Below, one piece after another: positions 1-64,000 of a DNA stretch of 64,000 bases. The DNA comes from Boletus sp. NGJ (lineage: Eukaryota; Basidiomycota; Agaricomycetes; Boletales; Boletaceae). The first letter of the stretch is position 1; each line of letters opens with the position of its first letter. A model generated the notes under the pieces. That model ran no database searches, was not told where the DNA came from, and was given only the letters and a program-made list of their open reading frames with translations. A program made the translations under genes and the position numbers. The DNA lies in NCBI GenBank assembly GCA_019096195.1, contig JAGTXK010000267.1, positions 1-64,000 of the forward strand, in the 5' to 3' direction.

Positions 1-2506
1 GCTCTTTTGGAGTTCAGAATATTGTTGGGGGTTGTAGTCACTGGCTTCCCTGACAAGTTCTGAGGAATGCTGTGTCCTTTCATATTGGCCTGGACTCACC
101 ATATTCGTCCACAAATATGTTGCCAGTTGCATAACTTGTCAGAGTAACAAGGTCCAGACACACCCCACAGTTTTCCCAATCACTCCATTAGCTTTTGAAG
201 GACACCGCCCTTTCCAGAATCTTTCAGTGGATTTGATCACCAACCTACCCCTAATGGGGGGATTTGATTCAATCATGGTGATGGTCGACCATGGGCTTAG
301 TAAGGGGGTAATTCTCACCCCTTGCACAAAAACAGTAGACATGGCTGGTATAGCCTGTCTTTTCTTTGAAAAGGTCTTCCTATGGTATGGTTTACATGAC
401 AAACTGGCTTCAGATCATGGTCCTCAGTTCACATCCACATTCGCTCGAGAGCTTGCAAGACTCTTAAACTATGATGTTGCCCTCTCCATGGCCTACCACC
501 CACAGATGGATGGTGAAACAGAATGATACAACCAGGAACTAGAAACCTACCTACAGATATTTTGCAATGGCCAACCACAGAAGTGGTTGGAACTACTACC
601 CATGGCGGAGTTTGCTCATAACTCTGCAACCCACTGAACCACCAGAAAATCACCTTCTTCTTAATCCTCAGATATGAGCCAAGAGTGTATCCTTCTATTG
701 GGAAAACCTTTCTACTGGCCCTAGAAGAAAGACTCTCTTTCCTGGAAGAAGCAAGACAAGAAGCAGAAGTGGTGCACAAACTGGCACAGATACGAATGCA
801 GGAGAGAGTTCACTCTTGCTTCAAACTATGGAAAATTGGAGAAAAGGTATGGCTGGACACCAAGAATCTAAAACTCCAAGTTCCATCCTGGAAACTGTCT
901 CTGAAGCATATGGGACCATTTTAAATCACTCAAGTAGTATCCTCCATGGCGTTCCAACTCAAGTTACTGAAACAGTGGAAGATCCACAATGTATTCCATG
1001 CATTCCTGCTTTCTCCATACCAGGAAACTACGGAACATGGTCCTAATTTCACCCAACCGCCACTGGAACTTGTTAGAACAGAAGAGGAGTATGAAGTGGA
1101 TAGCATTGTGAACCATCAGGGGCAACTGGGAAGAAGGCAATACCTAATCCACTGGAAAGGGTATTCCATAGCAGAATGGACTTGGGAGCCAGAGACCAAC
1201 CTGGGAAATGCCAAAAAGATACTCTCTGAGTATAAAACTTGGTTGAAACTCTGAAGAGAGGTCCATGCCCCAAGACAACACCTCCCTGTTCATACTTTTA
1301 GCCTGTGTATCTGCTGCCCTCACCCAAGCTCACCTTCAGAAACAATACCCCAACCTCAACATTCCCAAGCATGCCGGCCAGCATTTCTGCTTCTGCCACA
1401 TTGACTACTGCTCCTACCACCATAATTGGTAGATGGCCGTCACCCCTCTCTCCATACACCTAAACCAACTGTCCCCCATCCACCATCAAAATCTCCATGC
1501 ATCTGTGCTCAATGACCCCATTGCAATCAGGATCCTCCAATCCATCTCTTTTTTCTCCTGTGATGACTCCCTCATCCAACTTGGCACTCTTTACAGATCC
1601 TACTCCTCACTTTGATTGCTTGACAAGTTCCCATGTCTTCAATGCCCAACAGACCACCAAAGAAGAGAGAGCGATGGAAAATGTCGTTGAGATTCACAAA
1701 CTTATTTTCGACCTTCTTTTCATTGAGGGATTCAACTATTTCCTCACCCTTCTACCCATCAACACCTGTGATCGCCTCCTCCACATTACCCTCCTCTTCC
1801 TCTTGGAAGAAGAGAGTTGCCTTTTCTTTGCCCCCTTATTGTCAACCACTACACCCTTCTACCTCCTTCCATCTCAACAAACCCCTTCCATTGCAGAGCA
1901 ACCCTTGGAGAATGTCAACAGAGTCAGGCATTAATGGAGTTGATAGAGACCCTCCAGAGACATGGAGAGCCCAGTCCTCCGATGACACCATTGTTGCCTC
2001 CCCTTCCTCCACAACCGTCAACCCCTCCTTCCGAGGAACCACCACAGTACCAGTCCTCCCAATTCCTCCCACAGCCCTTTCTGGTCAGACAAGGACCCTC
2101 CATTGGTGAGAAGCCATGGTGTTCTCAGCTGCCTCCCCTCTCGCCCCAACAACCAAGGTATTCTCAACACACTGGGGGATACTACAATGAGGAGCCCTCC
2201 TCCTTCCTCTGTTCCCATTCCTGGGGCCGCCACAGGCACCTCTCCTACCAGCCATTCTGACTCAATGGTCACCTTTGGCCCACCTGTCCCCACTACCAAT
2301 GCCCCTACTGTAGGATGGTTGCCCCCAACCATCCACAGTATGCTTGCCTGCAAAGGACTTGCACCTACTGTGGTGGACAAGGACACGGTTATCAGACCTA
2401 TCCAAGTCAGGGAGTCTTCAACGACTCCTGGGACCTTACCAACTATGAGGAGAATGAGGGAGACAGAAGTTCTTGAGATGGAACTTCAAGACTACAAGGA
2501 GGGTGA
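1..2506 (+). mobile_element. Gypsy element A, 3' pol and downstream ORF remnant
   Basis: Fossil of a chromodomain Ty3/gypsy retroelement, entering from the left window edge. An integrase-core-like stretch lies around 200-530 (motifs such as DHGPQF and YHPQ). A chromodomain lies around 1080-1250 (HWKGY, WEPE). A proline- and serine-rich coding region then runs to about 2480 and holds a CCHC-like knuckle near 2340-2400. The 3' LTR follows directly at 2507. The copy is broken, with several breaks in the visible part. The whole element sits inside a DDE transposon remnant (see 3341-5560). The family assignment is firm. The nature of the extra 3' coding region is inferred by comparison with elements B and C. 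Confidence 0.85.
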
Positions 2507-3340
2507 TGTTATGGTTACTGAAGGGGGGTACATCTTTTTCTCTCCCTTCACCTCCTCCTGGACTCTGGGACGACCTATTCTTTGATTCCTCCGACTACCC
2601 GGGATTCCCCTGCAATGCCCACACAAGCATCACCCCATCTCGGAACTTCCTTTCTGAGTAATGCACCGCTATGGCTGTGACACAGCCTTCTTTATTTCAC
2701 CTTCTACATATTTCACCTCTGATACGATCATAGACATTGCCTCCTTCAGCTGTGTTCTCTTATACACAGCCCAGTATTCCACCTTCCTCATTTGACCCAT
2801 GATATGATCCTTTCTGGTAATACTTACAATTACCATATACGATACGAAGCCTGCCCTGAATAGGGAAGGCCTATTTATACGGGCGTCCACCCTTCATGTA
2901 AATCCCAACCCAGATCTACACAACTTCCTGTGTAATCTACCAGCTCTCCCAGCTCTCGGTTCCACTTCACCTCAGAAGCCTGCGCCCGCTCTGGAGGTGA
3001 TCACCACAGTGCTCGTGATCATCTTTACTCATCACTTCGCACTTGTGTGGCCTCGTCGCTGTCCACTCGCATTGCTAGCCTATGGCAACTCCAACGCCAA
3101 CAGAGGATAGATCTGCCCTTCTTTCAGATTGTGCCACCATCCTCAAAGTCCAAGACTCTGACATTGGTCATAGAGTAGTAGCTTCAACTCCAAGGGAGGC
3201 TATATGTTAAAGCTAACCATTGGTTCCCAGTCCAAGGAACCTTTGGGCCTCGGGAGGTATTTTCTCCTCAAGTATGGCTAGTCCAGTAATCATACAAGGT
3301 TGATTACTCAGGAACATGTTACTTGTTACATGGCATAACA
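2507..3340 (+). repeat. LTR2 family, 3' LTR of element A
   Basis: An 834-bp LTR that begins TGTTATGG and ends GGCATAACA, the usual TG...CA with short terminal inverted repeats. A TATA-like TATTTATAC lies around 2871-2880. It is clearly related to the 1022-bp solo LTR at 22791-23812. The left flank is element A and the right flank is transposase sequence, so it marks the 3' end of an insertion. The partner target duplication would lie left of the window. Confidence 0.85.
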
Positions 3341-4310
3341 CAGGGTAGCAGTCAAGATAGATGATCAAAACTTGATTCTCATTGAGATCAGGATCAACCT
3401 CAACAACTTGGTGACAGTAAGGCTTGATGATATGTTCAACCCACTTAATGGTCATTAGTACGAGATGTATTCTATGGTACTTTAGGCATACATACCTCTT
3501 TCATGGTTTTGAGGGTGCTGAAGTGGCTTCCCTGTTTGTTGCTCTTGGCAAATGCAAAGTCAAAGCTGTTGGCCACTGCTTTAGTCATGCCACATGCATT
3601 TGCTGATGGAAGCGACTGTGAGAATGCTCCTACCCAAACCTACTGGAACAGTAAGAATGTTCCTTCGGGGGTGCTCACCACAAGTAGTGTATAGGCCCTT
3701 TTCTCATCTTTGGCTACAATATCAACTTGACATGATCCACACTCTGCAAATGTGGTCCCACTGCTGGGGAGGATATAGGTGCCAATTTGATCGAATCCAA
3801 TGAAAAGCTACAATCAGTGTGAGGTGAGATAGCATAAATTGCAATCTTTTAACATACCTTAGGTGGAATGTTGTACTACTTCATAATGTAGACCAAACAG
3901 AAAAAGGACTCTTCATATTTCTCCTCAGCATTTGCAGGCAACTTTGCGGCAGTGCATGTACCTTTTCACGATGACCAGTTGAGAACACTTGTGAAAAATG
4001 TTTGTACATATTTCTAGATAGACATTAGCTTTGAGTTCAAGAAATGGTTTGATCTGTACCTCTGAATATTTGAATGTTTTAAGCAAGTCAGGAACACCGT
4101 CTTGAATTACTGCAAGCATGATTGATCTAGCCACAATGACATTAATGGGAAGTCCAGACTTGTGCAAGTCGGTGAGCCACATGACAATGTTAGCTTGAAC
4201 TTGAGAATACTGAGAAAGAACACCAGTGTGGCCTAAGCCAGCAAGAGAGTGTCCATTCTCAACATTACACAGTGTCGATTGCAACCATTGATGTTTTGAC
4301 TTATCCATTC
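3341..4310 (-). pseudogene. DDE (pogo/CENP-B-like) transposase remnant
   Basis: On the minus strand this encodes pieces of a fungal DDE-superfamily transposase of the type common in Agaricomycete genomes. In order they are: an N-terminal block (HQWLQSTL, SGLPINVIVARSIMLAV), a block with NIPPK, an intron-like gap at about 3811-3857, GTYILPSS, AKDEKRAYTLLV, STPEGTF, FAFAKSNKQ, SHFSTLKTMKE, and IIYLDCYPV, which holds the second catalytic Asp region. The reading frame is broken by several stops and shifts, so this is a dead copy. It ends abruptly at 3340, where the LTR of element A is inserted just after the YLDCYPV motif. The C-terminal part should lie on the far side of element A, outside the window. 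Confidence 0.75.
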
Positions 4311-5560
4311 ACTTTGAGACTGTACCTTTGTTCAGGTGCACAAACAGCTTTGTCTGTTCTCATTGAAGGGTGTGCACCATCGCTGATGGCGACCAGTCAT
4401 ATTTCTTGGCTGCGGTGTCAATGTGGATCCAAAGTAGCGGATGATATCAATTTATTCACTTGTGGGCTGATTGTTGGACACCACCTCATTCTCCACTTTG
4501 CTCCTTCTTCCAACTCACATGTTCTGAACATGAAATTGCCACCACATCCAATTCACCCTCCAGTTGGTCCTTCAGGATCTATCACATTTCATCTTTTAAC
4601 AGTCCTTTTATTTATCAGAAATTAACTCACTGAATTGATAGATTTGTGATTGTCAGGTTTTCTGGCATGCTGCCACTTGCACCATCACCGCTGTCGGTCA
4701 GTAGCCAGTTGGCATTTATGGAGTTTACGCTATGCTCTTGCTTCTTCACCCTGAGACTCCACCTCATTGTTCATGTCATTACATTTGGCCAGCCATTTCT
4801 ATTTATCTGCTTTTTCTTGTTCAGTCTCAAGACACTTCCAGTTCAAGTTGTAAAAGATAAGTTGCCTGTTGGGTACAGAATTACTCCAGGCCTTTGGAGC
4901 TGGTTATACCCCCTTGGCCAACTCTATGCTGACCCTTCTCTGAAAAGATCCATTTGCCAGGGTGCTATCCCTTCCACTGTCCACCTCTGTATCAGACTCT
5001 GGCATCCAGTTCTCACTTGTCAACTCCATTTCAGATGGTAGGCATGCCAGTGGCCTTTCTGAGGTGCATACACATTTACTGGGGCTGGCTGCCACACCCA
5101 CCACCTCTTCAGCATGCTTTTGCCTGCAAGTCAATGAGGTAAGCATTCCACACTGGCATCAACGAGTTGGAACTTGACTCACTTAGGTAAAACTTTGGCA
5201 CCCTGTAGCTCAGCTGCCCTTATCAGGCACTCAAGCCATACCTCCTGGAGAAAGCTGCAGTCCTTCTTGGACAACTCCTTCACAGCATTCTTTATTGTCT
5301 TGACAACACATTGTACCAGTCCCTCTCTCTCAGAAGATGATTGTTCCACCAGCAGGGATCTTGTGTGTTTCGAAGCAGGTCTCTAGGCTCCAATTGAACA
5401 CATACCACATCCCTTTCTCTGCTATGTGCTCCATGTCAAGTCCAAATTGGTATATAGACTCAACTAAATTAAGAGGTAGCTGATCTGGAAGATTTTTGAG
5501 CAGACATTGTAAATAAAGAATCTGTGCAATTAACTCTGAGGAAGGGCCTGGGTTTGACAT
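4311..5560 (-). pseudogene. Probable 5' part of the same transposon gene, degraded
   Basis: A degraded coding stretch on the minus strand, upstream of and collinear with the transposase remnant. The best piece is a 76-residue open stretch at 5330-5560. It starts MSNPGPSSEL and contains YLQCLLKNLPDQLP and IYQFGLDMEHIAE. A second open piece at 4904-5146 is acidic and polar. I recall these motifs as lying upstream of DDE transposases in mushroom genomes, but cannot name a domain. The frame is interrupted many times. Long plus-strand open frames here (for example 4272-4625) have no recognisable content. Confidence 0.4.
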
Positions 5561-6308
5561 GGGTGTTGGGCTATGAGCAGTATAGCGGCTATATTGGTAC
5601 TGCTAGTGGGTTTATTTGGTTTTTTTTTTCATATACTTTGAGGGTGTCTTCCCAATGCAAATCCTGCTCAGACATTTACCAATTTGATTGGCTCACCATG
5701 TTCTGTTACTTCCATAACACGCCAACCTTCAGCATGGTTGCCAAATCTTGGGCCATAATACACCCCCTCCTGATCAGGTTGCTAAGTCTAGCAACTGTAA
5801 TGCATAACATGGACCCCATTGCTAAGCCTGGAGTCAGAGGTTACCTGTAATGCACCTTTCCGCCATTGCCTCCATACAGACAGCTATAGTACACTGAATC
5901 CTGTTACCAGTGCCATTGCCTAGGGCACATTCACACCCACTGCCCCATCTATCAATGTCCTAGCTGCCTTTGCTGGGGACCTGGCCACATACAGGCTTGC
6001 TGCCCCCTCTACTGCTGCCTCAACCCACCATCACCCTCAAGGTTGTTGTCTCCTTCACCCTCCTCAGATTGCACATTGTCCTTCTCTTCCTCAATTAGAC
6101 ATATCCCACCTCCTTATCTGCTTCATTGCTCTTCTTCTACCTATCTATCAATGCTCTCCAACAGATTGGTTGACCTGTGAAGTTGACAACCTCAATTACA
6201 CCACAATAGAACCTGTATTTGACAGTGCTGCCATGAGCAACATGTGTGGATCTCCTTGTGGATCCTATTGGGGGCTAGATTAGTCATTCAGTGGTAACTG
6301 GGGGGATA
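5561..6308 (+). mobile_element. Gypsy element C, 3' remnant with tandem zinc knuckles
   Basis: Fossil 3' end of an LTR element, ending exactly where LTR3 begins at 6309. Around 5895-6045 it encodes two adjacent Cys/His knuckles (CYQCHCLGHIHTHC, then CPSCLCWGPGH), followed by a conserved CCLNPPSP stretch. The same domain occurs on the minus strand in element B (near 21120-21300). A polar tail runs to the LTR and is preceded by a purine-rich tract (GGGGGGATAA) that is probably the polypurine tract. The copy is broken in several places. No pol sequence of this element was found upstream. Confidence 0.65.
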
Positions 6309-7819
6309 ATGTTATAGCTTCTTTTCTCTTTCTTTCTTTCTTTCTTTCTTCATCCTTGCTCTTGCTTCATCCTTGCCTCCCTCTTGTTCTTGCACTCTGA
6401 ACTTTCTGTCACATAGTGGGACTCCATGTGACTATTTCTACTTTCTATGGCATGTATTTCTAATGCTATCTTCACATAAGGAATTTTTTCTTTCTATTCT
6501 TCGCTCCATAGGGTTCTATTATGTTAGTGGCTTTGTCATTCCCATTTCCATGCCTTATACATATTTAAACCCCATGTAACCTACAATCTCAACAATTTAC
6601 ACCTACTTGATGAACTTTTATCATCATCCCCTTTGGAATTCTAAGAGTCATTCATTAGTAAATACAGGATTTTATCATAGTGCTCATAGTGCCATAGTAG
6701 TTTCATAAATCACTCATAGTGTTCATAGTGTTCATGGTATCATAGTATTGAAAGTGTATTCATAGTATCCATAGTATATTCATACTGTGCATAGTATCAT
6801 AGCACCATAGTGTTTTATAGCATTCATAGTATATTCATAGAAGTCATAGTCATAGTAGTAATTTTAAGCTAATCCTAATTCTAAATCAAAATTATACAAA
6901 AAGTGTAGGAAAGAGTGTGGTACAGTGGAGCAAAAATGCACACCAGATGTAGCAAAAGTGTAGTAAACAAAGTGTAGTAAAAAAAAGTAAACAAAAGTGT
7001 AGCAGAGTATAGTACAGTGTAGCAAACAAAGTGCACCAAAAGTGTACCAAAAATGCACATCAAAGTGTAGTAAAAGTGTAGTCACAAATTGTACCAAAAG
7101 TGTAGATCTACACTCAAAAAAGATCCAAGTCCATTTTCCCACACTCAGTGTCAAAAAACCAGATATTGTTTGCCAATGTTTGTGCCACCATTCTTATATA
7201 AACAAGCTAGACTTCAAAAACTTTCCCATACCCTCTTGTTTCTCAATTTTCTCCTTCTTTACTCATTACATGAAGTCAACACTTCACTTTGTAAATTATT
7301 AGGATTATATTTGATTGAATTAATATCTGATTGAATTTGAAATTTGAAATTGGCTTGAAATCAGATTAGAATCAGGATTGCTAAGCCACTATGTATAATA
7401 TGGCATCACTATAACCACTATGGAAGTACTATAAGACACTATGAGAATACTATGATAGACTATGGTCATACTATGAATAGACTATGAGACACTGTCATAG
7501 TACTATCAAACCACTATCCAGTTGGACCCTCACTATAAGCACTATGTTACTGTCCAGTACTATCCAGCATTGGACAGTTAGTTCTATTTTTACTAATGTC
7601 ATTCTACTTTTGAAAGAACACTTCTTCTAAGTTGTGATTTTGTTCCTCTCAAACAAATGCACAACCATAACAAGGAAAACCCTTCATTGTCAAAACCCTT
7701 AACCCTATCATAGGGATCTTCCATCTTATAGCTTTACCAGCTACTCTCTGCTCCTGGTAGCTTGTTGCTACTCAACACATCCAAGTTAACATCTACTCCT
7801 ACCTGGGGTAGTCATAACA
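6309..7819 (+). repeat. LTR3, split by repeat R
   Basis: An LTR beginning TGTTATAG and ending AGTCATAACA, an ending shared with the LTR4 family. A CTTT microsatellite lies at 6326-6350. CATACATATTTAAACC at about 6548-6563 is a TATA-like signal matching the promoter region of LTR4. Repeat R (about 6648-7510) interrupts it. Without R the LTR would be roughly 600-650 bp, close to the 559 bp of LTR4. An alternative 3' end at 7672 (CCATAACA) cannot be excluded. Confidence 0.6.
6648..7510 (+). repeat. Repeat R, plus-oriented copy (foldback-like)
   Basis: A composite repeat whose left arm is a degenerate array around CATAGT and whose right arm is the reverse-complement ACTATG array. The termini could therefore fold back on each other. 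The interior holds an AAAAGTGTAG-type array (about 6900-7110) and a TATA-like TTATATAAACAAGC at about 7194-7207. No coding capacity was seen. It matches the minus-strand copy at 19838-20810 over its length. Boundaries are approximate because the arms are repetitive. Confidence 0.6.
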
Positions 7820-9115
7820 CCTGGTCTGATTGTGTACATCATAGTCAGACATACAGTATTCACACTACACAGTTTCATTGTATACTATTATGGTTATGGG
7901 TTATGGAAGGGAAAATACCTTTTTTCCATTCTTCACCCCCTTCCGGACCCTGGGACAACCTTCTCTTTAACTCCTATGACTCAGGATTCCCCTACGATGC
8001 CCACACAAGCATTGCCTCATCTGGAGCTCCCCTTCTAGGCAATGCTCCATCATGGCTGTAACACAGCCCCTTTCTATTTCATTAATATATATATCACCTC
8101 TGATTTGATCACAGACATTGCCTCCTCAGCTGTGTTCTCTCGCACACAGCCTAGTATTCCAAATCCTCTATTTGACTGATGCCTCTAATCTCCTTTATGG
8201 TAATACTCAGTCTGTGACTTAGTATGATATAAAGTCTGCCCTAGATTGGGGAGGTCTATTTATATGGATGTCCACCCTTCATGTAAATCTCTAACCTTGA
8301 TCTACACAATTCAACCTGGTGTAAGGTCATATCTGCCTCCCCACTGACTTCTGTTCCTAGAAGTCAAAGCTGGAAGCTGTGCTTCTTGTCTTGCTAGTGA
8401 TTGCCATAATCACTAGCCTCGTTGTTTGTCTTGCTGCCTATTAGGTCGTAGACAAGACTGTCCTCCCCTATAGCAGACTGGGGTTATAAGAGGTGTCCAT
8501 ATCTACAGAAGTAGACAGATTGTAGAAGCTTTGCAGAGCATACATTGCCAACAGTTTCTGCTCTGAGTATATTGGGAGCTGGACATTGTTGTTGCTTGCA
8601 TACTAGGTCTTGGTGGTTATCCAAGACTCTGAAAGCCTGTTACAGTACTCACTTGCTGCCCGAACCCTTGCCTATTTGAGAAAGGGAGAGTAATAGGTCT
8701 TGGTGGAACTCAGATTGCCTTCAGTTCACCAGGTCACATGTCCCATTATTACGAGGTCATAACATATACATTGATACATATTTGGTCACTTCAATCCTGC
8801 TCAGTCTGGTCATATCCATCAAGATAAGTGTAAGTTGTATTCATTAAAGTCAGCTACACCCACACTGCTCAGTCCTGCCATATACATTGGTACTTGATCA
8901 CCCCTATCCTGCTCAGTCCCATTATATACATCAGTTAGAGGTAAGTTACACTCACACTGCTCGGTCCCACTATATCCACTAAGGTAAGTTGAATTCACCC
9001 TACCCAGTCCCATTGTATACATTAAGGTCAGTTACAGTCACATTACTTAGTTCCACCATATACATTAAGGTAAATTGTACTCCCCCTGCTTGGTCCTGTC
9101 ATATATATCAACTTT
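7820..9115. repeat. Minisatellite, about 43-bp unit, split by a solo LTR
   Basis: A degenerate tandem array. The best units (about 8950-9085) are 43 bp long, each with CTGCTCGGTCC-, CATATACATTAAGG- and TAAGTT-like segments. Units to the left are longer and more diverged. The LTR1 copy at 7886-8764 lies within similar sequence, so the array was probably present before that insertion. About six or seven units are recognisable right of the LTR. No gene was seen. Confidence 0.65.
7886..8764 (+). repeat. Solo LTR, LTR1 family, target duplication TATAC
   Basis: An 879-bp LTR related over its full length to 16744-17629 and to the minus-strand copy at 22199-24113. It ends GTCATAACA. It is flanked by a perfect 5-bp duplication TATAC (7881-7885 and 8765-8769), as expected of a solo LTR left after LTR-LTR recombination. 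A TATTTATATGG promoter-like box and a GCCCTAGATTGGGGAGG block are shared by all LTR1 copies. Confidence 0.9.
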
Positions 9116-10299
9116 GGTCTTACTCACCTCACTTAAAGGTGTTTCATATCTATCAATCCTTCATCTATTTACCCTTTCCAGGCCCCTTCCATATCCTACA
9201 TATGTACATGTTAGACAGGCCTGACCATGTCTTACACATTTCATTATCTCAGGCCTGTTATAGTATTATCCACCTATATTGGGTGTTTTGCAAGCAGGCT
9301 CACCATATGGTATGCATGAATGTCACCACATGGGCTTGTTGCTAGGCTTTGTTAGAATGAGTTAGAAGGTCAAATGTGTCAATTGCTATAAAAGACAATG
9401 ACTTTGTGGGTGGTAATCTGCAGATATGCTGGATTGTTAAGATATTGAGATATTTCAGATAAGGCTGGAATGGGTTCACACTTCACTTAGTTCACTCAGA
9501 TAGGTTATGATAACACAATCTCATTGTTTCCTAAGGAGAATGCAATTCAGGGCTATACTATCACTTATCCCTTCATGTGGGGAGTCAACAGAGTAGCAGT
9601 GATGTTTGGGTCCTAGTAGAATTATGTTACTAAGGATCTATTCCCATTTGTTGCCCTATTTAGAGTTTTCTTCCAAATGATGCCCTATATTGCTTGTGCA
9701 CTATTAGCTATAAATATTTTACTCCTAACAATGTAACTAGTAGTTCAAACAAATGGAGATGGTTCTGTTAAAGGTTCTCTAAGGGTTGCCTGTGAGGGGA
9801 ACTCCAAGTGGGTTTAAAATTGTTCTTTTTGGAAGAAGTTCTCTGGTTGAGATAATTCCTAAAGAGGAAAATCTGCTCTCTTAATGGCCGGAAGGGCTCT
9901 TCTTTCATATATAAATATGTGGGCTCAGCTAGCCAATTAGAAGGGTTGGCTGCTTACAAATGCCAAAAGATTGCTGACTAATATATGGAATGTGATGCAA
10001 GGCTATATAGAATATGGTCACATGATCAATTTCTCTCACTAACACTTAACTATATACATAGTATTTACAATTCTGTCAGCTATATACTTGTAGATAGTAA
10101 TAAAGCTACTGTATATGTTTGAGACAAACATTAATTTCTTCTGAGTTTCTTGATAAGTTTTTTGATGGAATATTCTGAAAATTGCAGGGAGACTAGGTTA
10201 TACTTATACTAATTGTCCTTAGACTCTAGAATATTGAAAGATTCTAACTTCTGCAAGTGGCAGAATTAATTCCATTCAGATTGTGGCTTCTAACTGTAC
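9116..10299. other. Non-coding, AT-rich repeat-derived sequence
   Basis: No convincing coding region on either strand. The stretch around 9760-10140 (TGTTAAAGG near its start, TAGTAATAAAGCTACTGTAT near its end) has the look of an old LTR, but no second copy in the window supports this. Confidence 0.4.
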
Positions 10300-11472
10300 A
10301 TAAAATGAGTTTGATGCAGGTCCCATCAAACTTCCAGTCAACAAGAATACAAGTAAGATTGGATTGTGGGTTGGGGAAGGGGATCTTGAAGAGATGGCTG
10401 GGAAGTTTGTTGAGGGATGCTACATAGGAATAGAAGTCTTTGTTGTCAAATAGTTTGGTATTAGGAAATGTGCAGGTTGGGCAATTGCATTCATCGTCAA
10501 TAAGGGTGCAAATGGCTGATAGGTTAGCAGTGTGGAACTTTTTGACAAGCCCAGAAGTATTTTTAATGTTTGTCTTTAGTTCTCAAGTATGTTCTTCATA
10601 TGGGTATCTCTTTCAATAGACAAGATATTCTGTTTTTCCTTGTCTCTTCCTTGAGTCTGCTACTTCTTGAGCTTTGTGTTCTTTCTATTGTATAATAACT
10701 GGTGGTGGTGGTTTTCATTTTGTTTGTGAGAGGAAAATTTTGAAGTGGCAAGGAGTGAGTATTATTGAACTTTTTTTGCAGATTGGTTGATGTGAATATG
10801 TGTTCCTTTGAGTAGGACTTGTTGTCTGACCATATAATTTTTTGATGGTGACATGTGTTTGTTATGGCTTTTCTTCATGACCTTGGTGATCTTTTCTAGA
10901 GCATTTTTTGCACTTTTGTGGTGTGTCTTCATCTGCTCAATGAAGGTAATGGCTGATTCATTTTGGACTTCAACCCATTTGTTAGGGATGAGTGGTTGTT
11001 GTCTGTAGTTGAGCAGAAAGGGGAATATACCAATTGCACTGGTCATTTGGGAGTTATGGGTGAATTCAGCAAGGGGGAGCCATTCTGCCCAGTCTATTTG
11101 TTAGTGATTTACAGTACATAGATATAGAGATACCTCTCAACTTTTTAGTTGATGCATTCTGTTTGTCCATTTGTCTGGGGGTGGTAAACTGTAGACAGGT
11201 TTGCTTATATTCTGAGGAGGAAGTGGAGGTCTTGTATGAATGAAAAGATGAATTATGTTCCTCAATTCTGATATCACCTTGTGTGAGATGCCATTGAGTT
11301 TAAATACTTGGTCATGAAATATCATGGCAACTCCTTGTAATGTCATGGTGTCCATAACAGGTGCAAGATGGATCATTTTTTGAGAAGTGGTCAATGATAA
11401 CTAGGATGGCATTTTTGCCTTTGGATTTGAGTAGTGGCCTAGTGAGGTCTATGGATATGATTTCCCATGGAG
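10300..11472 (-). mobile_element. Gypsy element D, integrase-chromodomain remnant
   Basis: Minus-strand fossil of a Ty3/gypsy pol 3' end. An integrase-core-like region lies around 11130-11470 (PVMDTMTLQGVA, FKLNGISHKVIS). The downstream integrase region is around 10760-11050 (FPFLLNYRQQPLIP). A chromodomain-like stretch with GKTEYLVY lies around 10540-10680. The element is cut at 11472 by LTR4 of element B, so D was there first. It is broken in several places and looks older than element B. Confidence 0.75.
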
Positions 11473-12031
11473 TGTTATGATTCATCCACCGATGTACTAT
11501 TTCTTTCTCTTTTCCTTTCTCCTTTACTACACATCATCCAGTTGGGCCTCTAATGACTAAACCTACCAGTTCCCCTTCACCCTAGGGGCTGCTTACTGTA
11601 TGCATATTATATAAAGCTCCTTTCATTTCCGTCTTCCCACTCCACAAAGCTTTTTCGGTTTCTATACCTTACTCAATCCCTTTCCCATTACAGCTCACAG
11701 ACTCTCATGCCTTACATATATAAACCCAACTTTAGATACAATATCTGCTAAGTAGAACCTTCCTGAATCTACTCACATTGTACTCTGGGATCTCTGTGAG
11801 TCCTTGTCTTACTCCTGACTAGACACTTCATCTTCACCTTGTTCTCTGGTAGTCACCTCAGCTACTTGTTCTTGCGAGCCTCATTGAAGTGCTCAATCAC
11901 ATTTGTAGGAAGACCCTATGAACCTGTGTCTCAAGTGGGCTTTACTTCTGCTTGTCCCTTGTCAATGTCACCTAGTTGGTGTGCATTACCTTTTAGATTA
12001 ATGACCACCTCTACCCGAGTTAGTCATAACA
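11473..12031 (+). repeat. LTR4, 5' LTR of element B
   Basis: A 559-bp LTR with TGTTATGA at the start and AGTCATAACA at the end. It has a TATA-like ACATATATAAACCC around 11715-11728. It is followed directly by the gag region of element B. Its first 63 bp recur on the minus strand at 20811-20873, adjoining the displaced 3' part of element B. The left flank is integrase of element D. Confidence 0.85.
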
Positions 12032-15000
12032 AAAGGTTCTACCCACCCTATAAGGTTATTTCTTTGTATAATGCTCCACCATAGCTATCTGCCAAACCCA
12101 AGACTTTTGGTGGCATACCGCCTCACCAACCTCATCTGACACTGAACTCTCTGACACTGATAAGAGAGGATCCCTCAGTGATCTTGAACTCTCATTCCAA
12201 CAACAACAGGACAACGCCCTTGACCTATCACAATGCCTAATGTCTGAACTTAACATTCCTCAAAACTGCACCCCTCCGTCATCAACCCCAATCACCGCCA
12301 CCCCATCCTTTTCCCTTCCACCACCACCTACAGCCAGCATAACCACTGTCAAACCCACTGAACTCCATATCACTGCCCCCAAACCTTTTACCAGATCCTT
12401 TGACACCTCAGTACAGTGGCTTAATGCTATTCAACTTTATCTTCACATCAATAAAAAGATCTATGACAATGATGACAAACAATTTGTCTTTGCCCTCTCA
12501 TACATGTGTAAAAGCTCCACCCTTACCTGTGCCAACACCTTTCATCAAAATGCGACCACTATTGCCAGCATAACCTTGGGAAGTTTCATTGATTTTATCA
12601 CTGCCTTTGAAAAGGTGTTCAAACACCGAGATAACACTGGGAACCTCATAGCTTGGCTTTCCACCAAATGCATGACGAAGAAGGCCAACAGCACCTACTC
12701 TCCCACCTTGATGAAGTATACTTTTGAGTTCCAAAATAATGCCTCCCTTGCCAAGATCACAGACCCCATCCTGATCAGATACTACTCTGCCAGTATCCCT
12801 ACTGGCCTCATGTGACAAGTAATGTCTATGGACATGGTCTTCATCACCATTGATGACTGGTACTTAAAAATCATTCACTTCCAGACTCAATGGGAATGAG
12901 CTGATGAAATTGCCAAGAGGTATCATAAACCCTCTGCCCACACCTATCACTCATTCTCCAACCCTACCCAGACCAAAACCTATGACCCTGATGCCATGGA
13001 TGTCAATACCATCTCCATCCCGAAAATGACCCCCACTGAATGAGAATAATGCTTTAAAAACAAACTTTGCTTTTATTGTCACCAACCCAGTCATACCACA
13101 GCCACCTGCCCCATGTTCTCCAACAATCACCTCAAAGAAAAGAAAATCTACATAGTCAATGAGGCAAAGACATGTCTGATAACAAAGTAATCAGGAGTAT
13201 TTCCCAGGGTCTTTAAGTAGGGAGACGAACCCAACACATGTTTCCCCTATACCTGATTGAAAATTTATAACTATAAACTCTATGCCCAAAGGAATCTCCA
13301 TCCCCACTTCTGTTTACATTCCCACTCAATCAGCTAAAGCCATTGACACCCATGCTCTTGTTAATAGCAGTGCAGAAATCTCCTGCATTGACTATCAATT
13401 TGTACAACACCATAACCTCCCCACCAAAAGACTAAAGAACCCTATCTGTGCCTGCAATGCTGACTTTTCCTTGAACAAAAATGGTGATATCAAGTTCATC
13501 TGTGATCCCTTCCTTAGAATAAAAGGAATCCTCATGCACATTATCCTCCATGTCTTTTCCTGCAAGAAGGAAAACATCATCCTTGGACAACTGTGATTGC
13601 AGCTTGCTAACCCCACAATTGATTGGCAAAACTGAACCCTCACCCTCAACACTGATGTCAACCAGTCTAATAACCTCTATCATCTCCATAATCAACCCCT
13701 CCCCTCACACATTGACATTCCAATTGACGATGAACCCTTAGAATATCCTGATCATGTTGATGTAAACCTTACCATGTGCCACCACCTCTGAGGTTTCCTG
13801 CAAAAGGAAACAGATGAACACCAATATCTCACCACCACCAACTGCTACCATGTCATGCATCGTATCATCCATGGGGGATGCCAACATGTAGCTCAATCAG
13901 TTATCTCAAGACTCACCATTGCCACAGAACTCGTCCAAACTGCAGAACTTGCTAAGCCAAAGAAAGCTCTCCCTCCAGAATACAGCAAATTCTCGTCCAT
14001 CTTCTTAAAGGAAGCAACTGACCATGTTCCTCCCTCTCAGCCCTATGACCATGCCATCAATCTGAAGGAATCATTTGTCCCCAAAATCAGGAAAGTATAT
14101 CCCCTCTCCCCCCCAGAAGTCACTGCCACTGATGCCTTCATAGAAGAAAACCTCACCTGTGGAAAAATCTGTCCTTCAAACTTCCCTCACACTTCCCCCT
14201 TCTTCTTTATGAAAAAGAAGAATGGTGACCTCCATCCTTGTCAGGACTATCGATACATCAACAAACATACCATTTGTGATGCATACCCACTTTCCCTCAT
14301 CTCCAATCTCATTGACAAACTCCGTGGTGCCACTACTTTCACCAAATTCAACATTCAATGACACTACAATAATGTCCATATCAAAGATGATGATCAATAA
14401 AAAGCTGCTTTCATCAGCCATAAAGGCCTCTATGAACCCACTGTCATGTTCTTCAGCCTCTGCAACTCCCTCACCATCTTCCAACATTTTATGAATAACT
14501 CCTTCCACGATATAATAGCAGAAGGGTGGCTCATTATCTATATGGATGATTTTCTAATCTACTCCCCTGACAATGTTCTACATGCTGAATATACCAAACA
14601 TGTACTTCAACACATGGTTGAACTCAACCTTCACCTCAAACTTGAAAAATGCAACTTCACTGTCACCAAAGTTGAATACTTCAGAATGATTGTCCAACCC
14701 AACTCCCTGTCCATGGATCCTGTCAAGCTTGATGGCATCACTAAATGGCCAGCCCCTACTTGTGTCACTGGTGTTTACTCATTCCTGGGCTTCACCAACT
14801 TCTACCAACAGTTCATTCTAGGATATTCAACCATAGCATGCCCCCTCATCGATCTTATCTGCCAAAACCACCCTTGGGATTGGACCCCAGCTTGCCAAGC
14901 CACCTTTGACCACCTAAGATGCCTCTTTACAGTGCAATCCATCCTCTGTCTTCCCAACTTCACTGTCCCCTTTGCTATTGCCACCAATGCTTCCAAATTC

Positions 15001-16743
15001 ACCTCCAATGCTATTCTCCTCCAAACCAACCCTAATGGCAACTGGCATCACTGTTTCTATCTCTCTGACTCATTCTCTCCTGTGGAACAGAATTACAACA
15101 TCTATGATCACAAATTACTCACCATCATATATGCTCTCAAGGCCTGGTGACATTATCTCCACGACTCCCTCTTTCCTATGCAAGTGTTCACTGATCACAA
15201 AAACCTCACCTACTTTCACACTCCCCAAAACCTTAATTGCTGCCAAGCCCACTGGATGTTAGACCTAGCAGACTTTGACCTGCAAATTATCCACATGCCT
15301 GGTCATCTCCTTGTGGGTCCTGACACTCTGTCCCACCACCCTGACCTCATCCCCACCAACACCTCAGAGAATGATGGCATCACCCTGCTACCCCCCTATC
15401 TTTTTGTCAACCTCATTGACCTCACACTCTCCTCTCACATTCACTCCACCTCTTGCTGGTGATCCTCTTGTTTTGCAACACCTTCAAGCCATTGATACCT
15501 CTGCCCCCACCTTCCTCTGCTCCTGCCTCTCCAAATGGCAATATGCTGACAGTATTCTCACCTACCACAGCCATGCCTACATTCCCCCAGACAGTGACCT
15601 CTGGAAATCCATCCTTTCCCATTGCTATGATCACTCCTCTGCCAGCCACCCTGGCTATCTCAAAACCTGCCAACTTGTCTCTGCCAACTTCTGGTGGCCT
15701 GGCCTGGCCTTCTACATTCACTCTTACATTGCTGGTTGCTCCTCCTGCCAACAATGTAAAGTCAATACCCACTCTGCCAGCCCCTCCTCTCACCCCTATT
15801 CACTTGTCTTCCTCCCTACCCTTCCATCAGATCTCCTACAATCTTATCACTGACCTTCCCCCCTTGGCTGGCTTCAACTCTTTCTTGGTCATGGTCAACC
15901 ATGGGTCTTACTAAGGGGGTGATCCTTTGCTCTATGAAGAAAACTGTCACTACTGAAGGGATCACTATCCTTTTCTTCCACAAAGTATACCGACATTATG
16001 GCCTCTATAATAAAATCATCTCTGACCATGGACCCCAATTCACCTCTGCATTCGCTAAAGAACTCAGTAAACTTCTAAATTATGAACTCTCCCTATCCAC
16101 TGCCTACCATCCCCAATCTGATGGGGAAACTGAATATGTTAACCAAGAGATTGAAACCTACCTCCACATCTTCTGTGGTAACAAACCTACCTCATGGTCC
16201 AAAAAGATCACACATGCAGAATTCACTCATAATCACTGACCCCACTCTGTCACCAGACAGTCACCATTTCCCTCCTCCTTGGATATGAACCACGCCCCTT
16301 ACCCACAGTTATCTCTAACATGGCTGTTCCCACAATAGAAGACCACATTAACCACCTCTCCACAGCTAGGAATAAAGCCCTAGCTGCCCACCAACTTGCC
16401 CACCAAAATAATCTCCCACTCAAAGAAAATATTCAAACCATTTGCCAAAGAAATCTTAAGCGATGCAATGCCAACCCAAAATTCTCTGCCAAAAGGAAAG
16501 GACCTTTCACTATTACTGATGTCCTATCCCCAATAGTTTACAAACTCCAACTTCCAAAGATGTGAAAGATCCACCCTGTGTTCTCACACATCTCTTCTCT
16601 TGCCCTGTTATGAGAATGCCATTTACAGCAAATACCACCCCACCCCACTATCCAACCTTATTGCTGGAGAAGAAGAATATGAAATAGATAAGGTTTTACA
16701 ATACTGTGGAACTCTGTCTTGCCGCTCCTTCCTGATCCGATGG
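12032..16743 (+). mobile_element. Gypsy element B, gag-pol (chromovirus)
   Basis: A near-complete but broken Ty3/gypsy chromovirus body. In order: a gag-like region (about 12240-13150) with a CCHC knuckle near 13070-13115, a protease-like region (about 13280-13600), reverse transcriptase (about 13990-14830, with YMDD near 14537-14550), RNase H (about 14880-15310), an integrase zinc domain (about 15640-15760, HPGYLKTCQ and CSSCQQCK), the integrase core (about 15840-16240, SDHGPQFTSAFAKEL and YHPQSDGETE) and the start of a chromodomain (about 16665-16743). Several breaks are present. The 5' LTR is 11473-12031. An LTR1 element inserted at 16744 splits the chromodomain. The 3' portion lies on the opposite strand at 20811-22198. 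Confidence 0.9.
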
Positions 16744-17629
16744 TGTTATGGTTATGAAAGGAGGTATACCTTTTTTTCTTCCTTCACCCCCTTCCTGGAC
16801 CCTGGGACAACCTTCTCTTTGACTCCTATGACTCGGGATTCCCCTACGACGCCCACACAAGCATCGCCTCATCTGGAACTCCCCTTCTAGGCAATGCCCC
16901 ATCATGGCTGTAACACAGCCCCTTCCTATTTCATTGATATATATATCACCTCTGATTTGATCACAGACATTGCCTCCTCGGCTGTGTTCTCTCGCACACA
17001 GCCTAGTATTCCAAACCCTCCATTTGACTGATGCCTCTGATCTCCTTTATGGTAATACTCAGTCTGTGACTTACGATTATCATGTATGATATGAAGCCTG
17101 CCCTAGATTGGGGAGGTCTATTTATATGGGCATGTCCACCCTTCATGTAAATCTCTAACCTTGATCTACACAATTCAACCTGGTGTAAGGTCATATCTGC
17201 CTCCCCACTGACTTCTGTTCCTAGAAGTCAAAGCTGGAAGCTGTGCTTCTTGTCTTGCTAGTGATTGCCATAATCACTAGCCTCGTTGTTTGTCTTGCTG
17301 CCTATTAGGTCGTAGACAAGACTGTCCTCCCCTATAGCAGACTGGGGTTATAAGAGGTGTCCATATCTACAGAAGTAGACAGATTGTAGAAGCTTTGCAG
17401 AGCATACATTGCCAACAGTTTCTGCTCTGAGTATATTGGGAGCTGGACATTGTTGTTGCTTGCATACTAGGTCTTGGTGGTTATCCAAGACTCTGAAAGC
17501 CTGTTACAGTACTCGCCTGCTGCCCAAACCCTTGCCTATTTGAGAAAGAGAGAGTAATAGGTCTTGGTGAAACTCAGATTGCCTTTGGTTCACCAGGTCA
17601 TGTGTCCCATTGTTATGCAGGTCGTAACA
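16744..17629 (+). repeat. LTR1, 5' LTR of element E, inserted in element B
   Basis: An 886-bp LTR (TGTTATGGTT...GTCGTAACA). The five bases before it, 16739-16743, read GATGG. The sequence adjoining the other LTR1 copy on the opposite strand (22194-22198, complement) also reads GATGG. This fits a single 5-bp target duplication that was later separated by inversion. It is very similar to the LTR1 copies at 7886 and 22199, so the family is relatively young. Confidence 0.9.
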
Positions 17630-19837
17630 AAAGATCAAGGTTATAAACATCTAGTGCCACCTCGCCTAGAATTCCACAACCACCGGACATACATCTATCA
17701 GAGGATAGAGACTCGCTCTCACCACATGCTGCTATCTTAATCTCAACACTCTCTCATTCCGGATAGTGATTCAGAAGAAGAACCGGAACCAACCCCGACA
17801 CATGCAAACCTCTGCAGCGTCATTGGCCAAACATCTCTTCCTCAAGAAGAGTCCCAGAGTCATCTCACTTCCCAGACCTTCGAGACCATTCATCTCCCAT
17901 ATTCCATCTCGATTTCAAGAACTTCCAGGTGGTCTCCACTCGCGCTCCATGACCCCATTGGTAGATCCTACCCCAGAGCCACTCTTTGACGCGGAAGGTG
18001 GCGCCATCCTTGCTAGATCTAAGAGCAGCTGTAGCGAGAACCCAGCAAGACAGGACTCAGACAACAGAAGACATGCCCGAGATCAAAGCTGCCCTACCAG
18101 AGGAGTAGAGTGGAAACACTGAGGATGCCAGGCTGATGGCTCCTATCAATGGAAGCCTATCTTTGGGCTTCATGATGCCTATGGGGAGGACTAGAAGAAG
18201 ACCGTGCTGCTTAACAGGATGACCAAAGGAAGGGGGAAGGCTTTCTCAGAAGCCTGGCATATCAAGCTTGTCCAATTCCGCCACTGTACCAAATGCCACA
18301 GATAAACCTATGCTCCAAGATAAAGGAAAGTCTTCTGCACCATGTCCATGTTCTCTCCACACAACACCAAGGAAGCTGCACAGACAACGGCTCAGAACCC
18401 TTAGACAGAATGTCTGAGCAAAAAACAGCTTTGATCAATATCTAGCCGACTTCAGCCTCTATGCAGTCCATTCTGGCCTAACTGAACTGGATGCCATCCT
18501 GGAATACTTCTTGTGTGGGGTAAGCAGAGACATTGTGTCTCAACTTCAAAGCTCTGGAATCCTCAAGACTACCACCTCTATGGAGGACATCTACATGAAA
18601 GCTGTAGACATCGATAGCGGCATTAAATGTATCAGGTTGCTCTAAGAAGGGGGAGCATTCTACAGAGGACATGAAGGCCCAGGGAGACAGAGAGATCCAA
18701 ACACTATGGATGTGGACTGGATTACCCTCAACCCTGTCACTCATGCTTAACTCATGAGGGAGCAAAGATGCTTCATATGCCAGAAGCAAGGATGCTCCAC
18801 TCAGAACCATGAGGAGTACAAGCTGTTGAAGAAGGGGTACACCCAGAGACCACAGCAATCATAGAGAACATACACCAGGTTGGTAATGACAACCACCAAT
18901 GCACCCTCTGCTATTACACAGAAAGACTTGCTGGATAAATACTTGGATGATATCTCCAGGAGCAATAAGAGAGAAACGATTCTCAGAGTGCTTAAGACCT
19001 CCTTTGACATGGGGATGGATGAGCAGGGGATTCCATTGGAAAGGGAGACCCAGGAGACACTAGTGGCCGTAACCAACTGGCAAGTAGACATTGACGTCTG
19101 TGCCACAGATCCTGAACCCACATCTCATTTTGCTTCATTGACTGCTGAGTCACATTTTTAAAAGGAGGGCCTGGACCAATGCTAGCTCCCTCCTTCACAA
19201 TCACTTCTGTATTTATGTCCAGATCAAAGAGTAATTCTATTCACATTCCACTCTTGATCTGGAAACAGGATGGCACAATTGTTGGAACACATGCACTCAT
19301 TGACAGCAGTGCAACAGGATGCTTTATATCTAGAAGCATGGTAAGAAGGATGGGGTTGCCAGTAATACCGCTCAACACACCAGTACGAGCATGGAATGTG
19401 GATGGGACCCAAAACCAATCTGGGACCATCAAATACAAGACTGACGCAGTCTTGAACTACAGGGGGATGAGAGAGAAATGGGATCTTTTCATTCTCAACT
19501 GTAGCAAAGATGATCTCATCTTTGGACTTCCCTGGCTCCGGGCAGTGAACCTGGATATTGAGTGGAAGAGTGGATGGATAACAATAGTGCTGTCCAAGTA
19601 TAGGGATACCCATGAATATAATCTGGGGACCTTGGAACAACGATACCTGTTGAGGTATCTTAGATATGACAAAGAAGAATTCGTCAAAGGGGAACTTGAT
19701 GAACAGTTCCACCACTGGAGCCCCATACAATGGGCAGAATTCATGAGGGCCACAGGAGACATACCAGAGTATGCTCTCAGAAGAACCACCTTGTCCACTG
19801 TCATTGTGCAGCAAGCAGAGAGGTTGAAGGTACAGTA
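17630..19837 (+). mobile_element. Gypsy-type element E, gag-protease remnant
   Basis: Fossil internal region downstream of the LTR1 copy. A gag-like region (about 18430-18850, FDQYLADFSLYAVHSGLTEL) is followed by a CCHC-like knuckle (CFICQKQGCS, about 18770-18800). A retropepsin-like domain then lies around 19215-19570 (THALIDSSATG, LIFGLPWLR). Reverse transcriptase and integrase of this element are not present here. The sequence stops where repeat R begins at about 19838. The copy is broken in several places. Confidence 0.8.
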
Positions 19838-20810
19838 CTCTCGTAGTGTCTCATAGTATTCTCATAGTACTTTCATAGTGGTCATAGTATTCTCGTAGTA
19901 TCTCATAGTGTCTCATAGTGTCTTATAGTATTCTCATAGTACTTCTGTAGTGGTCATAGTGATGCCATAGTATACATAGTGCTTCCATAGTGGCTTAGCA
20001 ATCCTAATCCTAATCCTAATCCAATTTCAAGCCAATTCTAATTTCAAATTCAATCAAATATTAATTCTATTTATCCTAATCCTAATCCTAATCCTAATCC
20101 CAGTCCCAATTCCAATTCCAATATCCTAATCCTAACAATTTACAAAGTGAAGTGTTGACTTTATGTAATGAGTAGAAAAGGATAAAATTGAGAAACAAGA
20201 GGGTGTGGGAAAGTTTTTGAAGTCTGGCTTGTTTATATAAGAATGGTGGCACAAACATAGGCAAACAATGTCCGCTTTTTTAACACTGAGTGTGGGAAAA
20301 TGAACTTGAATATTTTTTTGAGTGTAGGTCTACACTTTTGGTACACTTTGTGACTACACTTTTACTACACTTTGGTGCGCATTTTTGGTACACTTTTGGT
20401 ACACTTTGTTTGCTACACTGTACTATACTCTGCTACACTTTTGTTTGCTTTTTTTACTACACTCTGTTTGCTACACTGTACTACACTCTTTCCTATACTT
20501 TTTGCACAACATTTGACTACACCTTTGACTACACTTTTTGTACACTTTTTAACCACACTTTTTGTATACTTTTGACTTAGGATTAGAATTAGAATTAGGA
20601 TTAGGATTAGTTTAAAATTACTACTGTGACTATGACTACTATGAATGTACTATGAATGCTATGAATATACTATGGATACTATGAATATACTTTCAATACT
20701 ATACATTATGAACACTATGAACACTATGAGTTATCTATAAAACTACTATGAGTACTATGAAACTACTATGGCACTATGAGCACTATGATGAAATCCTGTA
20801 TTTACTGATG
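19838..20810 (-). repeat. Repeat R, minus-oriented copy (foldback-like)
   Basis: The reverse-complement counterpart of the repeat at 6648-7510. It has CATAGT/ACTATG-type arms (19845-19990 and 20625-20800), a TACACTTTTG-type array (20330-20570), a (TAATCC)n-like stretch (20006-20140) and the same TATA-like interior box. The left neighbour is protease of element E on the plus strand. The right neighbour is LTR4 on the minus strand. It therefore sits exactly at the change of strand between two retroelements. No coding capacity was seen. Confidence 0.6.
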
Positions 20811-20873
20811 GATGTGTAGTAAAGGAGGAAGGAAAAGAGAAAGAAATAGTACATTGGTGGATGGATTGTAACA
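20811..20873 (-). repeat. LTR4 fragment, start of element B 3' LTR
   Basis: Read on the minus strand, this is the first 63 bp of an LTR4 copy (TGTTACAATCCATCCACC and on), matching the start of 11473-12031 with few differences. It follows directly on the displaced 3' coding region of element B and is cut off by repeat R. Confidence 0.75.
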
Positions 20874-22198
20874 TTACCCCTGGCATATGGTCGAAGCACC
20901 ACTAAGACTCATTCAAGGCATTGGTAATCTCCTTGGGGAGATCCGGTGATGTTCCCAATGGCTTCATCACCATATATGTCATCACCATAGTCAATGACAT
21001 CAATAAGAGAGGGGGTGTGATGAGGCGGGACTCTTCTTGGGGTGTGACAAGTGGAGTGAGGGGAAAGGACTCAGTGAATCATTTGCAGGGAATGAGAGAA
21101 GTAATGAGAGGATAATGATGATGAAGGCGGCGATGGGGGGTTTAGACAACAACAAAGAGGGCAACGATAGGCGGCATGGCCCAGGGACCATCGTAGACAC
21201 GAGGGGTATTGGTAATTTGGACATTGGGCACATACATGATTGAGATGGTGACATTGGTAGCAAGTCTCCCCAAACCGGGGGTGGTTGGAGCTGAGAGGGG
21301 TACGGCCATCATTACCAGTCCAACTGGCCTCTATGTGTTGGATTAGATGTAACTTGTCAGAGTGAAGTGGGGTGGAGGAGGCAGACAGAGTGGACAAGGT
21401 GGATAGCAGGGAAATGGTGGGGGGTGGCATACAGTCTGCTATTTCCCTAAGGTATCGATCTAGGTCATTGAGTAGCTCTACTGCACCAAGTTGGTGCATG
21501 GCAGCGACGAGGTCTGCTTTTAACTTCTCATGGATGGCACAAAGATGAATCTGGGTGACTGAGAGGGTTGTGTTGGCAGAGGATCTGTTGGCGACTATGC
21601 CCAATTGGGCACATTGTAGATACTCTTTGTATAATGAATAGAGGGGGGAGGAGTAGTCTAGATGGGCCCCCAACATGAGGGCCATCTGTGGGTTTTCCAG
21701 ATTCCATGTGAGGCAGGTGACATCATTGAGGTCCGGGAAGTCATTCTGGAGTCTGTTGGCATATAGAGGGAGGTCTATGGTAAGGATGGGTCCAGGGGTA
21801 AACATTAGCAACATTGGAGTTGGTACAGGACAAGGAGTAGGTGAGTTGCAGGAAGGAGATGCCATAGGAGTAGGAGGGCAAGTGTTGTCATTGACAATGG
21901 TAGGAGGATGTGGTTCTGGTGAAGGGCGTGGAATAGAAGAAGGTGAAGAATACAGAGAAGATATCAATGATATAGAGTTTGGGGGGAATAAATTGTGAAT
22001 GATGACCAATTCAAAGGAGTCATTGACAAAGAGGGGGTTAGTAGTGTAGGAGGGGTTCATGTCAGAGTCGAAAAAGGGGGGATGTTTTTGGGAAATGCAT
22101 TAGGGTGGCGTTTCTTATAGTCTAGGAGGAGGGTCTGTGCATTTTTCAAGTCCCCTCAGGAACCCAGGAATCTTCTTCTGTGAAGTACCCTTTCCATC
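20874..22198 (-). mobile_element. Element B, displaced 3' part (chromodomain end and knuckle ORF)
   Basis: A minus-strand fossil. Next to the LTR1 copy it starts with the second part of a chromodomain (KGYFTEEDSWVPE, about 22150-22195). It continues as a long open stretch (22060-21071) that is proline-rich at first and then encodes a tandem Cys/His knuckle region (CYQCHHLNHVCAQC, about 21250-21300) and CCLNPPSPP. It ends at the LTR4 fragment. The knuckle region is homologous to that of element C. It is the natural continuation of 12032-16743 but lies in the opposite orientation. Broken. Confidence 0.75.
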
Positions 22199-24113
22199 TG
22201 TTACAACCTCATAACAATGACAATGGGACATGTGACCTGGTGAACTGAAGGCAATCTGAGTTCCACCAAGACCTATTACTCTCTCTTTCTCAAATAGGCA
22301 AGGGTTTGGGCAGCAGGCGAGTACTGTAACAGGCTTTCAGAGTCTTGGATAACCACCAAGACCTAGTATGCAAGCAACAACAATGTCCAGCTCCCAATAT
22401 ACTCAGAGCAGAAACTGTTGGCAATGTATGCTCTGCAAAGCTTCTACAATCTGTCTACTTCTGTAGATATGGACACCTCTTATAACCCCAGTCTGCTATA
22501 GGGGAGGACAGTCTTGTCTACGACCTAATAGGCAGCAAGACAAACAACGAGGCTAGTGATTATGGCAATCACTAGCAAGACAAGAAGCACAGCTTCCAGC
22601 TTTGACTTCTAGGAACAGAAGTCAGTGGGGAGGCAGATATGACCTTACACCAGGTTGAATTGTGTAGATCAAGGTTAGAGATTTACATAAAGGGTGGATG
22701 CCCATATAAATAGACCTCCCCAATCTAGACCAGGCTTCATATCATACATGATAATAGTAAGTCACAGACTGAGTATTATCATAAAGGAGATGTTACGGTT
22801 ACTCGAAGGGGGTACATCTTTTCCCCTTCCTTCACCTCCCGTAGGACTATGGGACGACCTATTCTTCAACTCGGACCAGGGATTCTCCAGGGATTCCCCC
22901 GCAACCCCAACTCAGGCATTGCCCCACCCGGAGCCTCCTTTCTAGGCAGTTATTCGTAACTCCCTTTTTAGGAACCTACCCGTTTGGTATGGACACCGCC
23001 TCCCTCATTTCACCTGATACATGCTTTCTTCCTTCTTGACCCAATCATAGACATTGCCTCCTCGGCTGTGCTCTCTCGTGCATAGCCTAGTATTCCTACC
23101 TTCCCCTTTTGACTCATGCCTTGATTCGCTTATAGTAATCTTTCATCTGCGACTAACGATTACTATATTTGTTATGAAGCCTGCCCTAGACGGGTGAGGC
23201 CTATAAATAGGGACGCAGGCCCTTCATGTAACTCTAACCTAGATCTACACTCCTTCCTGTGTAATCTACCTGCTTCTCCTGCTAAAGGTTCCACTTCACC
23301 TCAGAAGCCTTCCCCATGCTCTGGAGGTGATCGCCCTCACGCTTGTGATCATCTTACTCATCACTTCGCACTTGTGCGCCGTCGTTGCTGTTACAGGCTC
23401 CTAAAGCTTCGGCAACTCCAATGACCAACAGGGGTTGGTCATCGTTGGTCAGGACTCCACCACTGACCCAGCAAGCCCGGGACTCCACCACCGGCAACTC
23501 GTAAAGCCCGGGACTCTACCACCGGCATTAGGCTGCGTAAGCCCAGAAGACTAGCTGACAGAAGGCAACTGTCTCTGGCCTCAGTATCCAGTCTGCCCAT
23601 CCTTCACGAAGGATCACGCCACCGTGGTAAATCCAAGACTCTGCCATTGGTCGTAGAGGTAACGAGAGGACTCTATGTAAAGCTAGCAGTTGGTCCCCAG
23701 TCAGAGGAAACCTTGGGCCTCTGGAGGTAGATATTTCCCTCAAGTCCTGCTAGTCCTATAATCCAACAGGGGGATTATATGGGAATGTGTCACATTGTTA
23801 CCTGGCATAACAGGAGATCAGAGGCATCAGTCAAATGGAGGGTTTGAAATACTAGGCTGTGTGCAAGAGAATACAGCCAAGGAGGCAATGTCTGTGATCA
23901 AATCAGAGATGATATATATATCAATGAAATAGGAAGGGGCTGTGTTACAGCCATGATGGGGCATTGCCTAGAAGGGGAGTTCCAGATGAGGTGATGCTTG
24001 TGTGGGTGTCATAGGGGAATCCCAAGTCATAGGAGTCAAAGAGAAGGTTGTCCTAGAGTTCAGGAGGGGGTGAAGGAAGGGAAAAAGGTATACCCCCTTC
24101 CATAACCATAACA
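22199..24113 (-). repeat. LTR1, second copy of element E, minus orientation
   Basis: Read on the minus strand, this is a complete LTR1 (about 888 bp without the insertion), interrupted by the LTR2 solo at 22791-23812. It has the usual termini. The junction at 22198 carries GATGG (complement), matching the base run before 16744. It is the mate of the LTR at 16744-17629. Confidence 0.88.
22791..23812 (+). repeat. Solo LTR, LTR2 family, target duplication GGAGA
   Basis: A 1022-bp LTR (TGTTACGGTT...GGCATAACA) nested inside the LTR1 copy. It has a perfect 5-bp duplication GGAGA at 22786-22790 and 23813-23817. It is about 190 bp longer than the LTR2 at 2507-3340. Part of the difference is a short tandem repeat (AAGCCCGGGACTCCACCACC-type, about 23450-23540). 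This is the youngest layer in the stack because it interrupts LTR1. Confidence 0.93.
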
Positions 24114-24715
24114 GTATTCTAGTTAATCAGTCATTTTAGAAGTACAATAGCTCAGTCAATCAGTCAATCAGTAATCTCAGTAGTATCAAAATTCCATTGG
24201 CTCAGTTTTCCAGTTAATAATCAATGTCAGAAGTTCAGTAGTCCAGATGCCCAGCTAACCAGTAGCATTAGCAGACCAGTAGCTCAGTATTCTAGTGAAC
24301 TACTAATGTCAGAAAGCCAGTGATGCAGTAACTCAGTAATCCAGTAAATCCAGTAAATCTATTGATGCAGTAACTCAGTGGTCCAGTAGTTTAGTGGTCC
24401 AGTCATTCAGTGATTCAATAACTTAGTGATGCAGTAAATCCAGTAATTCAGTGGTTCATTAGTACATAACTCAGTCATTCAGTAATTCAATAGTTCAGTT
24501 GTTCAGTTGTCCAGTAATGCAGTAGTTCAGTAATGCAGTAGTTCAGTGGTCCAGTAATTTAGTATCCAGTGGTCAGTACTCAGTAATCCGGTTCAGTAAC
24601 TCAGTAATCCAGTAAATCCAGTAATCCAGTAGTTCAGTGGTCCAGTAGTTCTAGTATTTCAGTCATCCAGTAGTTTAGTGGTCCAATAACTCAGTGATCC
24701 AGTAACTATTATGAA
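24114..24715. repeat. Degenerate CAGT-rich tandem array
   Basis: About 600 bp of short, imperfect repeats around CAGTAATCCAGTAGTTCAGT, with an irregular period of roughly 8-12 bp. No coding. It adjoins the outer end of the minus-oriented LTR1 and may be part of element E's 3' interior or unrelated satellite-like sequence. Confidence 0.6.
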
Positions 24716-26162
24716 ACCTATCATTCTCAATGACAAGAATCCACAAGGCTCGGCATATCTTGCAGGCTACACAAGTCCTGGCTCAGGATAGAGGGTATGG
24801 GGGTCTCATCTGAAGAGTTCCTTACATCTACAATGATCTAGGACCAAGGCATGGATGGATCAGAAATCAACAATGTGAATTCAACTGGCTAACCCAGTCG
24901 TAAAATGTGCAACCTCCTAAAGGCAGGGTGACTCTACCCTCAATATGGGCAGTATAGTCATAACTATATATGTAAAGGGGAAAGTGGAGTCAAAAAAAAA
25001 GTGACAGAATGCTAATAAAGTTGGACATTTGGGCAAGAAGATAAAGGAAAAGGAAAAATACTTGGGGACAAAGAGCCTAGTGAGCAAGAGATAAGTTTGG
25101 AATTTAAAAAGGAAAAGACTTGAGCAACTCAAGAGTCCACCAAAGTGAATAAAGAGAGAAATGAGCCATTCCAAACTTAGCAAAGTACATCAGATTGTAT
25201 TACTTTATATACATGCCCAGACCATGTTTTATGGCTGGTGTGGAATGTTCTAGAATGTTCTATGATGTACTGTGATGTCATGGTCTAGACATAGAGTCAG
25301 GAAATGGAGGTTTAGCTAGTATGTAAGTGTTTCATGGAAACATCCTTTACTAAGTATCTAAATAACTATATAGAGGTGGGAATTGTTTCATGGTGAAATT
25401 GCAAGACCAGATAGAATTTTGCAACACATAGTGAAAATGCCAGTGATGTTGCAAAGTTATGGCATATGTAGCACATGGAATTGTCTTGCAAATACAGTAC
25501 AATAAATTACATAGAACAACTTGCAAACTCTCATGGGCATGATTCTTAACTGTCAATTGTGCAACACTTCTCAAGCAGTAATTACAGATGTTTCTTGCAG
25601 TATTTTTCCTCTACAGTATGGCCTGAATAAGGATCCCATAAGAAGCAATAAGTATGAATGAGTTTAATTTCCATGCAATTAAGTAATGGTAATGTTAACA
25701 TTTGTTGATGACTACTGAAGATCCATTGGTCTTCATTCCCTATCAATGGGTCAACTTGAAGTACCATCCTATTGTGTGGCTCTGTCACAAGCATATTTGA
25801 CATTGTATCATCAGCCAATGCATGATTGCATCAATGCACCACTACCATATACACTACAAGCATATCATATCTCACTGTAACAACTGAGGAGCCACTAATA
25901 ACACTCACAAGACATGGAACATACTCATATCAAGAAGAAAACCAAACAAGAACAAATGGCTTCCATAGCAATCAATAATTCTCTATAATGAATGTCACAA
26001 AACCACCCCCTCTAAAACCCATTACTACCAGATAATACTAAGCCAATGTACATGTACAGATATTTATGACTGCAACTAGCTGTAATCTAGATGGCATGGG
26101 TCATTGTAAAAAGGCCTGGTAGTACAACATAATAAATACAGCCTGTAACAACAAGAACAAGT
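24716..26162. other. AT-rich stretch, no recognisable gene
   Basis: Only short open frames. On the minus strand, 25582-25818 (78 codons) and neighbouring frames give weakly protein-like text (MVLQVDPLIGNEDQWIF, CYICHNFATS). This suggests a degraded coding sequence of unknown family across about 25200-25820. I cannot assign it. Confidence 0.35.
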
Positions 26163-26432
26163 TATCAAGATCCAACAGGAGTAGATGCTGTTGAGTCAAC
26201 TTCCATCTTAACATCTGCTTCCTGAGTGGGTGGCATGGCATGAGTTGTAACTTTGAGAGAGAAATCCACAAGTTCCTGCCTGATAACAGAAAAGGTCAAA
26301 TCATGCCAACCAGATATCAGATCATTCATAACCACCATTTATGATCCCTTAGCCTCTCTAGCATCAGAATAAGCTCATCCTGCTCCTGAAAGTTCAATTC
26401 ACCACCAGGGAGGGAAGTGGCATAGTCTTTAG
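26163..26432 (-). pseudogene. Unassigned C-terminal coding remnant
   Basis: Minus-strand protein-like text with a plausible terminus: LKNTLSQAKDYATSLPGGEL and QEQDELILMLERLRD, then in a shifted frame HDLTFSVIRQELVDF and an acidic tail ending PVGS-stop near 26163. At least one frame break separates the two pieces. I do not recognise the family. Given the surroundings it is probably the end of a mobile-element gene. Confidence 0.3.
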
Positions 26433-26780
26433 CTTGTGACAATGTATTCTTCAAATCGTTTGTCTGCTAGCTATCTCAGTGATGACAAACACGTCAAGTT
26501 AACTCCATACTGCCTGCAAAAGTGCCTGCTTTGCCTGTGGCATGACAACTCCTTCGGCACTTTGGGTGTGTTCCAACACAGTTATCAGATTCGGGATGAT
26601 GCTGGAAAAGAGTCGTGCTGGGATGGCGCCAGCATCTTTGCAAGTCTCCATGGTGGTTGTGAAATAGAGCAGCGCCACGGCGACGGAGGAAGCTCACATG
26701 TTGTGGCTGTGTTTGTCGTTGTCCTCAGCTTCATCCGTAGCATTCTGCCAGTGAAAGTCCTGCTCACACGTTCTCCCGAG

Positions 26781-28364
26781 ATGTCAAGTCAGTCGAATCT
26801 GGACGTAAGCAATCTAGTTTCTCTGCTATCAACCATCTCACCGATCTGTCAGAAAGCTATCGAAATTGTCCAGCGTGCCATTGACGAAGATGTCAAACAG
26901 AACTACGCTGAGTCGTACAAGCAATACATGAACTCCCTCGATTACTTCATGCTTGCCCAGAAATGTTGGTCCACGCGTCGGTTGCACTCTCTGCCACTGA
27001 TAAGTTGCCACAGACGAAAAGAACGAGAAGTCCAAGCTTTTGATCCGAGCGAAAATTGAAGAGTACCTGACGCGCGCCGAAACGCTGAAGAAACACATCC
27101 AAGCACAGGAGGAGAAGAGATCGCGCAAGGCCGTCAGTGCCAATGGTTCCGCGAGTACAGTCGGTGGCAAAGGCAAGGAGGGTGGTGACGATGATCAAGA
27201 CCCCGAATTAAAGAAACTGCGTGCTGGTCTGTCGAGTGCGATCCTCTCCGAGAAACCCGACGTGAAATGGGACGACGTCGCCGGCCTTGAGGGTGCCAAG
27301 GCTTCCTTGAAGGAAGCCGTCATCCTTCCCATCAAATTCCCCCACCTTTTCACTGGGAAGCGCACGCCGTGGAGAGGTATTCTCTTGTATGGCCCACCGG
27401 GAACGGGAAAGTCGTATCTCGCGAAAGCTGTCGCAACGGAAGCCAAGAGTACGTTTTTCAGCGTGAGCTCGAGTGATCTCGTCAGTAAATGGCAAGGAGA
27501 TTCTGAAAGGCGAGTCGATCCAAACATCCCCCCTCTCCTCTCCAATGATCATACTTGCTCAGACTCGTCAAGAACTTGTTTGAGATGGCTCGCGAAAACA
27601 AACCCGCCATCATCTTTATCGATGAAGTAGATTCCCTCGCAGGGACACGTAACGAATCCGAATCGGAGGGGTCGAGACGTATAAAGACAGAATTTCTTGT
27701 TCAAATGAATGGTGTGGGGCATGACGACACTGGTGTCCTCGTCTTAGGAGCGACTAACATACCGTGGCAACTCGACCCCGCCATCAAGCGTCGTTTTGAA
27801 AAGCGGATATACATCCCGCTTCCCGGTGTCGAAGCTCGTAAACGAATGTTTGAAATCCACATCGGCGCCACGCCATGTCAACTAGAAGCAAGAGACTATC
27901 GCACCTTAGCAGAGCGCACGGAAGGGTCAGCTCTTTCAAGCTTAGCGCATTTTGCATGAATGACTCAATCCACGTTCCAGGTTCTCTGGTTCTGATATCT
28001 CGATAGTAGTCCGTGATGCACTCATGCAGCCAGTGCGCAAGGTCATATCTGCTACTCACTTTAAGCATGCACCTCCGTCGTCTGCGTCAGACAAAGTGAA
28101 ATGGACACCCTGCTCGCCGGGAGATCCAGACGCAGTAGAGAAATCATGGTCCGAGGTAGAATCAGACGAACTAGTTGAACCGCCGCTCAAGCTACAAGAC
28201 TTCATCAAGAGTCTGGAAAGCACTCGGCCCACCGTAACGGAGGCAGATATCAAGCGACATGATGACTGGACGAGGGAGAGCGGTGAGTATCATACGCCCG
28301 TGTTGTTGAGTACATTGCCCTGAGTTCACTCGCCCTCTTAAACACAGGGAACGATGGCGCATGA
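26781..28364 (+). CDS. VPS4: Vacuolar protein sorting ATPase Vps4
   Basis: An AAA ATPase that disassembles ESCRT-III at endosomes. The model has six exons: 26781-26804, 26853-26964, 27014-27509, 27563-27925, 27981-28282 and 28348-28364. It encodes 437 residues, the length of yeast Vps4. An N-terminal MIT domain (about 9-75, [18 protein letters not shown]) is followed by a charged linker. The AAA domain has Walker A GPPGTGKS, Walker [11 protein letters not shown], the WQGDSE pore-loop region and arginine-finger context ([16 protein letters not shown]). The C-terminal Vps4 domain includes [19 protein letters not shown]. The start is chosen because MSSQSNLD precedes the MIT helix directly after a short first exon, as in other fungi. 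Intron 3 (27510-27562) needs a GC donor (AAG|GCGAGT). Nothing is missing and the gene looks functional. It is the first host gene after the transposon block. Confidence 0.96.
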
Positions 28365-28615
28365 CCTGAATCGCCGATCCTGTAGTTTCTTAAACCATAC
28401 CTCCACATTTGTTTTACACGATATCTTGGGAACACCAATGTTGTGCGTAACTCCTTTTGTCATCCATTGCATGGTTGAGCTCATTAACTAGAACCAAGGA
28501 GTGGTTTGTAGGATAACATCTCTATAGTATGCATGTAGCAAATGCTCAAAAACATTGAATTTCCCCACAAACAATCACGCAGATAATGTCCAAGTGCATG
28601 ACAGAGCTCGACACA

Positions 28616-30128
28616 TTACGATGCATTCAACTGAGCTTGCGCCTGCTGCATTGCATGCGCATGTACATGCGTCGGCTTAGCGACTGCATGACAAACTTGG
28701 ATTTCTCGTATCCATGGGTGGATGATAATCTCCTCGATGGCAGCCCGATGTAACGGGTCTGGGTCGAGCATCTTGCGGATCAAGCTCCTGCAGGCACGAG
28801 GGCTCAGGTTGTTGATAGTCTGTGGATAAACAGGGTCCTTCTCCTTCTCCTTGATGGGAACGATGATACATGCTGCGGCGTAAGTGGCATATAGCGCGTC
28901 CGACATCTGAGCGACACGCCAGGGCATTTCTTGGAAATGCAAGCAGTAATAGACGATAGCGCACGCCCAAATGTCGACCAGACGGGCGTCGTAGGCTATG
29001 AATTAAGGGAAGGAGCCGCGAATCAGGCCACTTCTGGAGAAGACTGCATCAAGCTGCTTACGTTTGCCTAAGAACTGCTCAGGGGCGATATATGGTTCAC
29101 TACCGCAAAGGCCAGTCGACATGTGAACCGTCGACTCCCAAGGCAGACGATATACAGTTGATGCACCGTAGTCCCCGATCTGAGCAACACGTAAGTAGCA
29201 TGGCTATACCAAAGTCACTACCACGAACCTTGAGATGACCTTGAGTGTCGAAAAATAAATTTTCTGGTTTGATGTCGCGGTGGGCAACACCTTGGCTGTG
29301 TAGATATGACACGCCAGTGAGGATTTGCTTGAAGCAACATTCCACCTCGCTGGGTGACATGCCTCCCTTCTTGATGGCAGCGTAGAGATCCCCACCAGGA
29401 CAGAACTCCATCACCTCGCACCAATGTTGACTCTCGTCCTGAACGAGATCCACGGTCTCGACGATATTGATGTGATGCAAGGTGGAGGAAATGCAAAATT
29501 CGGCGGTGAGTTTCTTCACGTATTCTTTCTCTGATTCATTCTTTCGTCTCTTACGGAATTCCTTGGGAAGGAGCGTAAGCAGGGGGTAGATCGAGCGGCG
29601 AATGGTGGGCGAGAGATGTTATTTGTTTCGTACCTTGACAGCGTACAGCTTTTCTTCGGTTCTATCCCATTTGTGAGCAAGTCGAACGACAGAGGTAGCG
29701 CCTTTGCCGATTGCAACCTTTTGGCAAATGCCATACTTCTGTGCGAGACTGGCTGTACTATCCCCAGCGACGGATCTCCGCTCACCATCCGAATCGGACT
29801 TCCTACTGCTGCCAGTTGACATGGCTGAGGACTTGCGACTCAGCTTCGGTGCGGTCGAGATGAGGTCTTTGAGGGCGAATTTTTGACTACCATCGGAGTG
29901 AGCGTTCGAAGGTGCTCTGGAACGTGATTTGGGTTGGGGAGAAGGTGAGGGCTTGGCATTCGAAGGGGCTGACGGTGGCTCGGGCGTGGATACTTTGCCA
30001 CCAGAAACACCTGCGGACATACTTGGGGCGCGGCTCGGGGCTTGACTTGGGGGACGGGTAGAAGGGCGACTCCAGCTGTCGCTTTCTGAAGGAGAGAGGG
30101 GGTTATCTATAGAATCTGGAACGGCCAT
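28616..30128 (-). CDS. HAL4/SAT4-type serine/threonine protein kinase
   Basis: A fungal-specific kinase of the HAL/NPR group, which in yeast regulates potassium uptake and nutrient transporters at the plasma membrane. Exons on the minus strand are 30128-29634, 29561-29229, 29179-29062 and 28995-28616, giving 441 residues. The first about 130 residues are Ser/Pro-rich and disordered. The kinase domain follows, with a Gly loop GKGATSVV (about 141), AVK lysine (about 165), HRDIKPEN (about 259), DYG in place of DFG (about 279), a GSEPYIAPEQF activation/APE-like segment, and DIWACAIVYYCL. ATG at 30128 is taken as the start because the reading frame upstream has no other ATG. The 3' end is 251 bp from VPS4, tail to tail. 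The HAL4/SAT4 placement rests on overall motif similarity, so a sister kinase is possible. Confidence 0.88.
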
Positions 30129-30941
30129 GGCCAGAAGGGAGGATGGGACGAGAGGATGGCAATGAGGTAACGGATTAAAAGACCTCAAAAAACGAAGGAG
30201 GAGAAGAAAATATGGATCAATTCATCAAGGACATTCTGAAATTTTGTGGAAGAGAAAACAATACGGCTGCGATGCGACGACGATTTGGATGTTGCGGGAA
30301 ATGAGGCGAACAGAAACAATCAAGACAACTCCGGAGCGCTGCCCGGGATGACTAAGCGATGAAACGTCCTGATTTTGACGAAAACGGCAAGTAAGTATGG
30401 ACGTCGATTACAATTCAACACCACGCCGAAATCGAATATATTGCTGCACACGGACGTGATCCAGAGAGATATACACCCCAAGACCTCCATCTACACGTCG
30501 TCCAACAGACTTGCCTGCACATGAGGCCCTACCACAATGTCATTATGTACTGACCCCAGTCTCGAGCAGCAATCGTGCGGGGAATATTATGGTTCGTTTC
30601 CTTGCGGATCACGAAACGGCGAAATGAAATCCACGTATTCCGCCACCGTGGAGCCGGTCGCAGGGCGCAAAAATACACCGACGAATCGCAAATTGGCCTT
30701 CTCGACAACCCACAGCCGCATGGGAACAAAACCACCGAGACCGTGGGCAAGGCTTATTTAGCACAGCATCACATGATTACCACTCCGACTGTACAGTTTT
30801 ACCCACTTAAGGTTTGTGGCTTGATTACGCAACAAGCCACCGTTGTGTGCTTGCACGACGTCCCTCACCGACACCCTCAAGATCAAGGTTGGCCCAGTTG
30901 CGCTTCCCTTTTCTCGCACTCACTCTTTTCCAGACACCGCC
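30129..30941. promoter_or_regulatory. Shared upstream region of the kinase and eL19 genes
   Basis: The two genes are divergent, and this 813-bp stretch must hold both promoters. A C/T-rich tract directly precedes the eL19 start (about 30895-30935), as is common for fungal ribosomal-protein genes. Short open frames here (for example 30575-31015) have no recognisable content. Confidence 0.5.
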
Positions 30942-31635
30942 ATGGTCAATCTACGCTCTCAAAAGCGGCTCGCTGCAGCCGTATCTGGCGTCGGCAAGCG
31001 CAAAATCTGGCTTGATCCTGCTGAGCAGGCAGAGATCGCCAACGCCAACTCTCGTTCGCATGTGAAGAAACTCATCAAAGAGGGTCGCGTCATCGTCAAG
31101 CCCACCATCATTCACTCTCGTGCCCGCACACGCGAGCTCCTTGCTGCAAAGCGCAAAGGTCGTCACACCGGTCCCGGTAAACGAAAGGGTACCGCCGAGG
31201 CTCGTCTGCCTACTAAAGTGCAATGGATGCGGAGACAGCGTGTTTTGAGGCGGTTACTGAGGAAATACAGAGACGCAGGCAAGATCGATAAGCATCTGTA
31301 GGTCTTTTCCGTGTGTCGCACATGCTAGATCTCACAGCCTGGTTTTTCCTCAGCTACCACTCGCTTTACCAGAAGTCAAAGGGTAACGTTTTCAAGAACA
31401 AGCGTGTACTCATGGAGTACATCCACAAAGCCAAAGCCGAGAAGAACCGCACAAAAGTCCTCACGGACCAGATGGAGGCCCGTCGTGTCAAGAACAAGGT
31501 CCGTTATCATCGACAGCTTTCATCGTTGTCGCTGATTGATGTACCACCCAGGCTGCTCGGGAACGTCGCGCAGATCGTTTGGCACAAAAGCGTCAGGAAA
31601 TTCTTGCGGTGGAACAAGATGTGGCCCAAGAGTGA
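30942..31635 (+). CDS. RPL19: 60S ribosomal protein L19 (eL19)
   Basis: A structural protein of the large ribosomal subunit. Exons 30942-31297, 31354-31498 and 31552-31635 give 194 residues, against about 190-196 in other eukaryotes. The family signature is clear: [62 protein letters not shown] and [17 protein letters not shown], with a charged helical tail ending EQDVAQE. It is complete and highly basic, with standard GT-AG introns of 53-56 nt. It is convergent with the MYST acetyltransferase gene, whose stop lies 147 bp downstream. Confidence 0.97.
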
Positions 31636-31782
31636 ACGGTGTCTCCAGTGTCTCCGTCGTATCTCTTATGCTATGCATATCATGCAACTCACGCTTCACC
31701 GTTATATACAACATGCCTTCTTCTCCGCTTCTGAACAGCTTTAGGACCTTCCAAAAGTATCGGTCGTCCTGACTTGACGAAT

Positions 31783-33804
<2,022 letters not shown>

Positions 33805-34299
33805 TCTTTCTCACCAGGAAAGTCTCCCTGCCCGGATCCCCGGAGTGCACGGTTTCAGCCATGTGTAGTTGGTAAATCTTGACAGCTATGAATTTTGACA
33901 GCAGAGCTTGTCGGACCCGCAAGTTGCCATCTATGTAGTCTATCGGAATTTATGATTCGCATGAGTTACCAGCTTCACTGACTCGAATCCAGACATTTTG
34001 TGTTGCCACGACCTCGATGACTTTGTGAAATATAGACACTCTACACTAACGCGACTGCATGCATGGATTTAATTTCAGCACTGTGACTTGTCTTTCACTC
34101 TCATTACTGCCACCGCCACGAGCCAAAGTGGCCGAGAACATGTTGCAGGCTCCCTGCCTGAAACCTGAGCACTGAGCGCCGAGCCTCCGAGGGACTCCGA
34201 AGAGAATTGTTAATGAGGCTCCTTCGCTCACTTGACAATTTGGGCTGCGGACGCCGGAGTCACTAGTACTGCGCATGTTGTGCGCATGACCTCTACTAC
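33805..34299. other. Intergenic, upstream of the MYST gene
   Basis: No supported coding region. It contains the MYST promoter and possibly an unresolved first exon of the downstream membrane-protein gene. Confidence 0.4.
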
Positions 34300-35293
34300 A
34301 TGAACATCACGACATGTGGCAGTGCTTTTTCGCACACACACGCAGCATCCCCATCTGGTGGATGTCCCACAGCCAGTCCGTTCTGTCCACAAAGTGATAC
34401 CGACAAGTTGTGCTACGGGTGCATCTCCGTATCCATCATTGTACTATGCGCCATCATGATGCTCGAGCTGTGGGTCAGGTGGCATTTGTGGCCGTGGTGT
34501 GGTCATCGTGCCTTCCAGTGGTGTCGGCTACTTGTGGACTGTAAGCTTCTCCCGACTCGTACATCCCCACACTTTGACGATGGCCTACGGTAGCTTGACC
34601 CTTACAACTAGTTGTGGATTTTCGAAACAAGCTTTGATTGGTGTCGTCATAGCGGGTGGTTAGTCCTTCTCAACACGATGCCAAAGATTCCCTGAAAATA
34701 CAACATCACTGCTAGTGGTATTTGTTATCATGTGCTACCTGCGTTGTCGGCAGTCGCGGCCTCGGAGGGCTGTGCGCTTGTCTCAGGTCCCTCTTGATGG
34801 GACGGGAAGGCAGTCATCATATCCACCAAAGCCGTACAATGCACCAGCCGTTGGTGGCTATCCTCCGTACTATCAAGCTACTCCGCCTGCCCCACTGCCT
34901 GTACCCATGCCCCAATACCCCCCTCGCGGATACGATACATGTCACAACTACTCAGCATCGCAGTCAACTGCTCGCACAATACCAGAGCCAATCGCACCGA
35001 CGCGCGCTCCTTCGAGTGTCATATCAAGGCCCATCTCATCTCATGATACCACTTCGCACTCTCTTCGATCTTCCATGCGTAGAGGTGATCCTATTGCAAT
35101 TGTGCCTCTATCCCCCTCTTCTCCTCCGCCTCGAAGTCCCTCAGTCGCGATTCCTCCGGCGTCCGCTCCTTCTCCACGTCCGTCCGGTGCCATCCAATTA
35201 CCAAGCGCAGCACGCCCATTCGCACTGTCGCCAATCCACACAGGAATCTCCAATAACATCGATGAGCCTCCCCCTGCTTACACACCCGTCTGA
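34300..35293 (+). CDS. Single-pass membrane protein with C-terminal PY motif (5' end uncertain)
   Basis: An unassigned protein. The supported part is an exon ending at 34658 whose text ...SKQALIGVVIAG joins, across intron 34659-34715, to VVFVIMCYLRCRQSR in the last exon (34716-35293). This forms one transmembrane helix followed by basic residues. The cytoplasmic tail of about 180 residues is Pro/Ser-rich with many short proline runs. It ends DEPPPAYTPV, a PPxY motif of the kind bound by WW-domain ubiquitin ligases such as Rsp5. Upstream, a Cys/Ser-rich segment (34300-34600) is presumably extracellular, but I could not settle its exons or find a clean signal peptide. The 34300 start is only a candidate. 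Most likely it is a plasma-membrane or vacuolar adaptor. No catalytic domain is visible. Confidence 0.6.
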
Positions 35294-35705
35294 TACTCTT
35301 AAATATTTGGGTTTTGTTCCCCAATTCTTTCTTATCTGGCTGCCACGCTGCGTTGGAATCATTATGGTGCTATCACGTGTTCTATTCAGTGAGAGGACAT
35401 TCGACTTATGACGGGCATGTACTCAGACAATAATATGTGTCTCGCTCGCTTACCGTTGGCTGGAAAGCAGAAAACACGCGATTGCTCAACGATTACTCCT
35501 TTTAAATGCAACTTCCCCAAAGCAGCCGGAAATGAGTCTGGTGATGCTGCAAAACTTTCGCATAAAATGGTGCTCATCCGTTACCCAACTTTGACTGATC
35601 GAATCTAAGCTTTCCAGGGAAATCTGTTTTCGACGTGAATTTGAACGGAATGCTACTTAGCCAAGATAGACAAGGGCTACGCCGCGAGTGTATCTACACA
35701 TAGTA
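35294..35705. other. Intergenic between convergent genes
   Basis: Contains the 3' ends of the membrane-protein and MBOAT genes. No coding evidence. Confidence 0.5.
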
Positions 35706-37190
35706 CTACTCATTTTCTCGAGATATCCAATTCAGAAACAACGTGGTAGGCCTGTAAGCCTCAGGGAGAAATTCAGATCCAATCAGACCCCTCCTTGCCC
35801 ACACGTCCACGAGAAGATGTCCCGAAAGGAAAAACCAGGGAACTATCCACAACCAACCAATGACCCCACCGACACGTCTCCCAGTGGCTAGTTTCCAAGC
35901 ATGTTCCATTGTGACCCCAACACCATGCATGAGGAAGAATCCCACAACCGAAAGTGTGTCTGAACCGCGACCCATTCCCCGCATCCCGAGATCATGCAAA
36001 ACGCCCGACACAGCGAAAGCACCCATGACGATCCCGGCTCGTCCGAAATATTTTTCCATAGGCTTACTCCCTACCACCACAAAGCACTCACGAAAAAGTT
36101 GGTGCCATCTTCGTCCCCAGAAACTAGCGAGCGAGGTTGAAAAAAAGGGGTAATCGAAAAGAGGGGGCCACTGAGATGGGTATTGCTGGAATAGTATCGT
36201 GAACAACGTCGCATGTAGGTGGTAGACTGCCTCGATGATAACGTATGCAGTGATCCCGGAAAGCGCTGTAACAGCGAATGATTTCATGTACCGTTCTGGT
36301 GGAGGCGTCGAGGAGTCGAAGATTGTACCGCCTTTTGGTGTTCCGAAGGTGTCGGGTCCAAAAAAGTGAATAGTTCTGCACAAGGTGTCGAATACGAGTG
36401 CCAAGAAGATGAATCGACAGAGAGAAAGTAAGCAAAATATCAATCTGGATTCCACTCGAAAATACGGTGTTGGGATGTGCATCTTTTGAGGCCCGTTCCA
36501 ACCAATTCCCCTTAAATTTACAATAAGATCCCAGGCATTCCACATCACGGAAGAGACGGAGACGTCGTGCTTAGTGGGGATATTTCCATTTTGACCATTG
36601 ATTGTGGCATTTCCCGACTTGCAGATTGGCAGTCTGGCGTAAGGCCGCTGTGTAAACACCCATGCCGTGCTTCGCATTGCGATGGTAAACATGCCTAGCT
36701 GGATTGCAGAGTTTGAGCCACTAAAACCCGGCGAAACGTGACACTTACCCCTAGTCCCTGATTGAGATAACCATAACCTGGATAATTCCACGAAAGATCC
36801 AGAGACTTGTTAGCTCGGAAGGTCGTCCAAAACACGATGGGAAGGAGTGCGACTCGGTAAAGACTCGTGCGCGGCAACTGCACCAGTACGGCCATGACAT
36901 AGTAGCTGAAGACGGTCGGTACGCATATAGTGGCGAAGGTATATGGCGTCACAACAGCTCGCTCAAAAGGCAACACTTGAAGAATGTCCGGTCGCCTGTG
37001 GAAGGACCATGTCAGGCTTTGAGTACAGAGAAGAGAAGACTAACCAAGGCATGGGTGGAAACCAGGATTACAGTGACCTGTTTGTTGAGCAGTGCGAGGA
37101 AACAAATGTTCGCTAGCACAAGGCGACGGGCGGTGCTTAAGTGCGAGTAAAACGCAGCGGAAAACCCCAAGACAAAAGCTGAAGATGATT
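35706..37190 (-). CDS. Wax-synthase-like MBOAT acyltransferase
   Basis: A polytopic membrane enzyme of the wax synthase/acyltransferase group, which in fungi esterifies alcohols or secondary metabolites using acyl-CoA. The main exon 36698-35706 and the preceding exon 36995-36749 are clear. A first exon lies upstream around 37190-37040 (MSHYLIIFSFCLGVF is a candidate hydrophobic start), but its splice phase did not close, so the N-terminus is provisional. Visible features are several hydrophobic helices (SYYVMAVLVQL, RFIFLALVFDTL, AYVIIEAVYHLHATLFTIL), the family signature SLASFWGRRWHQLFR, the VSGVLHDLGM motif with the probable catalytic His, and C-terminal helices around GWLWIVPWFFLSGHL. No biosynthetic cluster surrounds it. 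The substrate is unknown. Confidence 0.82.
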
Positions 37191-38732
37191 AAATAATGCG
37201 ACATCTCGGCGGAGCCGGAAATTGAAGTCTAGATCTCTGTCAAGATCTCTGTGCCGTGCAACGTCGGCGAAAGTCTACACTGTAGTACCGTGTACATGCA
37301 CGAACTGACTTAACAGTTGCCTTGTCGTTGTGATACAACTACTCAAGTTGGAAAACCTGACAAACACAATTTGCAGCCAAGTGACGTGCAACTTGTACAT
37401 CCTGGACCTCAAATATACCCCGCGTTGTCGGTTACATTATCTTTCACAGAGTATTATTGCAGAGATGTGACTCGCACGACTGGAATACCTGACTGGATCC
37501 CAGTCGCATCACTACAATATTGGACACTTGGCAGGCCATCACCCATATATCTTTTTCCTGCATTGTTTACGATACCCCCGCTTGTCCTTCGGGCCACCCA
37601 GGGTTCCTCTGCTCGGTTCGGAGACAATTCCGCCGCGCCGCTCTTGGCATGCAACTCTGCTCGATGGTTAGCCCGTTGTTGGCTGTCGATTGACCCATAC
37701 TAGCCCCCGTTAGAGCTGGAGATTTCGATGAAAATTGGACTTCCTGGTCTCGCCGGTTGAGGGAAGATGCGACAAGACACCGACGCAAACCCGCAGCACG
37801 TTGAGGCGCTTGGTCATGCTGCTCATACGAGTGGCGTGCTCGTCTTACGATGCTCGCGCGTTCATCCTGCTTTCTCACTAGCCTTCCACTCCCAGTCCCA
37901 TTCAATCCACGTGCACTTGTAGGCGAACGACCTCTTAATTCGGGTTACGTGCCTCGTCCAAGCCAATCCACTGGCATCATCTCCACTCCCCTTGACCAGT
38001 TTATTTTGTCGTCGACGCATCTCACGAGGACCGCATATGCACCCACACATTGCTTATTCCATTCTGATTTTTACGCACTCGTGTCATGAAGACGGCGCTT
38101 GATCACCACTTACTCTCCTCCCCCATCCAGATCTGTCGGCGAGCAACGTATCTCTCATTGCACCCCTTCACCGCACTCATTGTATGAGAATGGCTTGTGA
38201 AAAATTGGTGTATTCGTTGGTTGGGCCTCACCGAATGGGGTTTGCGAGAGCTGTTGATGGAAGGTCATCGATCATCCAGGACATGGTATGCTCTTCCCTC
38301 GATGGACCTCAAGATTATCTTCTACTCGCCTAACTTTTGACTTGGATGGCGAGGATGCATCCACCAAGTTGTCTACGATTCACTGTTTGCTCTGCGTTAA
38401 GATGATCCCGAACCATCGAATGTACTGCGTCACCTGTACCTTGCATTGTGGCAAGTGGCTAGTATTATCGCGGTGACCAGTGTCATGCCTTGTGTCCCTG
38501 AATAAGATGATTTTCTTGACCAAAAAGTTATGTAAGTAAATAATTCAATGATAAACTGTTGGAGGGAGTCGGATTCCTGGCGCTTGCGCCTAGTCTGGTG
38601 ACCAGATGGCTTGCCGCAGACCCGTCTGGTTCACCACTGGCAGACTAGCTCGCGCCGATTCGAAATCAGTCGCACGGATCGACCTTCTGATCAATCCATC
38701 ACAATCAGGCCTCAACGTTCAAACATTCAACG
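37191..38732. other. Gene-poor intergenic stretch
   Basis: About 1.5 kb with only short open frames on both strands (for example 37567-37905 minus). None carries recognisable motifs or coherent splice patterns. It includes the promoters of the divergent MBOAT and N-demethylase genes. Confidence 0.5.
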
Positions 38733-40649
38733 ATGGATGCGTGGATCACGAATCTCGCAACCAGAGTCGGTCAGGGAGGAAACAAGACTACCTTTCTTCA
38801 CGTCCTACTCCCAGTGGTCCTTCAATCGCTCGTAATCTATTCCATCTATAGAGCTCTTAAATACGGCCGATCTAAACGACATGGAACAAAACAAAGCACG
38901 TTGAACAGTCCTGATACGGAACCAGCACAACGGAAAGATCGGGAACCAGGAGGTATGATAGATGTTGTCTATTCGGAGGGTTACTAATAATGCGTCGCAT
39001 ACGGGGGTTCCAATCCATCCCAAACATAAAAGTCTGGACCCCTTTCGTTTTTGAGTACCCAGAAATAACACCTTGTCCTCACCCAATAAAGGATGTGAAG
39101 CCCGTGCCATACCGTCCTTTCAGATGGGGCGAGTACCAGTAAGTTGAATTCTTGCACGGTTATCTTGCATATTGTTGTATCCATGACAATAATTCGTACA
39201 ATGAAGCCGTGCGCTACTTCCCACCGAGCGTCCGCGTCGCTCACACTTCATTTAGCGTAACTATGGGCATTCGTACCATGCCTTGGACTGAATGGATGGA
39301 ACTTGACGAGTCTTTCATGTCCCATCAACGAATTCGCAGCTTCCGAGTAAATCACTGCGGGAAAACAGTCTTACGCGTCCTTCCTGCTCGCGACGATGAA
39401 TCCGTACGCGTTGCGGGTGGAGCTGAAGCAGGTTCGTGGTTTCGGGAAAGATTTTCCTGCATCTATGGTTGTTAAGCTTGAGTTGCAGTGAAAGAGTTAC
39501 TTTACGAGCTTGCGGAATATCTACCTCAACGGTACCCATCCTCATTCCGCATTTCGCGTCTCCCACCATCGGCGTCTATACCGACCATCGGAGAGATACC
39601 CCTATCGTGGCATGGAAAAATGCCAGTCAAGACAATCGAGGTCATTGAGACGGGAGGAAAGTACGATCTTGGGGTCCTCGAATCAATGGACGATGTGGAA
39701 ATGGGAGAGGAGGCGTTCAGAATAATAAATGGCCTGTAAGTGGAGGAGCGTTGTTGCTGTAATTGACCGTTCGTGCCGTTGACTATCTGGGCAAGGATGC
39801 AAGATGACATCGCAATAATGATAGAAGGTAATACGACCAGCGAACAATGACTACCTGCACTGCTCATTGTACTGTACAAGGAACGGACGGGAAGTATTAC
39901 TTCCAAGCAGGACTCATTTGTGTGCCAGGTCTGTGTCTCACTTTGTGCTACATGACATCTCCTGAATGATGGCCTTTTCTTCACATTTGTCAGGATTTTG
40001 GCGCATGCGCGACAAAATAGGAATGCCGCTAGACGAAATACATCTCTCTGGTGAGGTGCCTCAGTGTAAGAGCATTCATTTTACCAAGAATGTAAACCTC
40101 TTCAACAGTCCGCTCATAGTCAAGGAGAAACTGCAACTCAGCATGAACCGTTTCTTCCAACGTTTGCCTCTCGATAAACCAGTGATCAGGAACAATTATT
40201 CCATACAGGCCATCCCACCAAGAGTTCCAGAGACAGTATTAGGTACAGAGGAAACTCTATCCAATATTGATCCTGAGGAACTCAGTTGGTCCGAATCTCT
40301 TAACGGCCCGGAAGATGACTTTGCTCACGGGCGAGGCCATGGCACAAGGGATGTCCCATTCCTTTCCACTTCGACTCTCCGCCTCAGGAGCGAAAGACAG
40401 ACCCTGCGTCGACTTTCCCGTACAGGCGCCATTGTGTTTGGAATACGTACGTATCAGTTTAAAGTGGAGGAGCTCGCACGGGAGCGGGGTGTTGCGGCAC
40501 GCCTGGCAAGCGCAGTCAGGAGTTGGCCGGAAGATGTTGCGTTTTACAAGGGGCGTAGGCGGTACCGGGACGTCCTTCTCGAATTTTTGGATGAATGCGC
40601 AGAGAGGGATGGGCCGATAGAGGGGGTGAGGCTTCCGTTTCCGTACTAG
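38733..40649 (+). CDS. Heme-dependent oxidative N-demethylase (DUF3445), membrane-anchored
   Basis: A member of the HODM/DUF3445 family, heme-PAS oxygenases that demethylate amines. Seven exons (38733-38952, 39033-39138, 39256-39431, 39489-39735, 39796-39827, 39881-39928 and 39994-40649) encode 494 residues. An N-terminal hydrophobic helix (about 22-41, LHVLLPVVLQSLVIYSIY) predicts an ER or other membrane anchor. The domain starts with PYRPFRWGEYHVTMG and continues with PWTEWMELD, a VKELLYELAEYLPQRYPS helix, MQDDIAIMIEG, FWRMRDKIGMPLDEIH, and LRSERQTLRRLSRTGAIVFGIRTY, which is the strongest family block. It ends with LASAVRSWPEDVAFYKGRRRY. All splice phases close. The 32-nt exon 5 and 48-nt exon 6 are unusually small. 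The physiological substrate in fungi is not evident from context. Confidence 0.9.
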
Positions 40650-41007
40650 GCGTGGCGCAGCGGTGTTTTGGACCACATACAGCAATGAAAGTACAATCAT
40701 TGAAAGCTGTTCATGGATCTGCATCATGCTAGATCCCTGTCAAAAATAGTTGGTGTGTGGGTCAAAGCTCGTCTGGGTCCACGAGACTCACGGTCCATGG
40801 CACACTACTGAAACGCATGACGACTATTGTATTCCCGGGACGGCCCGGGCGAGCGAACAATCAAGGCTTCCACAGATTCACAGACAAAGAAACCACAAGC
40901 TGTGAAGAACCTGTGTTTTGTCCACTAGGTCCACCCTCTGCAGCATATAAGAGGCATGGTTGGTATCGATAGATTGGATACCACTCAGGCTCGCTCAAAC
41001 AGTACCC
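40650..41007. promoter_or_regulatory. Upstream region of the small acidic gene, TATA-like box
   Basis: Short intergenic region. GCATATAAGAGG at 40942-40953 is TATA-like and lies about 60 bp before the ATG at 41008. Confidence 0.4.
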
Positions 41008-41558
41008 ATGTCTCCCGCAACAACATATCGTGAACAAAGTTCAATTTCCAACGGACCAAGTAATGGTAGCATGACGGGGCGCCCCCCTCCAGCTAGATTG
41101 TGGCTACACTCCGTCGACCTCACCACTTGGGATGATGGCGACTGGGCAGACCCGATATTTTCGGAAACACACCCAGACGAACTCGACGACCCGTGGCCGT
41201 ATCGTTTTAAGGGAAGCGCCAGAAGCCTAGGGTGTTTGAACCCGCTGAAACTTTGTCTTCCAGAGCAGGGATATTGTATGGGTCTGTGCCAGTGATGGCG
41301 AATGGTATTGCGGCATCGTCGTTGGCCAAGCAAAGCAAGGAAGGACGAGATCTGTAAGGAACCTCACGCGCGGTTCGTGTTCTTGGATTGACAAATCAAT
41401 CACAGTACTATGGTCTGTTTTGGTGTGTGGAGTTTTATGTGGGAAGGACCAAAGTTCGCAAGTGGTTTGCACCACTGAACGGACACATCAAACCGAATAA
41501 TCAGAACACACACATGTTGTTATCGGATGCTGGGTGGGTGGAACCCGACAGCGATTGA
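41008..41558 (+). CDS. Small SH3/Tudor-like protein, function unknown
   Basis: A three-exon gene: first exon from 41008, second exon about 41266-41353, third 41406-41558. It encodes roughly 140 residues. The N-terminal part has a disordered stretch, then an acidic/aromatic segment (WDDGDWADPIF, HPDELDDPWPY). The second part, DIVWVCASDGEWYCGIVVGQ, has the strand pattern of a small SH3-like barrel as in Tudor or PWWP domains. It is followed by YYGLFWCVEFYVGRTKVRKWF and PLNGHIKPNN. The first intron is uncertain: a donor at 41232 gives only 34 nt, while one at about 41200 (CC|GTATCG) gives about 65 nt, with an acceptor ending CCAGAG. I recognise no named family. A role in binding methylated protein or chromatin would be a guess. 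Confidence 0.6.
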
Positions 41559-41910
41559 GATTGGCCTTGAACGAGTTCTTCTTTCTTTCTTTCCCTTCTT
41601 TTAGACTAGTAGATAATTTTGGTTAACTAATGCCTGTGGCTTTTTCTGTTCTTCACTTCCACGTTCATTTGTATAGCTGAACATTTTTCACGCACCTTGG
41701 CATTATTGGAGTGTATCCATTCGAAAAGTAATACTTAACAAATTCTGTAGGCTGCATTATGTTCTGTGACGTTGCTAGTAGCTAGTAAGAGCGTCCCTTA
41801 CAAGTGCCAGTGGTCGCGGGTGGTGGCTGTGCACTGGTAAAGATCCGCTCTCGCTCCTGTCCCTGCGCGCTCACTCGTTGTATGCGTCTTTCACCTGACC
41901 TTTCTTCAAA

Positions 41911-44900
41911 ATGACGAAAACATACTTGATGAATAGTTTGGTGGAAAAAGTAACGATCGTCTTTGCTGCGTATGCACGAACAACTCACTTTGCCGAGGAT
42001 TTCTAGATGCAGTCCACCGACCAGGACTTCAGGTTGGCAATCACCCTCCGGACGCGTCAGAGTTGCTGATTATGAAGCTTCCAAACTTGAATCGCAGGTT
42101 CATGGGATTGAACGATCTAATGCTGGAGATCAAGCAAGACCCTAACAGCTTCTTCGGCGATGAGACCACTGAAAACAAAGTTATTCGCCAAGTGCTCAAA
42201 CTCGTCGAAGATACAATCTCCGAGGTCAAAAACCAGGCAGTCAAATGGTGTGTTTGACATCCGCGCTCAGTGTTGGCTTCATCACGTTAAGGATCGCGTC
42301 ACACGGTACTCAAGTCTCGGGCAACTCATCAAGATCATCAGAGAGAACCAAATGGAACTTGTCGTAGACAGTCTTATCAACTATTCGGTCGGAAAGGATG
42401 AGGAGCTACGAGATATATCTGGGCTTGGTTAGTACCTGCACATTGTGCGGAGTGAAAGGTTCTGACGCCACTCCATAGCCCTGAAGACGATTACATCGGA
42501 ACTACCCCCAGACGGCAAGATCGCTGGGAAGGCATGTGCGAAGCTTACGCCAAAGCTACTTGGACAAGTTTCTAGTGTAAGATGAGTTCACCTGGAGCAT
42601 TCTTCTTTGACAAACATTCAATCCAGCCCGACACCCCGCCTGAGACACTGCTAGAGACGTTGTCAACGCTTTCGATCCTTATCACCCGCTTTCCAGCTCA
42701 TTTCGCGGATCCTAATTTAAATCCACAGCCACTCAGCGCCATTGCCCCTCTTCTGACACATTCACGTCCTGCAGTCAGAAAACGCGCCATATCCACATTG
42801 TCTCAATTTGTTCCCGTCGCTCCACCAGAGCTGTTCTCGACTTTACTTCAGAATAATATCTTACCTTTTCTCGTCGCGAACGCCAACCTAGAGCAACAGA
42901 GGACAACAGTGAACCTCGTCGCTGCGATCTTCAGGCAGTCGCCGCAACAATTGACACCGTCGCTAGGAGACATCGTACCTGGCCTATTACAAGCAGTGAA
43001 ACGGGACGACGACGAGCTGAGGGAGGGATGCTTGCAGGTAGCGTACATGCGTCTAAGATCCTCTGGTTTTCGCTCACCTGTTGAAGGCTTTGGAGGCACT
43101 ACTCTTGAGGTCGCCTGGAGAGGCCACGCCGTTCGTTGATTCTATGGTACAAGTAGGGATCCAGTACATCAAGTATGACCCTGTAAGTTGATTTTCACTT
43201 GCATCGTGAAACAGTTTTTGATTTTCGCATAGAATTACGCTGACGAAGACGATGGCGAAGATGAGGAGATGCCAGATGCTGACGATGACGATGACGATGG
43301 AGAGCTTGATCAGTTCGTTAATGCATCATGGTGTTTATCTTGCATACTGATTGTTTCCAGGTACTCTGACGACGAAGATACCTCATACAAGATTCGTCGT
43401 TCTGCAACAAAATTACTATCAGCCGTGATTGTTACTCGTCCAGAATTGCTGGTCTCGTTGTACAAAAGTGTTTCTCCCGTCCTGATATCGCGATTTAACG
43501 ACAGAGAAGAAACGGTCCGCCTCGAGGTATGGTCCGCCTATGTCACGCTTCTGAATCAAACGAGTACGTACGGTGGCCTGGCGCAAAGTCTAGAAGGAGA
43601 CTCTGCTGTGCGCGGAAAGAGGAAGCGTGATAGCGAAGAGCGGATGGATGTCGAGGAGACCCCTTACACGCTTCTAAGGTCACAGGTTCCCGCGTTATCA
43701 AAGGCGCTACTTGGTCAGCTAAAACCGCCCAAGACCGCACCGGCAACCGTACAGGCTGGATTCCAGTTACTCTACGCTCTCCTTGCTGTGTTGCCAGGGT
43801 CGCTGTCCAGTCAAGTTGGACCAATTGTGGCGACGTCAAAAAGCATCCTTTCCCAGTCACCGACTACAACAACGTCGACGTTACATTTGACATGCCTCTC
43901 GTTCCTTGCCCTCTTCTTATCAACGCATGCACCTGCAGTGTTTAGCCCGTCACTCCCCATGCTTACGTCTGTCATTCTCAAGTCTCTCCGGGAGCGCCAC
44001 CCCCGAGTTGCATCTGAGGCATTTCGTGTCTTCTCTGCGCTAATAAATGCCACACGACCGGTGAAAAACAATGACTGGCTGGAACGGGTCTATGATGAAT
44101 CTTTGCAGCGACTCAGCACGCATGATACGGATGCGGAGGTGCGCAGCTGTGCAGAGGACTGCGTGGCCGACCTGTGGATATGCGCCACAGATATGATGAA
44201 GTCTAAAGGCGGAAGGGAGTGGCAGGCGATATGTCGCGCTACGGGCAATACTGCTGGTGCGGTCAAGGTCGTCACAAAGGTTGCTCGGGACGTGGATATC
44301 GGTGACCAATGGGTTAACTCCTGCTTGGAATGGATCATGGTCCTTCTGAAGAAGAGTGGGCGGGGTGGAAAGCCAGAAGTTTTCACTGCACTGGACACGT
44401 TGTTAAAAAGGTAAATTCCTCCTCTGGCCTTCCTGACGGCTCAATCAACGCTCCCAATAGATATCAATCTGGAATACCTACTGATCTCCCACCTTCCCTC
44501 ATTCCCCAGATCAAGCTTTACATCGGCACCTCAGATATTTCCCTGCTCTCGCAAGCGCTTTCCATTCTCGCTCTTCTCCTAGAATTGTCACCTCCTGTCA
44601 CGTTCCCGGTAGTTGAGAAGGAATTGCTAGCTGATATTTATCAGATCGCTCATTCACCACTGGTTTCTGGTGCGGCTCTCGACTCTTTGCTTGCATTCTT
44701 CTCGGCCTTGGTTCAAGCGGACAGGCAAATTGCGACACATGTGATTCCCAACCTTGTCATCGGCGTCGAAAAGTCTCCAAAGACGGAGGTAAATCCAATC
44801 AACGCCGCAAAGTGCGTTGGGCAGGTCGTCAGGAGTGCTCAAGGTGTTGCTGCTGGTACGATTGCAGAGTACTCCAAGTTTGTCAAGGTACGGCTCTTTG

Positions 44901-45308
44901 TCTTGTCTCATTTGCGACCGTCCTAATGTTCGAACGAATAGAAATCATCGAAAGCCAAGTCATCGACTGTTGTCCTTAGCTTGTTGATCTTGGGAGAGCT
45001 AGGTCGCTTTATGTAAGTATTCGTGTTGTTTGGAGGATGCGTTACCTCATACTGCTCAGCGACATGTCTATCCAACACGATGTATTCGACAATGCTATCG
45101 ACCACTTTTCTGCAGAGGAGGAAGAGATCAGGACTGCCGCTGCATTTGCAGCTGGTGAGTGCAACATCGTCGCAGTTAGAGTCTTTCACTGAATTGCGAC
45201 CAAGGAAACATCGCGATCGGGAACCTACACCTGTTCCTCCCTGCTATCCTCAAAGTTGCGGAGCAGGACCCATCCAAGCGGCTGCTATCTCTTCATGCGC
45301 TCAAAGAG
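41911..45308 (+). CDS. CAND1: CAND1 (TIP120), N-terminal three quarters, 5' part of a chimeric gene
   Basis: A HEAT-repeat exchange factor that binds unneddylated cullin-RING scaffolds. Exons: 41911-41949, 42007-42032, 42098-42247, 42315-42427, 42479-42576, 42627-43037, 43087-43182, 43233-43312, 43361-44410, 44461-44887, 44942-45012, 45060-45154 and 45205-45308. They give 920 residues in phase 0. Family text includes MGLNDLMLEIKQDPNSF, VKNQAVKCLGQLIK, an acidic loop (DADDDDDDGELDQ), YKIRRSATKLLSAVI, VLKSLRERHP-like HEAT helices and RLLSLHALKE. CAND1 is normally about 1200-1250 residues. The last about 300-350, which wrap the cullin N-terminal Skp1/adaptor side, are absent. After the donor at 45309 the reading continues in frame into proline dehydrogenase (next entry). 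All introns are ordinary GT-AG. Confidence 0.9.
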
Positions 45309-45354
45309 GTTGGTGATGCCTGAGCTGCAGCCAATGGTTTATGTAACATGTCAG

Positions 45355-46262
45355 GCCTATTTGAGAAGGTCAGATCACGTCCTCCGTTGAAATCGTCATC
45401 TCTGCGCCGCACGATGGCTCCCCTAATTCAACTGACTAACTTATCGATGCTAGAACGCCCACCCATCTCGCACGCTCGCTTGCACTCGCACGGCAGAACA
45501 ATTACGCACTGGGTGTTAAACTCGTGAGGGGTGCGTATCACCCCCACGAGCTTGTAGCACACTCTACAGCAGCTTCCTCGAGCGCATCAGGCTCTATCGC
45601 AGTTTCACCTGACCCACACCCGCCGGTTCATCCTACTAAACCAGACACGGACGCCTGTTACAATGAATGTGCAGCCCTCCTTGTGCGAGCCGTCGCCGAT
45701 GATGTAAAATCGTCTGCAGGTCGTACACCACGCATTGGTGTCCTCTTTGGTACTCACAACTGGATTTCGTCCGAACTGATACTTGGGGAATTGGTCAAGA
45801 ACGGTCTGGCTCACGAAAACGACCCGAACACCGACGGAAGTCACAATGGAACCCTCACTGTCTCATCTGACGTTGCAGAGAGGCTTACCTTTGGTCAGTT
45901 GTACGGTGCGTCCTACCTCTCATCGCTTTGTAGTTCTTCCCTCTCACATTCTTTCATTGCAGGCATGTCGGATTCGCTCACCAACTACCTCGTTGGGCGT
46001 ATAAAGAGTACCACACCGTGCACTATCAAGTACGTTCCCTACGGGGCACTTGTGGAGGTGTGTATCCGTTTTGCTTCAAGTCTTTTTACGCACGTTTAGC
46101 AAGGGATGCACTGAAACTAACTGTGCACCATAGGTGATGCCATACATTTCCCGCCGTGCTATCGAGAACAAATCCATGCTTGGAAACGGTGGTGCGGTGC
46201 GGGAGAGGAAGGAAGCTGCGAGGTTAATATGGAGGAGGGTATTCGGCGGTTTTGGATTATGA
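45355..46262 (+). CDS. Proline dehydrogenase, C-terminal half, 3' part of the chimeric gene
   Basis: Exons 45355-45368, 45454-45905, 45963-46057 and 46134-46262 encode 229 residues continuing CAND1 in phase. The text is the second half of the mitochondrial FAD-dependent proline dehydrogenase barrel: AYLRRTPTHLARSLALARQN, VKLVRGAYHPHE, a Ser/His/Pro-rich insert, KPDTDACYNECAALL, IGVLFGTHNW, FGQLYGMSDSLTNYL, IKYVPYGALVEVMPY, and ISRRAIENKSML, which has the paired arginines that hold proline. The enzyme's N-terminal half (mitochondrial targeting, first barrel strands) is missing, so catalysis is not expected from this piece alone. There is no independent start or promoter-like region between 45308 and 45355, only a 46-nt intron. 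Either the locus is a true fusion (1149 residues in total) or the assembly joins two loci here. Confidence 0.88.
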
Positions 46263-46832
46263 ATCGTCTGCGAATGGATGCTTTTGACGTGGAAGGGGGT
46301 TCAAAGTATCAATATAGGGTTGGATGGATAGTTTTTTTCGCGGCTATCTGGGGTTGGAAGATTTACTTTCGTTAGCATTTTTTTTACAGCTACATTGGCA
46401 CGCTACTTATACCGATACACAGAGATATCCCGGAGTCGTGGTTTCGCGGACCCTACGTAGCACCCGGTTACAGGAACATATAACTTACTATGAATGACCA
46501 TCCTGGTGGCCCTAGTATGCACAGGTACTTACGATTGTCAGGCTTTTTTTTTCTCGTGAATCGATAATTTCTGCTTCATACCACGCGATACGTCGCCTGT
46601 CCCTCTGGGACGTCGGAAATTACAATCTATTAGCAGTGGGAATGGGTTATTTGACTGATCGTCGCGGAGGTAGGATCAACCTGAAATGGACTCCAAGCTC
46701 CAGCTTCCAAGTCCAAGTATGGTTACAACGTACATAATTTTACCGTACAGGTCTATTCATCTCGTGCATGATCGATCCAACGGACTGATGGACCGATATC
46801 CGGTCGTTCTAAAGGAGGCGAAAATAAGTTAC
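46263..46832. other. Intergenic between convergent genes
   Basis: Presumed 3' UTRs and terminators of the chimeric gene and the MFS gene, with T-rich runs near 46375-46390 and 46540-46550. No coding evidence. The open frame at 46686-46961 mostly overlaps the MFS 3' end. Confidence 0.45.
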
Positions 46833-48832
46833 CTAGGGAGCTGTTACGGAAACTGCTTGCTTCCTATGTTGCAGAATAAGTTGCGTAGTCGCAAACATGG
46901 CAGTGCCTGCGACACTAACACACTGCGACAGACAAAAAAAGGGTTAGCTGTGGGACAATAGCAGGGTATTCGAATCAGGAACTCACCCCGCACAGCACCG
47001 CGGGCTTCCACCAGCTGTAGTCTGATCCTAAAAGCGCGCCTGCCAGAGGAGTCCCTATTTCACACGTTCGAGGTCATGACTTTGAAGACATTGGCTCTCG
47101 AAGAACTCACCTATCAAGCTTCCGAGTCCTGTAACATCACGAGTGAGAAATGGAACGTGAAAGCTTTTGTTACGCACCTGCCATGAAAAGCGAGATGCCC
47201 ATACGTGCCCTTTCGAGAGGATAAAAAGAAATAAGAGGTTATGGTCCTCGGAGGGCCGATACGAAAACTCACCCAAGCTGAGACAAGTCGTGTGTCAGGC
47301 TTTCGATAAGGGGAGCAGAAAGAGCCACGTCTGGAATCGCTTATTATCACAATGTAATAAAAAAAGAAGAGAGGGTTACTGACAAAGTCCTGAGAAATAC
47401 CCGAAGAAGAGCCCTATAGTCGCGGAACCTGCGCGAGTGGAGAGGGTCATCATCGCAAAGGTGACGATGCCGGAACTTAGAGTTGCTGTAATGACTGCAT
47501 TCGAGATGCCACAGCATGCGGCAATGAAACCAGCGGTGGCACGGCCAACGAAATTGCCTCCGTTGAGGATAACAATCTGAGATTGAGAGTTGATATGAAG
47601 CATTCATAACAAGAATCCGACCGAACCGTGTAGAAAGAAAACTCTTTGCCCAGCCCATGCATGGACGAATCGAGCTGAATGTAGAACATGGGAAAAAACG
47701 CTCCAGCGCCATAGAGAAGAAACCTAGAAAAGGGATGAATATTGCTAATCAGATGGTGTCGTTCGTGGCCTACCCGATAGAAGCAAATATGTATGGATAG
47801 TCGGCGGAAGATCTCCTCAGTAGTTGAGAATAGGGCATCTGTGACTTCTCCGAATACAACGACCTAGTTCGCATAAGGGCACAACCAGTGATTAACAACA
47901 CGGTATTTGCTGCAGCGGTGATGCGGATGCTGTTGGCGAAGCCGAGATTCCCATTCAGAAGGTTGTTTAGCAAAATGGTGTATGCTACGGCGCCTGCTGG
48001 CGTCCCACCAGCGACTATGGACATTGCGATGGCGCGCCTTTTCTTGAAGTGATGAGACACGATAGCAAGCGAGGGTACGTAGCTCATGCTTGTAGCTAAT
48101 CCGAAGCCCAAGCCATGGCACAGAAAAATCTAAAAGAGTCGTGTTATATTCGTGGCATTACCACGATGAATACACACCTGATAAAAATGATTCTGTTGTG
48201 TTAAAGAGAGCATGAAGAGGCATATTGTTTGTAGGCTGCAACCGACAATCACCAACCAGTGGCTGATGGATACGTGCAATATGTGAATATGTGAGGCAGA
48301 GGGGGGGAAATGGACGTACAAGTATCCCCTGTCATAAAGCCGTCCAAAAAAGAGTCCTCCAGATAATATCAAGAATGCATTCGTGCTTCCTATCCAACTA
48401 CAACGTGATGTCATCAGAGGAGCAAACGTGTTATGGAAGAGCAAACTTGCGAAATTGTAGACGACGAGACACTAGTCAAGTAATGCTGAGAGTAAAAGTC
48501 TACATAGGAATGAGTGACAGTGTAGTATTAGAAGGATAAGAGACTTGCCCTGAAAGACGCCGAACGCGTTTACAAATCTGCGGACACTGAGAGTGAGGAT
48601 CGCTCAACTCGCAGATTAGACCTCCTACCCGAAGCCACCGACTTGGATCAAAAAGCTTGGAGGAACGCGTCAGTTGACAAGCCGTGATGTTGGAAACATA
48701 CACTTACGCGCCGAATACGGTTAACCAGGCAGTCAGACCACCGTCTGGAAAATATGAGACAATATCGGGTACATCAGACCCGTCGGGATTATGTTCGTCC
48801 ATGACACATGTTTCCTCGCTAGGTGTATTCAT
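46833..48832 (-). CDS. MFS transporter, monocarboxylate-porter (MCT) type
   Basis: A plasma-membrane 12-helix permease of the MCT/SLC16-like group found in many fungi. The start MNTPSEETC is at 48832, the only ATG preceding the conserved FPDGGLTAWLTVFGA signature. A 27-nt microexon (48655-48629) encodes FLIQVGGFG. Next come FVNAFGVFQ, WIGSTNAFLILSGGLFFGRLYDRGY and GLGFGLATSMSYVPSLAIVSHHF, the last with the loop FKKRRAIAMSIVAGGTPAG. Then FLLYGAGAFFPMFYIQLDS, NGGNFVGRATAGFIAACCG and LFFGYFSGL. Final small exons hold APLIESLTHDLSQLG, GSLIGE, GTPLAGALLGSDYSWWKPAVLCG and a tail ending SVTAP-stop at 46833. Eight or more introns are required and I did not fix every boundary. The substrate is unknown. 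Confidence 0.85.
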
Positions 48833-49637
48833 AGTTTGACGACCTCCGAGAGTGAAGGATGGGGAATGGGGAAAGGCAATGGTGGGGGTCGTTGACGCGC
48901 GAATTTCAATGATTGGGAGTCGGCGGTTTCTTATGTAGAAAACTTGGGACACGTTTCAAAAGGGTCAGGTCTGGACAAGTGTTCGGTTCGCGTGATAGCC
49001 ATAGCCCGTATGCAACCCTTGGTTGACCTGCAGGGGAACAATGCAATTTCCCAAAGCACTGAAAACACGCACCAGTGAGGTCTGCGTCTGTACGTCTAAC
49101 TTGCGTGAGTCCGAGATATGTTTCCGTCATTTATAATTTATTTATCCTGATTTAGAAACTCAAAACTTCGGAACTTGACCTCGAGGAGCTACAGCCTGCA
49201 GCAAGACGGCAATCATTAACGTCGATGTCATGCTAGTTGGCGATGGCTTCCCTTTCACCGGCCACCCTGCTCGGGTCCCCTCACAGACTGTGCACTTCCT
49301 CCCGTGCACGCGTTCTTGACTCATTGCTTTTTCATCACTCACGTGTCCGTTTTTACTCATGATCAGGGATGATGCATGGAGTGCGTTGTTACAGTATTTG
49401 TAACACACCAATCGAGTTTCAGCAGTACTCACAGTCTGTAGGAATTCCAACGGTACTAACACGTTGTCGTATCAATAGGTGTAACTTACCCATTGTCCCT
49501 ACTGGCCGCCATCCTCCTTTACACGGAGATGGGTTCTCTTCGCATGTCACCTTGCAAGCTATATGATATATAATCGCACTTCGCGGGTTAGACCTGGGTC
49601 TTATTTACCGTTTAGGTTCATTTCTCGAACTCGCCTC
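48833..49637. promoter_or_regulatory. Upstream region of MFS gene and secreted-protein gene
   Basis: The two genes are divergent. Near the secreted-protein gene, TATATGATATATAATC (49560-49575) is a TATA-like element about 65-75 bp before the ATG at 49638. No coding evidence otherwise. Confidence 0.45.
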
Positions 49638-50066
49638 ATGCGTCTAACTGCCATTTCACCCTTCCTTGCCGCCGTCTTTGTTGCGACTGGTACTCTCGCT
49701 CAATCCCCGGAAGCAGAGCCTCCAGAAAGTGGCTCGCCTACCACGGGCACCCCTGCCGTTACTTATCCCTCCTCCGACGCTTTCATCTTTTGCAGTGCCC
49801 CAGACTGCACGGGCACCTGCGAGGTCGCCGAGACCTCCACTGTCCCAAGCGATGACACGCACCCCGCGCCGAACGACCTGGGTTTCCAGTCAATCTACTG
49901 GTACGACCCCAGTGGCTATAACATTCAGCTGTACACATGCTTGAATGATTGTCTGGTCATCAATCCCGTGGAGATCACGGAACCGAACACGTGCTACAAC
50001 CTCTACAACAATAGCATCCCGACCGACTTTTACACGTATTACTACTTCCAGGGACCAATCAACTGA
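49638..50066 (+). CDS. Small secreted cysteine-containing protein
   Basis: A single-exon gene of 142 residues. ATG at 49638 is chosen because it starts a classic signal peptide (MRLTAISPFLAAVFVATGTLAQ). The longer open frame upstream adds a basic non-hydrophobic stretch. The mature part has a short Pro/Ser/Thr-rich segment and then six cysteines in two groups (FC, DC, TC and TC, DC, TC) and many tyrosines (TDFYTYYYFQ). There are no other membrane segments and no known catalytic motif. Size, signal peptide and even cysteine number resemble fungal small secreted proteins, some of which act at host interfaces. That role is only an inference here. Confidence 0.75.
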   Translation: MRLTAISPFLAAVFVATGTLAQSPEAEPPESGSPTTGTPAVTYPSSDAFIFCSAPDCTGTCEVAETSTVPSDDTHPAPNDLGFQSIYWYDPSGYNIQLYTCLNDCLVINPVEITEPNTCYNLYNNSIPTDFYTYYYFQGPIN

Positions 50067-51084
50067 ACGGTTAGTGAGACATCCCTTTGTTTGAACTTCG
50101 TGCATTACTTATTGGCAAACAGAGCAAGAATGCGGAATGAGTAAGATCCGAACATCGCGCTCCCATCCAGGGAGTAGGATAGAAACTACATGATCATTGA
50201 GTTGTAGTAGTATTGCGAAACAGGTCATGGTCAATCATAGCGAATGTTAATGAGATTTTTGGAGCGAGGCACCACGAAGCCCTGCCGTTTAGTGTCAGGC
50301 GATATGAACGTGCCACGATCCGGCGTGAAACTTGCAAAGTCAAGGATGTGTATGACAACTAAGTGGTCTCCAATCCGGTCTTAATCCACCCAGAAGCAAC
50401 TTGCCAATGCAATCTCCGTCCACATGCTGCCCACTATCAGGATCCCAGTTGCCATTCTCTTCTGGGATATTGCAGCAAGAACTTTCTTTTCTTCGTTAAC
50501 TTCGTATGGAGCGTTGTGTCAGAGGCTCTGGATCATCCCTTTGACGTCGTCAGTGATTATCAATCGATACAATGTTCCGTTGGCTCACGGCTCCGTACGA
50601 CAAATCAATTCCTTGTGATGGTATACGGTTAAAATACATTGAGCGGCAGCGTTGCCATCCTGGCGCGTTACACCAGACTTCCTCCCGGTCCGTTCAAAAG
50701 GTTTTTGAGACAACACTACTGCGATGGCGGATCATCGTCATCGTTCAGTAGCAAGTAACAGTAGCTTTCTTGCCACTGGACGATGACGACGACCCATCAT
50801 TGTGTATGATAAGGGGACAACTATTGAAATAACGCCTTGTCGATGCGACCATTAGAGGCCCATCAGCAGAATCGCTAGTTAGCTCTGGCAGAAAACGCGA
50901 TCTAGGATACTCCTCCGGTGGGGGTACTGTATCCTACACAATGATCGCTTATATCGTCTGGTGGGTTTGCAGGGAGGGTGAGAGTTGCGGTAGAAGAGCG
51001 ACTGACGAAAGAGGAAATTCGAACGAGCTGTTCGCTTACATACGCCCTGGTCGCAAACCGCTCCCAGTCGGCCGACGTCGATAA
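50067..51084. other. Intergenic, no gene seen
   Basis: Only short open frames without motifs (for example 50363-50632). It lies between the secreted-protein gene and the MITE. Confidence 0.5.
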
Positions 51085-51346
51085 CACAACACAAAAACCA
51101 ATATTTATGATAGGTCTGAATGTTGTATGAAATGTGAAGATTGCAGTTAAAATTTAAGCTTAACATTTTCACAGCACTTAAACTTGAAAATTTTGCCTAA
51201 TCTATATCTAAACTTCAAGCTTTTGCCTAATCTATGTCTAAACTTCAAGTTTAAGTACCACAAAATGTCAAGACTAAATTTTAACTGCAATTTTCCCATT
51301 TCATACAACATTCAGACCTGTCCCAAATATTGATTTTTGCGTTGTG
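51085..51346. mobile_element. MITE with long TIRs and TAA target duplication
   Basis: A 262-bp non-autonomous DNA element. The terminal inverted repeats are roughly 95-100 bp and imperfect. The left end is CACAACACAAAAACCAATAT and the right end is ATTGATTTTTGCGTTGTG. Matching inner segments include GGTCTGAATGTTGTATGAAA and GCAGTTAAAATTTA. It is flanked by TAA at 51082-51084 and 51347-51349. A 3-bp T(T/A)A duplication is typical of PIF/Harbinger elements. The centre is AT-rich with a repeated TTGCCTAATCTAT. No coding capacity. Confidence 0.85.
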
Positions 51347-51349
51347 TAA

Positions 51350-52023
51350 GTTGACACGCATGTCCCCAAGTCACGGATACGATGCCCAACGCTCGAAGTC
51401 GTGGTTTCCCAAACGCCGGTCACCAAGAACGGCGGGTCTGGCGTGTATCATGTAGACCACATGTCAAGCGTCGGAATACGTGGATCTCTTGTACCGCCGT
51501 AAGAAATTATGGTTTGCTCGCCTGTTTCGTTTGTCCGTCTCTCCCGGCTGGGACCGCACGTCAATGAAACCGAGGCTGAACTACACATGGTGAATTCGAA
51601 CGATGCATCTACACCTTCTGGTCTGGAAACCAAACGGAAACGTACACGTATGGTGCAGATGGACATCTTGCGGCCGACGTGGTCCTCGCATAGCGTCGCG
51701 AACGATGAGCATTTGATGCCGGGATCCGACTGAGGCCATATCTCCGCGTTCGTACGCTCACAATACATGCGACGGACCCCCATTCGTTCGTCCGTCAGAG
51801 GCACTACGCCCTTCCAGATGAGACACTACTGAAACGTGCATCGTTTGCATCTCTCGCTCGACGAAAAATGGGTATGAAATTGCAATGAACGAAAAGAGAG
51901 AGAACCGCAAACGATCAAACATGTAAGAAAAGAAGAAAAGATCGCATAGCTAAAACAACATTCAAAAAAAATTTACTCGTTGTTTAATAAAAAAAAACAA
52001 AAAAAAAAACGCCTCACCCCCCG
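51350..52023. other. Intergenic, no gene seen
   Basis: No supported coding. A-rich runs at 51960-52010 lie just beyond the VPS35 stop and probably belong to its 3' flank. Confidence 0.5.
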
Positions 52024-55000
52024 CTACCGTGTGATCCCCATCTTCAGAAACGCGCCCACCACCTCCACCTCTTCATACCGCCCCGGATTCTCTGATGTCT
52101 TTTTCGAATAAATGTACTGCAACGTGTTCCGGAAATGACGTTGGATCATCTCGGGCGAGGCAACCCCTTCAATCCGTTGCGATGGGTGTAGGTATGAAGA
52201 AGAAGACGAGGGCGAGGTGATGGTGTCGATGGACGAGGTGATGAGCTCTACGAGAGAGACGATGAATTTTGGGGCGACCTGTTGTGAGCGACCGAGTACA
52301 CATGTGTAAACGGGACGTCAAAACGTTTGCAACGAGGAGAGAGAGAAACGCACAGCAGGCGCCCCACGATCAAAGTAATACAAATATTGATCGAGCGTGT
52401 CACAGTATATTTGAACGGTGACGATATCCTCCGTCGCCGAATGCGCGATGCGGAGCGATTTCTGGAGACATTCGAGCACGCGCTTGCTATCTTGGTGTGG
52501 ATACTTGACAGAATAATCAAGTCAGAACAACGAGCGAGCGCTGAGCGCTGATGGAATGTGGGGAGGACTCACAGCCTTGGCGCCCTCGCCTTCATCCTTT
52601 TCTTTACTTCCGTCTTGACGCTCAACCTCTCCCTCTCCCTCAGCCTCAGCCCCCTCCAGCGCCGCTTCCTGCCACCACAAGTGGCTCGCAGCATGCACCG
52701 CCGTCGCCTGATGCGGCTTCTTCAACAACTTGGCTCCATGCAACGCCGCCTTGGTGATCAACGTATCGTACCCGTCCACCTCGAACACCCTCGCCCCCTG
52801 CAACGTCCCAATGATCAACGTGACCGCCGCTAGCTGCGCCCGACTCTCCGAAATCGAGTCTTCGTACACCGAGAACGCTTGCACGTAGAAATCATACGCG
52901 AGGTCTTCGAATCCGGACCCGCATTCCGAGGCGATTTGGGCGGCGAGGAGGAAGAGACGGAGCGCGAGCGAGGGGGAGTCGACTTGGGTCGCGAGAATGG
53001 ACGTACATTCACGGACGAATTTAAGGATGGTGGTCACTTTGGATTGCCAGTCGTCTTCCTGCGTTGGGGGCGTTAGAAATATCGTTCGCAAGCGAAGACG
53101 CTGACAGAGCCGTGTTCCTTACCAGATGTTCGCGGTTTTTATACCGCCGACAGAGCTTGATGCTCGAGGTGATGAGTGCAGGAAAGGTATAGCGCATCCG
53201 TTCACCTCCTGCCTCAAAGTGCCGACGTGCAGTTTGCAGCAGCTATGCGATTCCAAATACGTCAGTCTCGACGTCCCGTAGCTCACAACTAGAATCCATG
53301 AAACACACCTCATATTGCACGGCCAACGACTCGGCCCGGAACAAATGAACCATCCTGGCCACCCAACCCTGCTCCTCAGCCATGTCCTCTTTCTCCACCA
53401 CATAAGGACCCTGTCTCCGTATCTCTTTCACGTCTTTCACCGCCGAACCACCAATGGCGTCCGTCTGATCCTTGATCAGCACATGACACAGGTCCAAGAC
53501 GCCGTCCACATCACCGGGCGTCTCGATCACGGTCTCGTTCTTGAGCACGCTCGAGACGACGCTGTGCGCAATGGAGCGCCGTGTAGAAAAGAGTTGCTGG
53601 GTGAGGAGCGGAACATAACGGGGGATGGCGAGCAAGGTAAGGACGGATTGGTAGGAGTTGATCGGGGCGACGAGCAACGCTGCAAGATTAGCAGCGGTTT
53701 GAGGGGCGTGTAGATCTGGGCTAAACCGAGGAAAAAAATTCAGCATCAACGCGAGTCGTTGATGCAGAGGTAACACGCACCTATCAGCATACTCTTTGAT
53801 TTTTCCATGTGCGAATCCCAAAATCTGGTCGACGTATTCAAGTCTGTCCGGGTAACAGCTGAGCGAGAGGTTGGTGAGTGAGACTAAGAGTGCCGTGATA
53901 TCTTGTATTGACAAGTCTGGCCGGGCCTACGATCACGGGTCAGACACCACCCGTCTGTGTCTCGTCTAACGCACCTTGATAAGCTCGACGACTTGTTTCC
54001 AAAAGACTTCGAACAGCTGAACATCCTCTGGTACACCACGGAACTTTTTCACGGGCGACCCATCCTTTTCCTTCCCTTTTCCCTGCTCCAACGAGACCCC
54101 ATTCAACTTCTCGCCAACCCCAAAGGTGGTGTCTATCTGCTTCTCCGACTCTTCCACAGCGCTGCCCCACGCGTCCCCGCCCTCGACCTTGCCGGCTTCC
54201 GGCTGATGGTATGCATGATTGGCCCTTTCTCTTGCCAACCGAACCTTTTCCGCCAGTCGCTTCGCAGCAGCCTCTTCCTGCCTCTTTGTCTCCTCTGGGT
54301 CCTCGCTTTCCGCTTCGCGCGCGGCGTAGGCCGCCAGCCTGTCGATGAGCGCAATGACGATGAGCTTGATGTTGACTTTGGGGTGAAGCTGGGCCGTGGC
54401 GGATAAAAAGGGTCCAAGCGAATGTAGGTGGAACTCGTCCGTGAACACCTGAGTCCCAAGAGACAGTGCGACGATGACCAGGGAGTCAATCCCTCGATAT
54501 TACACGTACAACGAGACGCCTACCTGGATGACAACCTCCATCAAGTACTCTTGGGCGATGACGTCCTTGCAATTGACGACCTGCTCCAATATCGCCGGCA
54601 GTATATCCGTCTGGTACATCTCCAAATCGACACCATCGAGCTGGGAGAGCCGGACGAGATTTGTACCGACGAGTATACGCAAGTCCCGTCGTTCCATTTC
54701 GCGCTTCTCCCGGTCGCGGGAGTGACCCTGATGTTGAAGACGCACCCAGAGCTTGTTCATCTCGATAAAATTGGTGAGGACGAACGAAATCGAATCCTGG
54801 AGGTTTCCTTGGGGACTGTGCGACGACCGAGCGAAAATACAAAGGGCGGTGTGTCAGCAGCGGGCACGATAAGGAACGAAAAGGGCGAGCTCACCCGGTG
54901 TCGGTTCCAACAGGCAAGTAATCTCTTGTCTGACCACTGAGGTAATGTCGTAGGAAGAGCCCTCGTATGGGATTCAACACACCCCTACTCATTTCCATCA

Positions 55001-55562
55001 TGTCCTTCATGATTTCCTTGACGGGAGCGTCGGGAATAGACATGTAGACGGAGCCGACGGTGATCATGAGGTAGAGGCGAGGGACGATATTTCCAGCGTA
55101 TTGAACGAGCTCGTACAAATCGGCGAGATGGTGTCGGGATTGGGTGTGTGCATCGTAAAGGTAGTTAGATAGATGGCGTAGGGCGTCGAAAATGGCCATG
55201 TCTAGCGTTGTATGGTGTCAGACGTTGAAACGAACCGCGCCGTCAAGGATGGGGACACATACAGAGTTCGTAGTATTGTTTCGGAGAGAGAGAGGACGTG
55301 CGCAGTTCGGCGAGCATGAGACTAGCGCTTTTGAGCGCGTCCATGATTTCATCGTTATCCTAGGGGTACGGCATCAGCACACGAGCACCGACGCTCGTTT
55401 CCGTTCTCCTCCCCCTGCCCGGTCACTGGGAGAAGGGACAGGGACAGTGGACGCGTAACGCACCAGATGACGCTTCATCTGGCCGACTTGTATTTTGACG
55501 GTGGCCAAAGACTCGCTGAGGAGCTTTCCCTCTTCAACGACGGTTGTGGTTGTCGTGGCCAT
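52024..55562 (-). CDS. VPS35: Retromer subunit Vps35
   Basis: The core alpha-solenoid subunit of the retromer coat, which recycles cargo from endosomes to the Golgi. Eleven exons on the minus strand: 55562-55464, 55359-55263, 55201-54895, 54815-54524, 54448-53975, 53926-53781, 53720-53309, 53242-53123, 53058-52573, 52503-52354 and 52278-52024. They give 945 residues, almost exactly the yeast length. The N-terminal segment holds [20 protein letters not shown] and the near-invariant PRLYLM motif (about 106), which contacts Vps26. Further blocks are [32 protein letters not shown], a long charged insert ([21 protein letters not shown]), and [20 protein letters not shown]. The C-terminal Vps29-binding half contains [10 protein letters not shown] and [14 protein letters not shown]. 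The MATTTTTV start is the first ATG in frame. All phases close. It is divergent from BCP1. Confidence 0.95.
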
Positions 55563-55727
55563 CGTGTACAACGGTGAGGGGCGGTAGTGAACGAATGCCG
55601 GATAGTGTTGCCCCCGCTGTCACGGTGACCCCTTCACCCCGAACGCGGGAGTCGTATTATGTAAGCACAGAGACATAGTTTCTCCGGTTTCCGCTCCGAT
55701 CACAGATGGTGCTTAGATTTCTTATCC
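55563..55727. promoter_or_regulatory. 165-bp bidirectional promoter, VPS35/BCP1
   Basis: The only space between two divergent housekeeping genes, so both promoters must share it. It is moderately GC-rich with no clear TATA box. Confidence 0.6.
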
Positions 55728-56804
55728 ATGTCGAAACGCAAGCAAACTCACGACATGGACGTCGACGATGCCAGCGAAGACGAACAAGTGCGCCCCACCG
55801 CATGTCCCACTGATATCCACGCCCATCCCACAAGTAGACCTCCGCCCTCGTCGACGTCAACTTTGACTACTACAACGTCGACGCTACCAACGACTATCAC
55901 GCCATACACCGACTGGTTGTCCAGCTTCTCGGTCCCGACGCTGAACGCATCCAGACAGGCCCCCTCACCGACGCGGTCGCCACCGTGGCCGAAGAGAGCG
56001 GCGTAGGGAGTACGGTCAAGACAGAGGAGGAAGAATCAGATCCGTATGCGATTTTGACAGTGCTCAGTTGTCATGTGCGTGTTTGTCTGCCTCCACTGGC
56101 TGGGTCGGGGTCTGACTGACGGAAACAGAATCATCCAGGCTTGCAAGGTCTGATCGACTACGTGCTCTCGAAAACGAGCACCGACCAAGGGTTCCACGAC
56201 ACCCTTTCGTCGCTCCTACAACATTACCCCCAACACCGCGTTGGACTCGTCCTGAGCGAGCGCCTCGTCAACATGCCGGTGCAAGTCATGCCTCCAATGT
56301 ACAGGATGCTCTCAGAGGAGATCGACGAAGCGATCGAAGAGGTGCGTCTGTAGGTTTCATGGATCACGTGATGTCTTATCTGCTCGTGCAGGGTCAGGCG
56401 TATAGCTTCACGCATTATATATTCATTTCGCGCGTTTACCGTCTATCGCCGGAAGAAGAGGAAGCGATGCTTGTTTCACAACGAAATTCGAAGCGGTACA
56501 GGTCGACGTCACATCTTGAGACTAAACCGAGTAAGGATGGTATATATGGGTTCCATCCAGAAGATGAAGAAATCATCCAAGTGAGTAGATATCCGTGACG
56601 CGTTCGGGATTGATCTGATGGGGCATACAGCACGCGACACATACGGTGACATACGCGTTTACGGACGCACAACCGCGCGATACGGAGAGTGTGGGGTTGG
56701 ATCTGACGGGCAGAGCGATGTTGGTACCTGCCGAGAAATTCAAAGCACTGGTGAAGAAAATAGAGGAAACGTATGCAGTGACGGAATCGGGTCAAGGAGC
56801 ATGA
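55728..56804 (+). CDS. BCP1: Bcp1/BCCIP-like ribosomal-protein chaperone
   Basis: A nuclear protein which in yeast acts as dedicated chaperone for Rpl23 and supports nuclear export. Five exons (55728-55787, 55838-56074, 56129-56341, 56392-56580 and 56631-56804) encode 290 residues. An acidic N-terminal stretch (MSKRKQTHDMDVDDASEDEQ) precedes the BCIP domain: VNFDYYNVDATNDYHAIHRL, ESDPYAIL, LQGLIDYVLSK, RVGLVLSERLVNMPVQVMPP, MLSEEIDEAIEE, FTHYIFISRVYRL, a short YGFHPEDEEIIQ element and TYAFTDAQPRDTESVGLDL. The end is KIEETYAVTESGQGA. Length and order fit the family. In exon 2 the acceptor must be the TAG at 55835-55837 to keep phase. Confidence 0.93.
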
Positions 56805-58033
56805 TCCGTGATAAAGACAGGGGAGAGTCGGTGTGGAAGGAAATGCTTGTTCTGATTCTGATACCACCGGATCCGTGGATTAGGGGGCAACACAGAACGA
56901 AGGGGATTACTACCTACCTGAAGGTGGAACCTTCCGACTCTTCAGGAGGAAAATAGCCAAGAAGACGAGATTAGTTCCCTTGAAACGATTAGAACGGGGA
57001 TACACTGAACACATTCAAAGTTGAGCGCTCGCTCGGTGAACAGTTTGTCGCCGAGAGCGCACGATAAAATTGTACAGTCCGGAATAGATCGGATAATAGC
57101 GTAAGGGAGTCCACGGTGATTCATTCAACTCGTCCGGTGAATCTTTTGGATGCGACTGTGAACGACCTGAGATCGAAGACGACTGAGGAGTACAATGGCT
57201 GGAAATAAACTTGAAAAAAGACGCATCGGCCATTCAAAAAGAAAGAGTAGCGGTAGTGCGAGTACGTCTTCGAAGCGGTACCTTGAGAAGCGTACGGGGA
57301 GAACTTCGACGAGCGCGTTCTTGTACGGGATGGCGTGGCCGCAATAGCTAAAGGATTCTTTTGATGGCCGCTCATTGAAACGAAGTGACCCGAGGCATTC
57401 AAGTTCCTCTGCAGACGTCCCTTGAGAAGATATCCAAGATTCGCGCTGCTGCCCGGGTCTGCACCCAAAAACAGCGTTGCTCTTGCTCATTAGCACCCCG
57501 TTGGTACTTGGATACGTCGTCGTCGTCGTCGTCGTCGTCCACAGCGACGAGGTGTTGTGACCTGTTTGTCATCAGTGGCTGTTACGCAGCGAGACTGCAA
57601 CGCGGGTCAAACTGGGCCGTCCCATCAAAGTCACCTTCTTCGCTGCTCTTCGCAGCAGCGCCCTCCTTGTCCTCGTCGCGGCCCTCGCACCCATCCTTGT
57701 CCTCCTCCTCCTCCTCCTCCTCCTCCTCCCAGTCATCGTCGTAATCCCCTTCATCTCCCCTAGCTTATTCTCTTCCTCCATCACCCGCGACGACCGTGGT
57801 TGCTCAGTCCTTGTCCTGACACATTTCCTTCTCTTTCCCAACCCGTTCACGCTCTCCTCAGTGTGTCTTTTTCTCTCTCTTTTCTTCTCACTCCCCTCAT
57901 TCTTCACAGCTTCCCTTTTCCCTCCCTTTCGCAGCACTTCGCCCGCTTTCTGTCGCTGGCCTGCGTTAATCTCTTCCCTCTCATAACGAGATCCTTATTC
58001 CATCTTTTCTAGTTACTTCCTGGTATCTAGTCC
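56805..58033. promoter_or_regulatory. Long upstream region and pyrimidine-rich leader of the Bni4-like gene
   Basis: 1.2 kb without a supported gene. It contains a GTC/TCG trinucleotide run (about 57518-57540), a TCC run (about 57700-57730) and a strongly C/T-rich stretch (about 57640-58020) ending just before the ATG. The latter is typical of highly expressed or regulated fungal promoters and leaders. Minus-strand open frames at 57121-57496 have no recognisable content. Confidence 0.45.
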
Positions 58034-61000
58034 ATGGCCGTTCTCGTTCCATCCGACTGGCATCCCCCTCGAGATCACACTATGGAAGTCTCTTCAAACT
58101 CTGCTATCCCTCGCCAGCGTTCTTCCCCCGCCAACGATCACTCTTCTTCCTCCCATCCGCAACAAGCCCTCCAGCAGCATTCTCAGCAACCTTATCCTTA
58201 TCCCGTATCGCAGTCCCAGGGCTCATGGAATCCATCCGTATCCACCCAACCCTTTTACCCTTCATTTTACCAAAACCAACACCAACAGCTACCGGCACAA
58301 CCCTACCCTCTCCATCCACACCAACCTCAAAACCACTACTTTGATCCTGCTGCCAACGCTCAGCTCGCTCAGTGGGCCTATCAGCATATGATGTTCAACG
58401 CCCAGGCTCAGATGGGTTCACACGCTCCCATCGCCCCATCGTCCCAGCGCTCCGGTTCCTCCTCTGCTCCCGCCTCTCCCGCAGAGTATTTTAATCCAAA
58501 CCAGCTCTTCAACCACTTCCCCAGTGGCACCCCTCCTCCGCATCCACAACATCCTTCACACCACGCTCCCGCTTTTACACATCGTACAGCCTCTGCGGAT
58601 ACTCCCCGCTCCCAACAGCAGTACGAGGGCTTCCACCCTTATCGTCGGCCTCCCAACCCCGTTTCAGGCCGCACACAGCCACAAGAGTCCGATTGGCGTC
58701 CTGCAGGATCATTCCAGCCGCCGTATGCGAGGGGCGAAGCCTCTGATTCCTCTACCTCTGTTAACTCGAGCAACTCAAACCATGGGAACGGCAACAGCAA
58801 CAACCGACAGCGTACCAGCAGTCTACAGGGACAATCCTCCTCGCATACGCATCTCAATGGTTCTTCCTCCCACCAGGGTAGCATGCGCAGTCGGAGTGGC
58901 ACCTCTCCGCAGACCGCCACTCCTCCACCATCAGCGCCCGACGCGACACGTACACGCACGGGCAGTGGATCCTCCAGCGCCAGCGCCAATGCTGCTCCTT
59001 CAGCTCGAACATTGAGCGCGCACCCACTTCCGCACCACCGCACCGGCTCGTCCTCGTCGACAGCTTCCTCGGCTACACACCGTCCCTCGGGATCGATTTC
59101 GGCGTCGTCCACATCTACACCTTCATCACATTCTCACCATTCTTCTACCCAGGCCCGCCCAGCACGCCCCTCCCCGCTCTCCCAAGGAGCCACCTATACC
59201 ACCACATCCTCACCCGTGACATCTCCAGCACCTCGCCAGCAGGCCTCGCATGCAACTTCTCATGCAGACCGGCGCATATCGAAGGATGACTCCGACCTCG
59301 CTGCCATACTCGAGAACTCTGCCATGGGTCTCGGCGGGACGAGTGCCGTCAAGAGTGGGGGGCTCAAGGGTCGGCTGCGACGTGCGCTCTCATTAAACGC
59401 GGCGCAGGCGCTGCAGGAAGAGGACGAGTCGGCCGGCTCAAGTTCCCAGGTGAATGGCGGCGAACCGCCCAGCCCCACCGACGCAAACGATGCCGCAAGC
59501 ACCGTCACGGCAGTGACCGCCGGGACCGCCGTCGGTGGGAACGGCGCTGCGACGGCCCCCACAGGGAAGAAAAGATCCCGTGCGGCGTCCTTGTTCAATT
59601 CTCGTCTCAACGCATCGACGGACAACATTTCACTCTCCTCTACCATGTCCTCGGCGTCCGTTGTCATCCGCAAGATCGGCTCCATCGGTAAGCTCGCACG
59701 ACGGAACTCGCTTGCTGGCATCACGTCCCTGTTTAAAGACAAAAAGGACAAGGACAGGGACAGGGACGGCGATGGAGAGGCGGGCAGCTCCTCGGGAAAG
59801 AAGCCGAAGAAGAAAAAAGATGCCAAGGGAAGTGTCGCTGAGCCTACCATCTCGCACGCGGTCGCGGAGCTCGATAGGGGGAGCGCGTCAAGCGGCGATT
59901 GGTCGGACGCGAGCATGAGCGGGTTGAGTCCCGCTGCGAAGCTCGCGCGGCAGCATACACTCAAGTCAAATGCAGAGGCTGCTGCCAAGGCGAAAGCCGC
60001 TGTGGAGGCACAAGCTCAGGTGCAGGCAAGCCAAGCACAACAGGCCAGGGGCGGCTCGAGCGGCAACGGTGTCCCGGTGCCGACGACGTGGGAAAAGAAT
60101 ACGGCAACGGCTAGAGGGGATTCGCCTGGGCCGGGTCGGCGGATTGCAGAGGATGGGACGCGAGTCGTTGTGGAGGAGGATTCCGATTCAGGAAGCGAGG
60201 ATGGGCACGGGCCAGGGTATGGCGTGCCACAGAGCCCGAACAATCTTTCCGAGGGGTGGGACGATGACGATCCGTGGCCAGAGGAAGAAGACGAAACCAT
60301 TCGCATCGCGGTGGGGTCACAGGGGGAGGATGAAGAAGTGCTCGAATGGGCAAGCTCTATGCGGAGAAGCATAGACAAATCGAGATCGCCTGCCAAAGGG
60401 ATCTTGAAAGGTGCGTGTATGGTTGGGTTTGTGGTGGGTCGGTCTGATCGGGCGTTTGTATGCGTTCTCTTGATGGCGACTGTGGTTTGATTTTCGATTG
60501 CGAACCATTCTTGTTGACCCCGTTTTCGTTTTCGTTTCCAAAGGTGCTGAGAACTACAGCCAAGACACGTTTGTCGCAGACCAAGCGGGAAACCCATCCT
60601 TCAATCGCATACGTTCCAATTCTTACAACTCACATCCCGGAGCAGCCTCTGAGCTAGGACCATTAGCACGTATACCCTCACCAGACCCGGATCACATCGA
60701 CGGTCTACACCGACACCCATCGCATTCGTCTTCACATTCTAATGCTAATGCCGGTAATGCGGGAGGTAACATACCCAGCCTCCCTACTTCTCCGTTTACT
60801 TCTTCATCTGACTCCTCTTCCCCCAACCCAGAACCAGGACGTTCTTCGCCACACCATGGCTCTCTGTTTTCGCTGCCAAACTTGTCCGCACCAGCACTAT
60901 CGACGATCCCGGCAATTCCCGCAACGCTTTCGCATCGTTCGGCTTCTGGTCCGGCCATAACCAAAAAGCTTGTGTTTGCGGATAGTCTGTCAGTATACGA

Positions 61001-61219
61001 TACATTTTCGTCGACGGTGTATGATCGGAGGAGTGAACCGGCTACGTGGAGTCGGCTGACGCCGGCTCTGGCGCAACGAATAAAGGAGGAACTGAATTCA
61101 TATAAGATGGAGGAGATGGAAGTGCACGCGTGCAGTCGGATGCAGTGAGTCTTGTTCGTCTATGGGCATGCGGGCAGGTTCTGACGCGATGGCGTTGCAG
61201 TACCCAGTTCTTCATCTAA
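58034..61219 (+). CDS. Bni4-like protein phosphatase 1 targeting protein
   Basis: A large, mostly disordered scaffold. In yeast the relatives Bni4 and Afr1 target PP1 (Glc7) and chitin synthesis to the bud neck. Exons 58034-60410, 60544-61144 and 61201-61219 give 998 residues. The N-terminal 400 residues are rich in Ser, Gln, His and Pro. A middle part holds GLKGRLRRALSLN and IRKIGSIGKLARRNSLAGIT, which look like basic or phosphorylated helices, then a Lys/Asp-rich stretch. The conserved part is the C-terminus: TKKLVFADSLSVYDTFSS (a KLVF site resembling the RVxF PP1-docking motif), VYDRRSEPATWSRLTPALAQ, RIKEELNSYKMEEMEVH, SRMHTQFFI-stop. The last five residues come from a 19-nt final exon. 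The C-terminal match to Bni4/Afr1 is from memory but specific. Confidence 0.8.
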
Positions 61220-62430
61220 TGCTGTTCGTCATGCCGTCATTATCATCACCATCGCTGCATATGCATCTGCCCAGTCATTGTTAGGCGCTAAGCCCACAGA
61301 CTTCTACACCTATATCATCTCAACCTCCGTAGTTCGCTTCGAGATTCCAACCTGGTGTTATAACTCTTTTGATGACACGGCTTTTTTGCACATACAGGTC
61401 GCTGCGCATTCCTGATGAAAGTGTCTGCCACATTTTTTCTTTCTTTTTCTTTTTTTCTTTTTTTCTTTCATAACACCACGATTCCCAGATGGTTATTTCT
61501 TTTCACGAGACGGTATCGGCCATACCAATCGTTCTTTTTTTTCTCTTTCTCTCCCTCCCCCCATCTACATGTTCAGTTTCCACGCCAACCCGATGTGGGA
61601 TCGTTTCCGAGGAGCATTTAGGCATGGACAGACCGAATAACCATCCGACGTGCTTCTCTTGCTTCTCCCTTTTACAGCATCGATTCTCCCACATCCAAAA
61701 AAAAACTCCCTTGTTCTTTCTTTCATTTGCTAATTTCCCCAGACTTCCACATGACTGCTCCACTCCTCACACACCCCCACAAGCCCCACCTTCCCCACGT
61801 TCGTATACCCAGATACGCTGTAATATTATTATTTGCGCGACGAGCGATTTGTGGGCGATGATCGTGGACGCTTGTTCTTTTCTTTCCGAGTCTTGGAAGA
61901 CAAGTTGATCTGGACTCTATTGCTATCCGTTTCTCATTCTCTCTTTTTTGGTGTTCGCCATACATTCCATTTTTAAAAATTTTAGACCTTTTTTGGCTCG
62001 AAAAGCGATCAATCCCATACATGTCCCGACCGTATACATATCCATATATACACATACACATACACTCCCACTTTCTGTCTCTTTTTTTTTTTTCATCGCT
62101 CTCTCACTCATCTGTCATTCATATGCAATAACAAGTTCAAAGTCTATCCATGCCCTCCCCTTTTTTTCGTTGTCGTTGCGGTGTTGGTTCCCTCTTTCAC
62201 GACGACGCGGGCCTATTTCGTTCATAAGGCGTTCCCGAGTCGTCGGGTCAAAATACGTATTATGCCAATGAGGGGGTCACACGTGTCAAGTTGCTTGCCG
62301 AGTATGCTTACGCTTTGAAGTTGGTGACGCGTGCTACATACTTTATGATCAGGTGCAAGGGTTCGCGAGGTCCGAGGCACGCCGGTGGACGATGATGCTG
62401 TTATGAAGCGGGCGACTCTACGCCTCCTAC
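61220..62430. other. Intergenic, T-rich tracts
   Basis: 1.2 kb holding the 3' flanks of two convergent genes. T-rich runs (61430-61470, 61530-61550, 62080-62090 and 62160-62168) and a run of A at 61697-61706. Open frames on either strand are low-complexity. Confidence 0.5.
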
Positions 62431-64000
62431 TTACGACTCTCCCCCCACCACGGGCGTCGGAAGCACAACCTCGGTGCACGACCCAATAGCCCGTCTCCAT
62501 AGCGCATTCATCTCCGTCATCGTAGCCCGGTCACCAACGACGATCAAGCCCAACTTGGCGCGCGTCCACATGACGTTCAACCGCCTCGGATCGTCCACGA
62601 ACCCGATCTCGCGCGTCGCATTGCATCGCACGGTGGAGAACACGACCACGTCGCTCTCTCGTCCCTGGAAAGAGTCGATCGTCGCACAGGTGACCGAGGA
62701 TGGGAGGGCGACTTTGAGAAGCGCGATTTGTTTCGCGTATGGGGAGAGCGCGGCGATGGTCAGTTTGGTTTCGGTCGTGGGCCGTGGGTCGTCCTCGGCG
62801 CCGCGGTGGACGTCTTGGGCCGCCGAGTGGACGGCGGAAGGGGACTGGAGGAGAGAGATGATGCGTGCGGCGAGTTCGACTTGGCCTTCGTTGCCTTTGG
62901 AAGCCGCGCCCGTCGTCTCTTCAGAATCACACTGAACGAACACGGTAGGCACGAGTCGTTGCTCTCTGCCCACCCTTGGCCACGGAAAGGCAGTGGCGGC
63001 TAATCGAGCGAGGACGGGTGCGCTGTCCTGGATGTAGGATCGGAGTTCTCCCTCGTAAAACTCTGTCGACGGGAAGTGAGCAAGCTCGCTCGGGAATCGG
63101 TATTGTACCTGGCGGTTTATATTGTCTTGTCGAGCGTACTCGAAATCAAATTGAAGCCACTCACGTTGAGCATGGTCTTTACAGTGCCTGGATGGGCGTT
63201 GGATGTATACAGTCTCTCCAGGAGAGAAACATCATACTCGAGCGCCTTTCCCATGGGTTTCACTGTGGGTCGTAGTTGCACACTAAACAAGGACGAGCGT
63301 CATCTCGTCGAAAATGAAACCGGTACGATACTACTCACTGGTCTCCAACCAACACTGCCCTTTGACACCCTTTGACGAGTGGGATGAGGGCGCAAGGTTC
63401 TGTGATCTGAGACGCCTCGTCGATCAAGACCGTATCGAACTCGATCTTGCGCAACGTTCCCAGTCCAGCACCCGCGCACGTCGTGTACACGATGCGCGCT
63501 GCGTTGACGCGTTGTTGAGCCTGTCGATGCAAGCGGTTGTTTTCATGCAGATCTCCGCCAACCCGCGCGTCGATCGTGTAGCTTTGGAGCGCTTTGTTGA
63601 CTTTAGAGTGGTCAGTGGCGACACGGAGGATGAGTTCGTCGGGGAGGAGCCGATGTTCTTTGTTTAACGCAAGGAAGCGCTCCAGGACGTTGTCAACGGC
63701 TAATCGAACGGCTACAGATCCGCTCTCTCTGACATCGGAGTCGTAAAGAACGTACCATTGTGGGTGGAGGCCGTCATGAGAATCTTACACTCCGGAAACT
63801 TGCGCAAGAGATAACGAAGTATCTGGACGACGACCGTCGTCTTTCCAGTTCCTGCACGCAACAGATGTCAGTGATCGATTCTGGCTCACGAGTGCAGCAA
63901 CGTGCCTGGTGGTCCCCAGATTAACGATAAAGGGGCCAAGCTAGATCTGATCGCGGTTATTTGGCTCGGGTTCATCGATTCCGTTCCAGTCAGCTCTTCT
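62431..64000 (-). CDS. SF1 (UPF1/IGHMBP2-like) helicase, 3' part, runs off window
   Basis: The helicase core of a DNA2/NAM7-type superfamily 1 enzyme that unwinds RNA or DNA with ATP. Exons on the minus strand are 64000-63906 (partial), 63851-63756, 63711-63339, 63282-63165 and 63108-62431. Motifs in order: LIWGPPGTGKTT (Walker A, split by an intron), ILMTASTHNAAVDNVL-type motif Ia, VYTTCAGAG, IDEASQ (Walker B), VLVGDHVQLRP, VSLLERL, VQYRFP, AALSPYAKQIALLK, TIDSFQGRESDVVVFSTVR, GFVDDPRRLNVMWTRAKLGLIVVGD. It ends PTPVVGGES-stop. The set matches IGHMBP2/Hcs1 or a relative. The missing N-terminus would decide. The intron inside the P-loop (63852-63905) needs a GC donor. Confidence 0.9.

Follow-up and report, generated by a model that had tools for sequence, protein, structure and literature searches.

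In Boletus sp. NGJ, a homologue of CAND1 is followed on the same strand by the C-terminal half of a proline dehydrogenase (PRODH) gene. Both lie in a 64,000-nt stretch, here called the window, at positions 1 to 64,000 of contig JAGTXK010000267.1. The original prediction read them as an in-frame CAND1::PRODH chimera joined inside a 46-nt intron. The genes are as follows:

41911-45308, + strand: CAND1 homologue of 13 exons, C-terminal quarter missing (exon model, alignment to human CAND1, Pfam TPR_CAND1 and HEAT)
45331-45368, + strand: PRODH coding sequence PMVYVTCQAYLRR, the first 24 nt of which lie within the claimed intron (Pfam, PutA alignment, four-sequence alignment, ERD5 match)
45454-45905, + strand: PRODH exon with KLVRGAY and GTHNW (exon model, Pfam; its best part was also matched in the genome-wide Pro_dh and ERD5 searches)
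45963-46057, + strand: PRODH exon (exon model, Pfam)
46134-46262, + strand: last PRODH exon, with SRRAIENK and the stop at 46260-46262 (exon model, protein match)

Genes at the locus

Both gene identities are supported by alignments to chains of solved structures and by Pfam matches. The 13 CAND1 exons that had been proposed join into exactly 920 codons, free of stops, and the last exon closes in phase 0 at 45308. The product of these exons, together with the next four codons, matched residues 5-916 of the 1230 residues of human CAND1 (PDB 1u6g_C, E 2.5e-141). The N-terminal and central HEAT region, including the acidic loop, is present by alignment and Pfam, and Pfam matched HEAT and TPR_CAND1 on this part. 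The homologue differs from human CAND1 in the C-terminal region with the TIP120 family, which is absent at the locus; the best C-terminal match in the window had an E-value of 1.6. The end of CAND1 is lost here, as the original prediction had claimed, although the lost share is about a quarter and not the last third. According to one study (PMC6581859), the TIP120-bearing C-terminal domain of CAND1 has a beta-hairpin interfering with the binding site of Skp1.

In the claimed splice form, four PRODH exons contribute 230 codons including the stop at 46262, which with CAND1 makes 1150; the exon model reproduced this reading frame and total. The C-terminal half of the Pro_dh domain is present with its conserved motifs (Pfam positions 113-272 of 278). 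KLVRGAY, HN and RR..EN are conserved in Pfam and in an alignment to comparison sequences, and this half is shared with the eukaryotic enzymes PUT1, ERD5 and slgA. In contrast to those enzymes, the N-terminal half is missing at this locus, in line with the original prediction: profile and protein searches gave no convincing match to it in the window.

No comparable break was seen in the neighbours of the joint, which were covered in part, by Pfam on some frames and by eye on the rest. Pfam matched a Vps4-like ATPase (MIT and AAA), ribosomal protein L19e, an MBOAT enzyme, an upstream HODM-like frame (profile 149-273 of 273) and two Vps35 frames (profile 253-322 and 324-489 of 726). On the minus strand, open frames at 46.9-48.9 kb were judged by eye to belong to an MFS-like transporter. 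Contig C77 comprises 187,311 bases. Downstream of both genes, about 200 bases at 46719-46935 are 73% identical to C62:55047-55243. The first 22 kb of the window contain gag/pol-like LTR retrotransposon frames, identified by eye at 38-526, 12072-16239, 19149-19856 and 21071-22099; the one frame scanned (12072-12812) matched no Pfam family. A strong GC skew is found at 12-17 kb.

The joint and the claimed intron

The following features were assigned at the joint:

45309-45354, + strand: claimed 46-nt intron with existing GT..AG ends, a composite of CAND1 and PRODH sequence
45309-45311, + strand: GTT, an extra codon (V) in the CAND1 frame past the claimed donor, aligned with CAND1 (query residue 921)
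45312-45330, no strand: interval probably holding the breakpoint (similarity to CAND1 extends to 45311, that to PRODH starts at 45328-45334)
45321-45323, + strand: TGA that closes the CAND1 frame if unspliced (KEVGDA, then stop)

The claimed splice sites hold in so far as the GT and AG ends and the in-frame exons exist; the interval between them, however, consists of CAND1 and PRODH sequence. On the left, CAND1 homology passes the donor, the GT of which forms the first two bases of the Val codon at 45309-45311, although this lone residue may match by chance. On the right, the PRODH frame remains open ahead of the claimed acceptor, with ELQPMVYVTCQ before that site and AYLRR after it, so that the PRODH coding stretch PMVYVTCQ (45331-45354) falls inside the claimed intron.

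Several comparisons bear on this stretch. When it was added to the PRODH query, the score against Pfam Pro_dh rose by 12.8 bits, from 111.5 to 124.3. The match then began at profile position 113 and no longer at 120, corresponding to residue 9 in the extended frame (45334). For a solved bacterial PutA (4nm9), a weak alignment sets in at 45331 (E 4.7e-4 with a 244-residue query and 0.045 with 61 residues); in the other PutA chains shown, it starts only at the T of VTCQ. Local tblastn placed residues 309-327 of Arabidopsis ERD5 on 45328-45384 (53% identity); this match is short and linked to that of the following exon. In the same run, slgA and PUT1 gave no match in the PRODH frame upstream of 45464. 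Further, the T (45346-45348) and Q (45352-45354) of VTCQ are invariant in all four sequences of an alignment of this locus with ERD5, slgA and PUT1 (plant, insect and yeast, respectively). Since this Q is coded at 45352-45354, the CAG of the claimed acceptor is a conserved Gln codon.

The joint was therefore not found to lie inside an intron, because the stretch is PRODH coding sequence in the PRODH frame and CAND1 homology extends past the donor. The breakpoint probably falls in about 45312-45330 and joins coding sequence to coding sequence in differing frames. With the two frames not matching at such a joint, the proposed in-frame chimera is not supported. As the joint is out of frame, its direct product would be CAND1 ending four residues after exon 13, with half of PRODH untranslated in frame. 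The CTGCAG at 45325-45330 may represent a true acceptor of a PRODH intron; the final bases of that intron would then form the right side of the joint.

No repeat of at least 12 nt covers 45312-45330 among the 12-13-nt matches found in 44000-47500; the nearest to the joint is an imperfect 12-nt match (44610/45358). No N gaps were found in the window or in 12 fetched 10-kb stretches, and thus a gap-closing error is not visible.

Search for the missing parts in the assembly

The CAND1-PRODH locus occurs once in the assembly (32.8 Mb, 141 contigs); the other match in this comparison was the C62 stretch described above. A search of the assembly for TIP120 (PF08623), the C-terminal family of CAND1, gave no candidate. 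Internal controls were added because none of the control genomes matched this profile either: TPR_CAND1 was found at this locus, and cullins were found at three multi-exon loci (12 of 13 matches). Full-length Arabidopsis CAND1 gave six matches in the assembly. Five of them are in this gene, at E-values from 2.4e-33 to 1.34; the last exon ahead of the joint was matched at 0.145. Its residues 912-1217 had no match in the assembly in that search, and its C-terminal 310 residues alone had none up to E 10. On these searches, we regard the end of CAND1 as absent from the assembly. Outside the window, the full-length plant protein has a weak match at C3:343706-343900 (E 0.0016, query residues 417-480), which is not C-terminal.

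Pro_dh (PF01619) was matched at one place only in the assembly, at this locus (positions 124-212 of 278). The missing half has few well-matching positions for eukaryotes, and yeast PUT1 matches the profile only from position 66. As a whole-genome query, ERD5 found the window locus only (E 2.2e-4). Yeast PUT1 and Drosophila slgA, both weak queries, gave zero matches across the genome; as not even the copy in the window was recovered, these two queries are uninformative for the N-terminal half of PRODH. Because the whole-genome protein searches were weak, that half cannot be called absent. Of the intact ends for which a search had been suggested originally, the C-terminal quarter of CAND1 was looked for in the assembly and not found.

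Two of the three cullin loci contain stops. At C81:1469237-1470902, two TAG and two TAA codons occur in the largest matched stretch and one TAG in another, and at C58:118877-121165 one TAG occurs in each of two matched stretches; these are perhaps introns read through. For 5.8S rRNA, one match was reported in the assembly (C81:1729574-1729740, 106.8 bits; 39 of 947 first-look candidates scored). This lone match looks diverged, so the assembly may lack the normal rDNA array.

Origin of the joint and its meaning

The reading that we favour, with a probability of about 0.78, is that one block comprising the 3' quarter of CAND1, a spacer and the 5' half of PRODH was lost by misassembly or by a recent deletion, and that the locus does not encode a working chimera. 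The starting state would have been two tandem plus-strand genes, CAND1 and then PRODH, from which a single contiguous block was lost. Either the assembly would lack this block because of a collapse or misjoin, or the DNA that was sequenced would have lost it in a recent deletion, possibly in one nucleus of a dikaryon. The 46-nt in-frame intron would then be fortuitous, and the 46 nt would presumably not be spliced. A one-block loss would account at once for the order and strand of the genes, for a joint that runs from coding sequence to coding sequence and out of frame, and for the missing end of CAND1. The fallback reading of the original prediction, an assembly collapse or misjoin, is supported, apart from its placement at an intron.

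CAND1 and PRODH are both widely conserved in fungi, and for this reason we lean slightly towards misassembly over a real deletion. The 920 + 237 codons of the model need no stop or frameshift and thus carry no sign of age; the exon model was chosen to be open, and for CAND1 the alignment supports it from end to end. This suits a recent or artefactual loss more than an old event.

A chimeric misjoin of two non-neighbouring loci, with their other ends lost from the assembly, would account equally well for the coding-to-coding joint and is consistent with the failure to find the CAND1 end. It demands the loss of two ends as against one block, and we consider it unlikely. A true expressed fusion, in which a deletion was rescued by a 46-nt cryptic intron to give a 1149-residue protein, is very unlikely. 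The splice does keep the frame, both remnants are free of stops and the claimed donor, GTTGGT, resembles the GTTGGC donor of intron 2. However, splicing would remove the conserved PMVYVTCQ from a PRODH that already lacks its N-terminal half, and a match in frame is expected by chance. For this estimate, 4000 joints were simulated, each between a random position in the longer exons of CAND1 and one in the longer exons of PRODH. In 2387 of them, at least one nearby GT..AG of 40-80 nt restored the PRODH frame without a stop, in a test permissive on splice strength, and 1285 were directly in frame and open. An in-frame GT..AG solution is therefore not evidence for a selected fusion. The 46 nt also contain no YTRAY branch motif, which carries little weight since the model has 15 other introns and 5 of these are likewise without one. 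Fusions that have evolved as such would place the joint at an intron or domain border in a compatible frame, and here it lies inside coding sequence. A literature search linking CAND1 or TIP120 to proline dehydrogenase or proline oxidase returned nothing relevant by title.

A division of CAND1 into two genes was also considered. According to PMC6581859, CAND1 is usually one gene, whereas aspergilli have separate candA-N and candA-C genes, both parts of which are kept and form a complex; the authors state that this rearrangement had been undescribed in other fungi. The likeness to Boletus sp. NGJ is that a fungal CAND1 gene was broken by rearrangement. In Aspergillus, both parts are there and the N-terminal part has 313 residues, whereas here the second part was not found and the break lies near human residue 916. 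With no TIP120 match and no match to the C-terminal part of plant CAND1 in the assembly, an Aspergillus-style split with the C-terminal part as a separate gene elsewhere was set aside as highly improbable. We give just as little credence to a deletion that became fixed in this fungus and produced a transcribed CAND1-PRODH gene, with PRODH coding sequence recruited as a new intron; such a fungus would have a truncated cullin exchange factor and no complete PRODH.

As it is, the locus is of interest mainly as a caution for the reading of gene fusions. What looked like a neat intron-to-intron fusion turned out to be a coding-to-coding breakpoint when the 'intron' was read in the frame of the downstream gene. 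Moreover, over half of the random joints between CAND1 and PRODH permit an in-frame splice. If the deletion were real and fixed, the locus would represent a natural C-terminal truncation of CAND1 and would test the need for the Skp1-displacing end of this protein in fungi.
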